From Eubacteriales bacterium (GTDB lineage: Bacteria > Bacillota > Clostridia > Lachnospirales > Lachnospiraceae): 64,000 bases of DNA. Positions 1-64,000 of the stretch are shown one piece after another (position 1 is the stretch's first letter; each line of letters begins with the position of its first letter). The notes under the pieces were generated by a model. That model made no database searches. It was not told the origin of the DNA and worked only from the letters and a program-made list of their open reading frames with translations. Where the stretch lies: assembly GCA_030537935.1 (NCBI GenBank), contig JAUNUY010000006.1, positions 1 through 64,000 of the forward strand, in the 5' to 3' direction. Position numbers and translations under genes: made by a program.

Positions 1-568
1 TACTTAACGAGTTCAAATAAAGTAAGACCAAATCGTCCCTTGTGGACCCCGCCTTACGGCGGAAATAGCCCCTTTGGGGCTATTTTTTTACACTTTTGCC
101 CTTGTATAATTGACCCGTATGTTCTATTCAGTGTAGCATATTCTAATGTAAAAATGTAGTCTGTCACCGCTTTTATAGGGACTTATCTCGATTCTTTCTG
201 CAATCGTCCGACTTGACTTCATGCGAGTATCTCTCACACTTCGCCATGATAAACGGAAATGCCCTCTTTCTATGCTACCATGCTAAACTTTTCCTTTACG
301 CTATCCGCTCTTCTTTTGACATCCTCTCAAGAGTATGCCTCTCAATGAACCATGCAGGATGCCAAACGAAGGACGACCATCTTCCCACCCCTACCTCATC
401 GGCACTGCTTCCACTTTCTCATAAAACATTTCTCCAACAACAAAACCATCCTTATTCTCTCAATCAAGCATCTTTCGGATATAAAAAACACCTTTGGAGA
501 AAACGCCCGGAATATCAGCTTTAATACCGACTTCAAGCGTCCCCTCACAAAGATGCTTTATCTCATTA
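1..568. other. Intergenic region with no convincing gene
   Basis: This stretch holds a plus-strand terminator at 63-89. Beyond it I see no reading frame that looks like a recognisable protein. Short frames on both strands lack a clear ribosome binding site and family resemblance. On the minus strand just downstream of the HIT gene, one frame (about 570 down to 410) reads plausible-looking residues (…LEVGIKADIPGVF…) but is broken by an in-frame TGA, so it could be a decayed gene. I cannot assign it. Confidence 0.5.
63..89 (+). terminator. Rho-independent terminator
   Basis: A 10-bp perfect stem (63-72 with 76-85) with a 3-nt loop is followed on the plus strand by a run of T to 89. A second small GC hairpin sits just before it (49-62). 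It would end a plus-strand transcript entering from left of the window. Confidence 0.8.
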
Positions 569-976
569 TTATTCTGTTCGTAATTTAGTGGCAACGGCCT
601 CCAAATCTTCAATCGACGGCTCCGAAGACCGCCACGCCACCGTCACCTCATCGCCCTCAAAACGGGGAATCACGTGAATGTGGATATGAAATACCGTCTG
701 ACCCGCCACCGGCTCATTGTTTTGCAGAATATTCACGCCGTTACACTGCATAACGCGCTTTATCCGCTTCGCCATCCGCAATGCCGTCTTCATCATCTCC
801 GCATATACGGCCTCATCCACATCGTAGACATTCTCATAATGGGCCTTGGAAACGACCAGAAGATGCCCCGGACGACTCGGAAATCGATCCAGAATCACCT
901 TGCAGCAATCATTCTCGCAGACGTCAACCGCGTCGAATACACCGGAAACAATATTACAAAAGATACAATCCTTCAT
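569..976 (-). CDS. HIT family nucleotide-binding hydrolase
   Basis: A 135-residue histidine-triad protein. The family hydrolyses or transfers nucleoside phosphoramidates and dinucleoside polyphosphates in the cytosol. The HxHxH triad is at residues 97-101 in the context HIHIHVIP, with His99 the expected nucleophile. CIFC near the N terminus (4-7) is typical of this HIT branch. Length is normal for the family. The ATG follows a GGGAGAGAGG ribosome site. It lies 21 bp after degV and is probably co-transcribed with it. The natural substrate cannot be told from sequence. Confidence 0.93.
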   Translation of the reverse strand: MKDCIFCNIVSGVFDAVDVCENDCCKVILDRFPSRPGHLLVVSKAHYENVYDVDEAVYAEMMKTALRMAKRIKRVMQCNGVNILQNNEPVAGQTVFHIHIHVIPRFEGDEVTVAWRSSEPSIEDLEAVATKLRTE

Positions 977-997
977 CCTCTCTCCCTTGCAAATACC

Positions 998-1876
998 CTA
1001 CTGCCGACGCTCATTGCCCACGAAAAATAACGCAATTGTCCCCGGTCCGCTATGTGCACCGATGGTCGGCGTAATCCACTCGTAGATAATCTGCTCAAAA
1101 CCGTATTTTTCCGTCAGCCTTTCGCCCAGAAACTTTGCATCGTCCAAGCTGTCCGCATGACCGATGATGATGTACGGATTCTCCGCCTTGTAGTCCTCCG
1201 TCAGATACGACGCCACATCGTCGGCCATCCGCTGCAACGCCTTCTTGCGTCCACGCGCCTTATCGTAAGGCAAAAGTTTCCCTTCAATATTACAATGCAT
1301 CAACGGCTTGATGTTGATCGCCTTCGTAAGCACCGTCTTCGCCTTGGAGACGCGACCGCCGCGATAAAGATAGACCAAATCATCTACCGTAAACAAATGA
1401 ATCACACGACGCTTCAAATCCTCCGCGTAAGCGGCCAACTCATCCAAGCTGCAACCCGCCGCCTTTTTTTCAACCAGCTTACGCACCAGAAGCCCCTGAC
1501 CGCCGGATGCGCAGCGGGAATTTACGACGACGATACGAATCCCCGGATACTCCTCCTCTATCTGCTTGGCCACCATGCACTCCGTGTTATACGAACCGCT
1601 CAACTCGGACGAAAAAGAAATGTGCAACACATCTCGGCCCGCCGCCGCCGATTCCGTAAACAACTCGGTCACTTCCTGCATTCCGGCTTGGCTGGTACTC
1701 GTCCGCATACCTTCCCGCATACGATCGTAATAATACTTCAAATCCACATCATCACGATAACCGTGTTGCTCTCCGTCTACCGTAAAATCCAAGCTGACAA
1801 AACGAACACCCATCTCTTCCATAACGGACAACGGCAAATCCGCCGTGCTGTCCGTCGATAATACAAAATCTTGCAT
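998..1876 (-). CDS. DegV family fatty-acid-binding protein
   Basis: A 292-residue DegV/FakB-type protein. These proteins bind a fatty acid and, in characterised Firmicutes, present it to the kinase FakA for phosphorylation. The N-terminal STDSTADLP motif (residues 7-15) and the SFSSELSGSYN segment are family signatures. An in-frame ATG exists 45 codons upstream, but the start at 1876 has a strong GGGAGGGG site, a promoter just upstream and the canonical DegV N terminus. No FakA-like kinase is in the window, so the partner is elsewhere or absent. Confidence 0.92.
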   Translation of the reverse strand: MQDFVLSTDSTADLPLSVMEEMGVRFVSLDFTVDGEQHGYRDDVDLKYYYDRMREGMRTSTSQAGMQEVTELFTESAAAGRDVLHISFSSELSGSYNTECMVAKQIEEEYPGIRIVVVNSRCASGGQGLLVRKLVEKKAAGCSLDELAAYAEDLKRRVIHLFTVDDLVYLYRGGRVSKAKTVLTKAINIKPLMHCNIEGKLLPYDKARGRKKALQRMADDVASYLTEDYKAENPYIIIGHADSLDDAKFLGERLTEKYGFEQIIYEWITPTIGAHSGPGTIALFFVGNERRQ

Positions 1877-1901
1877 ATAAACCCCTCCCGTAGTTAAGGC
1901 A

Positions 1902-1930
1902 ATCTTATCATAGGCTAACCTGAATTGCAA
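1902..1930 (-). promoter_or_regulatory. Sigma-A-type promoter for degV-HIT
   Basis: On the minus strand, TTGCAA (1930-1925), a 17-bp spacer and TAAGAT (1907-1902) lie about 25 bp before the degV start, in the 162-bp gap after the EF-G-like gene. Confidence 0.6.
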
Positions 1931-2038
1931 TCCGCGATACGCCGATTGCACCGTATTATGATATCCGTCCGCCGGCGTCCCCGGCAACATCAAATCCTCA
2001 TGCGGGTACACAAATCCCTATTCACCCGTATCCGTCAA

Positions 2039-4120
2039 CTAATCCTCTTCGCGCCGGGCTATAATCTGTTGGCGCACATCCTCCGGCGCTTGCTCATAGC
2101 GAACGAACTCGTAGGAAAAATCACCATTGCCCGCCGTCATGGAACGCAAGGCCGTCGCATAGCCGAAAAGCTCCAACATGGGTACCTCCGCCTCGATGAC
2201 TTCTTCACCGTGCTCTATCGGCTCCATGCCCAAAATCCGGCCCCGACGCTTATTCAAATCACCGATGACATCGCCCGCATAATCGTCCGTCACCTCCACC
2301 TTCAAATTCATAATCGGTTCGAGGAGGACCGGTGAAGCCTTCATGAAGCCTTCCTTGAAAGCGATAATCGTTGCATTCTTAAATGCCAGTTCGGAGGAAT
2401 CGACCGTATGATAAGAGCCGTCCACGAGGGTCGCCTTGAGACCGACTACCGGATAACCCGCCATCGGCCCCTGCAACACCGACTCCTGCAATCCTTTTTC
2501 CACGGCGGGGAAGTAATTCCGGGGAATTGCACCGCCGAAGATTTTCTCCTCAAACACATATGGTGTCTCCAAATCTCCGGACGGTTCAAAAACGATTTTC
2601 ACGTCACCGTACTGTCCGTGACCGCCTGTTTGTTTCTTATATTTCCCTTGGACTTCCACCCGCTTACGGATGGTCTCCCGGAATTTCACCTTCGGCTCAT
2701 GCAGGGTGATGCCCGCCTTATATTCGCTCATCAACCGTGCCACCGTAATATCCAAATGTTGTTCGCCGATACCGTAAATCAACAGCTGACGATTCTCCGT
2801 ATCATTCTCCGTCCGCAAGGTTAAATCTTCCTGCATCATCTTGGCCAATGCCTGAGAAATCTTATCCTCATCGCCCCGATTACTCGCCGTATAAGCCTTG
2901 CACGTATAGGGCTTGGGCAGCTCAATGAACGGATATTTCACCGGTACTTCCTTCGTAGAAAGGGTGTCACCCGTCTCCGTATAATTCAACTTGGCAATGG
3001 CACCGATGTCTCCCGACTTGATTTCATCCACCTCGATCGGCTTATTACCGCGAAGAATATATAACTTCGACGCCTTCTCCTCCTGCTCCTTATTCGCATT
3101 ATACAGGACCATATCCGATTTCAGCTTTCCGGTACACACCTTCACCAGGGAGTATCGGCCGATGAACGGATCATTCATCGTTTTAAATACATAGGCGGAA
3201 AAATCTTTCCGGCTGTCATACTCCCCGCGGAAGAGCTCACCCGTCTCCGTATTTTCGCCAATCATCTCGTTGTAATCGCCCATCGGTGACTGGAAATAAA
3301 TTTTAATGGCGTTCAACAGGGTTTCAATCCCCCGCTTGCGCACGCCGGAGCCCAGTAGAACCGGTACGATTTCACCGCTCAGCACATTCTCCTTCAGGGC
3401 CTGTGCCACTTCCTCCGCGGTAAACGTCTCCGCATTGAAATATTTCTCCATCAGCTCATCGCTCGTTTCAGCCACGGATTCCTGAATCATCTCATCCAGC
3501 GGTGCAATCAGGGCTGCATATTCCTCCGGAATGTCAATCAGCTCATATCCCGGCGCCTCATCCTTATAGGCCCTCGCCTCGTGAATCACCACGTTGATAA
3601 ATCCGATAAACTTGTCACCATCTTTGATGGGATAATGAAACGGGGCAATCTTCTTACCGAAGAGTTCTTTTAACTGTGCCAATGTATCCATGTACTTCGC
3701 ACGATTATCATCAACGCCCGTCACAAAGAACAGCCGGGGCACGTTATAGCGCTCGCACAACTTCCAGGACTTAATCGTACCCGCTTCCACGCCGGCACGA
3801 CCGTCAACGACAATCACCGCCATATCACTCGCAGAAAGGCCTTCCACCACCTCGCCGCCGAAGTCAAATAAACCCGGCGTGTCGATGAAATTATATTTCA
3901 AACCACCCCACTCCACCGGAACGATGGCCGTGGAAATGGAGAATCCCCGTGTCGTTTCTTCCTTGCTGAAATCACTGATGGTGTTGCCGTCTTCCACGCG
4001 TCCCGGTCGGTCCGTCAACCCTGCAAAGTTTGCAATCGCTTCGACCAAGGTCGTCTTACCATGTCCGTAATGACCCAAAACGACGATGTTCCGTAATTCT
4101 TCCGTCTTGTAAAGCTTCAT
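2039..4120 (-). CDS. Elongation factor G-like GTPase (EF-G paralogue)
   Basis: A 693-residue translational GTPase with full EF-G architecture (G domain, domain II, domains III-V). It differs from canonical EF-G: the P-loop reads GHYGHGKT (16-23) rather than AHIDAGKT; G3 is DTPGLFDF (80-87); and the G4 guanine-specificity motif NKxD is replaced by TGVD (134-137). These are features of the EF-G-like paralogue class, whose function is poorly defined, so I do not call it fusA. No rpsL/rpsG/tuf neighbourhood is present. It is the last gene of the tex operon and overlaps the preceding kinase gene by 4 bp. Confidence 0.88.
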   Translation of the reverse strand: MKLYKTEELRNIVVLGHYGHGKTTLVEAIANFAGLTDRPGRVEDGNTISDFSKEETTRGFSISTAIVPVEWGGLKYNFIDTPGLFDFGGEVVEGLSASDMAVIVVDGRAGVEAGTIKSWKLCERYNVPRLFFVTGVDDNRAKYMDTLAQLKELFGKKIAPFHYPIKDGDKFIGFINVVIHEARAYKDEAPGYELIDIPEEYAALIAPLDEMIQESVAETSDELMEKYFNAETFTAEEVAQALKENVLSGEIVPVLLGSGVRKRGIETLLNAIKIYFQSPMGDYNEMIGENTETGELFRGEYDSRKDFSAYVFKTMNDPFIGRYSLVKVCTGKLKSDMVLYNANKEQEEKASKLYILRGNKPIEVDEIKSGDIGAIAKLNYTETGDTLSTKEVPVKYPFIELPKPYTCKAYTASNRGDEDKISQALAKMMQEDLTLRTENDTENRQLLIYGIGEQHLDITVARLMSEYKAGITLHEPKVKFRETIRKRVEVQGKYKKQTGGHGQYGDVKIVFEPSGDLETPYVFEEKIFGGAIPRNYFPAVEKGLQESVLQGPMAGYPVVGLKATLVDGSYHTVDSSELAFKNATIIAFKEGFMKASPVLLEPIMNLKVEVTDDYAGDVIGDLNKRRGRILGMEPIEHGEEVIEAEVPMLELFGYATALRSMTAGNGDFSYEFVRYEQAPEDVRQQIIARREED

Positions 4121-4665
4121 CCTTTTCTCCCTCTCTGTACCGTTTTCAACGTCAAATCCGTGCCCTGATTCAATTTTCGAATCAGTTTTGCAACGGAATG
4201 TTCCACCCGTACATTCTCTACCCGATGTACCACATCCGCATACCGCTCAAAATACGGCTTACGCTGATGAAATACGTCCTTAATCGTTTCTCCGGGTTTG
4301 AGTACCACGCCACGCGCTACCGGATCGCCAATCCGTTGCTTTAACAGGTAATAACTGATTTTCAGATAAACGATCGTACCGATTTCCTGAAAATGACGCA
4401 TTGCATCCTCACAGAAAACAACGCTGCCACCCGGAGCTATCACCTGTCGGTTCCCGCGGATACCGGCATTGACGCGATTTTCGATGGCCAAAAATCCCTC
4501 GTTACCGACCGCCGCTATAATATCTTTTAACCGCTTGCCTTCCGCCTCCTCAATCAGCTTGTCGCTATCTACGAACCGCCAACCGAGTGCCTTGGCCAGA
4601 GCCCGCCCCGTCGTACTCTTTCCGGATGCGGGCATCCCGATTAAAATAATATTCTCCTTCGCCAT
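4117..4665 (-). CDS. Shikimate kinase-like P-loop kinase
   Basis: A 182-residue small-molecule kinase of the shikimate kinase fold. Walker A GMPASGKST is at residues 10-18, and the DSD pair (33-35) sits where AroK contacts shikimate. A PGGS segment (78-81) stands in for the usual GGG. The RKPYFERYADV segment fits the conserved C-terminal helix. However, the conserved Arg of the FRxxE shikimate-binding motif is Leu59 (GFLAIE), so the substrate may not be shikimate. No other aro genes are nearby. Stop and start overlap in TAATG with the upstream pyrophosphatase gene. Confidence 0.78.
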   Translation of the reverse strand: MAKENIILIGMPASGKSTTGRALAKALGWRFVDSDKLIEEAEGKRLKDIIAAVGNEGFLAIENRVNAGIRGNRQVIAPGGSVVFCEDAMRHFQEIGTIVYLKISYYLLKQRIGDPVARGVVLKPGETIKDVFHQRKPYFERYADVVHRVENVRVEHSVAKLIRKLNQGTDLTLKTVQRGRKG

Positions 4666-6317
4666 TATGCCTCCAATTCATCAGTCCCGTGTATTACGCC
4701 CGGAATAAATTGCTTTTTCCGGGAAACGATCTTCGGCAATTCGACCGGTACGCCAACTTCGTCAATATCGAAACCGTTGGCAATGATTTCACCTGCCTCT
4801 GCCCCGACATAAAGCAACGACGTCGCCTCCCGGAAAATGTCCGTCAGCATAAAATATATAATGTCCAATTGTTCGCGTAACAACGACTCCTCCAGATACG
4901 GCATCAGCTTCTCATGTACAATTTTTTTCGTTTCTTCATCCATGACGTTAATCTGACCCACGCCAATCCGTCGGGTGCCAACCACGAATTTCTTGAAATC
5001 CTGGAAGAATATCTCTTCCGCACTCTTCCCACGCATATTCGATCCGGCTGCAAACATTTTCTGCGAATACGTCTCCGGATCAATCTCGGCTATCGCCGCC
5101 AGTTCACGGCAGGCCTGCTTGTCCACCTCGGTACACGTCGGCGAACGGAACATCAAAGTATCCGAAATAATCGCACTGCAGAGGCCGCCCGCTATGCTCT
5201 TCGGTACGTCGATACCGTTTTCCTTGTACATCTGATACACGATGGTCGACGTACAGCCCAACGGTTGGTTCCTGAAATAGATGGGGAGCTGCGTCTCCGG
5301 CGCCGCAATCTTATGATGGTCGATGATCTCCAAAATCTCCGCATCTTCGATCCCGTCCACCGCTTGGCCGACCTCATTATGGTCAACCAGAATAACCCGC
5401 TTCCGATTCACATCCAACAGATTCCTACGGGAAATTAAACCGGCATACTGTCCATTTTCCACGATGGGAAAATCTCTGAACCTTGTCTTGGCCATCACCG
5501 TCTGAATATCCTCGAGGAAACTCTCATGCGTAAAACTGATAATATCTTTCCCCGTCATGAAAAATGAAATCGGAATACTCTGGTTGATAATACGGGCCAC
5601 CGTGAATGTATCATAACCGGAAATCAGAACGGCACAGCCTTTCTCCTCCGCCAGCTTGATAATCGTCTTAGATACGGGTGCACCGTAGCTGACGATGATA
5701 CCGCCGCAGCCCATCTCAATGGCGCAAAGCTGTGTCTCGTAACGATTACCCACAATAACCCAATCGCCCTTTTCTATATAAGACTCCATAATGTCCGGAT
5801 TGGCCGCCGCAACCAACACCTTACCGCAACGTATCATTCCCGTCGGATAGGGTACGGCCACCTCTGCATCCAGCGTATGCACCAGATTATGAAACGGCGT
5901 TTTCGCCTTGCTTAAAATCATCCGATCCGAATCTTCCATATAGGACTTCGTGATATCACCGATTGTAATGACGCCGTCCAAAGTACCGTCCTGGCGAACC
6001 ACCGGCAAGGTTACCACGTGCTGCTCCCGCATGAGTGTCCATGCCGTCTTCAGCGAAACACTGCGGTGAACGGTACTGACCTGCTCTATCTCAATGTCGG
6101 CCACCTGCGGTCGTACGTCTTTGATCAACTGCGGTGTCGGTAGATCGAAACGCTCCAGAACGAATTTCGTCTCCTCATTGACCTGACCCGCCCGGGAAGC
6201 AACGTAATCGTACCCCGCCAATTGATTTTTTAAATATGCGTAACCGATGGCCGCACAAATGGAATCCGTGTCCGGATTCTTATGACCGATGACAAATATT
6301 TTATCATTCTTCTTCAT
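4665..6317 (-). CDS. Manganese-dependent inorganic pyrophosphatase with CBS and DRTGG domains
   Basis: A 550-residue family II pyrophosphatase (DHH/DHHA2) that hydrolyses PPi to phosphate, with an inserted regulatory module. The N-terminal metal motif GHKNPDTDS is at residues 11-19. Two CBS domains flank a DRTGG-type segment, followed by the DHH motif (EIIDHHK) and a DHHA2 C terminus. In characterised clostridial relatives the CBS module senses adenine nucleotides. The start chosen is the ATG at 6317, with a GGGGGG-rich site; it overlaps the upstream alarmone synthetase gene by 14 bp. A longer in-frame extension lies inside that gene and is unlikely. Confidence 0.93.
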   Translation of the reverse strand: MKKNDKIFVIGHKNPDTDSICAAIGYAYLKNQLAGYDYVASRAGQVNEETKFVLERFDLPTPQLIKDVRPQVADIEIEQVSTVHRSVSLKTAWTLMREQHVVTLPVVRQDGTLDGVITIGDITKSYMEDSDRMILSKAKTPFHNLVHTLDAEVAVPYPTGMIRCGKVLVAAANPDIMESYIEKGDWVIVGNRYETQLCAIEMGCGGIIVSYGAPVSKTIIKLAEEKGCAVLISGYDTFTVARIINQSIPISFFMTGKDIISFTHESFLEDIQTVMAKTRFRDFPIVENGQYAGLISRRNLLDVNRKRVILVDHNEVGQAVDGIEDAEILEIIDHHKIAAPETQLPIYFRNQPLGCTSTIVYQMYKENGIDVPKSIAGGLCSAIISDTLMFRSPTCTEVDKQACRELAAIAEIDPETYSQKMFAAGSNMRGKSAEEIFFQDFKKFVVGTRRIGVGQINVMDEETKKIVHEKLMPYLEESLLREQLDIIYFMLTDIFREATSLLYVGAEAGEIIANGFDIDEVGVPVELPKIVSRKKQFIPGVIHGTDELEA

Positions 6318-7002
6318 CTGAAGATCCCCCCTCGGTATTGACGAAAAATCCGCTGAAGCTGATTTGACGCTCCCGATTTGCATTCTGTACGGTATCGTTC
6401 AGGCTCAACATCCGAGCATCCAATCGTGCCACGATATCCGCACACTCTTTCAAATCCGCCGCAATGTGTTCCGGTGCCTGACCGTCAAACTTATAATGTA
6501 TCTTGTGTTCCAAACTCGCCCAAAAATCCATGGCGATGGTCCGAATCTGGATTTCCACCTTCGTGTCCACCATACCGCTGGCCATATAAATCGGCACCCG
6601 CACAATCAGGTGCAGACTCTTGTAACCGTTCGGCTTCGGTTGTGCGATGTAATCCTTCACTTGAACGATATCCATATCCGACTGTAGCATGAGCATGCGC
6701 GATATTTTATAAATATCGCTGACAAAGCTGCAGATAATTCGCACACCCGCAATGTCATGTACATATTGTACCATATTTTTGATGTTCACTTCATGATTAT
6801 TTTTCTGTAACTTGCGCATGATACTGTCCGGTGATTTAATCCGACTCTTCACATGCTCAATCGGATTATAATTATGAATGTACTTGAATTCACCGTTCAG
6901 AATGTCGATTTTCGTTTTCACGTTTTTCAATGCGGCATGGTAGAGAAACATTGCACTCTCCCACCGCTCCGCGTTATCGACTGAATTCGATTGACTGTTC
7001 AT
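6304..7002 (-). CDS. GTP pyrophosphokinase, small alarmone synthetase (RelQ/YjbM-like)
   Basis: A 232-residue RelA/SpoT synthetase-domain protein without hydrolase, TGS or ACT domains, so a small alarmone synthetase. It would make (p)ppGpp from ATP and GDP/GTP. Visible signatures include RIKSPDSIMRKL, DIAGVRIIC, the PKPNGYKSLH substrate loop and the EIQIRT…ASLEHKIHYK segment. The start at 7002 has a GGAG site; an ATG 9 codons upstream is also possible. It overlaps rpiA by 29 bp, so it is translationally tied to the tex-rpiA operon. Confidence 0.92.
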   Translation of the reverse strand: MNSQSNSVDNAERWESAMFLYHAALKNVKTKIDILNGEFKYIHNYNPIEHVKSRIKSPDSIMRKLQKNNHEVNIKNMVQYVHDIAGVRIICSFVSDIYKISRMLMLQSDMDIVQVKDYIAQPKPNGYKSLHLIVRVPIYMASGMVDTKVEIQIRTIAMDFWASLEHKIHYKFDGQAPEHIAADLKECADIVARLDARMLSLNDTVQNANRERQISFSGFFVNTEGGSSDEEE

Positions 7003-7642
7003 CGGCAGCTCCCACGCATACAATATCACAAATATCCAAAAACAAACCGGTCTCCACCACGCCGTTTACCCGCCGCAGTGCATCTTCCACCGCATACGGA
7101 TCGTAACCTTTCGGCAGATTCAAATCCAAAATATAGTTTCCGTTATCCGTCACGTAACAGTCGGCACCGGCCATTCGTATCGTCCCCGTATAGCCGAGCT
7201 TTTCCACGGCCCGGACCGTGTGCAGATATCCGAACGGTACAATTTCCACGGGCAACGGAAAATCCCCAAGCGCATCGACCATCTTGCTCTCATCCACAAT
7301 CCAGATACAGGTCTCCGCCGCCAAGGCGACCATCTTCTCCCGAAAGAGTGCCCCACCGCCGCCTTTGATACCGTTTCGATTCGGATCAATCTCATCCGCA
7401 CCATCCACGACCAAATCCAGCCGGTCCACCGTATTCAAATCCACCACCGGAATGCCCAGGGCTACCGCCTGTGCCGTAGTTCGCTCCGAAGTCGACACGC
7501 AGGTCAACTGCATACCGTCCGCAACCAACTTGCCGACTTCTTCTATAAAGTAATAAACGGTTGAACCTGTGCCCAGACCCAGCTTCATTCCGTCTTTCAC
7601 ATAGGGTACGGCACCTAATGCCGCCCTTTGCTTCGCATTCAT
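6974..7642 (-). CDS. rpiA: Ribose-5-phosphate isomerase A
   Basis: A 222-residue RpiA that interconverts ribose 5-phosphate and ribulose 5-phosphate in the pentose phosphate pathway. Motifs are LGLGTGSTV (21-29), the catalytic DGADEID (80-86), KGGGGAL (93-99) and REK (101-103). Length is normal. Its start overlaps the end of tex by 4 bp, and its end overlaps the alarmone synthetase gene. A candidate 6-phosphogluconolactonase-like protein is encoded elsewhere in the window at 15.2-16.3 kb. Confidence 0.96.
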   Translation of the reverse strand: MNAKQRAALGAVPYVKDGMKLGLGTGSTVYYFIEEVGKLVADGMQLTCVSTSERTTAQAVALGIPVVDLNTVDRLDLVVDGADEIDPNRNGIKGGGGALFREKMVALAAETCIWIVDESKMVDALGDFPLPVEIVPFGYLHTVRAVEKLGYTGTIRMAGADCYVTDNGNYILDLNLPKGYDPYAVEDALRRVNGVVETGLFLDICDIVCVGAADEQSIEFSR

Positions 7643-9789
7643 CCGATGTCCTTTCCTTTCATGCTTAACGCAATCCGTTTTCTCTTCGCATCCACGGAAA
7701 GCACCGCAACCTTCACAACGTCACCGACCTTGACCACATCCAGCGGATGCTTCACGAAACGATCGGCCAAAGCACTGATATGTACCAAGCCGTCTTCATG
7801 TACGCCGATATCCACGAATGCGCCGAAGTCCACGATGTTACGAACGGTCCCTTGCAGCACCATTCCCTCTTTCAAGTCTTCCATCGTCAAAATGTCCCCC
7901 CGTAAAATCGGTTCCGGCATATTCGTACGCGGGTCACGACCCGGTTTTTCCAACTCTTCCATGATATCCGCCAGCGTCATGCGGTCTATCCCCGTTGCTT
8001 CGGCTTCTCTTGCCAACTGTTCCTTATGCTGCTTTAATCCGCGAACCCGGCCCGCCGCCAAATCCGCCTTCGTATAACCGGCCGCCGTCAGCAATCTGTA
8101 CGTCGCCTCATAATGCTCCGGATGAACGGCCGTATTGTCTAACGGTTCCGACCCGCCGGGAATGCGTAAGAATCCGGCACATTGTTGAAACATCTTCGGG
8201 CCCAGCTTGGCCACTTTTAATAACTTCCGTCGATGCTCAAAACGACCGTTCTCGTCCCGGTACGCCACGATATTTTCCGCAACCGTGCGACTCACACCCG
8301 CTATCCGGGCAAGAAGCGACGGGGATGCCGTATTCAAATCGACACCGACCTTGTTCACGCAATCTTCCACCACGCCGTCCAAGGCCTCGCCAAGTTTTTT
8401 CTGATTCATATCATGCTGGTACTGGCCCACGCCGATGGCGCGCGGATCGATTTTCACCAGCTCCGCCAAGGGATCCTGCAACCGTCGGGCAATTGACGCC
8501 GCACTGCGTTGTCCCACGTCGAAGTTCGGAAACTCCGCCGCCGCAACCTCACCCGCCGAATAGACGGAAGCGCCCGCCTCACTCACGACGGCATAGTGTG
8601 ACCGGATGCCGCTGTTGCGTAACCAGTCCGCAATCACCTGCTCAGACTCACGGGAAGCCGTACCGTTACCCAGTGAAATGACATCGAATCCATAGCGTTG
8701 ATGCCAATCACTCAATAATCTCTCCGCCTGAGCCACCTTCCGTTGCGGGGCAGTCGGAAAGATAACGGTCGTGTCCATGACCCGACCCGTCGCATCACAA
8801 ACGGCCAGCTTGCAACCGGTCCGAAAAGCGGGGTCCCATCCCAGAACCGTCTTGCCCGCCATCGGCGGTTGCATGAGCAACTGCTTCAGATTCTCACGAA
8901 ATACCGCAATGGCACCGTCTTCGGCCCGCTCCGTCAGTGCGTTACGAATCTCCCGCTCTACGGCCGGAAAAATCAACCGTTTATAGGCATCTTCCACGGC
9001 CGCTGCAATCAGCGGCGCCGACCGTTCATCCGGATTCGGTGCCGCCAACTTCCGCGTAATATAATGAATGAGCGGGGCTTCGTCCACGACGATTTTCACC
9101 GTCAGAAAGCCTTCCTTTTCTCCGCGATTGACGGCCAAAACCTGATGACCCGCCATCTCGCCCACTGCACGCTCAAAATTATAGTAACCCTCATACACGG
9201 ATGATGCGGACATATCCTTGGCCGAAGCCGTTAATCGGCCGTTCAGCATGGTTCGTCGCCGAACATAAGCCCGGACCGCCGCGCCGTCAGCCACCCGCTC
9301 CGCCAATATATCCGACGCACCGGCCAAAGCATCTTCCGCCGTCGGCACCGTCTCGGAAATATAGGCCGCGGCGACAACCATAGCCTCACCGTCTAGGGTA
9401 CTCGTCCAAATTTGCTCTGCCAACGGTTCCAATCCCCGCTCCTTCGCCATCGTTGCACGAGTGCGCCGCTTGGGCCGAAACGGGCGGTATAAATCATCCA
9501 ATTCCACCTGCGTCAGCACGGCATCAATCCGCGCCGCCAGATCCGGTGTCAGTTGACCGGCCGCCTCGATGGTATTTCGCACCGTTTCCTTCTTCTCTTC
9601 CAGTGTCCGAAGATAGCGCAAACGCTCCGCCAACTTCCGAAGGGCTTCATCATTCAGTCCACCCGTTTGCTCTTTTCTGTATCGTGCGATGAACGGTACC
9701 GTATTCCCCTCATCCATCAGTTTTACGGCCGCCTCGATTTTTTTTGCCGGCAGTGCCAATTCTCCGGCCAGTTGTTTTATCAGTTCCAT
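7639..9789 (-). CDS. tex: Tex family S1 RNA-binding protein
   Basis: A 716-residue Tex (YhgF) protein, an RNA/nucleic-acid-binding factor linked to transcription in several bacteria. Order of domains: N-terminal Tex helical region, YqgF/RNase H-like fold in the middle (around LGWDPAFRTGCKLAV), helix-hairpin-helix repeats (NTASPSLLARIAGVS…), and a C-terminal S1 domain (about 645-710, EGMVLQGTVRNIVDFGAFVD). Length matches the family. It is the promoter-proximal gene of a six-gene run ending with the EF-G-like gene. Confidence 0.94.
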   Translation of the reverse strand: MELIKQLAGELALPAKKIEAAVKLMDEGNTVPFIARYRKEQTGGLNDEALRKLAERLRYLRTLEEKKETVRNTIEAAGQLTPDLAARIDAVLTQVELDDLYRPFRPKRRTRATMAKERGLEPLAEQIWTSTLDGEAMVVAAAYISETVPTAEDALAGASDILAERVADGAAVRAYVRRRTMLNGRLTASAKDMSASSVYEGYYNFERAVGEMAGHQVLAVNRGEKEGFLTVKIVVDEAPLIHYITRKLAAPNPDERSAPLIAAAVEDAYKRLIFPAVEREIRNALTERAEDGAIAVFRENLKQLLMQPPMAGKTVLGWDPAFRTGCKLAVCDATGRVMDTTVIFPTAPQRKVAQAERLLSDWHQRYGFDVISLGNGTASRESEQVIADWLRNSGIRSHYAVVSEAGASVYSAGEVAAAEFPNFDVGQRSAASIARRLQDPLAELVKIDPRAIGVGQYQHDMNQKKLGEALDGVVEDCVNKVGVDLNTASPSLLARIAGVSRTVAENIVAYRDENGRFEHRRKLLKVAKLGPKMFQQCAGFLRIPGGSEPLDNTAVHPEHYEATYRLLTAAGYTKADLAAGRVRGLKQHKEQLAREAEATGIDRMTLADIMEELEKPGRDPRTNMPEPILRGDILTMEDLKEGMVLQGTVRNIVDFGAFVDIGVHEDGLVHISALADRFVKHPLDVVKVGDVVKVAVLSVDAKRKRIALSMKGKDIG

Positions 9790-9816
9790 GTTCCCTCCGC
9801 AAGTTTCTTCGTTTGT

Positions 9817-9845
9817 ATTATATCATAAGTTGGACGGCTTTAAAA
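9817..9845 (-). promoter_or_regulatory. Promoter upstream of tex
   Basis: A perfect minus-strand TATAAT (9822-9817) lies 28 bp before the tex ATG. A weak TTTTAA is at -35 with a 17-bp spacer. Confidence 0.5.
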
Positions 9846-9880
9846 CATCGGATACGATATATGATGCACGACAAATCCTT

Positions 9881-9911
9881 AAAAAAAAGAAGCGATAGTA
9901 TCGCTTCTTTT
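9881..9911 (-). terminator. Intrinsic terminator after hpf
   Basis: A 9-bp GC-containing inverted repeat (9889-9897 with 9899-9907) is flanked by A/T runs. Read on the minus strand it is followed by eight T, ending the hpf transcript and separating it from tex. Confidence 0.8.
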
Positions 9912-9995
9912 CAACGCTTTCTCAACCATACCGGTCGGAGACATCACGTTCCCCGCCGCCGTTATGAAAAAGACCTTCCGTTTATCTTATTCTTT

Positions 9996-10529
9996 TTAAA
10001 ATTCCGGCTCGATAATGCCGTAAGAACCGTCTTTTCTCTTATATACGACATTCACTTCTTCCGTGTCACCGTTCACGAATACGAAAAATCCGTGGCGCAG
10101 CAGTTCCATCTGCACACAAGCCTCTTCCGGTTTCATGGGCTTGAAGCCGAAACGCTTCGTCCGGACAATTTTAATCTCTTCCTCACCCGGCTCCTCGTCC
10201 TGCAAAAAGCTCTGCGTATAACCTTCCGCCGCTTCACCCTTTTTACGCTTCAGCAGCTTTGTCTTATACTTTCTGATTTGACGTTCAATAATGTCTACAA
10301 CGATATCAATCGAAACGTACATATCATCGCTTTCTTCCTCTGCCCGAATGATATGACCTTTCATAGGAATTGTCACTTCAATTTTCTGCCGATCCTTTTC
10401 AACACTCAGGGTCGCCTGTACTTCAACATCTTCCTTAAAGTACTTATCCAATCGACCGATTTTTTCCCGAACAACTTCCTTCATGGACTCCGTCACCTGA
10501 ATGTTTTTTCCGCTAATTATAAAACGCAT
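9996..10529 (-). CDS. hpf: Ribosome hibernation-promoting factor, long form
   Basis: A 177-residue long-form HPF that dimerises 70S ribosomes into inactive 100S particles in slow growth. The N-terminal S30AE domain (MRFIISGKNIQVTESM…) carries the ribosome-binding fold. A charged linker leads to the C-terminal dimerisation domain (KRFGFKPMKPEEACVQMEL…FFVFVNGDTEEVNVVYKRKDG). I place the start at the ATG at 10529; a TTG three codons upstream is also in frame. It is a single-gene unit with its own promoter and terminator. Confidence 0.95.
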   Translation of the reverse strand: MRFIISGKNIQVTESMKEVVREKIGRLDKYFKEDVEVQATLSVEKDRQKIEVTIPMKGHIIRAEEESDDMYVSIDIVVDIIERQIRKYKTKLLKRKKGEAAEGYTQSFLQDEEPGEEEIKIVRTKRFGFKPMKPEEACVQMELLRHGFFVFVNGDTEEVNVVYKRKDGSYGIIEPEF

Positions 10530-10563
10530 ATCAATCAACTCCTTCTATTATTGTAGTACCCTC

Positions 10564-10592
10564 ATTATATCAAACGACTTCTCAGTCATCAA
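10564..10592 (-). promoter_or_regulatory. Sigma-A-type promoter for hpf
   Basis: Minus strand TTGATG (10592-10587), 17-bp spacer, TATAAT (10569-10564), about 35 bp before the hpf start codon. Confidence 0.75.
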
Positions 10593-11043
10593 GAGCTTTT
10601 CCGACTTTCATCCGCCCGATTCGCGGAGTATAACTGACGTATAACTCTGTATTTCTAAATAGTACAAAGTTTTTCCGGGAATTTTATTTATTAATTTCCG
10701 TTTCTATCGCTTACTCATTATTTTTCATCAATATGCCCAATTGACGACATTTCGTACCGATCACGTTTTTTTTGTGGATTCCTGTGGACATTGTGGGCAA
10801 CTTCATCTGATATATGATTATTACACCTTAGTTATCCACATCCCGTTGATAACTCGGTGGATAAGCACTGTTTTCTGACAAAAACGATAATTTTATCATA
10901 GTTCAGATTTGACGAATACGATATATTTTCCCCGATTTTCGGCTTTTTTTCTCAATCACAAACGCTTGACAAGATATAAATGATTTATTCTTTCATTTAT
11001 ATAGATTGTAATCCGGTTCATTATATTCATTTATAATAAATTT
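10593..11043. other. AT-rich intergenic region with a DnaA-box cluster
   Basis: No gene is visible between hpf and the dCMP deaminase gene. The notable content is a set of DnaA-box-like nonamers between 10773 and 10864, listed separately. The rest is AT-rich. A TTGACA at about 10966 lacks a good -10 at proper spacing. Confidence 0.6.
10773..10864. promoter_or_regulatory. Cluster of DnaA-box-like sites
   Basis: TTATCCACA at 10832-10840 is a perfect consensus DnaA box. GGTGGATAA at 10856-10864 is an inverted box with one mismatch, so the two form an inverted pair. Three further TGTGGNNNN elements (10773-10781, 10783-10791, 10792-10800) each have two mismatches. Five box-like sites within 92 bp are unlikely by chance and resemble an origin or a DnaA-titration/regulatory site. 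Confidence 0.55.
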
Positions 11044-11523
11044 TTATACATCTAGGCGTATGGTTCGGCGACGCATATTGTACTTTTCAAATAATACACC
11101 AGCCGCTTTGAACATCCGTTGAGATGCCAAAACCTCGTCACTGTCATAATATTTGTTATCATAATAGATCACCCGACGTATCCCACTTTGGATGATCGCC
11201 TTGGAACATTCATTACACGGAAATTGGGTCACGTACAATATCGTGCCGTCCAGACCGGGGCCGCGATAATTCAATATTGCATTCAGTTCCGCATGGGCTA
11301 CGTAGTAATACTTGCTGTCTTCATGCCCCTCTCCCCGTGTCCAGGGAAATTCATCATCGGAACAACCGATGGGCAAACCGTTATAGCCCATGGACAGAAT
11401 CTTATTCTCCGGACTGATGATACAGGCACCAACTTGTGTATTCGGATCTTTGGAGCGTTGTGCCGACAAAATAGCAATCCCCATGAAGTATTCATCCCAA
11501 CTGATATAATCTTCACGTTTCAA
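11044..11523 (-). CDS. Deoxycytidylate (dCMP) deaminase family protein
   Basis: A 159-residue zinc-dependent deaminase of the ComEB/dCMP deaminase family, predicted to convert dCMP to dUMP for dTTP synthesis. Zinc site: HAE (77-79) and PCNEC (102-106). The long insert with GCSDDEFPWTR and the substrate-loop spacing fit dCMP deaminase rather than cytidine or tRNA adenosine deaminase. It starts 1 bp after the Sua5 gene and is likely co-transcribed with it. Confidence 0.9.
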   Translation of the reverse strand: MKREDYISWDEYFMGIAILSAQRSKDPNTQVGACIISPENKILSMGYNGLPIGCSDDEFPWTRGEGHEDSKYYYVAHAELNAILNYRGPGLDGTILYVTQFPCNECSKAIIQSGIRRVIYYDNKYYDSDEVLASQRMFKAAGVLFEKYNMRRRTIRLDV

Positions 11524-11524
11524 T

Positions 11525-12550
11525 TTATACCTCCACGATTCGACAAGCCGCCGCTTTTTCCAGCCGGTTCATTACGGCATATCCTTTGCCGCTTCGTTCA
11601 AACACCTTGGAATATATCACTTTAATATCCAAGTCGTCACATTCCCGCAAGAGTCGATACAAACGTTTTGCCGCTTCATCCACCGCACCGCTTCCATAAC
11701 TTAATACCGACACACCCGGAAAAATATCTTGCAAATATTCTACATACTCATCCGTGGTCAAAATCGCCACCGGCACGTGTAATCCACTCTGCATCTGCTT
11801 TTGAATATACGCAATACGGCGCTCCAGCGGACCGCTGAGTAAAATCAACGTTCCCTTCGGCGCATAATGGCGATACTTCATCCCGGGTGCCGGCGGACCC
11901 TCTTCTTCTTTCCAAGTGTTCTTATGCTCCGCGGTTCCGACAACCGCCTCCAACATATCTTTCGTAATATGTCCGGGGCGCAGTATCTTCAATTCGCCGG
12001 ATGTCACATCCACGATCGTCGACTCGATACCGATGTCGACCGGCCCCCCGTCAATAATCATATCCACGCGCCCCTGCAAGTCATCCAGAACATGGACCGC
12101 ACAGGTCGGACTGGGTCGCCCCGAAAGATTCGCGCTCGGCGCCGCGACCGGAACCCCGCAACCGGCCAGCAACTTTCGCGCCTCCGGATGAGACGGCATC
12201 CGAACAGCGACCGTATCCCGTCCGCCCGTTACCGCATCAGGTACTTCAGGTCTCTTTCGGAAAATAATCGTCAACGGTCCGGGCCAGAAAACCTCCATCA
12301 GCCGCTCCGCCAGAGGCGATACCGATGCTGTCAACAAATCCAGTTGGTCTCGTTCAGCGATATGCACTATCAGAGGATTATCCGAAGGTCGTCCCTTCGC
12401 TTCATAAATCTTCCCACAAGCGGCGGCATTCATTGCATCCGCTCCGAGACCATATACCGTCTCCGTCGGAAATGCCACCAGACCGCCCTGCAAAAAAATC
12501 TCTTTCGCCTCTTCCATGTAATCGTCCTCTGCCTTACGAACAATCGTCAT
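11525..12550 (-). CDS. Threonylcarbamoyl-AMP synthase (Sua5 type)
   Basis: A 341-residue Sua5 enzyme making L-threonylcarbamoyl-AMP for the t6A37 modification of ANN-decoding tRNAs. The YrdC domain occupies about residues 10-200 (GGLVAFPTETVYGLG, KGRPSDNPL, APSANLSGRPSPT). The C-terminal Sua5 domain (about 215-341) distinguishes it from short TsaC. The ATG is preceded by GGAGGGAGG. A minus-strand TATAAT at 12595-12600 is a plausible promoter element. The dCMP deaminase gene follows immediately. Confidence 0.94.
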   Translation of the reverse strand: MTIVRKAEDDYMEEAKEIFLQGGLVAFPTETVYGLGADAMNAAACGKIYEAKGRPSDNPLIVHIAERDQLDLLTASVSPLAERLMEVFWPGPLTIIFRKRPEVPDAVTGGRDTVAVRMPSHPEARKLLAGCGVPVAAPSANLSGRPSPTCAVHVLDDLQGRVDMIIDGGPVDIGIESTIVDVTSGELKILRPGHITKDMLEAVVGTAEHKNTWKEEEGPPAPGMKYRHYAPKGTLILLSGPLERRIAYIQKQMQSGLHVPVAILTTDEYVEYLQDIFPGVSVLSYGSGAVDEAAKRLYRLLRECDDLDIKVIYSKVFERSGKGYAVMNRLEKAAACRIVEV

Positions 12551-12671
12551 ATATTGCCTAACCTCCCTCCATCAGAATTGATTTCTTCGTCTGTATTATA
12601 CCATACTTTCAAGGCGTTGAATAGTTTCCGGACGAGCGATGCGTCCCCATTCTAACCATTTCATACCACAT

Positions 12672-12701
12672 AAAAACGGATGACGCAGACGGCCATCCGT
12701 T
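12672..12701 (-). terminator. Terminator after the lipoprotein gene
   Basis: An 8-bp inverted repeat (12675-12682 with 12694-12701) is followed on the minus strand by five T. It would end the long secA-to-lipoprotein transcript. Confidence 0.6.
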
Positions 12702-12714
12702 CCCGAAAAGTATC

Positions 12715-13680
12715 CTATTCCGGTGATATATTCCCGTTCAAATGGTTCTCCATCTCCCGCTTAATCCCCGCCAACTTCCGCATGTAGGCACCGATACCGT
12801 AAGGAATCTGCTCATTGACCAAGGCGCCGTCCAGCAACAGAAACTCCTCTGACGTCAATACGTCGCCATGTATGCCGACAAGCTGTCGGAATGAAGCCGA
12901 CGTCTCCGGAGAAGGCCGATATTTCCCTGCGGATGCGGTCACGCCGCGAGCCGACTCCCCGAACAACTCCACCCCCGATAAATGCCCCTCCGACGCAGCA
13001 TTTGTACCGGCTTGTCCTTTTCCACCACCGGCCTCTTTTCCTTTCTCCGGCAAGACCTCATCATGAAACGGACGATTCGATGCCGACGCCAATTTACGCT
13101 GTGCGGCAAATATTTGTTCGAATATCAAATCCGGTGTAAATGTTCTATGATGACGGTCGGCCTTTTCGCCCAGCATCCGACGCATCTCTTCCATTCGTAA
13201 GACGGTATAGTTCACTTCCCGCTCTACGTTAAAAATTCCGCCAAGGCGCAGGGTATTCTCCCGCAATGCCGTCGTATAGTCCTCATCCGTACTCAACTCC
13301 ACGATACGGCCCGCACCGGAGAGTTTTTCCATCAACTTTCCGTCCGTCGATGTCGTAAAAATAACATCCGGTCGGAAATTCCGAATCTGTTCAATATCCG
13401 GCACCCCGTCCAACGAATAATTCAAGGGCTCATCTACCGTCCGTTTCACACAATCGGCAGATAGAAAAGCCGTATCCGCCAGAACCTCTCCCGAAATATT
13501 GTAGTAATCCATAAAATCGATGACAATCGGCGTCAGGCTGACAATACGCTCCGGTGCACGACCGACCTCATGCTCTTCCGACATCTCCGCTCCGGTCAAC
13601 CGCTCTTCTTCAGGCACGGCACACCCCGTCATCCATAAAAGTATCGCAAGACATAGCCACGTCATCCGCTTCCACTTCAT
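12715..13680 (-). CDS. Orphan lipoprotein resembling an iron-complex/B12 substrate-binding protein
   Basis: A 321-residue predicted lipoprotein: a basic N terminus, hydrophobic core and lipobox MTGC with Cys20 as the lipidated residue. Residues 42-170 resemble the first lobe and connecting helix of a TroA/BtuF-type binding protein (RIVSLTPIVIDFM, a PDIEQIRNFRPDVIFTT segment, long helix to 170). The second lobe is not recognisable. Residues about 203-262 are a Gly/Ala/Ser/Lys-rich low-complexity stretch. No permease or ATPase gene adjoins it. It may be a repurposed or decaying binding protein; the ligand is unknown. Confidence 0.65.
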   Translation of the reverse strand: MKWKRMTWLCLAILLWMTGCAVPEEERLTGAEMSEEHEVGRAPERIVSLTPIVIDFMDYYNISGEVLADTAFLSADCVKRTVDEPLNYSLDGVPDIEQIRNFRPDVIFTTSTDGKLMEKLSGAGRIVELSTDEDYTTALRENTLRLGGIFNVEREVNYTVLRMEEMRRMLGEKADRHHRTFTPDLIFEQIFAAQRKLASASNRPFHDEVLPEKGKEAGGGKGQAGTNAASEGHLSGVELFGESARGVTASAGKYRPSPETSASFRQLVGIHGDVLTSEEFLLLDGALVNEQIPYGIGAYMRKLAGIKREMENHLNGNISPE

Positions 13681-13699
13681 CCTGTCCTCCTAACGATAA

Positions 13700-13723
13700 A
13701 CGTGCCGCATTTCTGCGGCACGT
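13700..13723 (-). terminator. Hairpin between yajC and the lipoprotein gene
   Basis: A perfect 10-bp stem with a 4-nt loop (13700-13709 with 13714-13723). The minus-strand tail is only weakly T-rich, so it may be an attenuator or processing site rather than a full terminator. Confidence 0.45.
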
Positions 13724-13762
13724 CTCGATTCACGGAACCGCTCATTTGAACCGGCAGTCCGA

Positions 13763-14113
13763 CTATTTTTCGCTCTTTTTATCGACTTTCTTGTCCGTCT
13801 TCTTTTCGGTCTTTTCCGCCTTGGCTTCCGCTGCGGCTTCACCCGGTTTTTCCACGTCCAAAATTGCTTCTTTTCTCATGGGAATACGACAATTCTTATT
13901 GCTGCCGAACTCGACGATAACAATCTCACCCTCGATCCCGATGACCACGCCGTAAAAACCGCCCGTCGTCAATACGCTGTCACCTACGGCAACGCGTGAC
14001 AACATCAATTCTTTCTGCTGGCGTTGCTTCTTGTTCGGACGGATGGTCAAAAAGTACATCATTGCACCGATTACGACCAACCAGATAATCATTGTCAAAA
14101 TTTGTGGTTCCAT
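13763..14113 (-). CDS. yajC: Preprotein translocase accessory subunit YajC
   Basis: A 116-residue single-pass membrane protein. The N-terminal transmembrane helix (about 6-22) is followed by IRPNKKQRQQ and the conserved core VGDSVLTTGGFYGVV. The last 30 residues are Lys/Glu-rich and repetitive (…KTEKKTDKKVDKK…). YajC associates with SecDF-YidC at the Sec channel. The tgt-yajC order is classic; the genes overlap by 19 bp. No secDF is present downstream. Confidence 0.94.
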   Translation of the reverse strand: MEPQILTMIIWLVVIGAMMYFLTIRPNKKQRQQKELMLSRVAVGDSVLTTGGFYGVVIGIEGEIVIVEFGSNKNCRIPMRKEAILDVEKPGEAAAEAKAEKTEKKTDKKVDKKSEK

Positions 14114-15246
14114 GTTTCCTCCTGATTCTCCAAGCCTTCCAGCTTGGCCTTCTTGTATGCTTGAAACTCGCCTCGTTCAATCGCCGAACGAATCTCTTCC
14201 ATCATTTTATTATAAAAATACAAATTATGCAACACGCAAAGGCGGGCGCCCAACATTTCCTTTGCCTTCAAGAGATGCCGTAAGTAGGCCCGGTGATAAC
14301 GACTGCACGTCGGACAACCGCAACCCGGTTCAATGGGCCGCTCATCCCGCTCAAATCGTGCATTCAATAAATTAAGCCGACCGAAATTCGTATACACGTG
14401 ACCGTGCCGGCCGTTTCGACTCGGATAAACGCAATCGAAAAAATCTACCCCGCGGTCTACCGCTTCCAAGATATTGGCCGGTGTGCCGACACCCATCAAG
14501 TAGGTCGGCCGCTCCTTCGGCAGATGGGGAATCACCGTATCGAGAATATGATACATCTCTTGATGACTCTCTCCGACCGCCAAACCGCCCACGGCATAAC
14601 CCGCCAGATCCATATCCGACAGGATTTTCGCATGCTCTACCCGCACGTCCGGTAAAATACCGCCCTGATTAATACCGAATAACAACTGCTCACGGTTAAT
14701 CGTATCCGGTAAGCCGTTCAGCCGTTCCATCTCCGTCCGACAACGCTTCAGCCATCGCGTCGTCCGTGCCACCGATGCCTCGATATAGTTCCGCTCGGCT
14801 TTTGCCGGCGGGCATTCATCAAATGCCATGGCCACCGTCGATGCCAGATTGGACTGAATCCGAATGCTCTCTTCCGGCCCCATGAAAATTTTCCGTCCAT
14901 CGATATGGGATGAAAAATATACACCCTCTTCCCGGATACGCCGTATGGAGGATAGGGAAAAAACCTGAAAGCCGCCGGAGTCCGTCAACATCGGCCCGTC
15001 CCAAGCCATGAAGCGGCGCAAACCGCCCATGGACTTGACGACCTCATCTCCCGTCCGGACATGCATGTGGTAGGTGTTGGACAATTCTATTTGACAACCG
15101 ACCGCCTTCAAATCCGCAACGCCTACACCGCCTTTGATGGCACCGACCGTTCCGACATTCATAAATACGGGCGTTTCCACCGTCCCGTGTACCGTATGGA
15201 ATCGGGCACGCTTGGCGCGCCCGTCCGTCTTCAATATTTTGTACAT
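14095..15246 (-). CDS. tgt: tRNA-guanine transglycosylase
   Basis: A 383-residue Tgt that exchanges guanine-34 for a queuosine precursor in GUN-anticodon tRNAs. Signatures: DSGGFQVFSL in the substrate pocket, GVGTPANILEAVDRGVDFFD with the catalytic Asp, PSRNGRHG, and the C-terminal zinc site CGCPTCSRYH…H. Length is normal. queA and ruvAB, frequent neighbours, are absent; a lactonase-family gene lies 1 bp upstream. Confidence 0.97.
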   Translation of the reverse strand: MYKILKTDGRAKRARFHTVHGTVETPVFMNVGTVGAIKGGVGVADLKAVGCQIELSNTYHMHVRTGDEVVKSMGGLRRFMAWDGPMLTDSGGFQVFSLSSIRRIREEGVYFSSHIDGRKIFMGPEESIRIQSNLASTVAMAFDECPPAKAERNYIEASVARTTRWLKRCRTEMERLNGLPDTINREQLLFGINQGGILPDVRVEHAKILSDMDLAGYAVGGLAVGESHQEMYHILDTVIPHLPKERPTYLMGVGTPANILEAVDRGVDFFDCVYPSRNGRHGHVYTNFGRLNLLNARFERDERPIEPGCGCPTCSRYHRAYLRHLLKAKEMLGARLCVLHNLYFYNKMMEEIRSAIERGEFQAYKKAKLEGLENQEETWNHKF

Positions 15247-15247
15247 C

Positions 15248-16300
15248 CTATTCCTTCACGCTGCAAAAACGGATACAATTCGGATATTCGACATCGACAG
15301 GTCGCTGTGTCATGGTCAACGTCTTTTTCTCACGGTCCACCTTGAACAAAGTCACCTGGTGGGAATCGTGATTGACCGATGCCAAAAAGCGGTCATTCGG
15401 AAACAGTTGAATATCCTTCGGAAAATCACCGCTGATAGGCAGGTTGAAATCAAAACTCATCCGTCCCGTCTCTTTATCCCGATTTATAAAGCTGACTGAA
15501 TTGTCCTCCACGATGGATGCCACCAGAAAGGTGCCGTCATGGGAACGTGTCAGCGCATAAGGTGCCGAATGTACGGACATCCCCTTGCCGAGCAACTGCA
15601 GTTTTTGAATACTGCGAAAGACCGGCGCCTTATCCTCCGACTGATACTCAAACGCTTCAATCTGCTTGTTCCTCGTGCATACCGTATAGGCGAAACGACC
15701 CGTCTGTGAAAACACGATTTCCCGCGGATCCGATTTCAATTCACACGGAATGAGCGATACCTGCGTCAACTTCCCGTATTCTCTGTTGATGGCATACACC
15801 TTGTAATTATCCACGCTCAAATCCGCAACACATAGATACTTTTCAAAGGGGGTCAATTTGCAGCAAGATACGTGCGGTCGATAGTTTTCCTCATACGGCT
15901 TCCCGAGACCCTTCAAATAGACCTCATCGGTAATGCGGGAAATCCCGCCGTATTCCGTCAGACTGAGCATGGTAATCTTGCCGTCATGATAACCGGCCAC
16001 ATAGACATACTCCCCGGAGGAATCCACATCGATAAAACAACCTCGCATGCCGTTAATACCGACCGTATTAATCCGTTCAATATCCCCGTTGTCCAAAATT
16101 TTAAATGCCGTAATACCGGCATCTTCAATCGAATACAGGACCCGCCGATGGGGATCGATTTTCAAATAGGACGGATTCGTAATGGCCACTTCCCGGCGGA
16201 ATTTCATCCGTCCTTTCTCCGCATCCACGTCATATATGGTGATGCCGCGTGCTTTTTTTCTCGTATACGACCCTACATAAGCCACATATTTTCCGCACAT
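15248..16300 (-). CDS. Lactonase-family beta-propeller protein (6-phosphogluconolactonase-like)
   Basis: A 350-residue seven-bladed beta-propeller of the lactonase (YbhE/Pgl) family. Repeating blade motifs are visible (YVAYVGSYTR, PSYLKIDPHRRVLYS, FIDVDSSGEYVYVAGYHDG, REIVFSQTGRFAYTV, DIQLFPNDRFLASVNHDS). No signal peptide, so cytosolic. Family members include 6-phosphogluconolactonase, but many are uncharacterised, so the reaction is tentative. It lies 4 bp after a GH13-like gene and directly before tgt. Confidence 0.8.
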   Translation of the reverse strand: MCGKYVAYVGSYTRKKARGITIYDVDAEKGRMKFRREVAITNPSYLKIDPHRRVLYSIEDAGITAFKILDNGDIERINTVGINGMRGCFIDVDSSGEYVYVAGYHDGKITMLSLTEYGGISRITDEVYLKGLGKPYEENYRPHVSCCKLTPFEKYLCVADLSVDNYKVYAINREYGKLTQVSLIPCELKSDPREIVFSQTGRFAYTVCTRNKQIEAFEYQSEDKAPVFRSIQKLQLLGKGMSVHSAPYALTRSHDGTFLVASIVEDNSVSFINRDKETGRMSFDFNLPISGDFPKDIQLFPNDRFLASVNHDSHQVTLFKVDREKKTLTMTQRPVDVEYPNCIRFCSVKE

Positions 16301-16304
16301 GCCT

Positions 16305-17918
16305 CTACTCCTTCTCTAAACGGTACCAAGCCACGCTGAACGGCTCCGGACAAATATAGCGTCCGTCCCTTTCGGGCGCCGCAGTCGAAGCCGTCCCGAT
16401 AATCTGCTCAAAGGTCCCCGTAATCTCATCCGGCAGGCCGATGCGTTGCTTTCGAGCCGACAGGTTCACCACCAAAAGTAGGGGTTCCTTCCGCTCATAA
16501 TAAACCGCAAAATACTTACTCTGCGGAAGAATGTTTTCCTGCCACGCATCCGCCTGATGTACGGAAACGGACGGCATCTTTCCTGCTCGCCTGCCGCCGT
16601 GTCCGAAAGGATTATCCGCCGAAAGCATCTGACGACGGAACGCGACGGCACGTCGCATCCAACCCGGCAAATCCGCCGCCGCTCCTTCCGGCTGATGGTT
16701 CAGGTAATTGATTTCCGCATCAATGCAATAGGCATTGTTGTTGCCGTTTTGCGTCCGCAACACCTCATCCCCCATCATGATACGCGGAATATCCCTTGCC
16801 GTCAGGGTCAGGAGCAGTGCATTGTGCACCGCTCGCAAACGTTGTTCCCGAACCGTCTCATCCGCCGCCGGTCCCTCCGTACCGAAGTTCATACTGTAAT
16901 TATAGTCCGTCCCGTCCCGGTTGTGTTCCCCGTTCGCTTCATTATGTTTTTCTTCATAGGAAAACACGTCGTACAACGTGTACCCGTTATGATACGCCGC
17001 AAAGTTTACACGGTGGCATGCTTGTAAGAAGTAGCGACTCAGATTTCTCGCGGCATTGTCTTCACCACGTAGAAAACGTCGCACATCCACCAGAAAACCC
17101 TCGTCAAAACACCGTACCTGCTCCCGGTCGCCGCCCGTGCCGGTAAAGAGTTTCGTTCCGGTCAGATAAGGCGAGTCCGGTACCGAACTGAGGTCGCCGT
17201 CCGGACGGATGATGTGAAATCCGTCCACACCGTAGAAGCGAATCCAGTGCACCAATGTACGGATGATTTCCTCTGACGTCGTTTCGATAAAATACATCTG
17301 TAAGATGACATCCAAACCGTTCTCATGCAGCTGCTTCACCATCGTTCGAAACGCATCGACCGGGTCGTCCTCACCCGCATAAGCCGGCTTCGGTGCATAA
17401 TAATGCCCCTTCCCGTAACCCCAGTAATTTCGATGCGTCTTGTTATGCATACACTCATTAAAGTCATAGACCGGCATCAGCTCCACGGCATTGAAACCCA
17501 TCTTACGGATATAGGCCGCATGTTCTCCTAGGGCACGGAAGGTACCGCCCGCTTCACCGCCATATGTTGCAGAGGCGGTAAATCCGCGCACATGGGCCGC
17601 ATAGATGACCAACTCATCCATCCGATGTGCCGTATAACCGTCCGCAAACGGCTGCAGAGTACGTCGCATTCCGTATACGGGTCGCTTATTATAATGCCCG
17701 TACACAGATGACGATGTCGTCACCGTCGCCCGGGGATCAACCGTCGTGACGCCGTCAATCTCCAACAGATAGGGCACGTTTTCCGGTACGGCCGCATCAT
17801 CCAAATGCCAGACATTGCCGATGCGATTCGCCGGGTCAAAGTCTATCCGTTCCGTCGGCCGCTGCCCCTCTTTGTCATACAAAAGTACGGCCGCAGTCTT
17901 CTGTGCAATTATCTTCAT
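16305..17918 (-). CDS. GlgX/isoamylase-like GH13 protein lacking catalytic residues
   Basis: A 537-residue protein with clear resemblance to GlgX/pullulanase-type GH13 enzymes: VIYAAHVRGFT (104-114), VELMPVYDFNE (145-155), YWGYG, KHNEANGEHNRDG (324-336) and DIPRIMMGDE. The active-site motifs are altered. Region I reads VILQMYFIET (204-213) where DVVFNH is expected. Region II reads VDGFHII (231-237), with Ile237 in place of the nucleophile Asp and His for Arg. No region III GE-W motif is seen. Region IV has HN (310-311) for HD. Hydrolysis is therefore unlikely; glucan binding or regulation is possible. The frame is intact and the gene sits in an operon, arguing against simple decay. Confidence 0.8.
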   Translation of the reverse strand: MKIIAQKTAAVLLYDKEGQRPTERIDFDPANRIGNVWHLDDAAVPENVPYLLEIDGVTTVDPRATVTTSSSVYGHYNKRPVYGMRRTLQPFADGYTAHRMDELVIYAAHVRGFTASATYGGEAGGTFRALGEHAAYIRKMGFNAVELMPVYDFNECMHNKTHRNYWGYGKGHYYAPKPAYAGEDDPVDAFRTMVKQLHENGLDVILQMYFIETTSEEIIRTLVHWIRFYGVDGFHIIRPDGDLSSVPDSPYLTGTKLFTGTGGDREQVRCFDEGFLVDVRRFLRGEDNAARNLSRYFLQACHRVNFAAYHNGYTLYDVFSYEEKHNEANGEHNRDGTDYNYSMNFGTEGPAADETVREQRLRAVHNALLLTLTARDIPRIMMGDEVLRTQNGNNNAYCIDAEINYLNHQPEGAAADLPGWMRRAVAFRRQMLSADNPFGHGGRRAGKMPSVSVHQADAWQENILPQSKYFAVYYERKEPLLLVVNLSARKQRIGLPDEITGTFEQIIGTASTAAPERDGRYICPEPFSVAWYRLEKE

Positions 17919-17924
17919 CGCTCG

Positions 17925-18689
17925 CTACGCCTCATCCCGTATGGTCAACTCAATCGGACAATGATCCGAGCCGAGCACATCCGAATGAATGGTCGCATCC
18001 GTCAGACGATCTGCCATCGCCCCCGACGTAATGAAGTAATCGATGCGCCACCCCGCATTCCGGCTTCGTGCCGCAAAACGGTAGGACCACCATGAATAGG
18101 CTTCCGCCTTGTCCGGATAAAAATAGCGAAACGTATCGATAAAGCCGCTCTCCAGCATCTTTGTCATCTTCCCGCGTTCCTCATCCGTAAAACCGGCATT
18201 ACGCTTATTGCTCTTCGGATTTTTCAAATCTATCTCTTTATGTGCCACGTTCAAATCGCCGCATAGTACGACCGGTTTTTTCTTCTCCAACTCCTGCAAA
18301 TAGGCCAGAAAATCATCTTCCCAGGTCATGCGATAATCCAAACGGGCCAGTTCCGTTTGTGAATTGGGCGTATAGCAGACGACGAAGTAGAAATCCTCGT
18401 ACTCGCAGGTAATAACGCGCCCCTCCCGATCATGTTCCTCGATACCCAGCCCGTAGGTTACGGCAATCGGTTTCGTCTTCGTGAAGATGGCCGTACCGGA
18501 ATAACCTTTTTTCTCGGCATAATTCCAATACTGATGGTAACCGGGTAAGTCCAGCTCGACCTGACCCGCTTGACATTTACTCTCCTGGATGGCAAAGATA
18601 TCCGCGTCGATTTCGTTGAAAAAGTCCATAAAGCCCTTTTTCAAACAGGCCCGTATTCCGTTGACATTCCATGATATAAATTTTTTCAT
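17925..18689 (-). CDS. xth: Exodeoxyribonuclease III
   Basis: A 254-residue ExoA/Xth-type AP endonuclease of base-excision repair. Motifs: [10 protein letters not shown] (4-13), IQESKC with the metal-binding Glu, GDLNVAH, and the C-terminal catalytic SDHCPIEL. The ATG at 18689 gives the canonical [11 protein letters not shown] start; a longer in-frame extension runs into the ABC-F gene and is rejected. It begins 7 bp after the ABC-F stop and ends 6 bp before the GH13-like gene. Confidence 0.96.
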
Positions 18690-18696
18690 TGTACCC

Positions 18697-20316
18697 CTAT
18701 TTCTCTCCCGCGGTCCAGACGGTCCGTTTCCGGAACGCCTCGTCCGCCGCCATATACTCATCGTATGTGCACATCTTATCAATTAATGTACCCGCCGGCG
18801 TAATCTCCATAATCCGGTTCGCCGTCGACTGTACGAACTGATGGTCATGCGAGGTAAACAGCACGACCCCCGGAAATTTAATCAGTGCATTATTCAACGC
18901 CTGAATGGATTCCATATCCAGGTGGTTGGTCGGCTCATCCAGAATCAGAATATTGGCACCGCTCATCATCATCTTTGAAAGCAGACAACGCACCTTCTCA
19001 CCACCGGAAAGAACATTAATCTTCTTCAAGCTGTCATCCCCACTGAAAAGCATCCGACCCAAAAAGCCACGCACATAGGTCACGTCCCGCTCTTCCGTAT
19101 ACTGCATCAGCCAGTCGGTAATGCTTATTTTTTCGTCAAAGATATTCCCCGGCTCCTTCGGAAAATAGCTCCGGGAAGTCGTCAGACCGAACTTGAAACG
19201 GCCGCCCGTCTCCCGGAGTTCTTCCATTAAAATCCGGAACAACGTCGTCGTCGCATGCTCATTCGGCCCCACGAAAGCCACCTTGTCTTCCCGGCCCAGC
19301 AGAAACGAAATCCCGTCCAATACGGTCTCCCCGTCTTCCACGTAGGTCAGGTCGGTCACTTCCAACACATCGTTTCCGATGCTGCGCTCCGGTTTGAAAT
19401 CGATATACGGATACTTCCGGCTAGAAGCCTGCAATTCTTCCAGTTCGATTTTTTCGAGCGCCTTCTTTCGCGAGGTGGCCTGCTTTGACTTGGATGCATT
19501 GGCACTGAAGCGGGCGATAAACTCCTTGAGTTCTTTGATTTTTTCTTCTTTTTTCTTATTCGATTCCTGCTTCTGTCTTAAAATCAGTTGCGAAGATTCG
19601 TACCAGAAATCATAGTTTCCGGTAAACAAGGTAATCTTACCGAAGTCGATATCCGCAATATGCGTACAGACTTGATTCAGAAAATGCCGGTCATGCGAAA
19701 CGACGATAACCGTATTTTCGAAATTATTCAGAAACTCCTCAAGCCACGCCACCGCATCCAAATCCAAATGGTTCGTCGGCTCATCCAGGAGCAGAATATC
19801 CGGATTGCCGAAGAGTGCCTGTGCCAACAAAACCTTAACTTTCTGCGTACCGTCCAGGTCCTTCATCAGCGCATAATGCTCCGAAACACCCAATCCGTTA
19901 AGCAGGCTTTCCGCATCCGACTCCGCTTCCCATCCGTCCATGGCGGCAAAATCCGCCTCCAACTCGCTCACGCGGATGCCGTCTTCTTCCGAGAAATCAG
20001 GTTTGGCGTAAATAGCCTCCTTCTCCTTCATAATTTCATAAAGGCGTTCGTTTCCACGGATGACCGTATCCAGCACCGTACAATCGTCATACTGAAAATG
20101 ATCCTGCTTTAAGAAGGACAGACGCTCACCCGCTGTAATGGCCACCTCACCTTCCGTAGAATCCATCTCGCCCGAAAGAATCTTCAGAAAGGTCGACTTG
20201 CCGGCGCCGTTGGCACCGATGAGGCCGTAGCAATTTCCTTCCGTAAATTTGATGTTGACATCTTCGAAGAGGGCACGCTTGCCCAATCGAAGCGTTATAT
20301 TGTTTGCACTGATCAT
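18697..20316 (-). CDS. ABC-F family ATPase (YbiT/YkpA-like)
   Basis: A 539-residue soluble tandem ABC protein without membrane domains, likely acting on the ribosome like other ABC-F factors. First domain: GANGAGKS (34-41), Walker [12 protein letters not shown] (175-185), but signature LDGTQ (154-158) instead of LSGGQ. A charged linker covers about 245-300. Second domain: Walker A reads GPNEHATTT (350-358), with Thr356 in place of the Lys, yet [16 protein letters not shown] and SHD are intact. It lies 2 bp after prfB, a context consistent with a translation role. Confidence 0.9.
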
Positions 20317-20318
20317 GA

Positions 20319-21462
20319 CTACTCCGTTATCTCTCTGCGGGACTGCATACCGCTCTTCCGAAACTTGAGATATTCCTGAATGAATACCGCCAAGTCACCA
20401 TCCAACACGGCCTGCGGATTTCCCGTCTCCGCCTTTGTCCGGTGATCCTTCACCATGGAATACGGTTGCAGGACATAAGACCGAATCTGACTACCCCAAC
20501 CGATTTCCGCCACCTCACCGCGGATGGCCGCTTCCTTCTTTTCCCGTTCCTGCTGTTCAATCATGTAGAGCTTGGCACGCAACATCTGCATGGCCCGCTC
20601 CCGATTGCGCAACTGGGAACGCTCGTTCTGACATTGTACCACCACGCCGGTCGGCAAATGTGTAATCCGAATGGCGGAGGATGTCTTGTTGACGTGTTGT
20701 CCCCCCGCGCCTGAAGCACGATACGTATCAACGCGCAGGTCATCGTCCGCAATCTCAACCTTGATATTGTCCGCCAGTTCCGGCATGACGTCGCAGGACA
20801 CGAAGGACGTCTGCCGTTTTCCCGCGGCATTGAACGGTGAAATTCTTACCAGACGGTGCACGCCGTGTTCCGATTTGAGTTTACCATAGGCATACGGACC
20901 GCTCACCTCGAAGGTGATGGATTTGATACCGGCATCTTCACCGTCCAAATAATCCAACACTTCCAAGGTACAACCGTTCTGCTCCGACCAACGCTTATAC
21001 ATCCGAAACAGCATCTCACACCAGTCGCATGCCTCCGTACCGCCGGCTCCCGCGTTCAACTTGAGCACCGCATTATTCTTGTCATACGGCTCACACAACA
21101 GGGTTTGGACACTGAGTCGGGCCACCCGCCGACCGATTCCCGCCGACATGGCCATCAACTCATCCGCTATCTGCAGCTGTGCCGCCGCATCTTCCATCAC
21201 GGCAATCTCCAACAATTCTCCGGCATCCGCCAGTTCCGCTTCCAACTGCTCATAATTTTCAATATCGTCCTGTATATACTTTAACTGCGTCGATATCTCC
21301 CGTGCCCGGCTCTGATCATCCCAAAATCCCGGTGCTTCCATTTTCTTGCGGAGACGGACCTCTTCTTCCCGCTTATTTGCGATGTCAAAGAGAGTCCCTT
21401 AACTCAATCAGTGCCGCCGTGTTTTCATTCAGAATACGTTTGATTTCATCTAATTCAACCAT
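20319..21462 (-). CDS. prfB: Peptide chain release factor 2 with programmed +1 frameshift
   Basis: RF2, which terminates at UGA and UAA. The main frame (20319-21386) has GAGGQHVNKTSSAIR with the catalytic GGQ. Translation starts at the ATG at 21462 (MVELDEIKRILNENT…), preceded by GGGAGA, and runs 25 codons to CTT TGA C with the in-frame TGA at 21387-21385. A +1 slip at CTT resumes in GAC ATC GCA. An SD-like AGGGA sits just upstream of the slippery codon. Shifted product is about 380 residues. This is the standard autoregulatory recoding site of bacterial RF2. secA precedes by 84 bp. Confidence 0.95.
21385..21400 (-). promoter_or_regulatory. prfB programmed frameshift site
   Basis: Minus strand reads AGGGACTCTCTTTGAC: an SD-like AGGGA, then the slippery CTT followed by TGA C. 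RF2 scarcity slows termination at TGA and favours the +1 shift. Confidence 0.92.
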
Positions 21463-21546
21463 ACCGTTCTCCCTTTCCATATTTTTATAATGAGACAAGG
21501 GAGTGTCTTTGCAAACACCCCCTCGCAACGGATTTGTCATCCCATG

Positions 21547-24102
21547 CTACATCCCGCAACATTGCTTATACTTTTTGCCGCTGCCGCAGGGGCAGGGGTC
21601 ATTCGGATACACTTTTTTCTGCGCCCGGCGCTTCGGCTGACGCGGTCCTGCCGTCTCATCCCGGTTTGTTCCGGTCACCTTCACCGTTTGCTTCCGTTCC
21701 ACTTCCGCTTCTATCCGTACACGATAGAGCACGGTCAGCACCGTTTCGAACACCGTCTGTATCATGTCACTGAACATTTCATAGCCCAGGACCTTGTATT
21801 CCACCAGGGGATCGCGCTGTCCGTAAGCCTGCAAACCGATTCCTTCGCGAAGCTGTGCCATATCGTCGATGTGGTTCATCCACTTTTCATCGATAACCCG
21901 CAAGATAACGACGCGTTCCAACTCCCGGAAATCCGCTTCCGGATATTCCTCTTCTTTTTCCTTGTACAGTTTACGAGCCCGTTCACGCATACGTTCCGTC
22001 AACGCTTCTTTATCCCGTACATCGGCAATCTCATCATAGAAGGCCTTTGAATACGGAATAATCGGCTCGATGACGGATGCCAGTTCCACCAAATCAAAGC
22101 TGCCGTCCTCCGCCATGACTTGATTGACCTTGTCCGCTACGACATCATCGACCATCTTCATGACGAGGTCGCGCATATTTTCACCATCCAGCACCTTCCG
22201 GCGCTCGGCATATATATTCTCTCTTTGTTCGTTGTTGACCCGGTCGTACTCCAGCAAGTTTTTCCGAATACCGAAGTTATTTCCCTCGATCTTCTTCTGT
22301 GCTTTTTCCACCGCCGATGTCAACGACTTATGCTGTATTTCTTCATCTTCCCGTACACCCAGATTCCGGAATATGGATATCATGCGCTCGTTACTGAACA
22401 AACGCATCAAGTCATCCTCCAGGGAAATAAAGAACTTCGATTCCCCGGGGTCTCCCTGCCGACCGCTTCGACCGCGAAGCTGATTGTCAATACGCCGCGA
22501 CTCATGGCGTTCCGTGCCGACGATAAACAAGCCGCCCGCCGCACGGGCCTCATCATCGAGCTTAATATCGGTACCACGACCGGCCATGTTGGTGGCAATC
22601 GTTACCGCGCCGTGCTTACCGGCCAGCTTGACAATCTCCGCCTCCCGCTCATGTTGCTTTGCGTTCAACACCTCATGCGGAACGCCGCGCCGTTTCAATA
22701 ATGCGGCAATCTCCTCCGAACTCTCAATGGAAATGGTGCCCACCAGTACCGGCTGTCCTTTACGATAACAGGTTTCTATTTGGTCGATAATCGCCTTTAA
22801 CTTGCCCATCCGGTTGATAAAGACCGCATCATTGTGGTCTTCCCGGCGCACGGGTTCATTCGTTGGAATCTCGATAACGTCCATGGAATAGATGTTTCGA
22901 AACTCCTGCTCCTCCGTCAAAGCGGTACCGGTCATACCGGCCTTCTTGTTGTATTTGTTGAAAAAATTCTGGAAGGTGACGGTCGCCAAAGTCCGGCTCT
23001 CCCGCTGTACTTCCACCTTTTCTTTCGCCTCGATGGCCTGATGTAACCCGTCCGAATAACGACGTCCCGGCATGATACGACCCGTAAATTCGTCGACAAT
23101 CAGTACTTCACCCTCTTTGACGATATAGTCCTTGTCGCGGAACATCAAGTTGTGGGCACGCAATGCCAAGATGACATTATGCTGGATTTCCAGATTTTCC
23201 GGATCCGCCAGATTGTCAATTCGGAAGAATTTCTCCACCCGCTCGACACCGCGTTCGGTCAAGTTCACGACCTTATCCTTCTCATTGACAATGAAATCAC
23301 CCGTTTCGGTAATCTCCTCGCCCATGATGGCCGCCATCTTTGTCATCTCGCCGCTCGCCTCGCCCCGTTCCAACTGACGTGCCAGCATGTCCGCCATTTC
23401 ATACAGTTTCGTAGACTTGCTGCTCTGTCCGGAAATGATGAGCGGGGTCCGTGCCTCGTCAATCAATACGGAGTCGACCTCGTCGATGATGCAGTAGTTT
23501 AAGTCCCGCAGCACCATCTCCTCCTTGCGGATAACCATGTTGTCACGCAAGTAATCAAAACCGATTTCGTTATTCGTCACATATGTAATATCGCAGTTAT
23601 AGGCCTCCTGACGCTCCTTGGAAGACAAGTCGTTCAACACGACGCCGGTCGTCAATCCGAGCAGGGCAAAGACTTGTCCCATCTCTTCGCAGTCACGCTT
23701 TGCAAGGTAGTCATTGACCGTAACGATGTGGACCCCTTTGCCTTCCAATGCATTCAAATAGGCCGGCATGGTCGCCACCAGGGTTTTTCCTTCACCCGTT
23801 TTCATTTCCGCCAAACGACCTTGATGCAGAATAATCGCACCGATAATCTGAACCGGATAGGGTTTCAGACCGAGTGCGTGAACCGCCGCCGCTCGGGCAA
23901 CCGCAAAGGCCTCCACCATGATGTCATCCAATGTTTCGCCGTTTTCGAGACGCTTTTTGAACTCTTCCGTCTTATCTTTTAAGTTTTCCGGTGCAATGGC
24001 CGCCATCTCGTCTTCCAATGCGAGAACCTGCTCTGCCAAGGGTCGGACTTTCTTTATTTCACGTTCACTGTGTGTACCGAATATTTTCGATAATAGACCC
24101 AC
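21547..24102 (-). CDS. secA: Preprotein translocase ATPase SecA
   Basis: An 851-residue SecA, the ATPase motor of the Sec channel. Walker A GEGKT is in MKTGEGKTLVATMP, the DEAD-type DEVDSVLIDEARTPL follows, then GRAGRGTDIKL-like MAGRGTDIKLDDEA and the QLRGRSGRQGDPG segment. The C terminus has the zinc-binding SEC-C motif (CPCGSGKKYKQCC). Length matches the family. The gene begins a long co-directional run with prfB. Confidence 0.97.
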   Translation of the reverse strand: MGLLSKIFGTHSEREIKKVRPLAEQVLALEDEMAAIAPENLKDKTEEFKKRLENGETLDDIMVEAFAVARAAAVHALGLKPYPVQIIGAIILHQGRLAEMKTGEGKTLVATMPAYLNALEGKGVHIVTVNDYLAKRDCEEMGQVFALLGLTTGVVLNDLSSKERQEAYNCDITYVTNNEIGFDYLRDNMVIRKEEMVLRDLNYCIIDEVDSVLIDEARTPLIISGQSSKSTKLYEMADMLARQLERGEASGEMTKMAAIMGEEITETGDFIVNEKDKVVNLTERGVERVEKFFRIDNLADPENLEIQHNVILALRAHNLMFRDKDYIVKEGEVLIVDEFTGRIMPGRRYSDGLHQAIEAKEKVEVQRESRTLATVTFQNFFNKYNKKAGMTGTALTEEQEFRNIYSMDVIEIPTNEPVRREDHNDAVFINRMGKLKAIIDQIETCYRKGQPVLVGTISIESSEEIAALLKRRGVPHEVLNAKQHEREAEIVKLAGKHGAVTIATNMAGRGTDIKLDDEARAAGGLFIVGTERHESRRIDNQLRGRSGRQGDPGESKFFISLEDDLMRLFSNERMISIFRNLGVREDEEIQHKSLTSAVEKAQKKIEGNNFGIRKNLLEYDRVNNEQRENIYAERRKVLDGENMRDLVMKMVDDVVADKVNQVMAEDGSFDLVELASVIEPIIPYSKAFYDEIADVRDKEALTERMRERARKLYKEKEEEYPEADFRELERVVILRVIDEKWMNHIDDMAQLREGIGLQAYGQRDPLVEYKVLGYEMFSDMIQTVFETVLTVLYRVRIEAEVERKQTVKVTGTNRDETAGPRQPKRRAQKKVYPNDPCPCGSGKKYKQCCGM

Positions 24103-24196
24103 TTTTTCCTCCTGTTTTCGAAGAATACGTCACGCCTGTTATGTATCCCCGTTCTCTTGAACTCAACTCTTATTTCCGTGCGTGTAACCGAGACTT

Positions 24197-24225
24197 ATTT
24201 TATCATTAAAATACCGAAAAAGCAA
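24197..24225 (-). promoter_or_regulatory. Promoter for secA
   Basis: Minus strand TTGCTT (24225-24220), 17-bp spacer, TAAAAT (24202-24197), leaving a roughly 95-bp leader before the secA ATG. Confidence 0.6.
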
Positions 24226-24239
24226 GGAAAGGCAAGGAT

Positions 24240-25136
24240 TCACTCCCGATGGCAAGGTGCATTTTCCGGCGTTTGTACACAGGTACTCACCTTTGTCGGT
24301 CGTAATACGGACAGAAAGACGGCCGCCATGATAATCGCGCCGCCCGCCACCATCCGCGGTGTCACGGGCTCATGGACCAACCAGACGGAAAAAAGCATCC
24401 CGAAAATGGACTCCAAACTCAGTATGATGGCTGAAGTCGTTTCCCCCACGTATTGCTGAGACCAAGTCTGCATAAAATAGCAAAGCGACGTGGCAAAAAT
24501 GCCGGATGCCAAGACCGCAACAACGCCGATCCCGTCGGCCGGCAGGGCAATCCCCGTCGGCAGGGCAAATAGAAAGGAGCAACACATGGTCACCGCCATC
24601 TGTAAAAAGACAAGTACCTCCACCCGTACGCTACGAACATATAAATCCGTCAAATAAATCTGTAAGGCAAATGCCACGGCGCACGCCACGGTCAACGAGT
24701 CGCCAACACCCAAGTGAAAGTCGCTCGTTAGGGACATCACGCCCGATCCCGTTACCGCCATAAGTGCACATACGATTTTCAGCTTGCCGATTCGTCGCCG
24801 TTCAATTAAAAAGGCGAAAAACGGTACGAACACCACGTACAATGCCGTCAAAAATGCGTTCTTGGACGGCGTCGTATACTTCAATCCCGCCGTCTGTAAA
24901 TAAAAGGACAAAAATAGAATGACGCCCAATGTCAGCCCGTAGCGCCATTCCTTCGGCGTAATATGGCGTAACTTTTTCAAATTAAACAACCCCATAACCG
25001 CCGTTGCAATCAAAAACCGTAAAAACATGAACTGTGCCGGATTTAAGCTGCGCAATGCTATGTCCGACAGAACAAATCCGCACCCCCATATCATGGTCAC
25101 CGCCCAAAGCGTCACCACGGCCAATTTCGTTTTCAT
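24240..25136 (-). CDS. EamA/DMT family transporter
   Basis: A 298-residue integral membrane protein with about ten hydrophobic helices in two EamA repeats (first: MIWGCGFVLSDIALRSLNP; second half from about residue 145, …LTVACAVAFALQIYLTDLYVR). Family members export amino acids or metabolites; the substrate is unknown. It is a single-gene unit with its own promoter. The short basic C terminus is not unusual. Confidence 0.9.
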   Translation of the reverse strand: MKTKLAVVTLWAVTMIWGCGFVLSDIALRSLNPAQFMFLRFLIATAVMGLFNLKKLRHITPKEWRYGLTLGVILFLSFYLQTAGLKYTTPSKNAFLTALYVVFVPFFAFLIERRRIGKLKIVCALMAVTGSGVMSLTSDFHLGVGDSLTVACAVAFALQIYLTDLYVRSVRVEVLVFLQMAVTMCCSFLFALPTGIALPADGIGVVAVLASGIFATSLCYFMQTWSQQYVGETTSAIILSLESIFGMLFSVWLVHEPVTPRMVAGGAIIMAAVFLSVLRPTKVSTCVQTPENAPCHRE

Positions 25137-25207
25137 AAAGCCTCCATAAACATAAATTTATCGGCCGTTTCCGAAAAAGCGTCCCGAAACGTACCGAATA
25201 CTTCTAC

Positions 25208-25236
25208 ACCATAAGACGTCGTCAAACATTTGTCAA
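25208..25236 (-). promoter_or_regulatory. Promoter for the EamA transporter gene
   Basis: Minus strand TTGACA (25236-25231), 17-bp spacer, TATGGT (25213-25208), about 70 bp before the start codon. Confidence 0.6.
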
Positions 25237-25400
25237 TAATCTTTGAATATATACGAAAATTTCCGTCTCCTTTGTGTACGAAATAGCCATGAACAAGCTT
25301 ATAAACATTTTTCCGCCAAAGGTACGATTTGTCAAACCGTCCCCGCGAGTATCACAATTTTTTCATGTATTTCAGTCATATTCATCGATATTCTTATTAT
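25237..25400. other. Divergent AT-rich intergenic region
   Basis: This is the core of the 376-bp gap between the divergent EamA and HTH-protein genes. Apart from the two flanking promoters I see no RNA gene, riboswitch or strong hairpin. Confidence 0.5.
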
Positions 25401-25428
25401 TTGTGTTCTATTTGTGAAATAATAGAAT
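25401..25428 (+). promoter_or_regulatory. Candidate promoter for the HTH gene
   Basis: Plus strand TTGTGT (25401-25406), 16-bp spacer, TAGAAT (25423-25428), about 85 bp upstream of the ATG at 25513. Confidence 0.45.
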
Positions 25429-25512
25429 ATGTAACCATTTCGTTCCATTTATTCCTTATTGAGTATCTAAATCATTACTGCTACGATTTTGGTACTTGAG
25501 AAAGGAGAGTTT

Positions 25513-25944
25513 ATGAAAACTACACAAATTGTAAACATCATTAAGAACCAGGAGAACATACTGAATCGAATCAATCGGGAGGAGGATTATCTGTATGAGC
25601 AGCTCTATCGACTCAGGAAGCTTGAAACCGCATTCGGGAAAAACGGCGTCATACGGGAAGGCGAGAGCATTTATAAACTGGTCAATCGGCGCGAAAGTGA
25701 TTTGGTGATGAAGATTGAACAGCTCGGTAGGGAGCGGGGCCTTGCCGAATGTGTGCTTCGCCTGTATCGTTCTCTGGACAAGCAGGCTCGTCGAGTCCTT
25801 GATTATCTCTATCTGGAAAATCGTAGTTGGGATTGGGTCGCCGTTGAAATGGATATCAGCAAAACATCCATCAGCCGACATCGTACCCGTGGTCTCCGAG
25901 CACTTCATAGCGGCGTGCACTCATACCTTGAAGATAACCCTTAA
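25513..25944 (+). CDS. Sigma-70 region 4-like HTH protein (phage ArpU-type)
   Basis: A 143-residue basic, mostly helical protein. The C-terminal third reads like a sigma region 4 helix-turn-helix: LDKQARRVLDYLYLENRSWD, then VAVEMDISKTSISRHRTRGLRAL. The N-terminal half is a probable coiled coil (ENILNRINREEDYLYEQLYRLRKLE). Similar small proteins (ArpU/RinA-like) regulate late genes in Firmicute phages, but no phage genes adjoin it. The ATG has AAAGGAGAG at good spacing. It is on the lagging strand, against its neighbours. The target is unknown. Confidence 0.7.
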   Translation: MKTTQIVNIIKNQENILNRINREEDYLYEQLYRLRKLETAFGKNGVIREGESIYKLVNRRESDLVMKIEQLGRERGLAECVLRLYRSLDKQARRVLDYLYLENRSWDWVAVEMDISKTSISRHRTRGLRALHSGVHSYLEDNP

Positions 25945-26020
25945 TTAGACGTTACGACTGAATTGTGAATTATATGTCAATTATATTGTCTATTATTCCG
26001 TTATATTGCCCTTTTTCTTC

Positions 26021-26048
26021 TTGATTATATCTCCTCTTATGTTATAAT
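26021..26048 (+). promoter_or_regulatory. Promoter for carbonic anhydrase
   Basis: Plus strand TTGATT (26021-26026), 16-bp spacer, TATAAT (26043-26048), followed by AAGGAGG before the ATG at 26080. Confidence 0.65.
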
Positions 26049-26079
26049 TGATATAGCACAGTATTCAAGGAGGTTCAAT

Positions 26080-26712
26080 ATGCCGGTATCTTATCAACAA
26101 ACGAAACAGTTCAAGCACACGTATTTTAAAGAACATGAACAGCTTTATCGCGAGTTGGCACGTGCACAGGCCCCCCATACCCTGTTTATCACCTGCTCCG
26201 ATTCCAGAATCGCACCCATGTCGCTCCTATCTGCAAAGCCGGGTGACGTGTTCATCCTGCGTAACGTGGCGAACATCGTCCCTGTTTATGATGCGGATGC
26301 GGACCACTGCGGTACCCTTTCCGCTATCGAATACGCAGCGCTGGTATTGAAAGTTAAGGAAATCGTGATCTGCGGACATTCCAACTGCGGCGGCTGCGCC
26401 GCTTGTCTCCATGATGACGGACACCTCGATGATTATGCCAATATCAAGCATTGGATTCATCTCATCGATGATGTTAAAGAACGAACCTTGGCATATGCCG
26501 AAGCATCCGGCTGCAACGAACATGAAAAAGAAGTCTTCATGGAAAAAGAAAATGTAAAGCAGCAGATACTCAATCTCATGACGCATCCTCAAATCCGTGA
26601 ACGGATGGACAGCGGTGAGTTAGTCGTTGAAGGTTGGTACTATGATATCGCCTCCGGACGTATCGATATTTATTCCCCCGAAATGGATGATTTCATACGG
26701 GAAGATGAATAA
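26080..26712 (+). CDS. Beta-class carbonic anhydrase
   Basis: A 210-residue cytosolic zinc enzyme interconverting CO2 and bicarbonate, supplying bicarbonate for carboxylations. Zinc ligands and catalytic dyad are visible: CSDSR (Cys39, Asp41, Arg43) and GHSNCGG (His and Cys ligands). The ILRNVAN segment is also typical. No signal peptide. It has its own promoter and AAGGAGG site and is one of the few lagging-strand genes left of the origin. Confidence 0.95.
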   Translation: MPVSYQQTKQFKHTYFKEHEQLYRELARAQAPHTLFITCSDSRIAPMSLLSAKPGDVFILRNVANIVPVYDADADHCGTLSAIEYAALVLKVKEIVICGHSNCGGCAACLHDDGHLDDYANIKHWIHLIDDVKERTLAYAEASGCNEHEKEVFMEKENVKQQILNLMTHPQIRERMDSGELVVEGWYYDIASGRIDIYSPEMDDFIREDE

Positions 26713-26738
26713 CGCAAACACTCTGTCTATAAACCGAA

Positions 26739-26792
26739 AATGCCCCGAAGCGGGTACACGCCGTTCTTCCGGCCATCCCGCTTCGGGGCATT
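26739..26792. terminator. Bidirectional terminator between carbonic anhydrase and spoVG
   Basis: A 16-bp perfect stem (26739-26754 with 26777-26792) with a 22-nt apical region lies in the convergent gap. The minus-strand side continues into TTTTCGGTTT, so it best serves the glgC-glgD-spoVG transcript. Confidence 0.75.
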
Positions 26793-26805
26793 CTCATGCG
26801 CCCAC

Positions 26806-27111
26806 TCATTCCTGCTCTTCGGTTTCGTATTCGATCGGGGCAGTGCCCTCCTCTTCTTCCACCATCTGCATGTAACGTTCCACAATCATGTCCCGTATCA
26901 TCGTCCGCGTTTCCGTATTAATCGGATGCGCGATATCACGGAACTCTCCATCCGCCGACTGTCGCGACGGCATGGCGACAAAAAGACCTTGCGTCCCGTC
27001 TATCACCTTGATGTCATGTACGACAAAACACTCATCAATGGTAATGGATGCAATCGCACGTACCTTTCCGTCCCGATTAATTCTTCGTATCCGTATATCC
27101 GTAACCTTCAT
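26806..27111 (-). CDS. spoVG: SpoVG family regulator
   Basis: A 101-residue SpoVG protein, a small DNA/RNA-binding regulator involved in sporulation septation and broader regulation in Firmicutes. The family core [12 protein letters not shown]…[20 protein letters not shown] and FVAMPSRQ, then FRDIAHPIN, are present. The acidic C-terminal tail is normal. It follows glgD by 28 bp and probably shares its transcript. Two AAGGAGG motifs precede the ATG. SpoVG does not prove sporulation ability. Confidence 0.96.
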
Positions 27112-27139
27112 AATTGTCCTCCTTCGTGTTATACCTCCT

Positions 27140-28261
27140 TCAGATTAAAAAGCGCTGATTCTTTTCCATCACGATTTTTATGTCATCCGCACTACCCACG
27201 TAGCGACTGTCCGCCTTTACCGTATCTCGACTCTCCACGATACAATTTTCAATGTAACTGTTATCCCCGATATACGATCCGTTGAGAATAATGGCATTCT
27301 TTACGGTCACGTTATTGCCGATGTACACCCCTTTAAACAGGATGGAGTTTTCCACGGTACCGTTGATGATGCAACCGCCGGAAATCATGCTGTTCGACAC
27401 CTTGACCCCCACATTATATTTTGCCGCGGGGAGATCGTCGATTTTCGACTTCAGGCTCGGTTCTTGCGCAAAGAAGTAATCACGAATTTCCGGTCGTAAA
27501 AAGTCCATATTTGTCCGATAGTAGGCTGCCAGCGAATTAATGTTACTCCAGTAACCGTCCATATTATAGGCATAAATCCGTTTTACATCCTTATACCGCA
27601 CCAAAATATCCCGAACGAAATCGTAACGCCCTTCCGCATTGCACTCCTCGATGAGGTCAATCAACAGTCGTCTGCGAATGATGTAAATACCGCAGGATAT
27701 CTTGTTCGACTTCACGACAATCGGTTTCTCATCAAAATTTATAATCTTATTATCGATGTCTACGGAAACTATGCCGAAGCGGGTCAAATCCTCACCGGCC
27801 GGCATATCTTTACATACGACGGTAATATCGGCATGCTTGTTGACATGATAGTTGAGCACCTCATTAAAATCAATTTTATAGACGCATTCCCCTTGTGCTA
27901 TAACGACATACGGTTCATGACAACGTTTCAAAAAATCCACGTTCTGGTAAATGGCGTCTGCCGTGCCTCTATACCAAGAGGTGTTGCCCATCGTCGTTGT
28001 CGGTGCGAAGATATACATACCGCCTTGCTTCCGGCCAAAATCCCACCATTTCGAGGAATTCAGATGCTCATGCAAGCTCCTGGAATTGTACTGCGTGAGG
28101 ATGGCGACCTTACTTAAATGATTCGCCGACATGCTGTTAAGCGTAAAATCTATCGCCCGATAAGAGCCGGCAATCGGCATCGCCGCAATGGCACGACGCT
28201 CCGATAACTTCCCCATGCGGACATTGTTGCCGCCGGCAAGTATTAATCCGATCATCTTCAT
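27140..28261 (-). CDS. glgD: Glucose-1-phosphate adenylyltransferase, GlgD subunit
   Basis: A 373-residue GlgD, the second subunit of the heteromeric ADP-glucose pyrophosphorylase of Firmicutes, acting in glycogen synthesis. The nucleotidyltransferase N terminus is altered from the catalytic form ([18 protein letters not shown]), typical of GlgD, which modulates GlgC. A left-handed beta-helix of hexapeptide repeats covers about 280-365. Its start overlaps glgC by 4 bp. The other glycogen genes (glgA, glgB, glgP) are not in the window. Confidence 0.93.
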
Positions 28262-29526
28262 AGCACTTCCTCCTTAATCAGGGCGCCGCCGCTGGGCAAC
28301 TCTTCATTGACATAGTCATCATACGTCGTCGTGCCCATAACCGCCGTGTTTTTCCCAATTCGTACACCCTCGGGAATGACGGTGTGCTCTCCGATTGTCG
28401 CTATGCCGCCCGTATAAATCTTCGGCAGGAGGGTATTCTCCGCTTCCGGCATATTGCCGATTTGGACATTATTACCGATTTTCGTGCCGTCGGCAATGAC
28501 GGCCTTTTCTATCACGCAGTTTTCGCCGATTTCACAATCCTTCATAATGATGGAATCGCGTATCACGGTGTTGGCCCCCACTTTTACATGTGTTCCGAGC
28601 ACAGAACTTTTCACACTGCCGTAGATATCACATCCTTCGCTGATGATACTGCGCTCAATCTCCGCACCCGCGGCGATATATTGCGGTTCCAGTATGTCGC
28701 TGTTGGTATAAATCTTCCAAAATTCCTGATAAAGATTAAATTCCGGTAATAACTCAATCAGCTCCATATTGGCATGCCAGTACGAATCCAAGGTGCCGAC
28801 ATCTTTCCAATATCCATGAAATTGGTAAGCATAAATCCGTGCATGATGATCATGTAAATAAGGTATGACATGCTTACCGAAATCGAGATTTATAATATCC
28901 TTGAGTTTCAGCAGCGCTTCCTTCAGTAAGGACCACTTGAAGATGTAGATGCCCATGGATGCGACATTACTCCTCGGTTTCTCCGGCTTCTCTTCAAACT
29001 CGACTATGCGATCATCTTCCTGTGTAATTAAAATTCCAAACCGATGTGCTTCCTCCCAATCTACGGACATTGACGCAATGGTCAAATCCGCATTCTTTTC
29101 TTTATGAAACTGGAGCATGTGGCCATAATCCATCTTGTAGATATGGTCTCCCGAAAGAATCAGAACATACTCCGGATCATAAGTGTCAATGTAGGCAATG
29201 TTTTGATAGATGGCATTGGCCGTGCCGGTATACCACTCGCTGCCTTCTTCTTTTTCATAGGGCGGTAAAATACGAACACCGCCGTAATTCTTGTCTAAAT
29301 CCCAGGCAATACCGATACCTATATGAGAGTTCAGACTGAGGGGTTGGTACTGCGTCAATACCCCCACCGTATCAATCCCCGAGTTAATACAATTGCTCAG
29401 AGGGAAATCAATAATCTTATATTTCCCGCCAAACGACACGGCCGGTTTGGCACTATTTCTAGTTAGCACACCCAAACGACTGCCCTGACCTCCGGCCAAA
29501 AGCATTGCGATAATCTCTTTTCTCAC
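28258..29526 (-). CDS. glgC: Glucose-1-phosphate adenylyltransferase, GlgC
   Basis: A 422-residue catalytic subunit making ADP-glucose from glucose 1-phosphate and ATP. The catalytic loop [13 protein letters not shown] and the [18 protein letters not shown] segment follow the start; the C terminus is a hexapeptide beta-helix. I use the GTG at 29526 (VRKEIIAML…), with AAAGGAGG 5 nt away. An in-frame ATG 38 codons upstream would add non-homologous residues and read through the promoter. First gene of glgC-glgD-spoVG. Confidence 0.93.
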
Positions 29527-29580
29527 GAATGCCTCCTTTCCTCTAGAATTTAATATATAGTCGACTCTTTGGTATAAAAA

Positions 29581-29609
29581 ATTATACCATATCAACGGTT
29601 TCTTTGCAA
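29581..29609 (-). promoter_or_regulatory. Promoter for glgC-glgD-spoVG
   Basis: Minus strand TTGCAA (29609-29604), 17-bp spacer, TATAAT (29586-29581), about 55 bp before the GTG start of glgC. Confidence 0.75.
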
Positions 29610-30026
29610 TTTTTGCAATTGATTTGTGCGGGTTTCTCATAGGATTGACAAAATTGTGAAATAAACGAATAGTTTAAGGAATATCTGTTATCGGTCAATG
29701 GATAGAAGGGGGCACTCTGCCCGGAGAAATGTCAGGTCCAACTTACGGCGTGTATGGAAATACAAGGATCTCATCCCTTAATCATGTGACCGGTCAAACG
29801 GCATGCGTATGGGCACCGGTTGTAAGAACAATCCAACGCTTCTAACAGCAGATTTTTGTGCCTCACGAGGTGTCGGCAATCTCACCCCTCATTTCAATCC
29901 CGATCATTTTTCTATCATCACTTCTCCTGCTACTGCCGCGATCGAACTTCACCGACATGTTTCGGGTTCCATTCTCACGCAACATCAAAGGTCTCCTCCC
30001 TTCCTTTCAATTGCTTCGCCATTGCT

Positions 30027-30074
30027 AATACAACACGCCTGCTTCATGCTTGCATGAAGCAGGCGTGTTGTATT
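30027..30074. repeat. 23-bp perfect inverted repeat (long hairpin)
   Basis: Arms 30027-30049 and 30052-30074 are perfectly complementary, separated by 2 nt. The plus-strand side is followed by GTTTTA, only weakly terminator-like. It lies about 30 bp from the separate permease terminator. Confidence 0.85.
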
Positions 30075-30104
30075 GTTTTACTGATTACATTCGATTCTTG
30101 ATAC

Positions 30105-30136
30105 AAAAAAACTCCGACATGTGTCGGAGTTTTTTT
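30105..30136 (-). terminator. Terminator after the NCS2 permease gene
   Basis: A 9-bp GC-containing inverted repeat (30111-30119 with 30122-30130) is flanked by six A and six T. It sits just after the permease stop and can act in both directions. Confidence 0.85.
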
Positions 30137-30138
30137 GT

Positions 30139-31554
30139 CTATTCCGGTCTTTCTTGCGTATCTTCAGGTTTTGCACGAAGTACAAGGTTCAAGATAATTG
30201 CCGTCAAGGCCGCGATTACGACCGGTGAGGTTCCGAGTGCCGTATACACGCCATTCGGGATAAAGTCTACTTGGAAGTGCTTTGCCTGTTCACATACAGA
30301 TACAAAGCCCATACCCATCGCTACGGACAAACCGACTACGGTCATATTCCGCGGCGTCATTTTCTGCTTCGAAATCAACCGGATACCCGTCATTGTAATG
30401 GATGCAAACACTGTAATAGTTGCACCGCCAATTACGGAAAACGGAATCGTCGTCAAGAGTGCCGAGAATTTCGGGAAAATACCGGAAATCAAAATGATAC
30501 CGGCTGCGATTGCCATTACGACACGGTTTACAACCTTCGTTGTGCCGACAATACCTACGTTCTGGCTGTAAGTTGCCAACGGGGGTGAGCCCGCCAAACC
30601 GGCCAAAATATTCGTCGCACCATACGCCATGATACCGCCTTGCAGCTCACGTGGCGTCGGTACGCGATCCATACCGCCGACGGTTGTCGCGGTAAAGTCA
30701 CCGATGGCCTGTACAGAGTTGACAATATACAGAATAACAAATCCGACAATAACGGCCGGGTCAAACTTCAGACCGAAATGCAACGGCGTTGCAACGGTCG
30801 GGGCCCAAGAGGCTGCAGTGATTTTGCCGAAATCTACAATACCGAACGGGATGGAAATGATGTAACCAATCACGATACCGAAAAGAATTGATGCCAGCTT
30901 CGTGATACCCTTCGTAAAGTTTGCGAAGAAGATAACCACTGCCAACGTGATCAATGCGATAACCCAGTATCTCCAATCACCCCATGCCGGCATGTCGCCG
31001 TTGGGAATCTGATGTCCCCATTGTACGTTACCGTTACCGCCCATATAACGCATACCTACCGGGTACAGCGAAAGACCGATAACAAATACGACCGTACCCG
31101 TTACCAAAGGCGGGAATAACGGCAGTAAGAATTTTACAAACATACCGAATATAAAGGACACTAAACCGCCGACGATCTGCGCACCCAGGATGGTGGCAAC
31201 TGCCAATTTCGGATCGTTAAACTCCTTATAGCTGGTAGCGGCAACCGCTGCCATGGTCGGTACGTATGCAAAACTTGCTCCGATAATCATCGGCAACTTT
31301 GCACCGATACGCCAAATCGGGAACAATTGGATAAACGTTGCGATACCCGCAATAACCAATGACATCTGAATTAAGAGGACCTTGTCCTGCGGACTCAGCT
31401 GTGCACTGTTCGAAACGATAAATGCCGGCGTGATACAGCCGACCATCATCGCCAAAACGTGCTGAAGCGCTATTGGAATCGCTTCACCCATCTTGGGGAC
31501 GCCTTCGTACTCGAACAAGCTCCCGTACTTTTTGGTACCTGTCTGTTTACTCAT
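30139..31554 (-). CDS. NCS2 family nucleobase permease (xanthine/uracil type)
   Basis: A 471-residue membrane permease with about 12-14 hydrophobic segments. The NCS2 signature around transmembrane segment 10 (SQNVGIVGTTKVVNR) and the QAIGDFTATT segment point to the xanthine/urate-type purine branch (PbuX/XanQ) rather than UraA, but exact specificity is not proven. It is monocistronic with a near-perfect promoter and strong terminator. I see no purine riboswitch in its leader. Confidence 0.88.
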   Translation of the reverse strand: MSKQTGTKKYGSLFEYEGVPKMGEAIPIALQHVLAMMVGCITPAFIVSNSAQLSPQDKVLLIQMSLVIAGIATFIQLFPIWRIGAKLPMIIGASFAYVPTMAAVAATSYKEFNDPKLAVATILGAQIVGGLVSFIFGMFVKFLLPLFPPLVTGTVVFVIGLSLYPVGMRYMGGNGNVQWGHQIPNGDMPAWGDWRYWVIALITLAVVIFFANFTKGITKLASILFGIVIGYIISIPFGIVDFGKITAASWAPTVATPLHFGLKFDPAVIVGFVILYIVNSVQAIGDFTATTVGGMDRVPTPRELQGGIMAYGATNILAGLAGSPPLATYSQNVGIVGTTKVVNRVVMAIAAGIILISGIFPKFSALLTTIPFSVIGGATITVFASITMTGIRLISKQKMTPRNMTVVGLSVAMGMGFVSVCEQAKHFQVDFIPNGVYTALGTSPVVIAALTAIILNLVLRAKPEDTQERPE

Positions 31555-31604
31555 AATGCTTCCTCCTGATACTAAAATGTAAGTGATAAAACTTCATTAT
31601 CATA

Positions 31605-31633
31605 AGTATAGGGTTATTTATATAAATTGTCAA
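31605..31633 (-). promoter_or_regulatory. Strong promoter for the NCS2 permease gene
   Basis: Minus strand TTGACA (31633-31628), 17-bp spacer, TATACT (31610-31605), about 50 bp before the start codon. Confidence 0.8.
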
Positions 31634-31910
31634 ACGATTTTATGTTCAATTAAAATCCTTCCGTCGATTTCGTCATCATTACTTTTTGTTCCGCTTTCAG
31701 AACACTGCAATTTGTATGTTATGTATATGAATTGTGCGAAATCCATCGGTGATTTTTAAAAAACTGTCTTTCTCCACAATACCATCCATTTTCCGGTTCA
31801 CCGTACATTCGGGAGGGCGGACGCCTCTCTTGGCAATTTGTACAAAATCCGGTTAAATCAGCCGAACAAAACATTTTACGGGAAGCAAGTTTCATAACAC
31901 CTTGTGGATA
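31634..31910. other. Divergent intergenic region
   Basis: This is the middle of the 412-bp gap between the divergent permease and uppP genes. No gene, riboswitch fold or convincing RNA is visible apart from the two outward promoters. Confidence 0.5.
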
Positions 31911-31939
31911 TTGTATTTCGGGAGAATATGCGGTATACT
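31911..31939 (+). promoter_or_regulatory. Promoter for uppP
   Basis: Plus strand TTGTAT (31911-31916), 17-bp spacer, TATACT (31934-31939), about 27 bp before the start codon. Confidence 0.65.
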
Positions 31940-31966
31940 GAGAGAAATTTATACGGAGGTTACATC

Positions 31967-32803
31967 ATGTTCATTTTAGATATGATAAAGGTCATTATCC
32001 TCGGCCTGGTCGAGGGAATCACCGAATGGTTGCCCATTTCAAGTACGGGGCATTTGATTCTCTTTGAAGAATTTTTTACACCGAAAACCGTCAGCGATAA
32101 CTACATGACGATGTTTCGCGTCGTCATTCAGTTGGGTGCCATCTTGGCTGTCGTCGTCCTGTATTTTCAGACCTTGAATCCATTTACCCGAAAAAAGAAC
32201 CAAAAACAAAAAACGGAAACGTGGCAGCTTTGGATAAAGATTGTCGTTGCCACCATTCCCGCCATGTTGTTCGGTCTGGCTTTGGACGACTTTCTGGATG
32301 CTCATTTCTACAATCCGCTTGTCATCGCCATCACCTTGATTCTCTACGGTATTGCCTTCATTTACATCGAACGGCATCCGAAAACGGTCCGAATCAATTC
32401 CGGTGCCGCCTTAACATGGCAATTTGCCTTCTTAATCGGTTGCTTCCAAGTGCTCGCCTTGATTCCGGGTACCTCGCGAAGCGGTGCCACCATCTTGGGT
32501 GCCTTGATTTTGGGTTGTGCTCGTCCCGTTGCGGCACAGTTTTCATTTTTTCTGGCCATTCCGGTCATGTTCGGTGCCAGTGCGCTGAAACTCGTCAAAT
32601 TTTTGGCTTCCAACGGTATCGGATTCGGTGAATTTTTCCTCCTGCTCTTGGGCATGGTCGTTTCATTCTTCGTTTCCCTGTATGCCATCCGATTCCTGAT
32701 GAACTACGTCAAACGTCATGACTTCACGAAATTCGGCTTCTATCGAATCGGTCTCGGCGTTCTGGTTCTGATCGTATTCGGTTTTATGGGTGCTTTAATA
32801 TAG
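31967..32803 (+). CDS. uppP: Undecaprenyl-diphosphate phosphatase
   Basis: A 278-residue BacA/UppP membrane phosphatase that recycles undecaprenyl diphosphate for peptidoglycan synthesis and can confer bacitracin tolerance. Signature motifs are EGITEWLPISSTGH (17-30) and PGTSRSGATI. About eight hydrophobic segments. The start at 31967 follows CGGAGG at ideal spacing; an upstream in-frame ATG overlaps the promoter and is rejected. It is on the lagging strand and monocistronic. Confidence 0.95.
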   Translation: MFILDMIKVIILGLVEGITEWLPISSTGHLILFEEFFTPKTVSDNYMTMFRVVIQLGAILAVVVLYFQTLNPFTRKKNQKQKTETWQLWIKIVVATIPAMLFGLALDDFLDAHFYNPLVIAITLILYGIAFIYIERHPKTVRINSGAALTWQFAFLIGCFQVLALIPGTSRSGATILGALILGCARPVAAQFSFFLAIPVMFGASALKLVKFLASNGIGFGEFFLLLLGMVVSFFVSLYAIRFLMNYVKRHDFTKFGFYRIGLGVLVLIVFGFMGALI

Positions 32804-32853
32804 AAGGAACATCATCTGATACTTATGAAGTATCGCATATTTCAGATCTTGAT

Positions 32854-32899
32854 AAAAGCCCTGAAACCTCATTATACCGAGGTTTCAGGGCTTTTTTTT
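32854..32899 (+). terminator. Terminator after uppP
   Basis: A 17-bp perfect stem (32854-32870 with 32879-32895) ends in a plus-strand T run to 32899. It lies in the convergent gap with trkH and may also end that transcript. Confidence 0.9.
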
Positions 32900-32987
32900 A
32901 TTCGTTTTCGTGCCCATAAAGAATACGATGAACGCTTCTTCATATCATACCATCCATAAAACATCTGTACGGACACCATTTGCCGAT

Positions 32988-34376
32988 TTATCCGATGAGA
33001 ACCTTTTCTTCCGGATAATTGACGGTCGCTTTCGGCTTGCCGTCCCTGTTCATGGCCAAAAAGAGTGTAATCGGTCCTATTCTACCCATAAACATCAACA
33101 ACATGATAACCACCTTCCCGATTACGGTGAGTTCCGGTGTCAGACCGAGGCTTAGACCCACCGTTGCAAGCGCCGACACGCATTCATAAGCAATGTCGAA
33201 CAGGCCGGCCTTTTCCGTCGTACTCAAAATCAAGATAGCAAAAAACAGCAGCATCGCACTGAGTGTTGCAATGAGAAAGGCCTTCCGAATCAATTTCTCG
33301 GGAATTTCCCGCTTAAATACTTTGATTTCATCACCACCGCGTATCCATATGACCAACCGTAAAATAATGACGGCAAATGTAACCGTCTTGATACCGCCGG
33401 CCGTTGAACCCGGACTTCCACCGATAAACATCAACAGCATACTCGACAGTTTGGTCGAGTCGTGCATCATATCCTGACCAAGTGCATCGAAACCCGCCGT
33501 ACGTGTTGTAACCGATTGGAAAAATGCATTATGAATTTTTTCCCAACTGTTCATCTGGCCCATGGTTGCACTGTTATTCCATTCATAGATAAGCGTCAGC
33601 ACGCCGCCAATCATAATCAACGCCAACGTCGTCAAAATCACCAACTTGAGATGCAGTGACAAATGATTGCCGATGCGTGACCAACGTCTCTTCCGAACTA
33701 TTTTTTCACGGATTGCCTCCAAAAGTTCCCACCAGACCGGAAAACCGATACCGCCCAGGATGATCAGCCCCATCACCGTGCTCAACAACAACCCGTTATG
33801 ATGAAATGAAATCAGACTGTCCAGTGACATAATATCAATGCCGGCATTACAGAACGCCGAAATGGCCGTAAAAATACCGTACTTCACCGAACGCCATATG
33901 TCATAATACCGTGTCAATGCAATACAGATAAATACGGCACCGATGCTCTCTATGATCAACGTACCGAAAACGACACGTTTCACCGTAAAACCGAGACTGC
34001 TGATGCCGGTCTCACTCAGCGAATCCTGTGTACTCAGTCGACTTTTCAACGACATCTTCATCTTCAATACGGAAAAAACCATCGTAACGGCTGTCATAAA
34101 ACCCAGACCGCCAATCTGAATTAAACAGAGGATGACCACCTTGCCGAACGTGGACCAGTGCAGTGCGGAATTAACCGTTACCAGACCCGTAACGCAAACG
34201 GATGTCGTGGATGTAAACAGTGCATCCACATAAGGTGTCGCAATGCCGTCCGCCGCCGCAATGGGCAAACTCAATAAAAAACTACCCGTTAGAATGACGA
34301 CCAAAAAGCCCAGCGCAATGGTCTGCATCGTTGAGAGGCTTCTCCGGATTCGCGTCATCTTCTCAATTTTTCTCAT
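32988..34376 (-). CDS. TrkH/KtrB family potassium uptake channel subunit
   Basis: A 462-residue membrane protein with the repeated M1-P-M2 K+ channel pattern. Selectivity-loop-like segments are TTSVCVTGLVTVN, AFCNAGIDIMS, TRTAGFDAL and the GGSPGSTAGGIKT loop. TrkH/KtrB works with a cytosolic RCK subunit (KtrA/TrkA), which is not encoded here. It is the last gene of the parA-led run and overlaps the phosphodiesterase gene by 14 bp. Confidence 0.92.
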   Translation of the reverse strand: MRKIEKMTRIRRSLSTMQTIALGFLVVILTGSFLLSLPIAAADGIATPYVDALFTSTTSVCVTGLVTVNSALHWSTFGKVVILCLIQIGGLGFMTAVTMVFSVLKMKMSLKSRLSTQDSLSETGISSLGFTVKRVVFGTLIIESIGAVFICIALTRYYDIWRSVKYGIFTAISAFCNAGIDIMSLDSLISFHHNGLLLSTVMGLIILGGIGFPVWWELLEAIREKIVRKRRWSRIGNHLSLHLKLVILTTLALIMIGGVLTLIYEWNNSATMGQMNSWEKIHNAFFQSVTTRTAGFDALGQDMMHDSTKLSSMLLMFIGGSPGSTAGGIKTVTFAVIILRLVIWIRGGDEIKVFKREIPEKLIRKAFLIATLSAMLLFFAILILSTTEKAGLFDIAYECVSALATVGLSLGLTPELTVIGKVVIMLLMFMGRIGPITLFLAMNRDGKPKATVNYPEEKVLIG

Positions 34377-35679
34377 ACCTTGCCAACAACTCCTTTATAA
34401 TCCGTCCGTCCGCCGCCGGCAGAGACAAGCCCGTCAATGCCGCCAACGTCGGTCCTTCATCCGTTAAATTCATTTCTCCGGTATACGCCCCCGGTCGAAC
34501 ACCGGGACCGCGCATGGCAAAAAAGGTCCCGTATCCCTTCAATGTCGGTAAATACCCGTGCGTGGCAAGCATACGATGCTTGGCGTTATGCCGCCAATCC
34601 AAACGCTCCTTGCGACGATGGGCACCGTTCTGGAAATAATAACCGCGTTTTGCTTCCACCATGCAGAAGCAATCGGGGTCGGCACCCAAGGCCGACGCCT
34701 CTTCCGCCGTATAAATTCGGGCAATTCCGTATCGATTCGTCGCTTGAATGCGTGCCAGAAAAGCCATCACGGTCGAGCCCATTCGTTCACGAAGTTCAGG
34801 ACGTATATAGACATAGGCAGAACCATCGCAATCCCAGGCGATGACGGACCAATCCGTAATGCTTCGTTTTCGTCGACTGTACTTCAACCAACCGCGAGCC
34901 CGAAAGAACGTATTCAAATAAATAATATGATGACACGGCATTTGTGAGTGGTCTCCCAATAAGACGATGGTGGTCTCATCATAAATACCTAATTTTTTCA
35001 AAGTCCGAACCAACCGCCCCAGTCGCTCGTCATGGCGGGCCAGCGCACGCCGCACTTCCTCTCGGTCCACGGCATAATGCTTCACCGTATCCACATCTGT
35101 AAGATGCGTCATTACCAGATGCGGTTTTTTCCGGCGAATCGTGTCCAAGGTACAGGAAAAGGTGAATTCATCCAACGCCGGCTGGGCCGTCCCGCGCAAG
35201 CGCCAACCGTATTTGAGCATCAAACGCAGCTGAAAACCCTTGCTACCGTTTCTCAATGACGTGAAAATCTGATTATCCCACCGTCGATTGGAAAATATCT
35301 CCGGTACATGATAGTCAATCGTGTCGGATTTTGCCGTTACGGGCCAGAGAAAGGCCGCCACGCTTCGACCGCTCCGTTTCGCCTCGTCATACAATGTCGT
35401 ACCGGAAATACAATGCCGATACCACCGCCAATCCGGCTGCCGCCGCTCAGGCTGTAAAAACGTATTGTTCACGACGCCATGATTTTTCGGCCACTTCCCC
35501 GTTACAATACTTGCATGGCACGGATAGGTCAGACTCGGATAGACACTCTGCACCGCATCACAATAACCCGCCCCTTCGAAATACCGCTTCATATTCGGAA
35601 GCGACTTCAAATACGGCAGGTCAATCGTACCGACGGCATCCAAAGAAAGTATGATGACATATTTCGGGATTTTATTCAT
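34363..35679 (-). CDS. Alkaline phosphatase superfamily phosphodiesterase (NPP-like)
   Basis: A 438-residue member of the nucleotide pyrophosphatase/phosphodiesterase (ENPP) branch. Metal and nucleophile sites: LSLDAVG (Asp near residue 11), SVYPSLTYPCHASIVTG with the nucleophile Thr, HLTDVDTVKH, LGDHSQ and ATHGYLPT. No signal peptide or membrane helix is obvious, so probably cytosolic. The start at 35679 has GAGGAGG and overlaps the rarA stop by 8 bp. Substrate unknown. Confidence 0.85.
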   Translation of the reverse strand: MNKIPKYVIILSLDAVGTIDLPYLKSLPNMKRYFEGAGYCDAVQSVYPSLTYPCHASIVTGKWPKNHGVVNNTFLQPERRQPDWRWYRHCISGTTLYDEAKRSGRSVAAFLWPVTAKSDTIDYHVPEIFSNRRWDNQIFTSLRNGSKGFQLRLMLKYGWRLRGTAQPALDEFTFSCTLDTIRRKKPHLVMTHLTDVDTVKHYAVDREEVRRALARHDERLGRLVRTLKKLGIYDETTIVLLGDHSQMPCHHIIYLNTFFRARGWLKYSRRKRSITDWSVIAWDCDGSAYVYIRPELRERMGSTVMAFLARIQATNRYGIARIYTAEEASALGADPDCFCMVEAKRGYYFQNGAHRRKERLDWRHNAKHRMLATHGYLPTLKGYGTFFAMRGPGVRPGAYTGEMNLTDEGPTLAALTGLSLPAADGRIIKELLARYEKN

Positions 35680-36988
35680 CCGCCTCCTCTTCCAATCGTC
35701 GCCGAAAGTCCCGCATCGCCCGTTCCGCACCGGAATCGGTCGGTTGATAAAAGACCCGATCGACAAGCTCATCCGGGAGATATTGTTGCTTCACATAATG
35801 ATTCGTGTAACTATGGGCATATTTGTACCCCTGCCCGTGTCCCAGGGACGCCGCTCCGGTGTAGGAACCGTCCCGTAGATGAGCCGGCACATCGAAGTCA
35901 CCCTCCTTGACGGCCGCCATGGCGGCATCAATGCCCATGTAGGTCGCATTACTCTTCGGTGCCATGGCAACATATACCGCCGCCTCCGCAAGAATAATCC
36001 TGCCCTCCGGCATACCGATCCGTTCCACCGCCGCAGCGGCGTTCACGGCCACGACCAATGCCATGGGGTCGGCCAGCGAAACATCCTCCGCCGCACATAT
36101 CATAATTCGGCGGGCGATGAACTTGACATCCTCTCCGGCATAAAGCATTTTCGCCAAATAGTACAAGACGGCATCCGGATCGCTCCCGCGCATACTTTTG
36201 ATAAAAGCGGAAATCGTATCATAATGATTATCGCCGCCTTTATCATAATTCACCCGCGGTGCCTGCATGCATTCATGAACAACCGCCGCATCGATGACAA
36301 TGACACCGTTCTCATCCGGCGGCGTCGTCAATACGGCCAACTCAACGGCATTATAGGCACGACGGGCATCACCGTTTGCTAATCGTGCTATCGTACCACG
36401 GGCATCTGCCCGAAAATCAATCTGTTTATCGGGATATCCGCGGCGTACCGCGATATCCGTCATTTTCAGTATATCCGCCTCACTCAATTTTTTCAATTGA
36501 AAAATGCCGGAACGCGAAACCAGTGCCGAATTCACCTCGAAATACGGATTCTCCGTCGTCGCACCGATAAGCGTTACAACACCTTCTTCTACATATGGTA
36601 AAAGAAAATCTTGTTGCCCCTTGTTAAAGCGATGAATCTCATCAATGAACAGAATGGTCCGTTTCCCGTACATGGCCAAGACTTCTTTCGCCCGCTTGAC
36701 CACCTCCTGAAGGTCTTTTTTCCCCGCAACCGTTGCATTGACCGTCACAAACGAAGCTTTCGTCGTATTCGCTATCACGGTCGCAAGAGAAGTCTTTCCC
36801 GTCCCCGGCGGTCCATATAGGATGACGGAACGTAGTCGATCCGCCTCAATACAACGACGCAGCAGTTTGCCCGGACCGATGATATGCTCCTGACCGATGA
36901 AATCATCCAGCTTCTCCGGACGCATCCGATATGCCAAGGGCGCTCGCTCCGCCTTTTCCTTCGTTTCCATATATTCAAACAGATCCAT
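35672..36988 (-). CDS. rarA: Replication-associated recombination protein A
   Basis: A 438-residue RarA (MgsA) AAA+ ATPase that acts at stalled replication forks. Motifs: the N-terminal [18 protein letters not shown], Walker [10 protein letters not shown], Walker [15 protein letters not shown], and the C-terminal tetramerisation region with [12 protein letters not shown]. Length is standard. It overlaps genes on both sides and belongs to the parA-led run. Confidence 0.96.
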
Positions 36989-38720
36989 AATCGCTCCTTC
37001 CGCCGTCTCCGGTCAATAAGCCGTGATATAATCCTTGCGCCGCCGATAACACCTCATGTGTACCGGCTTCCACAACCTTTCCATCCTGAATAACCCAGAT
37101 TTCATCCGCACTTCGGACGGTTGCCAAACGATGTGCCGCCACAAAGACCGTCTTTCCCTCGGCAAGACGGTCAAATGCTTCCGAAATTCGTAAAGCATGA
37201 TCCGCATCCATATCCGATGTTGCCTCATCCAGTAACAAGATGTCGGCGGAGAGTAACATCGCCCTTGCGATACCGATGAACTGACGTTCTCCACGGGAAA
37301 GATTGGCTCCCCCTTCCGTCACCGGCGTATCATATCCTTGCGGTAAACGCATAATAAACGGATGGGCACAAGCATTGCGGGCAGCCTCGATAATCCGATC
37401 ACGGTCGGTCACGCCCGTCCCGTACGCAATATTCTCCGCAACGGTTCCCCGTCGTAAAAAACTGTCCTGCAACACCGCACAAAACGGTTTCCGCCGCTCG
37501 TCAGACGACAAGTTCCGTACGTCTCTGCCGTTCAAAAGAATACGACCGCCCGTCGGCCGGTACAAACCGGTAATCAAATGTAATAACGTCGTTTTCCCGC
37601 CGCCCGTCGGCCCGGCCAAGACGATTTTTTCACCCGTACGCACTTGTCGATCCACATACATCTGAAACGGTGCGCCCGAATATGAAAATGACACCTTATC
37701 CAGTTGCAAGAGCGGTGCAGCCGATTGTTTTTCAACCGGCTGCACCGGCACCGAGTCGTACAACGCATCTGCCGGTAGCGCAAAAAAATCCTCTATACGC
37801 CTTGCACAAACCACAGCACTCTGCCATTGCGTAATCATCGCCGTTAAATCATAAAACGGCGCAATAAATTGTCCCGTATACTTCAACAGCGCCAACATCC
37901 AGCCGACACTTAAACTCCCGTCCGCCACGCCAAAAGCACAGTAGACTGCAACGACGGTATAAATAACGGCATTCAAAAAACGTGTTGCGGGATTGGGCAG
38001 CGCGGCAAAGAATTGACCCCGCACACCCGCATCGACCATTCGATCCGTTATACCATGCAGATGTTGTCGATTCACGCCGTCCCTGTCACAAACGGCTTGT
38101 TCCGTTCTCGTGCTGAAGATTTCTTCGATAAAATCGCTCATTTCCGCCCGCAACTCGGCGGTTTTTTGAAAATAACGGTAGGCATTCTTTGCAATAAACA
38201 ATGTAATAATGAGAATAAAGGGAATGAAACAGGAAAGCATGACGGCCGCCGTCGGTCGCACGACAAACAAAACGACCAATGTGCCCGCCACCGTCAACAA
38301 TCCTCGGAAGAACACGGAGACCCCTTGCAATAACACTGTCCCCATCGTTTCCGGATCCTGAATCAACCGGGTCAGAAAATGTCCTTTTCCCATCTGTAAA
38401 ACGGTAGACAAATCCATGTGCAGCAAATGCTCATGTGCCGCCATACGTACCCGACTGATAAAGGCATTGAGCGACCGTTGTTGTAATCGAACCGCCGCGG
38501 CTGCGGCTACCGTTCGGAGACCGGCCGTTATCAAAAGAAGCAGAACACCCCGAAAAAGGACCCCCTCCTGATTGGCACTGCCTATTGCATCAATCGTACG
38601 ACCGATGATGAACGGGAGAGAGATATCGGCACCGGCAACTGCGGCCACACAAAGCAAAGAACAGAGGAGTAACGGCCACGCCGGTCTGAAAAATCCTTTT
38701 AAATACATCATCTTACGCAT
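36975..38720 (-). CDS. ABC exporter half-transporter, catalytic-site subunit
   Basis: A 581-residue fused permease-ATPase with six N-terminal membrane helices. Walker A is GPTGGGKTT, Walker B LLLDEATSD with the catalytic Glu, and the H-loop AAHRLATVRSAD is intact. Its signature motif is LSRGE rather than LSGGQ. With the partner at 38713-40419 it forms a heterodimeric exporter of the LmrCD/BmrCD/TM287-288 type. The start choice is uncertain: ATG at 38720 overlaps the upstream stop; ATGs at 38711 or 38708 also fit. Substrate unknown. Confidence 0.88.
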   Translation of the reverse strand: MRKMMYLKGFFRPAWPLLLCSLLCVAAVAGADISLPFIIGRTIDAIGSANQEGVLFRGVLLLLITAGLRTVAAAAAVRLQQRSLNAFISRVRMAAHEHLLHMDLSTVLQMGKGHFLTRLIQDPETMGTVLLQGVSVFFRGLLTVAGTLVVLFVVRPTAAVMLSCFIPFILIITLFIAKNAYRYFQKTAELRAEMSDFIEEIFSTRTEQAVCDRDGVNRQHLHGITDRMVDAGVRGQFFAALPNPATRFLNAVIYTVVAVYCAFGVADGSLSVGWMLALLKYTGQFIAPFYDLTAMITQWQSAVVCARRIEDFFALPADALYDSVPVQPVEKQSAAPLLQLDKVSFSYSGAPFQMYVDRQVRTGEKIVLAGPTGGGKTTLLHLITGLYRPTGGRILLNGRDVRNLSSDERRKPFCAVLQDSFLRRGTVAENIAYGTGVTDRDRIIEAARNACAHPFIMRLPQGYDTPVTEGGANLSRGERQFIGIARAMLLSADILLLDEATSDMDADHALRISEAFDRLAEGKTVFVAAHRLATVRSADEIWVIQDGKVVEAGTHEVLSAAQGLYHGLLTGDGGRSDYGSV

Positions 38721-40419
38721 CCCGTACCGCCTGTTCCGCTGCCGCCAACCGTTGATACAAGGCACAATTCTTCATCAACCGTTCATGGGTATCACAGGCG
38801 ACGGCACGCCCCTCCGATAAAACCAGGATTCGGTCACAATGCCGTACCGTCCGAATCCGCTGTGCCGTCAAAAGAAGCGTTTTTCCTTTTAAATAAGCAT
38901 GTACGCCCCGCACTACGCGCTCAGCCGTACGCCCGTCCAATGCACTGAAGGCGTCGTCAAAGCAATAGACGGGTGCAGTCCGTACCAAGGTTCTTGCCAA
39001 CATAACTCGTTGTTTTTGCCCGCCGGAGAGGTTATTCCCCTCGGCACAAATCGGATGGTCCATGCCGTCTGTCGCCAACAACTCATCCAATCCCGCCAAC
39101 CGGGCCGCGGCAAGGCGTTCCCCGGGATTTGCAGTCGGATTTCCCATAGCAATATTTTCGTCCAATGTGCCCGTATTCGGTTTTCCGCGTTGCAGACAAA
39201 AAGCAATGCACCGTGCCCTGACCGACGATGAGAATCCGCTCGGATCCGCTTCATAAAACGATATCGTTCCATTAGTCGGTGTATAACGTCCGCACAATAA
39301 GTGTAAAAGGGTACTTTTCCCTGAACCCGTCCCGCCTATGATGCCGATGTGTTCCCCCTGCTTTATATGCAAATTTAAATCTGAAACGGCAGATGCCGCT
39401 TTGTCTGAATAACGATATGACAGACCTTGTACAAGCCATACCGTTTTCCCGTCCATATCCGGTAATCCGGCACCTTGAACCACTTCGGTTCGTAATGCAA
39501 GGACTTCATTAATCCGACGCATGGCCGCCATGCCTTGCATCAAGACGGGTAGCAGCTGAATGATAACAACGGAAACAACCGTAATGGCCGTTAAATAATT
39601 GAAGTATGCGACAACGGTACCTTTCAGTATGATACCACGTTGAATCAAAGCGGCACCGAAAACCAAGGTTGCCGCATTGCCCATGTATAATATCCACTGT
39701 ACGGCCGGCTCCACCAGGCCCGTTCTCGTCCCGATGGACGTCGACAATTCGGTACGCTTAGCCTGACCTTTTGTAAAGCGATCTATTTCCGCCTCTTCCA
39801 TCTGCAAGGAGCGGATGGTCGTAATCCCGCTCACATGTTCCCGAATATGTAATGCCGCCTCTTCTTCATTTTCCTGTATCCGTCGAAAACCGGCCGGCAC
39901 ACGCCGCAATAAGAGAACGGCTGCAAACAGAATCATAAGAATTGCTGCCAGAATAATAAGGGACAGGGCGGGATTTAAAATAAAACACATGATAAAGGCA
40001 CCTGCAAAGAGGAACGGTGCACGGACGAAAAGTCGAATCAACATGGCCGTAAAGATCTGTACCTTCTCGACGTCAGCGGTGAGCCGCACAACCAAGGCCT
40101 CCACAGACTGCGCACCATACGCCTCCGGCGGCAGGTCGAGGATGATGCGAAATAAATCGTTTCTTAAATCCCGTCCCATGGACTCTGAAGTCTTGGCCGC
40201 ACTGTATTGACAAATGAGTGCACAGGCAAAACCGATAATTCCGATTCCCAACATCAATGCGCCGCTGCGTAAAATGTCCGCCTTATCCGTACCGGCACCC
40301 AGACGATTTATCAATCCGGCAACAATCAGCGGTACCAGCAGCTCCAGAATCGCTTCCGCCAACTTGAAAAATTGACCGCCGATAATATATCGGCGGTACT
40401 TTTTAAAATATGCTTTCAT
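38713..40419 (-). CDS. ABC exporter half-transporter, degenerate-site subunit
   Basis: A 568-residue fused permease-ATPase. Walker A GGTGSGKST (362-370) and signature LSGGQ (464-468) are canonical. The Walker B Glu is Asp489 (YCFDDAFSALD), and the H-loop His is Gln520 (LTAQRIRTV). These substitutions mark the non-catalytic nucleotide site of heterodimeric exporters and pair with the LSRGE signature of the downstream subunit, whose gene it overlaps by 8 bp. Cargo may be a drug, lipid or peptide; sequence does not say. Confidence 0.88.
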   Translation of the reverse strand: MKAYFKKYRRYIIGGQFFKLAEAILELLVPLIVAGLINRLGAGTDKADILRSGALMLGIGIIGFACALICQYSAAKTSESMGRDLRNDLFRIILDLPPEAYGAQSVEALVVRLTADVEKVQIFTAMLIRLFVRAPFLFAGAFIMCFILNPALSLIILAAILMILFAAVLLLRRVPAGFRRIQENEEEAALHIREHVSGITTIRSLQMEEAEIDRFTKGQAKRTELSTSIGTRTGLVEPAVQWILYMGNAATLVFGAALIQRGIILKGTVVAYFNYLTAITVVSVVIIQLLPVLMQGMAAMRRINEVLALRTEVVQGAGLPDMDGKTVWLVQGLSYRYSDKAASAVSDLNLHIKQGEHIGIIGGTGSGKSTLLHLLCGRYTPTNGTISFYEADPSGFSSSVRARCIAFCLQRGKPNTGTLDENIAMGNPTANPGERLAAARLAGLDELLATDGMDHPICAEGNNLSGGQKQRVMLARTLVRTAPVYCFDDAFSALDGRTAERVVRGVHAYLKGKTLLLTAQRIRTVRHCDRILVLSEGRAVACDTHERLMKNCALYQRLAAAEQAVRDA

Positions 40420-40421
40420 GG

Positions 40422-40895
40422 CTATTCCAATGTTAAATCATCCACCACGATTATTTTCTTCGCCTTATTCAAAGCATTCGTTTCTTCATCCGAGAGATCC
40501 TGGTAGGTCTCACCGCGAATCACTTCCTTTATAAAGACGTAACTGCCTTCATCCTGATGTAATGAACTCAAAACAAAACCCGTATCGTAACGATCCAATA
40601 TGGCGAGAGAGAAGCTGAGACGACCGCCCACGTTGCCGAAAGCATCATACCGGATGATACCGTGTTTGGCAAAGGTCCCGGAAGTAATCTTGTTCAACTT
40701 ATAATTCTGCTCAATCAGGGTCCGTATATCTTCCTCGTTCTTTTCTACCTGCGTTGCCAAATGTACGTTTGTGTTCTTTTCTTCCACATTTTTGACCATC
40801 TTCTGTAATTTCCGAACCTGTCGCACCAAACGTGCAATAAGCATGAATACCAGGATGAAAACCAGGGCGATGATGCCATATATGATATATTCCAT
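40422..40895 (-). CDS. DUF4446 family membrane-anchored protein
   Basis: A 157-residue protein with one N-terminal membrane helix (about 3-23), a coiled-coil stretch (about 25-65) and a small C-terminal domain with KHGIIRYDAFGNVGGRLSFSLAILD, characteristic of DUF4446. This family often sits beside parB near clostridial origins; its function is unknown. It begins 9 bp after parB and is 2 bp before the exporter gene. Confidence 0.85.
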   Translation of the reverse strand: MEYIIYGIIALVFILVFMLIARLVRQVRKLQKMVKNVEEKNTNVHLATQVEKNEEDIRTLIEQNYKLNKITSGTFAKHGIIRYDAFGNVGGRLSFSLAILDRYDTGFVLSSLHQDEGSYVFIKEVIRGETYQDLSDEETNALNKAKKIIVVDDLTLE

Positions 40896-40904
40896 CTTTT
40901 TCTC

Positions 40905-41741
40905 CTACTTTAAGATCTCTATGAGCCGTTCCAACTCATCCAGAGAATGATATGCGATTTCTATTTTTCCTTTATTTTTCCGGTTGTTGCAAATTCTGAC
41001 CTTCGTCCCCAAACCTGACTCCAATATCCGTTCCGCCTCTTCAATGGCGGCATCCTTCGTGATCGATCGACGTACGGTCGGTTGTTGCATCCGTTTGACC
41101 AAACGTTCCGTCTCGCGCACCGTCAAGTTCTTTTCCAGTATCAATGCCGCCGCCCGTTCCTGCTGTTTCGCCGTTTCGAGTGCCAGTAAGGTTCTGCCGT
41201 GGGCAGCACTCAGTCGTCCTTCGGCAACATGGGTGCGAACCGTAGCACTTAAACGTAAGAGCCGAACCGCATTGGCAACATAAGTTCTACTTTTTGCAAT
41301 AATTTCCGCAACTTCTTCCTGCTTCAAGCCGTAATTCTTAATCAACGACTCAATCCCGGCCGCTTCCTCCATGGGATTTAAATCTTCCCGCTGAATATTC
41401 TCTATCAAGGCGATTTCTTTAACTTGCCGCTCATCATACTCTTGGACGACAACCGGAACCTTCTTCAAACCGGCTTGCTTAGCGGCGCGCCAACGTCGTT
41501 CGCCCGCCACAATTTCATAATATCCGTCACGCTTGACAACGACCAGCGGTTGAATTATGCCGTGGCGACGTATGGACTCCGCCAATTCATCGATTTTCTC
41601 CGCATCAAATGCCTTGCGGGGCTGCTTTCGATTCGGTTCAATCTCGGCCGTTCGCAAAAATGTTTCACGTGAAACATCTTCCGCCGGAATCTTCTTGGCT
41701 ATCAGGCTGTCCAAGCCTTTGCCCAGACCGCTTTTTCTCAT
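40905..41741 (-). CDS. parB: Chromosome partitioning protein ParB (Spo0J)
   Basis: A 278-residue ParB, a CTP-dependent DNA clamp that loads at parS. The N-terminal clamp domain has IQPLVVV and GERRWRAAKQAG; then ENIQREDLNPMEEA and a helix-turn-helix (QEEVAEIIAKSRTYVANAVRLLRL). The C-terminal dimerisation region ends in IEIAYHSLDELERLIEIL. One parS (41661-41676) lies inside the 5' end of the gene. parA is 1 bp upstream. Confidence 0.96.
   Translation of the reverse strand: MRKSGLGKGLDSLIAKKIPAEDVSRETFLRTAEIEPNRKQPRKAFDAEKIDELAESIRRHGIIQPLVVVKRDGYYEIVAGERRWRAAKQAGLKKVPVVVQEYDERQVKEIALIENIQREDLNPMEEAAGIESLIKNYGLKQEEVAEIIAKSRTYVANAVRLLRLSATVRTHVAEGRLSAAHGRTLLALETAKQQERAAALILEKNLTVRETERLVKRMQQPTVRRSITKDAAIEEAERILESGLGTKVRICNNRKNKGKIEIAYHSLDELERLIEILK
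41661..41676. promoter_or_regulatory. parS site within parB
   Basis: A perfect match to the 16-bp consensus TGTTTCACGTGAAACA, inside the parB coding region near its start. Confidence 0.93.
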
Positions 41742-41742
41742 A

Positions 41743-42519
41743 TTATACCTCTTTCCGCCATCCTTTATTCTTCTTAATTAATTCCTTTGCCAACTTTTTA
41801 TAAGCAATTGCACCGGATGAACGATGGTCAAAGTAGTTAATCGGCAAACCGAAACTTGGTGCCTCCGCCAAACGAACATTTCTGGGAATCTTAATTTCAA
41901 AAATATATTCCTCCAGATGCTCCTCCACATTGGCGATAACTTCAACCGTCAAATTTGTTCTCATATCGCACATCGTAAAGACGATGCCCTCCACCGTAAG
42001 ATGGGGATTCAAACGTTCTCGAATCAGAGAAACCGTATACATCAGCTGACTCAATCCTTCCAATGCATAATACTCACATTGGATAGGTACCAGGATACTG
42101 TCCGAAGCACTCAAGGCGTTAATGGTCAGGGTTGAAAGCGAGGGTGGACAGTCAATGATGATAAAATCATATTCGTCCTTTATAGGCGCCAATGCTCGCG
42201 CCAACTTATATTCTTTATCCTCCGTGCCGATAAGCTCGACCTCGATACCTGCCAATTCAACACATCCCGGCATCAATGACAAGTTTTTGAACGGTGTATC
42301 ACGTACCGCCTCGTGCGCACTGCAATGACCCAGCAGTAAGTTATAAACACCCTCGGTATCTCGTTCAGCACCGCAACCGCCGGTCGCATTAGCCTGGGGA
42401 TCCATATCCACCAAAAGCGTCCTTTTTTTCCGGTCTGCAAGGGCCGCAGCTAAATTTACGGCGGTTGTCGTCTTTCCGACACCACCTTTCTGATTGGAAA
42501 TCGAAATTATCTTCGCCAT
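41743..42519 (-). CDS. parA: Chromosome partitioning ATPase ParA (Soj)
   Basis: A 258-residue deviant Walker ATPase working with ParB-parS in origin segregation and, in Bacillus relatives, control of DnaA. The KGGVGKTTTAVNLAAAL P-loop starts at about residue 10; DMDPQANATGG and DCPPSLSTLTINAL follow. Length is normal for chromosomal Soj without an N-terminal extension. A minus-strand TATAAT at 42538-42543 just upstream suggests the promoter of the parA-parB-DUF4446-exporter-rarA-phosphodiesterase-trkH run. Confidence 0.96.
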   Translation of the reverse strand: MAKIISISNQKGGVGKTTTAVNLAAALADRKKRTLLVDMDPQANATGGCGAERDTEGVYNLLLGHCSAHEAVRDTPFKNLSLMPGCVELAGIEVELIGTEDKEYKLARALAPIKDEYDFIIIDCPPSLSTLTINALSASDSILVPIQCEYYALEGLSQLMYTVSLIRERLNPHLTVEGIVFTMCDMRTNLTVEVIANVEEHLEEYIFEIKIPRNVRLAEAPSFGLPINYFDHRSSGAIAYKKLAKELIKKNKGWRKEV

Positions 42520-42537
42520 GTCGCCTCCTTACCCGCT

Positions 42538-42543
42538 ATTATA
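42538..42543 (-). promoter_or_regulatory. Probable -10 element for parA
   Basis: A perfect TATAAT on the minus strand 19 bp before the parA ATG. The -35 region is poor, so confidence is modest. Confidence 0.4.
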
Positions 42544-42609
42544 GCATTAAAGCCTTCAAAAATCCACGTACAGTATCCGTTTTATCCGTCGGATATCTAT
42601 CTGTTAATA

Positions 42610-42625
42610 TGTTTCACGTGAAACA
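42610..42625. promoter_or_regulatory. parS site
   Basis: Perfect 16-bp parS palindrome, about 90 bp upstream of parA. Confidence 0.95.
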
Positions 42626-42953
42626 TTAAGGGGTTCGTTTTTACGGAATAATATGTTGTTTGCCTCGCTCAAAATTGGTAAAGCACGACTTGAAAACGCC
42701 GGCCGGTAGAGAATGACTTTAATAACCCACGGAGCAGACTGCAAACAACGATACTTCCATGTCTCTCGTACGGTCATTACAATTTCTTGCAATCCTTATT
42801 TGTTGTTTTTTTTAAAGCGGGTATGACTCTTGGCCCAAACTATAAAGCCTCGCATAGACAATCGTACATGTACTGCCATAATTATGTATCATGCGAACAA
42901 TGCTTCTTATAAGAGCAGCAGGAGTTGGGCATCTGGCTGTACACCGTATTCAT

Positions 42954-42969
42954 TGTTTCACGTGAAACA
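42954..42969. promoter_or_regulatory. parS site
   Basis: Perfect 16-bp parS palindrome in the parA to DUF3881 gap. Confidence 0.95.
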
Positions 42970-43045
42970 TTTTGTGTATCGAAAACTAAATCTGTACCGA
43001 AGAATACCGAACCGAGGTGTTTTCACGAAACAATCCATAAAAAAA

Positions 43046-43061
43046 AGTTTCACGTGAAACA
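43046..43061. promoter_or_regulatory. parS site (one mismatch)
   Basis: Matches parS at 15 of 16 positions (A for the first T). It is one arm of the hairpin described at 43039-43079. Confidence 0.85.
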
Positions 43062-43063
43062 TT

Positions 43064-43079
43064 TGTCCCACGTGAAACT
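43064..43079. promoter_or_regulatory. Degenerate parS-like site
   Basis: Matches parS at 13 of 16 positions, intact in the CACGTGAAAC half. It lies 3 bp from the preceding site and forms the other arm of the hairpin. Confidence 0.6.
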
Positions 43080-43081
43080 GC

Positions 43082-43909
43082 TCAATTCGTTTCTACAACC
43101 CCTTGTAAACGCACATTCCCTTTGAATCGACGCCCCGGCAACGGTTCTCCCAAGATATCCCGACTGTTGATATAGACCGGAAACTTGTATCCATATGTTT
43201 CCAAATCCAGCTTTAACACGATTTCTCCCGTATCGCGATTGATGATTTCATCAACCGCCAAGATATTGCCCAGCACATGATAGGTATCACATTCAACACC
43301 GTAGGGCATCAGCGTCGTTTCTATTATACGATACAGTGACTCCGTCTTCATCCGTTCCCGGAGGAGATGATAGAGTTCTTCTTCCCTGTTGATGTATTCA
43401 ATTAGGCTGTCCTTGGAATGGACATCATCGATATCCGAATGCTGAAAATGTCGATTTCGGGTCGCATTGTCCGTCTTCGATATTTTTTCGTGAACGGGTT
43501 CCTTGGCCGGCAGAAGTATCTTCCCGGACAGAGAGAATCCGCTTAAATATACGGAACACTCGGGATAGTCACCCGCTGTCAGCATCTCCGGATTTGTGCA
43601 AAGAAAGGAGAGAAGCAGTAGGTTTCGTTCGTCCTCAATCACGCCGAAATAACCCGGTCCCTCACTCCGTTCCTCTACGGCCAAATCATGGATTCGCATC
43701 GCTCGATCTCCACGAGCATACGGAAAAAAGTATTCCATGGTATATTGGTCGAATTCAGGGTTCAAATAAATCATAACCCCCATATCCAGACCACATTCAT
43801 GGTTCATCAGCCGCCCACTGTCTCTCGTAACGAAATGACTCAGATAGTTCATGGCTTCCGCTCGTGAATGTAAGCCGGTATAACCGATTGCTCTCAAATA
43901 ACGATACAT
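43082..43909 (-). CDS. DUF3881-like protein of unknown function
   Basis: A 275-residue soluble protein. The start MYRYLRAIGYTGLHSRAEAM and overall layout resemble DUF3881, found in clostridia; I assign it from memory of that family, not a search. No catalytic motif, membrane helix or signal peptide is visible. The segment KISKTDNATRNRHFQHSD (about 142-159) looks like a flexible linker. The ATG follows GGGGAGAAG. It is the distal gene of the gyrase-serS run, 23 bp after serS. Confidence 0.65.
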   Translation of the reverse strand: MYRYLRAIGYTGLHSRAEAMNYLSHFVTRDSGRLMNHECGLDMGVMIYLNPEFDQYTMEYFFPYARGDRAMRIHDLAVEERSEGPGYFGVIEDERNLLLLSFLCTNPEMLTAGDYPECSVYLSGFSLSGKILLPAKEPVHEKISKTDNATRNRHFQHSDIDDVHSKDSLIEYINREEELYHLLRERMKTESLYRIIETTLMPYGVECDTYHVLGNILAVDEIINRDTGEIVLKLDLETYGYKFPVYINSRDILGEPLPGRRFKGNVRLQGVVETN

Positions 43910-43932
43910 AATACTTCTCCCCGTCTAGGCGG

Positions 43933-45216
43933 TCAATCGTTTCGAATTTCCTTCAAACCGCCCATATATGGTATGAGTACGTCCGGTATCCGTACGGAAC
44001 CGTCCGCCTGTTGATAGTTTTCCAATATGGCGGCCACCGTACGACCTACCGCAACACCGCTGCCGTTTAATGTATGGACAAATTTTGCCTTATCTTTCGG
44101 ACCGTCTTTAAACTTAATGTTTGCACGACGTGCCTGAAATTCTTCAAAGTTGGAACAGCTTGAAATCTCAACATATCGATTATAGCTGGGCATCCAAACT
44201 TCCAGATCATATTTCATGGCAGCCGTAAAGCCCAAATCACCGATACATATCTTGACCACCCGGTAGGGTAGTTGCAGGAGTTCCAATACACGACGGGCAT
44301 CATTCGTCAACTTTTCCAACTCATCGTAAGACTGTTCCGGTCGCGTAAATTTAACCAACTCCACCTTATTGAATTGATGCTGACGTATCAAACCGCGTGT
44401 ATCTCTTCCGGCCGAACCGGCTTCCGCACGGAAGCAGGCACTGTAGGCGACATACTTTAAGGGCAGACTGTTACCGTCCAATATTTCTTCCCGATGCATA
44501 TTCGTGACCGGTACCTCGGCAGTCGGTATCAAAAAATACTCTTTTCCGTCGCCGAGCACCTTGTAGGCGTCTTCCTCGAACTTCGGCAACTGACCCGTCC
44601 CGATCATACTTTGACGGCTGACCATAAATGGTGGAAAAATCTCCTCATAGCCATGTTCCGTCGTATGCGTATCCAAATAAAAGTTGATGATGGCACGTTC
44701 CAATCGTGCACCGGCCCCTTTATAAAACGTAAAACGAGATCCCGTCGTACGACCCGCCGCTTCCGGGTTGATGATATTGAGTTCATTACCCAAATCCCAG
44801 TGCGCTTTCGGCTCGAAGTCAAAGGCCGTCGGCTCCATGAAGCGATCCGTCTCGACGTTATCCTCATCGGTATCACCTGTCGGTACACTCGGATTCGGAA
44901 TATTCGGAATCGTCAACAGAAAATCATTGAGTTCCGCCTCCACCTCGTTTACCTGGCGATCCAATACCTTGATTTCCGCCGATAAAAGCTTCATTTTGTC
45001 AAAAATCGGAGCAACATCCTCCCCGGCTTTCTTTAATTCAGGAATTTTCTTTGATACAGCGTTCTGTTCCTGCTTCATGGACTCAACTTCCGTCAACAAT
45101 TTCCGTCGACGGTGATCCAATTCCGTAAACTTCTCTAAATTGAAGTCTTCGTTCCTCGTCTTGAGTGCCTCGCGTACGCGGTCAAACTCATTTCGCAATA
45201 CCTTTACATCTAACAT
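43933..45216 (-). CDS. serS: Seryl-tRNA synthetase
   Basis: A 427-residue class II synthetase charging tRNA-Ser (and tRNA-Sec). The N-terminal antiparallel coiled-coil arm covers about 25-105 ([20 protein letters not shown]…). Class II motifs include the motif 2 region ([21 protein letters not shown]) and the C-terminal motif 3 ([19 protein letters not shown]). Length is standard. I see no T-box leader; the gene lies 13 bp after the M18 aminopeptidase gene inside the operon. Confidence 0.97.
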
Positions 45217-45229
45217 GGCCTATCTCCCT

Positions 45230-46615
45230 TCAATTTTCCAAAAAGCAGCGGTACGCCTTATATGTCATATAAGCGTCTGCTTTGGCAACCAATTCGGTCG
45301 GTGCATGCATGCTGAGCATCGGTGTACCGCAATCCACGACCTCGGCCCCCTTATTGGCCAAAATATAAGCAATCGTTCCGCCGCCACCTTGGTCAACCTT
45401 CCCCAATTCCGACGTCTGCCATACGACACCATGTGCATCGAAAAGACGACCCAAACCGCCTATGAATTCCGCATTGGCATCATTACAGCCGCTTTTTCCG
45501 CGAGAACCCGTATACTTACTGAGGCTGACGCCATGGCCTATTTTCGACCCGTTCAACGGATCGTCCACTTCCGGGAAAGACGGGTCATGTCCGTTGGTTA
45601 CGTCGGCACTCAGTACCCTCGTCCCCTGATAACAACGACCCAAACGCAAGAAAACGTCTCCCGGTGTCTTCGCTAAAATCTCCGCCAAGGCGTGGTCGAA
45701 AAAAGCACCTTCCATGCCGGTATTACCCATGCTGCCGACCTCTTCTTTGTCAACAAAGAGACCGACCGCCGTCCGCTCCGGATTCGACAAATTCAGTATC
45801 GCCTCCAGACCGGCATAACTGCAAACGCGATCATCATGGCCATGACCGGCAATCATCGCCCGATCCAGACCCACATCACGTGCCGGACCCGCCGGTACGA
45901 GTTCAAACTCCGCCGTCAGGAAATCCCGCTCCGTCATACCGTATTTTCTGTTCAAAATCCCCAGTAAATTATCCTTCACGGGATGCTTGGACTCCTTATC
46001 CGCCCCAAAAGAGCACTGACCGATGACGGCATTGAGCTGTTCACCCGTAATGCCTTCCGCCAGCTTCTTCTGCATTTGATCCTTGGATAAATGAATCAAA
46101 AGATCCGTAATATACAGAACCGGATCGTCCGGATTTTCTCCCACATTAATATGAACCGTCTCCCCATCGGCATTCGTATACACACCGTGCAAAGCCAACG
46201 GTGTACACACCCATTGATAGGTTTTTACGCCACCGTAATAATGCGTCTTCATCAGGGCCATATTACCGTCTTCATAGAGCGGTAACGGTTTTACATCCAA
46301 TCTCGGTGCGTCCAAATGTGCCCCGACGATGTTCATCCCGTCTTCCAAGTTCCGTCCCATAACAAAGAGTACTGCACTCTTGTTCTTATGATTCAAATAC
46401 AGTTTATCTCCGGGTTTAATCTCTCCCCGTAATGCTTCCTCCAACGGCTTGAATCCGGCCTCTTTTGCCCGGCTCAAAATCTCCGTCACCGCCAGACGCT
46501 CCGTCTTTGCCTTACTGATAAATTTTCTATACCGTTCCCCATATTCAAAAACGGCCTTTTTTTCCGCCATGTCCGTTTCAAACCAGACATTTTTTCTCTT
46601 ATATCCTAATTCCAT
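45230..46615 (-). CDS. M18 family aspartyl aminopeptidase
   Basis: A 461-residue M18 metallopeptidase that removes acidic or other N-terminal residues from peptides in the cytosol. Dizinc-site motifs: GAHLDAPRLD, GHGHDDRVCS, DKEEVGSMGNTG, SADVTNGHDPSFP and SMHAPTEL. Length matches the clostridial M18 branch. It begins 15 bp after gyrA and is co-oriented, an unusual but plausible extension of the gyrase operon. Confidence 0.93.
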   Translation of the reverse strand: MELGYKRKNVWFETDMAEKKAVFEYGERYRKFISKAKTERLAVTEILSRAKEAGFKPLEEALRGEIKPGDKLYLNHKNKSAVLFVMGRNLEDGMNIVGAHLDAPRLDVKPLPLYEDGNMALMKTHYYGGVKTYQWVCTPLALHGVYTNADGETVHINVGENPDDPVLYITDLLIHLSKDQMQKKLAEGITGEQLNAVIGQCSFGADKESKHPVKDNLLGILNRKYGMTERDFLTAEFELVPAGPARDVGLDRAMIAGHGHDDRVCSYAGLEAILNLSNPERTAVGLFVDKEEVGSMGNTGMEGAFFDHALAEILAKTPGDVFLRLGRCYQGTRVLSADVTNGHDPSFPEVDDPLNGSKIGHGVSLSKYTGSRGKSGCNDANAEFIGGLGRLFDAHGVVWQTSELGKVDQGGGGTIAYILANKGAEVVDCGTPMLSMHAPTELVAKADAYMTYKAYRCFLEN

Positions 46616-46630
46616 ATTACCTCCTGCGGA

Positions 46631-49123
46631 CTACGCATCGGCCTCAGCCGTCGTTTCATCCGCTTGTTCCGCTTCGATGTCCGTGTCTTGTATCATCTGG
46701 TTTTCTTTAATCGGTGATAATCCGGCAATTTTCACATCATCCACAACATTCATCATCTTGACACCTGTTGCATAACGACCCAGAACGGAAACGGACGATA
46801 CATCCATCCGAATGGCAATCCCTTCGTTGGTAATCATCATGATTTCATCCGTTGTTTTTACGTTCATGGCACCCACTACCGGACCGGAACGTTCATTGCA
46901 TTTATAGCAGATGGTACCGTAACCGCCGCGGTTCTGTACCTTAAATTCCTGTTTCGCCGTCCGCTTGCCCAGACCGCGTTCGGAGACGAATAAAATATCG
47001 CCTTCTTCCCGGTTCGACACCACGGAAACGACGGTATCACCGTTTCGTAAAGAGATACCTTTCACGCCCATGGAATTTCTACCCGTTTCTCGCACATCCT
47101 GTTCATGGAAGCGAATACACTGACCGTTTTTCGTTACCAAAAAGATGTCATTTTCATCATCCGTCAATTTCACGTCAATCAGCTCATCATTATCCCGAAA
47201 GCGAATGGCTATTTTACCTTTGCGATGAATATTCACATATTCTTTCATCGACGTTTTTTTCACCAATCCCTGACGTGTCACCATCACAAGATACTGTTCC
47301 TCATCAATTTCTTTCATGGGAATAATCGTTTCGATTTTTTCTTCCGCCTCCAGTTCGAGCAGATTCACGATGGCCACACCGCGTGCCGTTCTGGACGCTT
47401 CCGGAATATCGTACGCTTTCAAACGATAAACACGTCCTTTATTCGTAAAGAATAACATATACGAATGTGTCTTCGTCAGCATCAAATCCACGATATAATC
47501 ATCATCAATGGTCGACATCCCTCGGATACCTTTTCCGCCACGGTGCTGGTTCTTAAAATTCCCCACCGTCATGCGCTTGATATAACCCAGATTCGAGCGG
47601 GCGATAACCACGTACTCGTTCGGAATCAAGTCTTCCATATTGATTTCGTCATCACTGTATTCAATGCGGGTCCGACGTTCATCGGCATATTTGTTGCGAA
47701 TCACCATGATTTCATCTTTAATGATGCCCAGAACCAGCTTCTTGTCACCAAGAATTTCCACCAACTCGGCAATTCGTTGCCGCAGTGCCGCCAACTCATT
47801 CAGGATTTTATCCTTTTCCATAGCGGTCAAGGTTCTGATTTTCATCTCCACGATGGCGTGCGACTGCCGTTCGGAAAGACTGAATCGCTCCTGCAATCGT
47901 TCCTTGGCCTCCGCCACGGTTTTACTGCCACGGATAATTTTTATCACCTCGTCGATGTTATCCAGCGCAATTTCCAATCCTTCCAGGATATGTGCCCGTT
48001 CCCGTGCTTTCCGCAATTCAAACTCGCAACGACGCGTCACGACATCCACCTGATGATTCAGATAGAGCAATAACATATCCGACAGTGTCAGTACCTTCGG
48101 CTCATTATTAACCAAGGCCAACATAATCACACCGAAGGTTTCCTGCATCTGCGTATGTTTATACAATTGATTGAGCATCACCTTTGCATTGACATCCCGT
48201 CTCAGTTCAATGATGATACGCGTCCCTTCCCGGTTCGATTCATCCCGCAAATCCGTAATACCGTCAATCCGCTTGTCCTTTACCAGGTCGGCTATTTTTT
48301 CCAGCAATCGCGCCTTATTCACCATATAAGGCAATTCCGTTACGATAATGCGGGGTTTTCCATTGGCCAAAACCTCTATATCCGCCACGGCTCTGACCTT
48401 CACCTTGCCCCGACCGGTCGTATAGGCTTGTTTAATCCCCTCATAGCCGACCGTCATGGCACCTGTCGGAAAGTCCGGTCCGCGAACGATACCCAGGAGT
48501 TCCTCCATCGTCGTATCGCGATCTTCTTCCACCTTGTTGTCAATGATTTTCACGACGGCATCGATGACTTCTCCCAGGTTATGCGGCGGTATGTTTGTTG
48601 CCATACCCACGGCGATACCCGTCGTACCGTTTACCAGCAAATTCGGAAAACGGGCCGGCAATACCGTCGGTTCCCGTTCCGTCTCGTCAAAGTTCGGCAC
48701 GAAATCAACCGTCTCTTTGTTAATGTCGGACAGAAGTTCCATGGAAATCTTGTCCAAACGGGCTTCCGTATAACGCATGGCCGCTGCCGCATCACCATCC
48801 ACGGAACCGAAGTTACCGTGACCGTCCACCAGCGGATAACGCGTGGAAAAATCCTGTGCCAGCTTAACCAGGGCGTCATAAATTGAGCTGTCACCGTGCG
48901 GATGATATTTACCCATCGTATCACCGACGATACGCGCACATTTTCTGTGCGGTTTATCCGGACCGTTATTCAACTCAATCATTGCATAGAGAATCCTTCG
49001 TTGAACCGGTTTCAGTCCGTCCCGTACATCCGGCAATGCTCGCTGTGCAATAACACTCATCGCATAGTCTATGTACGAATCCTCCATGGTCTTTTTCAAT
49101 TCAACAATACTGATTTTATCCAT
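46631..49123 (-). CDS. gyrA: DNA gyrase subunit A
   Basis: An 830-residue GyrA, the DNA-cleaving subunit of gyrase. The catalytic Tyr is in [11 protein letters not shown] (Tyr118). The quinolone-determining region [15 protein letters not shown] keeps Ser79 and Asp83 (E. coli 83 and 87), so it looks wild type. The GyrA box QHRGGKG in the C-terminal domain separates it from ParC. An acidic tail ends the protein. It is 27 bp after gyrB. Confidence 0.98.
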
Positions 49124-49150
49124 TATTTTCCGTTTCTCTACTTCCCATCG

Positions 49151-52150
<3,000 letters not shown>

Positions 52151-52161
<11 letters not shown>

Positions 52162-52363
52162 GTTTTATGCCGAATGTTTCTCCATTGAAACCGACGACGT
52201 CACCGGGACGCAGCTTCCGTCCCCGACGTACTTCCGTTATCCCGTTGACTGTGACGGCACCGTCCGTTATGACCATCTTTGCCTCCACACCCGAGCCGAC
52301 ATAACCGGCCAGTTTCAATGCCTGCCCCAATTTGATATATTCGTCCCTTATCGTAATCTCCAT
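52151..52363 (-). CDS. yaaA: S4-domain RNA-binding protein YaaA/RlbA
   Basis: A 70-residue S4-domain protein (YIKLGQALKLAGYVGSGVEAKMVI, then VTVNGITEVRRGRKLRPGD), found between dnaN and recF in most Firmicutes. It probably binds structured RNA; the exact role is not settled. Its ATG overlaps the dnaN stop in TAATG. Confidence 0.93.
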
Positions 52364-53472
52364 TATTCACCTTCATCCACGAAGCTCACCGGCAACAGAA
52401 TATATACATAAGTTTTCGCATCATCGCGGATTAACATAGGCGCATTATTACTGATGAAATACATATTGATTTCCTCATCATCAATGGCTTTCAAGGCTTC
52501 AATAACATATCGCGGATTTACGCCGAAGACCGTATCCACATCCTGTTCTTTTTCAATGGTCAAACTTTCATTCATACGGCCCAGTTTTGAACGGATACTC
52601 AGACGCATCTCTTCCCCTATGCGAAGTACCAACGGTTGTGTATCGGATTCCCGACTCAATAAAAGAGAACGATCCACCGATTCCGTAATCTCATTTTTGT
52701 TGACGCGTACTTTTAATTCATAGTCGTCACTCACCAACCGTTCGAATTGGAAGAACGAACCGCTGATTAAGCGAGAAAGTAATACCGTCTCTTCCAGGAT
52801 AAACAATATATGTTTATCCGTGATGACAATTTCCACCAACTCGTCCGTTTCACCCCGAATAATGCGACTAATTTCCTGCAAAGTCTTTGCCGGAACGATA
52901 CAGGAATTGGCCGGATATTCTTTATCCAAGGTCACATTGTAAACACCGATTCGACAACCGTCCAAAGCGGTGATACGCAACACATCTTTATCAATTTCAA
53001 TTTTTTCACCCAACATGGTATAGTTGCCGGATTCTCCCTGGGCTGCACAGAAAATGGTTTTTCTGACCATCTCCCGTAAACTGAAACCGTTGATCTGCAT
53101 CGTATAGTCCCGATTAATTTCCGGTACATCATCCACACCATCCAGGCTGAGGCAGGGAATCTTGAACTTTGCCTGTCCCGAAGTAATCCGTGCTTCCGTT
53201 CCTTCAATGGTCAAATGTACGGATTGTGCCGGTAACTTTTTTATGATATCGGAAAAAAGGCGAGCATTGACGGCAACGGCACCCGTTTCTTCAATAACTG
53301 CGGGCACCATGGTCTTTATCCACATTTCCGAGTCGTTTGTGGTGAAATAAACGTTTTCCGCCGCCCGGATATGTATACAATTGCTCAATTCATCCGTTGT
53401 ACGGGTTGCTATAGCCTTTAAAGAAATATTAATACTCTTGATTAATTGATCTTTTTCAAACAGTATTTTCAT
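52363..53472 (-). CDS. dnaN: DNA polymerase III beta subunit (sliding clamp)
   Basis: A 369-residue beta clamp of three similar domains that tethers DNA polymerase to the template. The C-terminal MYFISNNAPMLIRDDAKTYVYILLP matches the usual clamp ending. The ATG follows AAAGGAG. It lies 289 bp from dnaA, the gap holding origin elements. Confidence 0.97.
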   Translation of the reverse strand: MKILFEKDQLIKSINISLKAIATRTTDELSNCIHIRAAENVYFTTNDSEMWIKTMVPAVIEETGAVAVNARLFSDIIKKLPAQSVHLTIEGTEARITSGQAKFKIPCLSLDGVDDVPEINRDYTMQINGFSLREMVRKTIFCAAQGESGNYTMLGEKIEIDKDVLRITALDGCRIGVYNVTLDKEYPANSCIVPAKTLQEISRIIRGETDELVEIVITDKHILFILEETVLLSRLISGSFFQFERLVSDDYELKVRVNKNEITESVDRSLLLSRESDTQPLVLRIGEEMRLSIRSKLGRMNESLTIEKEQDVDTVFGVNPRYVIEALKAIDDEEINMYFISNNAPMLIRDDAKTYVYILLPVSFVDEGE

Positions 53473-53761
53473 GTATTCTCCTTTCGGATCAGATCAACGA
53501 CAATTGACATCGCCGCGCGCTATCCGTCATCTATCTAATTTCAGTAGTAATAACAGTAGGGCCTGTGAGAAAGTGGATATCTCCGTCGGCGCTAATGCGG
53601 GTCGGCATTTTCATGCTGAATAACCCGGTGTTTTACCTGTAATTTAACTGTGGTCATTTTGCGGATAACCGGTTCATTTTTTGAACAAGATGGAAATGAT
53701 GAACCGGTTATACACAGGAACTCACCGAACTGTTCCGTTTATACACTTTAAATCCACCGAA
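53473..53761. other. Replication origin region, dnaA-dnaN intergenic part
   Basis: Contains DnaA-box-like sites at 53660-53668 (TGCGGATAA), 53708-53716 (TTATACACA) and 53739-53747 (TTATACACT); one more (TGTGGATAT, 53773-53781) lies in the dnaA 3' end. A 13-bp perfect inverted repeat (53665-53677 with 53699-53711) joins the first two. A triplet run CAG TAG TAA TAA CAG TAG at 53542-53559 next to GGCC and GTGGATAT is a candidate DnaA-trio unwinding element. Strand bias of genes switches here, supporting oriC. Confidence 0.75.
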
Positions 53762-55138
53762 TTAATCAACATTGTGGATATTTTGTGGTTTGGTCGGCTG
53801 AATCTTTTTTTCCAATGCTTCGATTTCATGTGCGAAGTTGGAGGAAGCCGAAATCTTGGTCATAATCTTATCCCGTCCGTTGATGACCGTTGTATGATGC
53901 CTATTGCCGAGAATACGGGCAATTTCCGCCAGCGTGGCATTCGTCAGTGTCGAACACAGATACATTGCCACGTGACGCGCGGAAACAATTTGAGAATTTC
54001 TGCCTTGACCGCAAATGGCTTTTACATCGACATTGTAATGATCGGCGACTACTTCGAGGATAAATTCCGGCGTAATCTCCACGTTGATGTCGGGATTTAT
54101 GATATTTTTCAGATAGTCTTTGGCTTTGTCCAGTGTCAATTCAGCATTATTATCTTCCTTTATATTGGCGAGCGCCTCCAACGTATTGAATGCACCTTCC
54201 AATTCACGGATGTTGGACTTGACATTCAGTGCAATGTATTCCAGGATATCCTGCGAGAATCGGGTTTCTTTGGTCATCACATATTGCTGGAGAATGGCCA
54301 TTCGCATTTCATAATTCGGTTTTTGGATATCCGCCATGATACCCGTCTGAAAACGGGAGCGTAACCGTTCCGGCAAGGTTTCGAAATCCTTGGGCGGTTT
54401 ATCCGAGCTGATGATAATCTGTTTATTGGCACCATAAAGCGCATTAAACGTGTGGAAAAATTCCTCCTGCGTGGATTCCTTACCGATTATAAATTGAATA
54501 TCATCGATGAGGAGGACATCCGCACTGCGATATTTCTTCCGAAATGCGACGCTTGAACGGTTGGACGTTCTAATGGATTCAATCAACTCATTCGTAAATT
54601 CTTCGCTGGTAACGTAGATAACATTCAGCTTCGGTCGATTGGTGAGAATATCATAAGCGATGGCATTCATCAGATGCGTCTTGCCGAGGCCGGGGCCGCC
54701 GTAAATGAAGAGCGGGTTGTAGATTGTTTTCGGCGAAGAGGCCACACGCATGGAAGCGGCGAGGGCCATGTCGTTATTGGCACCTTTAATGAAGGTATCA
54801 AAGGTGTATTTCGGATTCAGGTTATTTCTTCTGAAAAAAGCCTCATCCAATGTTTTCGTGGCCGTAAAGTCATTATTTGTAAAATAAATATCGCAATAGA
54901 TACCGTAACGTTCTTCGATGAAGACCTTGAACGGAACGCGGAATTTCTTATTGAGATATTCTTCACTGAGAGAGTCCGTATCTCGGAAATAAATATAAAG
55001 TGTACCGTCTTTAATTTTTAACGGTTTTAACGGCACGATCCATGCACGAAAGGCGGCATCGGATATTTCAAACTCTTCTTTTATGGCGGCCATTAATTGA
55101 TGCCATTCATTTTTTAAAATATCAAAAGATTCTGACAT
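53762..55138 (-). CDS. dnaA: Chromosomal replication initiator DnaA
   Basis: A 458-residue AAA+ initiator. Domain I (about 1-85) is the DnaB-loading region; Walker A GGPGLGKTH (147-155), Walker B LLIDDIQF (209-216) and sensor regions follow. In domain IV the usual GRDHTTV signature reads GNRHHTTV (411-418), with His414 for Asp, and SARHVAMYL has His389 where Gln is usual. Domain II is very short. The gene is transcribed away from rpmH, as in other Firmicutes. Confidence 0.98.
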   Translation of the reverse strand: MSESFDILKNEWHQLMAAIKEEFEISDAAFRAWIVPLKPLKIKDGTLYIYFRDTDSLSEEYLNKKFRVPFKVFIEERYGIYCDIYFTNNDFTATKTLDEAFFRRNNLNPKYTFDTFIKGANNDMALAASMRVASSPKTIYNPLFIYGGPGLGKTHLMNAIAYDILTNRPKLNVIYVTSEEFTNELIESIRTSNRSSVAFRKKYRSADVLLIDDIQFIIGKESTQEEFFHTFNALYGANKQIIISSDKPPKDFETLPERLRSRFQTGIMADIQKPNYEMRMAILQQYVMTKETRFSQDILEYIALNVKSNIRELEGAFNTLEALANIKEDNNAELTLDKAKDYLKNIINPDINVEITPEFILEVVADHYNVDVKAICGQGRNSQIVSARHVAMYLCSTLTNATLAEIARILGNRHHTTVINGRDKIMTKISASSNFAHEIEALEKKIQPTKPQNIHNVD

Positions 55139-55209
55139 TCTCTCCTCGCATTCTTCAGTAATTTTAAAGCCCGTCCACCGTGATGGAAGCTTATAATTCG
55201 CTATTCTCT

Positions 55210-55238
55210 ATTTTATAACATTTCGAGATATATAGCAA
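55210..55238 (-). promoter_or_regulatory. Promoter for dnaA
   Basis: Minus strand TTGCTA (55238-55233), 17-bp spacer, TAAAAT (55215-55210), about 70 bp before the dnaA ATG. Confidence 0.6.
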
Positions 55239-55428
55239 GGGCGTATGAGTCGGTCGTGCTGCCGGAAAATGGGCTTGAAAATCGTCGGGAAGGGTAATGG
55301 GAGCCGTTTTACATCATGAAGAAGAAAAACGGCCGCAAATGACGATTTGGGGATTTTGAAAAATGTGGATCGGTGAAGGTGAAAGGGAGAAAAGAATATG
55401 CCGGCAAGTGTCGGAAAGTACGTTGTGC

Positions 55429-55457
55429 TTGACGGATGGACGATTCCTATGTATAAT
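55429..55457 (+). promoter_or_regulatory. Strong promoter for rpmH-rnpA-yidD-yidC-jag
   Basis: Plus strand TTGACG (55429-55434), 17-bp spacer, TATAAT (55452-55457), then GAAGGAGGTG before the rpmH start. Confidence 0.85.
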
Positions 55458-55497
55458 AATTCTCATGTAAACTGGTTCATGAAGGAGGTGTAGAGAT

Positions 55498-55632
55498 ATG
55501 AAGATGACCTATCAACCGAAAAAGAAATCACGTGCACGCGTACACGGTTTTAGAAAAAGAATGCTGACATCCAACGGACGGAAAGTGTTGGCCAGAAGAA
55601 GAGCAAAAGGAAGAAAAGTGTTATCAGCATAG
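55498..55632 (+). CDS. rpmH: Ribosomal protein L34
   Basis: A 44-residue, very basic 50S subunit protein ([18 protein letters not shown]… ending GRKVLSA). The family core YQPKK…HGFRKRM…[15 protein letters not shown] is complete. GAAGGAGGTG sits just upstream of the ATG at 55498. It starts the plus-strand arm from oriC, divergent from dnaA. Confidence 0.97.
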
Positions 55633-55660
55633 GCCGCAATTTATGCGGTCTGTCTTTTCA
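55633..55660 (+). terminator. Small hairpin between rpmH and rnpA
   Basis: CCGCA (55634-55638) pairs with TGCGG (55644-55648) and is followed by TCTGTCTTTT. It may cause partial termination or processing so that L34 is made in excess over RnpA. Confidence 0.35.
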
Positions 55661-55695
55661 TTACGGCAAGTTGCGGCGTGTGAGCGGGAGAAGGT

Positions 55696-56037
55696 ATGAA
55701 GAAAGGCAAGTTTAAATCGGTTTATGAAGCGGGCAATTCCGTCTATTCGAAATTAACCGTGGCCTACTTCAAATATACGGGCGGAGACAATGACTTAGGC
55801 ATCGTTATCAGCAAGAAGGTCGGTAATTCCGTTGTACGTCACCGCTACACGAGATTGATACGGGAAGTGTTTCGTTTAAATAAGGAACATTTACCCGCGG
55901 GATATGACATTATCGTGATTGCGAAGAGAAGTATCGTCGGAAAAAGTTATGCTGAAATAGAAGATGATTTTTTCCGATTAATACATGCGTTTGAAAAGTA
56001 CGGTCGTCATGAAAAAGTTGCTGATAAAGATGATTAA
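55696..56037 (+). CDS. rnpA: Ribonuclease P protein component
   Basis: A 113-residue RnpA that helps the RNase P RNA process tRNA 5' ends. The basic helix region reads [19 protein letters not shown], where the usual RNR motif is RHR. The core [11 protein letters not shown] and DIIVIAKRS match the family. The ATG has GGGAGAAGG. Its 3' end overlaps yidD by 29 bp. Confidence 0.95.
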
Positions 56038-56254
56038 AGGGTACCGAAAATACCTTTCACCTTTAAAAAGGAGGGGGAGCTGTATTTTTGAACCGACTTG
56101 TTCACAGTATGCAATGGAAGCGCTGGAAAGACATGGAACTGTCAAGGGTATGATATTGACGATATGGCGTATCCTGCGTTGCAATCCGTTTAATCGACAC
56201 GGTGGATTCGACCCGGTACCGGAGCATTTCAATTTTTTTAGGAGGAAACAGTAA
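56009..56254 (+). CDS. yidD: Membrane protein insertion efficiency factor YidD
   Basis: An 81-residue YidD with the family core [11 protein letters not shown]…[15 protein letters not shown] and [18 protein letters not shown]. The three conserved Cys and amphipathic N-terminal helix are present. The start at 56009 (MKKLLIKM) gives the usual N terminus, nested in the rnpA end. The stop overlaps yidC in TAATG. Confidence 0.93.
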
Positions 56255-57432
56255 TGTTGCTGGCACAGAATACAACATTTATCATCGGGCCGATTGCCAA
56301 ACTGCTCGGTATTATAATTAATGTCATCTATGAAGGATTGACATATATAGGAATAGAAAATGTAGCACTCAGTATCATCCTCTTCACGGTGTTCGTGCAG
56401 GTATTGATGATACCGTTAAAATATAAGAGTCAAAAATTTACGCGACTGACGGCCATGATACAGCCGGAAATTGCGGCCATCAGAAAAAAGTATGAAGGCA
56501 AGCGGGATCAGCAGACCATGTCGCTGATGCAACAAGAGACGAATGAAGTATACCGTAAATACGGTGCATCACCGACGGGCGGTTGCCTGCCCATGTTGGT
56601 ACAGATGCCCATTCTTTTCGCTCTCTATGCCGTCATTCGTAACGTTCCCTCATATGTACAAGGGATTCGCGGCGTGTATGAACAGGTTGCACCGTTCGTA
56701 TCTTCCGAGGCGGGTGTGAAAACTTTACACGGCATTAAAGAAGTGGCGGGCGTCAACCTGCAAGCAGGTAACACGGAAAGCGTTATTGACTGGCTGTATA
56801 ATTTCAATATTGCGGATTGGCAGGTATTGGTAAAAAATGTGGCGGAGGTGCCACAGGCCATTGTCGACAAAATTGTAAATATTTCCCGTGTATTCGGTGA
56901 TGTATTGGTATCGGATACGCCGTGGTCATTAATTAAAGCAAACGGCTACATCCACTGGATTTGGATTCTTCCGATTTTGGTCTATGTGACGCAGATGTTG
57001 GCGATGAAAACGGCACAGGCGAAAAATCAAATGGATGGACCGGGCATGAATCAGATGAAGATGATGAACCGGATTATGCCGATCATGTCGGTCGTATTTT
57101 CCATCGCCTTGCCGGTCGGCTTGGGTATTTACTGGATTACAAACTCCGTGCTGATGACCATCCAACAAATCTTTATGAATCGTCATATCGATAAAATCGG
57201 TATTGAAAATATCATCGAAAAGAACGTCAAGAAAAATGAATCGAAGCATGAACGTGCGAAAGAGAAGAAGGGCGTGGACAGCGGTACGGTAAAGCGTGCG
57301 GCGGCCTTGAATACGAAAAGTATCAAGGAGAATGGCTCGACCGGAACGCCGGAAACGGAGCAGGTACCGGCGGCCGGTACGGATAGTATCGGTGCTATTG
57401 CGCGTTTGACGGATAAGTATAAGAACGAATAG
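56254..57432 (+). CDS. yidC: Membrane protein insertase YidC/OxaA
   Basis: A 392-residue YidC that inserts and folds membrane proteins with or without Sec. Membrane segments lie near 12-60 (with LMIPLKYKSQKFT at the cytosolic loop), about 110-125, 228-250 and 268-300. The hydrophilic-groove Arg region and CLPMLVQMPILFALY are typical. No lipobox Cys is seen at the N terminus. The C-terminal 85 residues are Lys-rich and low-complexity. GGAGG precedes the ATG. Confidence 0.95.
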   Translation: MLLAQNTTFIIGPIAKLLGIIINVIYEGLTYIGIENVALSIILFTVFVQVLMIPLKYKSQKFTRLTAMIQPEIAAIRKKYEGKRDQQTMSLMQQETNEVYRKYGASPTGGCLPMLVQMPILFALYAVIRNVPSYVQGIRGVYEQVAPFVSSEAGVKTLHGIKEVAGVNLQAGNTESVIDWLYNFNIADWQVLVKNVAEVPQAIVDKIVNISRVFGDVLVSDTPWSLIKANGYIHWIWILPILVYVTQMLAMKTAQAKNQMDGPGMNQMKMMNRIMPIMSVVFSIALPVGLGIYWITNSVLMTIQQIFMNRHIDKIGIENIIEKNVKKNESKHERAKEKKGVDSGTVKRAAALNTKSIKENGSTGTPETEQVPAAGTDSIGAIARLTDKYKNE

Positions 57433-57441
57433 GGGGAACCG

Positions 57442-58287
57442 ATGCGTTTTACCGGAAAAACGGTGGAAGAGGCAAAAGGGAATGCCTGTCTGAAGCTGGA
57501 AAAAACTTTGAAAGAACTGAATATTGAGGTGATATTTGAGGGCACCAAGGGATTTCTGGGTATCGGCGCAAAACCGGCAATCATTGAGGTGTCGGTTATC
57601 GGAGAAGAGCCGGAAGTAAAACCGGAAGTGAAAAGAACCCGGAATGATGAACGGCGGCACGAAAACGAAAAGAAGACGACCGTAAAAAAAGCGGCAAAGG
57701 ATGTCGTGAAAAAAACGGAAGAAAAGCCGAAAGAGAAAAAACCGCGCCGGAAAAAAGAACCTGAAATGAAGGTTGCGGAGACAAGTGCGAGAAGGACGGA
57801 GACGGAAGAAAAGAGCGAGAAACAACAACGTCCCTTCACCATCGGTGAAAAGGTCGATGCTTATATCCGTGAGTTGACGATAAAAATGGGCATCGAGACG
57901 AAGACTGAATTGACGGTGGATGAGTCGGAGAGACAGGTGCTGGTAAACATCATTTGTGATGAACCGACGCTCATCATCGGTAAAAGGGGTATTGTTCTGG
58001 ATGCCGTTCAAACCATCATCAATGCGACGTTTAATAAAGAGAAGAACGGATATTGGTTGAAGACGGATTGTGACGGTTATCGTGAAAAACGAGCGAAAAC
58101 CATTGAAAATCTTGCATTTCGAACGGCGAAAACGGTAAAAAGGAATAAACGGAAAGTATATTTGGATCGTTTAAGTTCCGCAGAGCGGCGAATTATCCAC
58201 AGTTTGTTGCAGCATGATGAAGAAATTGAAACGTTCAGTGAAGGACGGGAACCGAATAGAAAATTAGTCGTTTATTATAAGCGATAG
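57442..58287 (+). CDS. jag: Jag/KhpB RNA-binding protein
   Basis: A 281-residue KhpB: an N-terminal Jag-N domain (MRFTGKTVEEAKGNACLKL…FLGIGAKPA, about 1-55), a highly charged linker (60-135), a KH domain with GKRGIVLDAVQ, and an R3H domain (SSAERRIIHSLLQ). It binds RNA with KhpA and affects cell division in Firmicutes. It starts 9 bp after yidC and ends at a strong terminator. Confidence 0.95.
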   Translation: MRFTGKTVEEAKGNACLKLEKTLKELNIEVIFEGTKGFLGIGAKPAIIEVSVIGEEPEVKPEVKRTRNDERRHENEKKTTVKKAAKDVVKKTEEKPKEKKPRRKKEPEMKVAETSARRTETEEKSEKQQRPFTIGEKVDAYIRELTIKMGIETKTELTVDESERQVLVNIICDEPTLIIGKRGIVLDAVQTIINATFNKEKNGYWLKTDCDGYREKRAKTIENLAFRTAKTVKRNKRKVYLDRLSSAERRIIHSLLQHDEEIETFSEGREPNRKLVVYYKR

Positions 58288-58290
58288 TAC

Positions 58291-58342
58291 AACCTTCGAC
58301 TGCGAGGTACCGCTCAGCGCGTACAGCGGTCGGAGGTTTTTT
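58291..58342 (+). terminator. Terminator between jag and mnmE
   Basis: A 10-bp stem with one G-U pair (58291-58300 with 58329-58338) encloses a smaller hairpin and is followed by a T run to 58342. It separates the rpmH-jag transcript from mnmE. Confidence 0.8.
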
Positions 58343-58355
58343 AACGGGAGGAAGT

Positions 58356-59714
58356 ATGGAAGCGACCATAGCGGCCGTTGCAACGGCATTGGGCAACGGG
58401 AGTATTTCAATCATTCGTGTGAGCGGGACGGATGCCGTGTCAATTGTCAACGGCATATTTGACGGTGTCGACTTAACGACAGTACCGACGCACACCATCC
58501 ATTACGGTCATATCCGGGAGGGGGATACGATTATTGATGAGGTGATGGTGACGGTCATGCGGGCACCGCGAACCTATACCCGGGAAGATGTCGTGGAAAT
58601 CAACGGACATGGCGGGATATTGGTGACAAAACGGGTGTTGCAAGCATTGTTTGATGCAGGTGTACGGGAGGCCGAACCGGGCGAATTTACAAAGCGAGCA
58701 TTTCTTAACGGTCGTATCGATTTGGCACAAGCGGAATCCGTCATGGATTTGATTCAGGCAAAAAACCAAATGGCCATCACCAATTCCTTGAATCAGTTGA
58801 GCGGCAGGACGACGGAAAAAATACGCGTGCTGCGGGAAAAAATATTGTCGGAGATTGCCTATATCGAGGCTGCTCTGGATGACCCAGAATACTATGAAAT
58901 GAGTTCATATGGCGAAAGGATTCGTGAGGATATTGCGGCCATCGAGGCACGTTTGGCGGCAATGATCCGTCAGGCGGAAAACGGTGAAATGATGCGGGAC
59001 GGCATTACGACGGCCATTGTCGGTTTACCGAATGCCGGAAAATCTTCTTTGCTTAATTATCTGGCGAATCGGGAGCGGGCCATCGTCACGGATATTGCGG
59101 GGACAACACGGGATACAATAGAGGAACGCATCCTTATGGATGACATCGTTTTGAATATGGTGGATACGGCGGGCATCCGGGACACGACGGATGCAGTCGA
59201 ACGTATCGGCGTACGACGTTCTCTGGAATCTATAGAGAGGGCACAGCTCATTCTTTATGTCATTGATACTTCGGTACCCTTGACGCCGGATAATGATATC
59301 ATTTTCGATGCTATCGGCGATAAAAAAACAATTATTCTCTTAAACAAGACGGATTGTCAAAATTCTGAAGTGGTGAATGAATTGCCCTCCGCATTCGAGC
59401 ATGTTATTCATACGAGTTTGACGGAAGAAACGGGATTGGAAGCCTTGAAAGATTGTATCAGGGAAATCGTATATGAAGGAAGCGTGGAACCGGATGAAGA
59501 CCTTTATGTGGCGAATGAACGGCAGCGTCGCTTGCTGATTGCGGCACGGGATGCCGTTCAACGGGTACTCGACACAATTGACGAAGGATTTGCGGAAGAT
59601 TTCCTCAGTATTGATTTGACCGAGGCCTATGCGAGCCTCGGAAAAATCTTGGGCGAAGAAATCGAAGAAGATATTATCAACAAGATATTTAAAGATTTTT
59701 GTATGGGGAAATAA
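58356..59714 (+). CDS. mnmE: tRNA modification GTPase MnmE
   Basis: A 452-residue GTPase that with MnmG modifies U34 of certain tRNAs. The N-terminal folate-binding domain (AAVATALGNGSISIIRVSG) is followed by a helical domain and an inserted G domain: GLPNAGKSS, DTAGIR, NKTD. The C terminus is FCMGK, where most MnmE end FCIGK. The ATG has GGGAGGAAG. mnmG starts 1 bp after its stop. Confidence 0.97.
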   Translation: MEATIAAVATALGNGSISIIRVSGTDAVSIVNGIFDGVDLTTVPTHTIHYGHIREGDTIIDEVMVTVMRAPRTYTREDVVEINGHGGILVTKRVLQALFDAGVREAEPGEFTKRAFLNGRIDLAQAESVMDLIQAKNQMAITNSLNQLSGRTTEKIRVLREKILSEIAYIEAALDDPEYYEMSSYGERIREDIAAIEARLAAMIRQAENGEMMRDGITTAIVGLPNAGKSSLLNYLANRERAIVTDIAGTTRDTIEERILMDDIVLNMVDTAGIRDTTDAVERIGVRRSLESIERAQLILYVIDTSVPLTPDNDIIFDAIGDKKTIILLNKTDCQNSEVVNELPSAFEHVIHTSLTEETGLEALKDCIREIVYEGSVEPDEDLYVANERQRRLLIAARDAVQRVLDTIDEGFAEDFLSIDLTEAYASLGKILGEEIEEDIINKIFKDFCMGK

Positions 59715-59715
59715 T

Positions 59716-61608
59716 ATGGAGCGAGTTTACGGATCATTTGATATTATCGTTATCGGCGGCGGTCATGCCGGCTGTGAGGCGGCATTGGCGGCGGCACGTC
59801 TTGGCATGGATACGGCACTGATTACTTTGAGTGTGGAAAATATTGCCATCATGCCCTGTAATCCGAACATCGGCGGCACATCCAAGGGCCATCTTGTACG
59901 GGAATTGGATGCACTTGGCGGTGAAATGGGCAAAAATATCGATAAAACGTTCATCCAGTCTAAAATGCTGAATCGTTCTAAAGGACCGGCCGTACATTCT
60001 TTGCGGGCACAGGCGGACAAGGCGGCGTATTCGAATAGTATGCGACGGGTTTTGGAAGCGCAAGACAGGTTGACGCTGATACAGTTTGAAGTTACGGATT
60101 TAATAATAGAAGAGGGCCGGATACGTGGTGTCAAGGTTCACGGAGACGGCATTTTTCATGCAAAAGCCGTTATCATCGCCACGGGCACCTACTTGCGGGC
60201 ACGATGTGTTTACGGGGAGGTGAGTGTACACAGCGGACCGGATTCCCTGCCTTCTGCGGATTATTTAACGGAAGCACTGCGTCGCGAAGGCATTGCCATG
60301 CAACGCTATAAAACCGGTACTCCTGCACGGATTGACGGACGTACGGTAAATTACGACGTGATGATTCCGCAGCACGGAGATGAACGAATTGTTCCTTTTT
60401 CATTCACGAATACGCCGGAGGCGGTGGCAAGGGAGCAGGTTGACTGTTACTTAACATATACAAATGAAAGAACCCATGAAATCATCATGGAAAATATAGA
60501 CCGTTCACCATTGTACAGCGGTTTTATCGAAGGTACGGGACCGCGGTACTGTCCTTCGCTGGAAGACAAGGTTGTAAAGTTTGCGGATAAGGATCGTCAT
60601 CAGGTATTTATCGAGCCGGAAGGGATGTATACGAATGAGGTGTATGTTGCAGGGATGAGCACATCCTTGCCCTATGACGTTCAGGTGGCGATGTACCGCA
60701 GCGTGCGTGGTTTGGAGAATGCACAGATTGTCAAGAACGGTTATGCCATAGAGTACGACTGTTTTGAAGGCAAGGAATTATTACCGACGTTGGCATTGAA
60801 GAAGGTGGAGAATTTATATTCCGCCGGTCAAATGAACGGCAGTTCCGGCTATGAAGAAGCGGCGGCCCAGGGACTGATGGCGGGAATTAATGCTGTGAGG
60901 AAACTACGGGGACAGGAAGAAATCGTTCTGAAACGGTCGGATGCATATATCGGTGTTTTGATAGATGATCTCTGTACGAAAGAAAGTCATGAACCATATC
61001 GTATGATGACTTCGCGAGCGGAGTATCGATTGCTTTTAAGACAGGATAATGCGGATATGCGATTGACACCGATTGGCCATGAGATAGGGTTGATTGATGA
61101 TGAACGATATGCGGCCTTTTGCGAGAAGATGGAAGCCGTCAAACGGGAAGAATTGCGGTTGAAGAACACGCCCGTCGGTGCGGATAAAAGGACGCAGGCT
61201 TTCTTGTCGGCAAAGGGTTCAACGCCGCTCAAGACAGGTTCTTCTTTGGCGGAACTGTTGAAACGACCTGAGATGACCTATGAGATGTTGGGTGAACTGG
61301 ATGATGAGCGGCCGGACTTACCGCCGGCGGTATGTGAACAGGTCGCCATCCTCATCAAGTATGAAGGATATATCAATCGACAGGAAAGTGCCGTGGCACG
61401 GTTCAAAAAATTGGAGAATAAGCGCTTGGATCCGGAGATGGATTATGCCGAGATCGGCAGTCTGCGGATTGAGGCCATCCAGAAGTTGAACGAATTCAAG
61501 CCGGTTTCCATCGGACAGGCAAGTCGGATTGCCGGTGTTTCGCCGGCGGATATTTCCGTCTTGATGGTTTATCTGGAAAAGCGGAGGAGAAGTCGTGAAA
61601 AGCATTAA
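59716..61608 (+). CDS. mnmG: tRNA modification FAD enzyme MnmG (GidA)
   Basis: A 630-residue FAD protein, MnmE's partner in 5-carboxymethylaminomethyluridine synthesis. The FAD site IVIGGGHAGCEAALAAARLG and the MPCNPNIGGTSKGHLVRE segment are near the N terminus; the C-terminal helical domain ends with ASRIAGVSPADISVLMVYL. The ATG at 59716 gives the standard start; a longer frame overlaps mnmE and is rejected. rsmG overlaps its end by 14 bp. Confidence 0.97.
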   Translation: MERVYGSFDIIVIGGGHAGCEAALAAARLGMDTALITLSVENIAIMPCNPNIGGTSKGHLVRELDALGGEMGKNIDKTFIQSKMLNRSKGPAVHSLRAQADKAAYSNSMRRVLEAQDRLTLIQFEVTDLIIEEGRIRGVKVHGDGIFHAKAVIIATGTYLRARCVYGEVSVHSGPDSLPSADYLTEALRREGIAMQRYKTGTPARIDGRTVNYDVMIPQHGDERIVPFSFTNTPEAVAREQVDCYLTYTNERTHEIIMENIDRSPLYSGFIEGTGPRYCPSLEDKVVKFADKDRHQVFIEPEGMYTNEVYVAGMSTSLPYDVQVAMYRSVRGLENAQIVKNGYAIEYDCFEGKELLPTLALKKVENLYSAGQMNGSSGYEEAAAQGLMAGINAVRKLRGQEEIVLKRSDAYIGVLIDDLCTKESHEPYRMMTSRAEYRLLLRQDNADMRLTPIGHEIGLIDDERYAAFCEKMEAVKREELRLKNTPVGADKRTQAFLSAKGSTPLKTGSSLAELLKRPEMTYEMLGELDDERPDLPPAVCEQVAILIKYEGYINRQESAVARFKKLENKRLDPEMDYAEIGSLRIEAIQKLNEFKPVSIGQASRIAGVSPADISVLMVYLEKRRRSREKH

Positions 61609-62242
61609 ACGGTATTTTGAAGAGAGCGGGCGCCACATCACGGCGCATCAATCGACGCAGCTGATGACCTATTATGAATTTCTGATTGAGAAAAATCGTG
61701 TGATGAATTTAACCGGTATCACGGATTATGAGGAAGCGGTGTATAAACATTTTATCGACTCGGCAACCATTGACCGTTTGGATTTGGCTTTAGAAGGTCG
61801 ACATGTTGTGGATGTCGGTACGGGGGCCGGCTTTCCGGGGATGGTGCTGGCCGTACTGTATCCGGATACCGATTTTACACTCGTAGATTCTCTGCAAAAG
61901 CGTATTCGATTTCTCGAAGAATTACAGATACGTCTGGGTTTGAAAAATGTTCGCTGTTATCATGCACGCGGCGAAGATTTTGCGAAAAAATATCCGCAAG
62001 CCTTTGATATCGGTGTTTCCCGGGCGGTTGCACGGATGGAGAAATTGGCGGACTTTGTCTTGCCGCTCATCAAGAACGGCGGTCTCTTCATCGCTTTTAA
62101 GGGACACTATGAAGCGGCGGAGGCGACCTCCGGAGAAAGCCGCTTGAAACATTACAATGCAAAAACGGAACGAATCGATCGTTTTTCACTGACCGGGGAC
62201 GGTGAAAACATGCGTACTTTAGTACAAATACGACGAAGATGA
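61595..62242 (+). CDS. rsmG: 16S rRNA (guanine-527-N7) methyltransferase
   Basis: A 215-residue SAM-dependent methyltransferase of 16S rRNA G527. The SAM motif VDVGTGAGFPGMVLAV (about 70-85) and SRAVARMEKLADF are diagnostic. It starts with GTG behind GCGGAGGAG and overlaps mnmG. Loss of this enzyme gives low-level streptomycin resistance in other bacteria; here it looks intact. Confidence 0.96.
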   Translation: MKSIKRYFEESGRHITAHQSTQLMTYYEFLIEKNRVMNLTGITDYEEAVYKHFIDSATIDRLDLALEGRHVVDVGTGAGFPGMVLAVLYPDTDFTLVDSLQKRIRFLEELQIRLGLKNVRCYHARGEDFAKKYPQAFDIGVSRAVARMEKLADFVLPLIKNGGLFIAFKGHYEAAEATSGESRLKHYNAKTERIDRFSLTGDGENMRTLVQIRRR

Positions 62243-62271
62243 CGCCTATGAGCGCGTTCAACCATCAGATG

Positions 62272-62307
62272 AAAAAAAGTCCCGCACGAAAACCGTGTGG
62301 GACTTTT
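62272..62307 (-). terminator. Terminator after tRNA-Arg
   Basis: A 14-bp stem (62275-62288 with 62294-62307) with a 5-nt loop is followed on the minus strand by a T run. It ends the tRNA transcript and may also stop rsmG readthrough. Confidence 0.85.
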
Positions 62308-62309
62308 CG

Positions 62310-62383
62310 CGTCCACGAGAGGATTCGAACCTCCGACCCCGCGCTTAGGAGGCGCGTGCTCTATCCTGCTGAGCTACGTAGAC
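62310..62383 (-). tRNA. tRNA-Arg (anticodon CCT)
   Basis: A complete cloverleaf on the minus strand. Acceptor arms GTCTACG and CGTGGAC pair over seven positions with one G-U. The D arm GCTCAGCAGGATAGAGC, anticodon stem CGCGC/GCGCG with loop CTCCTAA (anticodon CCT, reading AGG) and T arm GGAGGTTCGAATCCTC are all normal. The discriminator base is G and CCA is not encoded. A minus-strand TATAAT at 62391-62396 is a likely -10. It is transcribed toward the origin, against its neighbours. Confidence 0.95.
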
Positions 62384-62522
62384 GGATAGAATTATAATAT
62401 CATGAACGGTCCGTTCCGACAAGCATGGAAAATCAGGAAGATGCGAACGGAACAGGCAGTAAAGGGCGGATGGAGGCTGAAGTATGGAATTAGCGATGCC
62501 TTATGAATTTTCATTGAATCGA

Positions 62523-62551
62523 TTGACGCAAGCGCCTTTACGGTATATAAT
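62523..62551 (+). promoter_or_regulatory. Promoter for trxB
   Basis: Plus strand TTGACG (62523-62528), 17-bp spacer, TATAAT (62546-62551), then TTGGAGG before the ATG at 62588. Confidence 0.8.
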
Positions 62552-62587
62552 CAATCTTAGGAATAATTATTAGAATTGGAGGCAACA

Positions 62588-63511
62588 ATGGTTTACGATG
62601 TTATTATCATCGGTTCGGGTCCGGCCGGCCTGTCATCCGTCATCTATGCACAACGGGCGATGTTAAAGGCACTGGTTATCGAAAAACTACCCATGAGTGG
62701 CGGTCAGATTCTGAACACGGAAGAAATTGACAACTATGCGGGTATGCCGGGGATGGCCGGTTTCGACATGGGCATGAAATTCAGAGAGCATGCGGATAAG
62801 TTGGGTGCGACTTTTGCGGAAGGCAATGTCGTTCGCGTGGATGTTCAGGATAAAATTAAAAAAGTCCATACGGAAGACGGTACGGTTTATGAGACGAAGA
62901 CGGTCATCTTGGCCAACGGCGCGGAACATGCAAAAATGGGCGTCAAGGGCGAAGAAGAATTTGGCGGACGTGGCGTATCTTATTGTGCGACCTGTGACGG
63001 GGCATTTTACCGCAACAAGGTAACGGCGGTATTCGGCGGGGGTGACGTGGCCGTGGAAGATGCCATCTTCCTGTCCCGAATTTGTACGAAGGTTTATCTG
63101 GTGCATCGACGGGATCAACTGCGTGCAGCGAAGGTATTGCAGGAAGAGGTTCTGCATCTGGATAATGTAGAAGTTATATGGGATCACGAATTACAGGAGA
63201 TTACCGGCGAGGGCAAGGTGGAAAAAGTCATCATCAAAAATAAGAAGGATGACAGCCTCCGTGAATTGACCATCGATGGTGTGTTCATCGGTATCGGTAT
63301 GGCGCCGCAGACGGCCATCTATAAGGACAGCGGTATTGCTCTGGATGAGCGCGGTTACATCATTGCCGGTGAGGATTGTACGACGAACGTACCCGGTGTT
63401 TTCGTAGCAGGTGATGTGCGAACGAAGCAGTTACGGCAGGTCATTACGGCTTGCGCGGACGGCGCCGTTGCCATAACGAATATTGAACGTTATTTGATTG
63501 AAAATAAATAA
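62588..63511 (+). CDS. trxB: Thioredoxin reductase
   Basis: A 307-residue low-molecular-weight flavoprotein that reduces thioredoxin with NADPH. The FAD site IIGSGPAGLSSVIYA is at the N terminus, the redox CATC at residues 133-136, and GGGDVAVEDA marks the NADPH site. The C-terminal GVFVAGDVRTKQLRQV is the second FAD contact. The start at 62588 has GGAGG; an ATG 4 codons upstream is less well placed. Monocistronic. Confidence 0.95.
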   Translation: MVYDVIIIGSGPAGLSSVIYAQRAMLKALVIEKLPMSGGQILNTEEIDNYAGMPGMAGFDMGMKFREHADKLGATFAEGNVVRVDVQDKIKKVHTEDGTVYETKTVILANGAEHAKMGVKGEEEFGGRGVSYCATCDGAFYRNKVTAVFGGGDVAVEDAIFLSRICTKVYLVHRRDQLRAAKVLQEEVLHLDNVEVIWDHELQEITGEGKVEKVIIKNKKDDSLRELTIDGVFIGIGMAPQTAIYKDSGIALDERGYIIAGEDCTTNVPGVFVAGDVRTKQLRQVITACADGAVAITNIERYLIENK

Positions 63512-63517
63512 AACTTG

Positions 63518-63555
63518 AAACATCCGTACCGGTTTTCGGTACGGATGTTTTTATT
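63518..63555 (+). terminator. Terminator after trxB
   Basis: A 13-bp perfect stem (63518-63530 with 63538-63550) with a 7-nt loop and a plus-strand T-rich tail. Confidence 0.9.
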
Positions 63556-63639
63556 TGCAATCATTGCGGCTGCGAACAGACGAAGACCGCTTCAAGGGTC
63601 ATCAAAGGTGTATATCCGGCCCTCAACCAGCATAAAATA

Positions 63640-63680
63640 TACAAAAAAAACTATATAAATGAATAATATACAAATAATGC
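63640..63680 (+). promoter_or_regulatory. Candidate ArgR operator(s) upstream of argC
   Basis: AT-rich sequence with two AATATACAAA direct repeats and a TGAATAATATACA element resembling an arginine-repressor half-site pair, just before the argC promoter. The match to the ARG-box consensus is imperfect. Confidence 0.35.
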
Positions 63681-63708
63681 TGGACTTTTTACGATAATTT
63701 AGTATAAT
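63681..63708 (+). promoter_or_regulatory. Promoter for argC
   Basis: Plus strand TGGACT (63681-63686), 16-bp spacer, TATAAT (63703-63708); GAAAGGAG precedes the ATG at 63736. Confidence 0.55.
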
Positions 63709-63735
63709 TATAAGTAAATCTTGAAAGGAGCGGGT

Positions 63736-64000
63736 ATGAAGAAAATAGGTATTATCGGTGCGAGTGGCTATGCGGGGGCGGAACTATGTCGGCTCTTACT
63801 TCGGCATCCCGATGTGGAAATAGCGGCGGTCAGCTCAAAAAGTTTCGTCGGCGAATCCATCGAAGACCTCTATCCGGTCTTTCAACAAGTATTCGAACGG
63901 ACTTTTGAAACGGAGGCGGCGGTTATTGAAGCCTCGGATGTTATTTTTGCCGCACTGCCGCATGGTCTTTCTCAGGAGTTGGCGTATGATGTGATACGAC
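63736..64000 (+). CDS. argC: N-acetyl-gamma-glutamyl-phosphate reductase (partial, runs off the window)
   Basis: The first 88 codons of ArgC, which reduces N-acetylglutamyl phosphate in arginine synthesis. MKKIGIIGASGYAGAELCRL carries the NADP-binding GxxGxxG-type motif, and HPDVEIAAVSSKSFVGESI and ASDVIFAALPHGLSQ match the family. GAAAGGAG precedes the ATG. The frame is open to the window edge; the catalytic Cys lies beyond it. It probably heads an arginine operon. Confidence 0.92.
   Translation, partial: MKKIGIIGASGYAGAELCRLLLRHPDVEIAAVSSKSFVGESIEDLYPVFQQVFERTFETEAAVIEASDVIFAALPHGLSQELAYDVIR

Follow-up and report, generated by a model that had tools for sequence, protein, structure and literature searches.

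The chromosomal centromere site parS is normally described as an element that acts purely at the level of the DNA. Titles, abstracts and accessible passages of the open-licence literature gave no description of a chromosomal parS that serves as a transcription terminator. The nearest analogue of such an arrangement would be the uptake sequences (DUS) of Neisseria, for which PMC2397512 (citing Ambur 2007 and Kingsford 2007) states that closely spaced inverted pairs act as Rho-independent terminators. In both cases a sequence recognized at the DNA level would be paired as the arms of a terminator hairpin, but DUS lacks palindromic symmetry, occurs in very large numbers and functions in transformation, whereas parS is a rare palindrome near the origin that serves segregation and of which a single copy can be the whole core of a hairpin. 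A further point of reference is P. aeruginosa, in which ParB binds half-parS and such half-sites are scattered genome-wide according to PMC7022226 and PMC10419367.

Here we analyzed a 64-kb stretch of DNA from the genome of a gut bacterium of the Lachnospiraceae, called the window in the following, in which a predicted terminator hairpin between the DUF3881 gene and parA is composed of one parS and one degraded parS. As in other intrinsic (Rho-independent) terminators the hairpin comes right after a stop codon, is followed at once by a U-tract and would separate an operon from the next unit; it differs from them in that its stem derives from a centromere sequence recognized by a protein and contains fewer G-C pairs than the ordinary terminators of the window. 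Likewise, the site resembles the chromosomal parS of ParABS systems (Spo0J/ParB type) in its match to the consensus TGTTTCACGTGAAACA, in the clustering beside parAB and in the distance of about 12 kb from dnaA, but unlike chromosomal parS as normally described it has a second arm and a U-tract, which would make it a terminator. This second arm retains one GTTTCAC half-site, reminiscent of the half-parS known from P. aeruginosa, but one that belongs to a hairpin and adjoins a full site. The features are as follows:

40905-41741, minus strand: parB (spo0J family), with ParB_N, HTH_ParB and ParB_C domains; TIGR00180
41661-41676: parS, exact, within the 5' part of parB
41743-42519, minus strand: parA (soj)
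42538-42543, minus strand: candidate extended -10 element (TGC-TATAAT) of a parA promoter, as read from the sequence
42610-42625: parS, exact match, some 90 bp ahead of parA
42954-42969: parS, exact match to the consensus
43039-43045, minus strand: U-tract, seven unpaired T 3' of the stem
43046-43079, minus strand: predicted terminator hairpin, 15-bp stem (two G-U pairs) and 4-nt loop, separated from the stop codon by 2 nt
43046-43061: parS with one mismatch (AGTTTCACGTGAAACA), 3' arm of the hairpin
43064-43079: degraded parS with three mismatches (TGTCCCACGTGAAACT on the plus strand), 5' arm of the hairpin, with one intact half-site
43082-43909, minus strand: DUF3881 gene (PF12997, Pfam E-value 3e-48), last of a string of five genes

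Gene order at the locus and in the family

The assignment of the gene in front of the hairpin to DUF3881, made by the first-pass annotation from the sequence alone, is borne out by the Pfam match. This gene closes the co-directional string gyrB-gyrA-M18 aminopeptidase-serS-DUF3881, whose gaps measure 13-27 nt, and dnaA and dnaN are located just upstream of the gyrase genes with one gene between, at the putative recF position. On the same strand, parA-parB-DUF4446 follow after a gap of 562 nt, which also contains the parS sites at 42954 and 42610 that match the consensus exactly. The candidate extended -10 element TGC-TATAAT at 42543-42538 indicates that parA is plausibly a separate transcription unit.

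The genome was placed in the Lachnospiraceae: DUF3881 is present in 236 of the 299 sampled genomes of the family, and those relatives that carry a name belong to it. The usual order in relatives is parA-parB-DUF4446-serS-DUF3881, often with rsmG before parA where this was checked. Compared with the family, positions 36975-46615 of the window are rearranged in that serS-DUF3881 is found before parA instead of after DUF4446, while rsmG is located apart from parA and has an ordinary terminator without parS at 62276-62306. Two types of serS occur at one locus across the family: the window serS (43933-45216) shares about 76% identity with the DUF3881-adjacent serS of L013, L014, L023 and L036 and is only about 34% identical to that of most relatives. 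The ParB protein of the window contains the motif LSAAHGRTLL, in which the position of the second A is occupied by G in 127 of 145 relatives and by R in 17 (GHAR/RHAR). This position is presumably near residues that affect parS/NBS specificity.

The hairpin and its two arms

Re-reading of positions 43039-43081 gave the same letters and coordinates as the first-pass annotation, which had described an 11-bp perfect stem on the minus strand, followed by seven T and beginning 2 bp past the DUF3881 stop codon. Each of these elements was found again, and the stem could be extended to 15 bp. On the minus strand the TGA of DUF3881 (43084-43082) is followed by GC, the hairpin AGTTTCACGTGGGAC-AAAT-GTTTCACGTGAAACT (43079-43046) and TTTTTTT (43045-43039). 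The run of T comprises eight letters, the first of which closes the stem while seven are unpaired, and the 11 perfect pairs are continued by four more, two of them G-U. The folding energy of the 46-nt stretch is -21.0 kcal/mol (z = -7.5, equalled in none of 200 shuffles) and that of the hairpin by itself -20.4 kcal/mol. As the plus strand gives a weaker fold (-15.7 kcal/mol) and lacks a T-tract, a terminator at this position would be directional.

In line with the first-pass annotation, a terminator caller returned no second terminator in the 562 nt between DUF3881 and parA. The hairpin ranks seventh by energy among the 77 calls in the window; 6 of the 15 pairs of its stem are G-C, and its strength per pair is below that of GC-rich terminators elsewhere in the window. 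Taken together, the sequence has the hallmarks of an intrinsic terminator, a stable hairpin with a U-tract at the end of the last gene and without a competitor.

Both arms had been taken for parS palindromes, which holds for only one of them. With at most one or two mismatches to the consensus allowed for a full member, site 43046-43061 is a parS that keeps 15 of 16 bases and the full inner palindrome; it is located in the origin domain, 12 kb from dnaA and 0.5 kb upstream of parA. Site 43064-43079 exceeds this number of mismatches and retains the GTTTCAC half. The element is therefore better described as parS plus half-parS than as two parS. Two of the changes in the degraded arm form G-U pairs in the minus-strand RNA, while pairing is lost in the plus strand, and since the consensus has been lost and the pairing kept, this arm probably matters mainly as RNA. 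The idea that the second arm resembles parS by chance was rejected: five sites with up to three mismatches occur in the window and 0.32 are expected per 64 kb, so that a match of this quality would very rarely fall less than 20 bp from a parS. Beyond the cluster in the window, no parS with up to two mismatches was detected in the 1.37-Mb, 85%-complete assembly. Just beyond the U-tract, at 43018-43032, we noticed the parS-like palindrome TGTTTTCACGAAACA with one insertion and one deletion, which may be a further decayed parS.

We consider it unlikely that the element is an ordinary terminator only, with arms that are relics of parS and a position at which ParB binding has ceased to matter. The decay of site 43064 to three mismatches with RNA pairing kept through two G-U pairs fits such relics, as do the two internal changes that spare pairing on the minus strand only (-20.4 versus -15.7 kcal/mol), but the other arm is preserved in 15 of 16 bases including the inner palindrome. 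Furthermore, the parS core is nearly always exact in the parS-containing terminators of relatives, which is expected if ParB binding is still under selection.

The explanation that we regard as probable is an intrinsic terminator built from a ParB-binding centromere site that insulates the parS-parAB region. According to this model, the transcribed degraded parS would pair with the transcribed intact parS to form the 15-bp hairpin as the polymerase leaves DUF3881, and the seven U behind it would release the transcript of the gyrase-serS-DUF3881 string. As duplex DNA, the parS at 43046 would stay one of the ParB loading sites of the genome, and termination would shield the parS sites at 42954 and 42610 and the parA promoter from the polymerase. 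All evidence for the overlap of parS and terminator, in the window as well as in relatives, is sequence-based, and from it we infer each of the three components, i.e., termination at 43039-43079, ParB binding there and insulation as the benefit.

The first-pass annotation had left it between an influence of ParB on termination and a mere merging of two functions by economy. The latter is the simpler reading, and an effect of ParB on termination is not required by it. It seems quite improbable to us that the terminator is ParB-sensitive, i.e., that ParB or its clamp at parS alters termination, for example by pausing the polymerase at the hairpin, and that centromere occupancy in this way feeds back on read-through from gyrase-serS into parAB. 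The bases that encode the hairpin are also the binding site, and the hairpin can form only once the polymerase has passed parS. Effects of ParB at parS on nearby expression are described for some bacteria in a review (PMC7022226), but the same review reports that expression near parS is unchanged upon loss of Spo0J in B. subtilis, and the hairpin and U-tract at this locus look sufficient unaided.

Predicted parS-containing terminators before parA in relatives

In relatives the end of DUF3881 is uninformative because this gene comes last in parA-parB-DUF4446-serS-DUF3881. The counterpart of the site is the gap in front of parA, which often follows rsmG. We collected 166 parA-upstream regions from Lachnospiraceae and 79 from other Clostridia by a ParA search and direct fetch. 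After calling the upstream genes from open reading frames, 101 and 54 regions, respectively, had a co-directional gene before parA. As most relatives are represented by one genome per genus, the cases are largely, though not strictly, independent. The genus of the window comprises one incomplete genome, and the genera of G099 and G025 also have a single genome each.

A parS within 600 bp upstream of parA was found in 134 of the 144 Lachnospiraceae regions that were long enough to judge. An unusually long array of about ten parS-like sites at a spacing of about 37 bp was noticed upstream of parA at L249 (genome G169), and six parS at about 52 bp at L152 (genome G130). Where Lachnospiraceae have a promoter-proximal parS, near -80 relative to the start of parA, the motifs TAGATA, GGTATA or TGGATA follow within 10 nt in 13 of 56 cases, compared with 9 of 260 distal sites, which suggests that some parS are also located at the parA promoter.

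The enrichment of plain T-runs near parS was rejected as evidence, for runs of at least five T are common beside parS on both strands and even more so in antisense (30 sense and 53 antisense among 316 sites). As these counts are misleading, we relied on shuffled flanks, arm complementarity and covariation. Terminators in these regions were called as a hairpin of -12 kcal/mol or better with a U-tract no more than 120 nt past the stop codon. In Lachnospiraceae, 22 of the 101 regions have a parS-containing terminator behind the gene before parA, compared with 9 when the antisense strand is read; 14 of the remaining 79 have a terminator without parS and 65 have none. With parS fixed and the flanks shuffled in small blocks, a mean of 1.7 and a maximum of 5 were obtained in 80 runs. 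In the other Clostridia (n = 54), 6 terminators with parS, 12 without parS and 36 regions without a terminator were counted. The arms point in the same direction: at least eight extra perfect pairs on each side of parS were found at 26 of 369 Lachnospiraceae sites, compared with 0.31 expected after random re-pairing of left and right flanks (maximum 4 in 5000), and at 8 of 75 sites in other Clostridia, with 0.14 expected. Among the 21 extended sites at gene ends, a run of at least four U at the stem end is present in sense in 13 and in antisense in 6; eight sites have it in sense only and one in antisense only, and unextended controls reach 14% on each strand.

Additional evidence comes from genus g283 with 20 usable genomes, in which parS is often located 4-61 nt behind rsmG and the arms vary (gaaa/tttc, gaga/tctc, gata/tatc, agga/tcct). 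The covariation set comprised every parS in the position after rsmG regardless of arm quality, 11 sequences in total. In this alignment 93% of the cells pair, and two-sided changes affect 7 pairs and 16 cells; none of 500 shuffles was as high and slid controls gave at most 6 cells. These two-sided changes around an invariant parS indicate that the stem is maintained by compensatory change. The excess of 22 over 1.7, the sense bias of the U-tract and the compensatory changes in g283 thus support the claim that a centromere site coincides with an operon end. Predicted terminators with a parS core are a class that is met above chance at the gene end before parA in relatives, and the recurrence in many relatives suggests that the merger was selected and is not accidental.

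A comparison of the same locus in relatives had been proposed by the first-pass annotation; in it, a predicted parS terminator before parA recurs, mostly in another form than the tandem pair. In the commoner architecture a longer inverted repeat is built around a single parS, as in AAGAGGAATGTTTCATGTGAAACATTCCTCTT-TTTTT (L265) or ACCCCCTATTGTTTCACGTGAAACAATAGGGGGT-TTTGTTTT (L347). Neighbouring parS copies as the two arms, followed by a T-run, are rare, with 4 of 397 family genomes from four genera including the window. In G098 and G096 the pair is located directly behind the preceding gene and has T6 on the parA strand, and a congener of G096 has the extended palindrome in its place. The pair in G229 is found just downstream of an ordinary terminator, and some tandem pairs may therefore be due to chance.

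Extended arms also occur at parS off gene ends (at least six extra pairs in 25 of 203 middle sites), and at L144, L133, L195 and others we observed such palindromes sometimes without a U-tract. As T-runs beside parS are, moreover, generally not sense-biased, DNA-level roles of the longer palindrome are possible. It is decidedly unlikely, however, that the palindrome was selected as DNA, for its architecture or a stronger ParB footprint, with the terminator look being secondary. The arms off gene ends speak for this idea, and the changes at gene ends to G-U versus A-C (6 versus 2, sparse counts) fit selection on RNA as well as on DNA. Against it, the share of sites with a sense U-tract at the stem end is 62% at gene ends, 35% at other positions and 10-15% in unextended controls, while the antisense U-tract off gene ends is hardly enriched (27.5% versus 23%), and the arm sequences vary freely between genera, which argues against a protein recognition motif. 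It is very unlikely that these are centromere sites only, with parS copies that came to lie near a T-run and a stop codon by chance because the gap is rich in A and T, and with no function in termination. The frequency of T-runs of at least five on both strands and the near universal parS clusters upstream of parA in the family would agree with this view, but 22 cases versus 1.7 under shuffled flanks, the sense bias at gene ends, the covariation and the lack of an alternative terminator in the gap of the window before parA speak against it.

Implications for parS in Clostridia

The picture that would emerge for the terminator built from a centromere site is that across Clostridia a parS cluster and the end of the gene before it often share the gap in front of parA, and that parS may have been recruited repeatedly as terminator core, since its palindrome already provides a stem and an ACGT loop. 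What is new is that the predicted merger of parS and terminator recurs across relatives and is not a one-off. It is a rather unlikely, more far-reaching version that the parS sites before parA in Clostridia are jointly selected as terminators, with ParB loading and termination coupled. In such a coupling ParB loading would modulate termination, or termination would protect the ParB assembly from transcription, and the occupancy of the centromere would be linked to read-through from the upstream operon.

Should the merger hold for many Clostridia, both RNA and ParB would shape the sequence that surrounds parS. Deletion or relocation of such a parS would then also change the transcription of its neighbours, and centromere experiments would need a control for this effect. 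Such loci would be a natural system to study how transcription and the sliding clamps of ParB share the same bases. Furthermore, they would add a second, unrelated case to the uptake sequences of Neisseria, in which a DNA recognition site has been recruited as a terminator.
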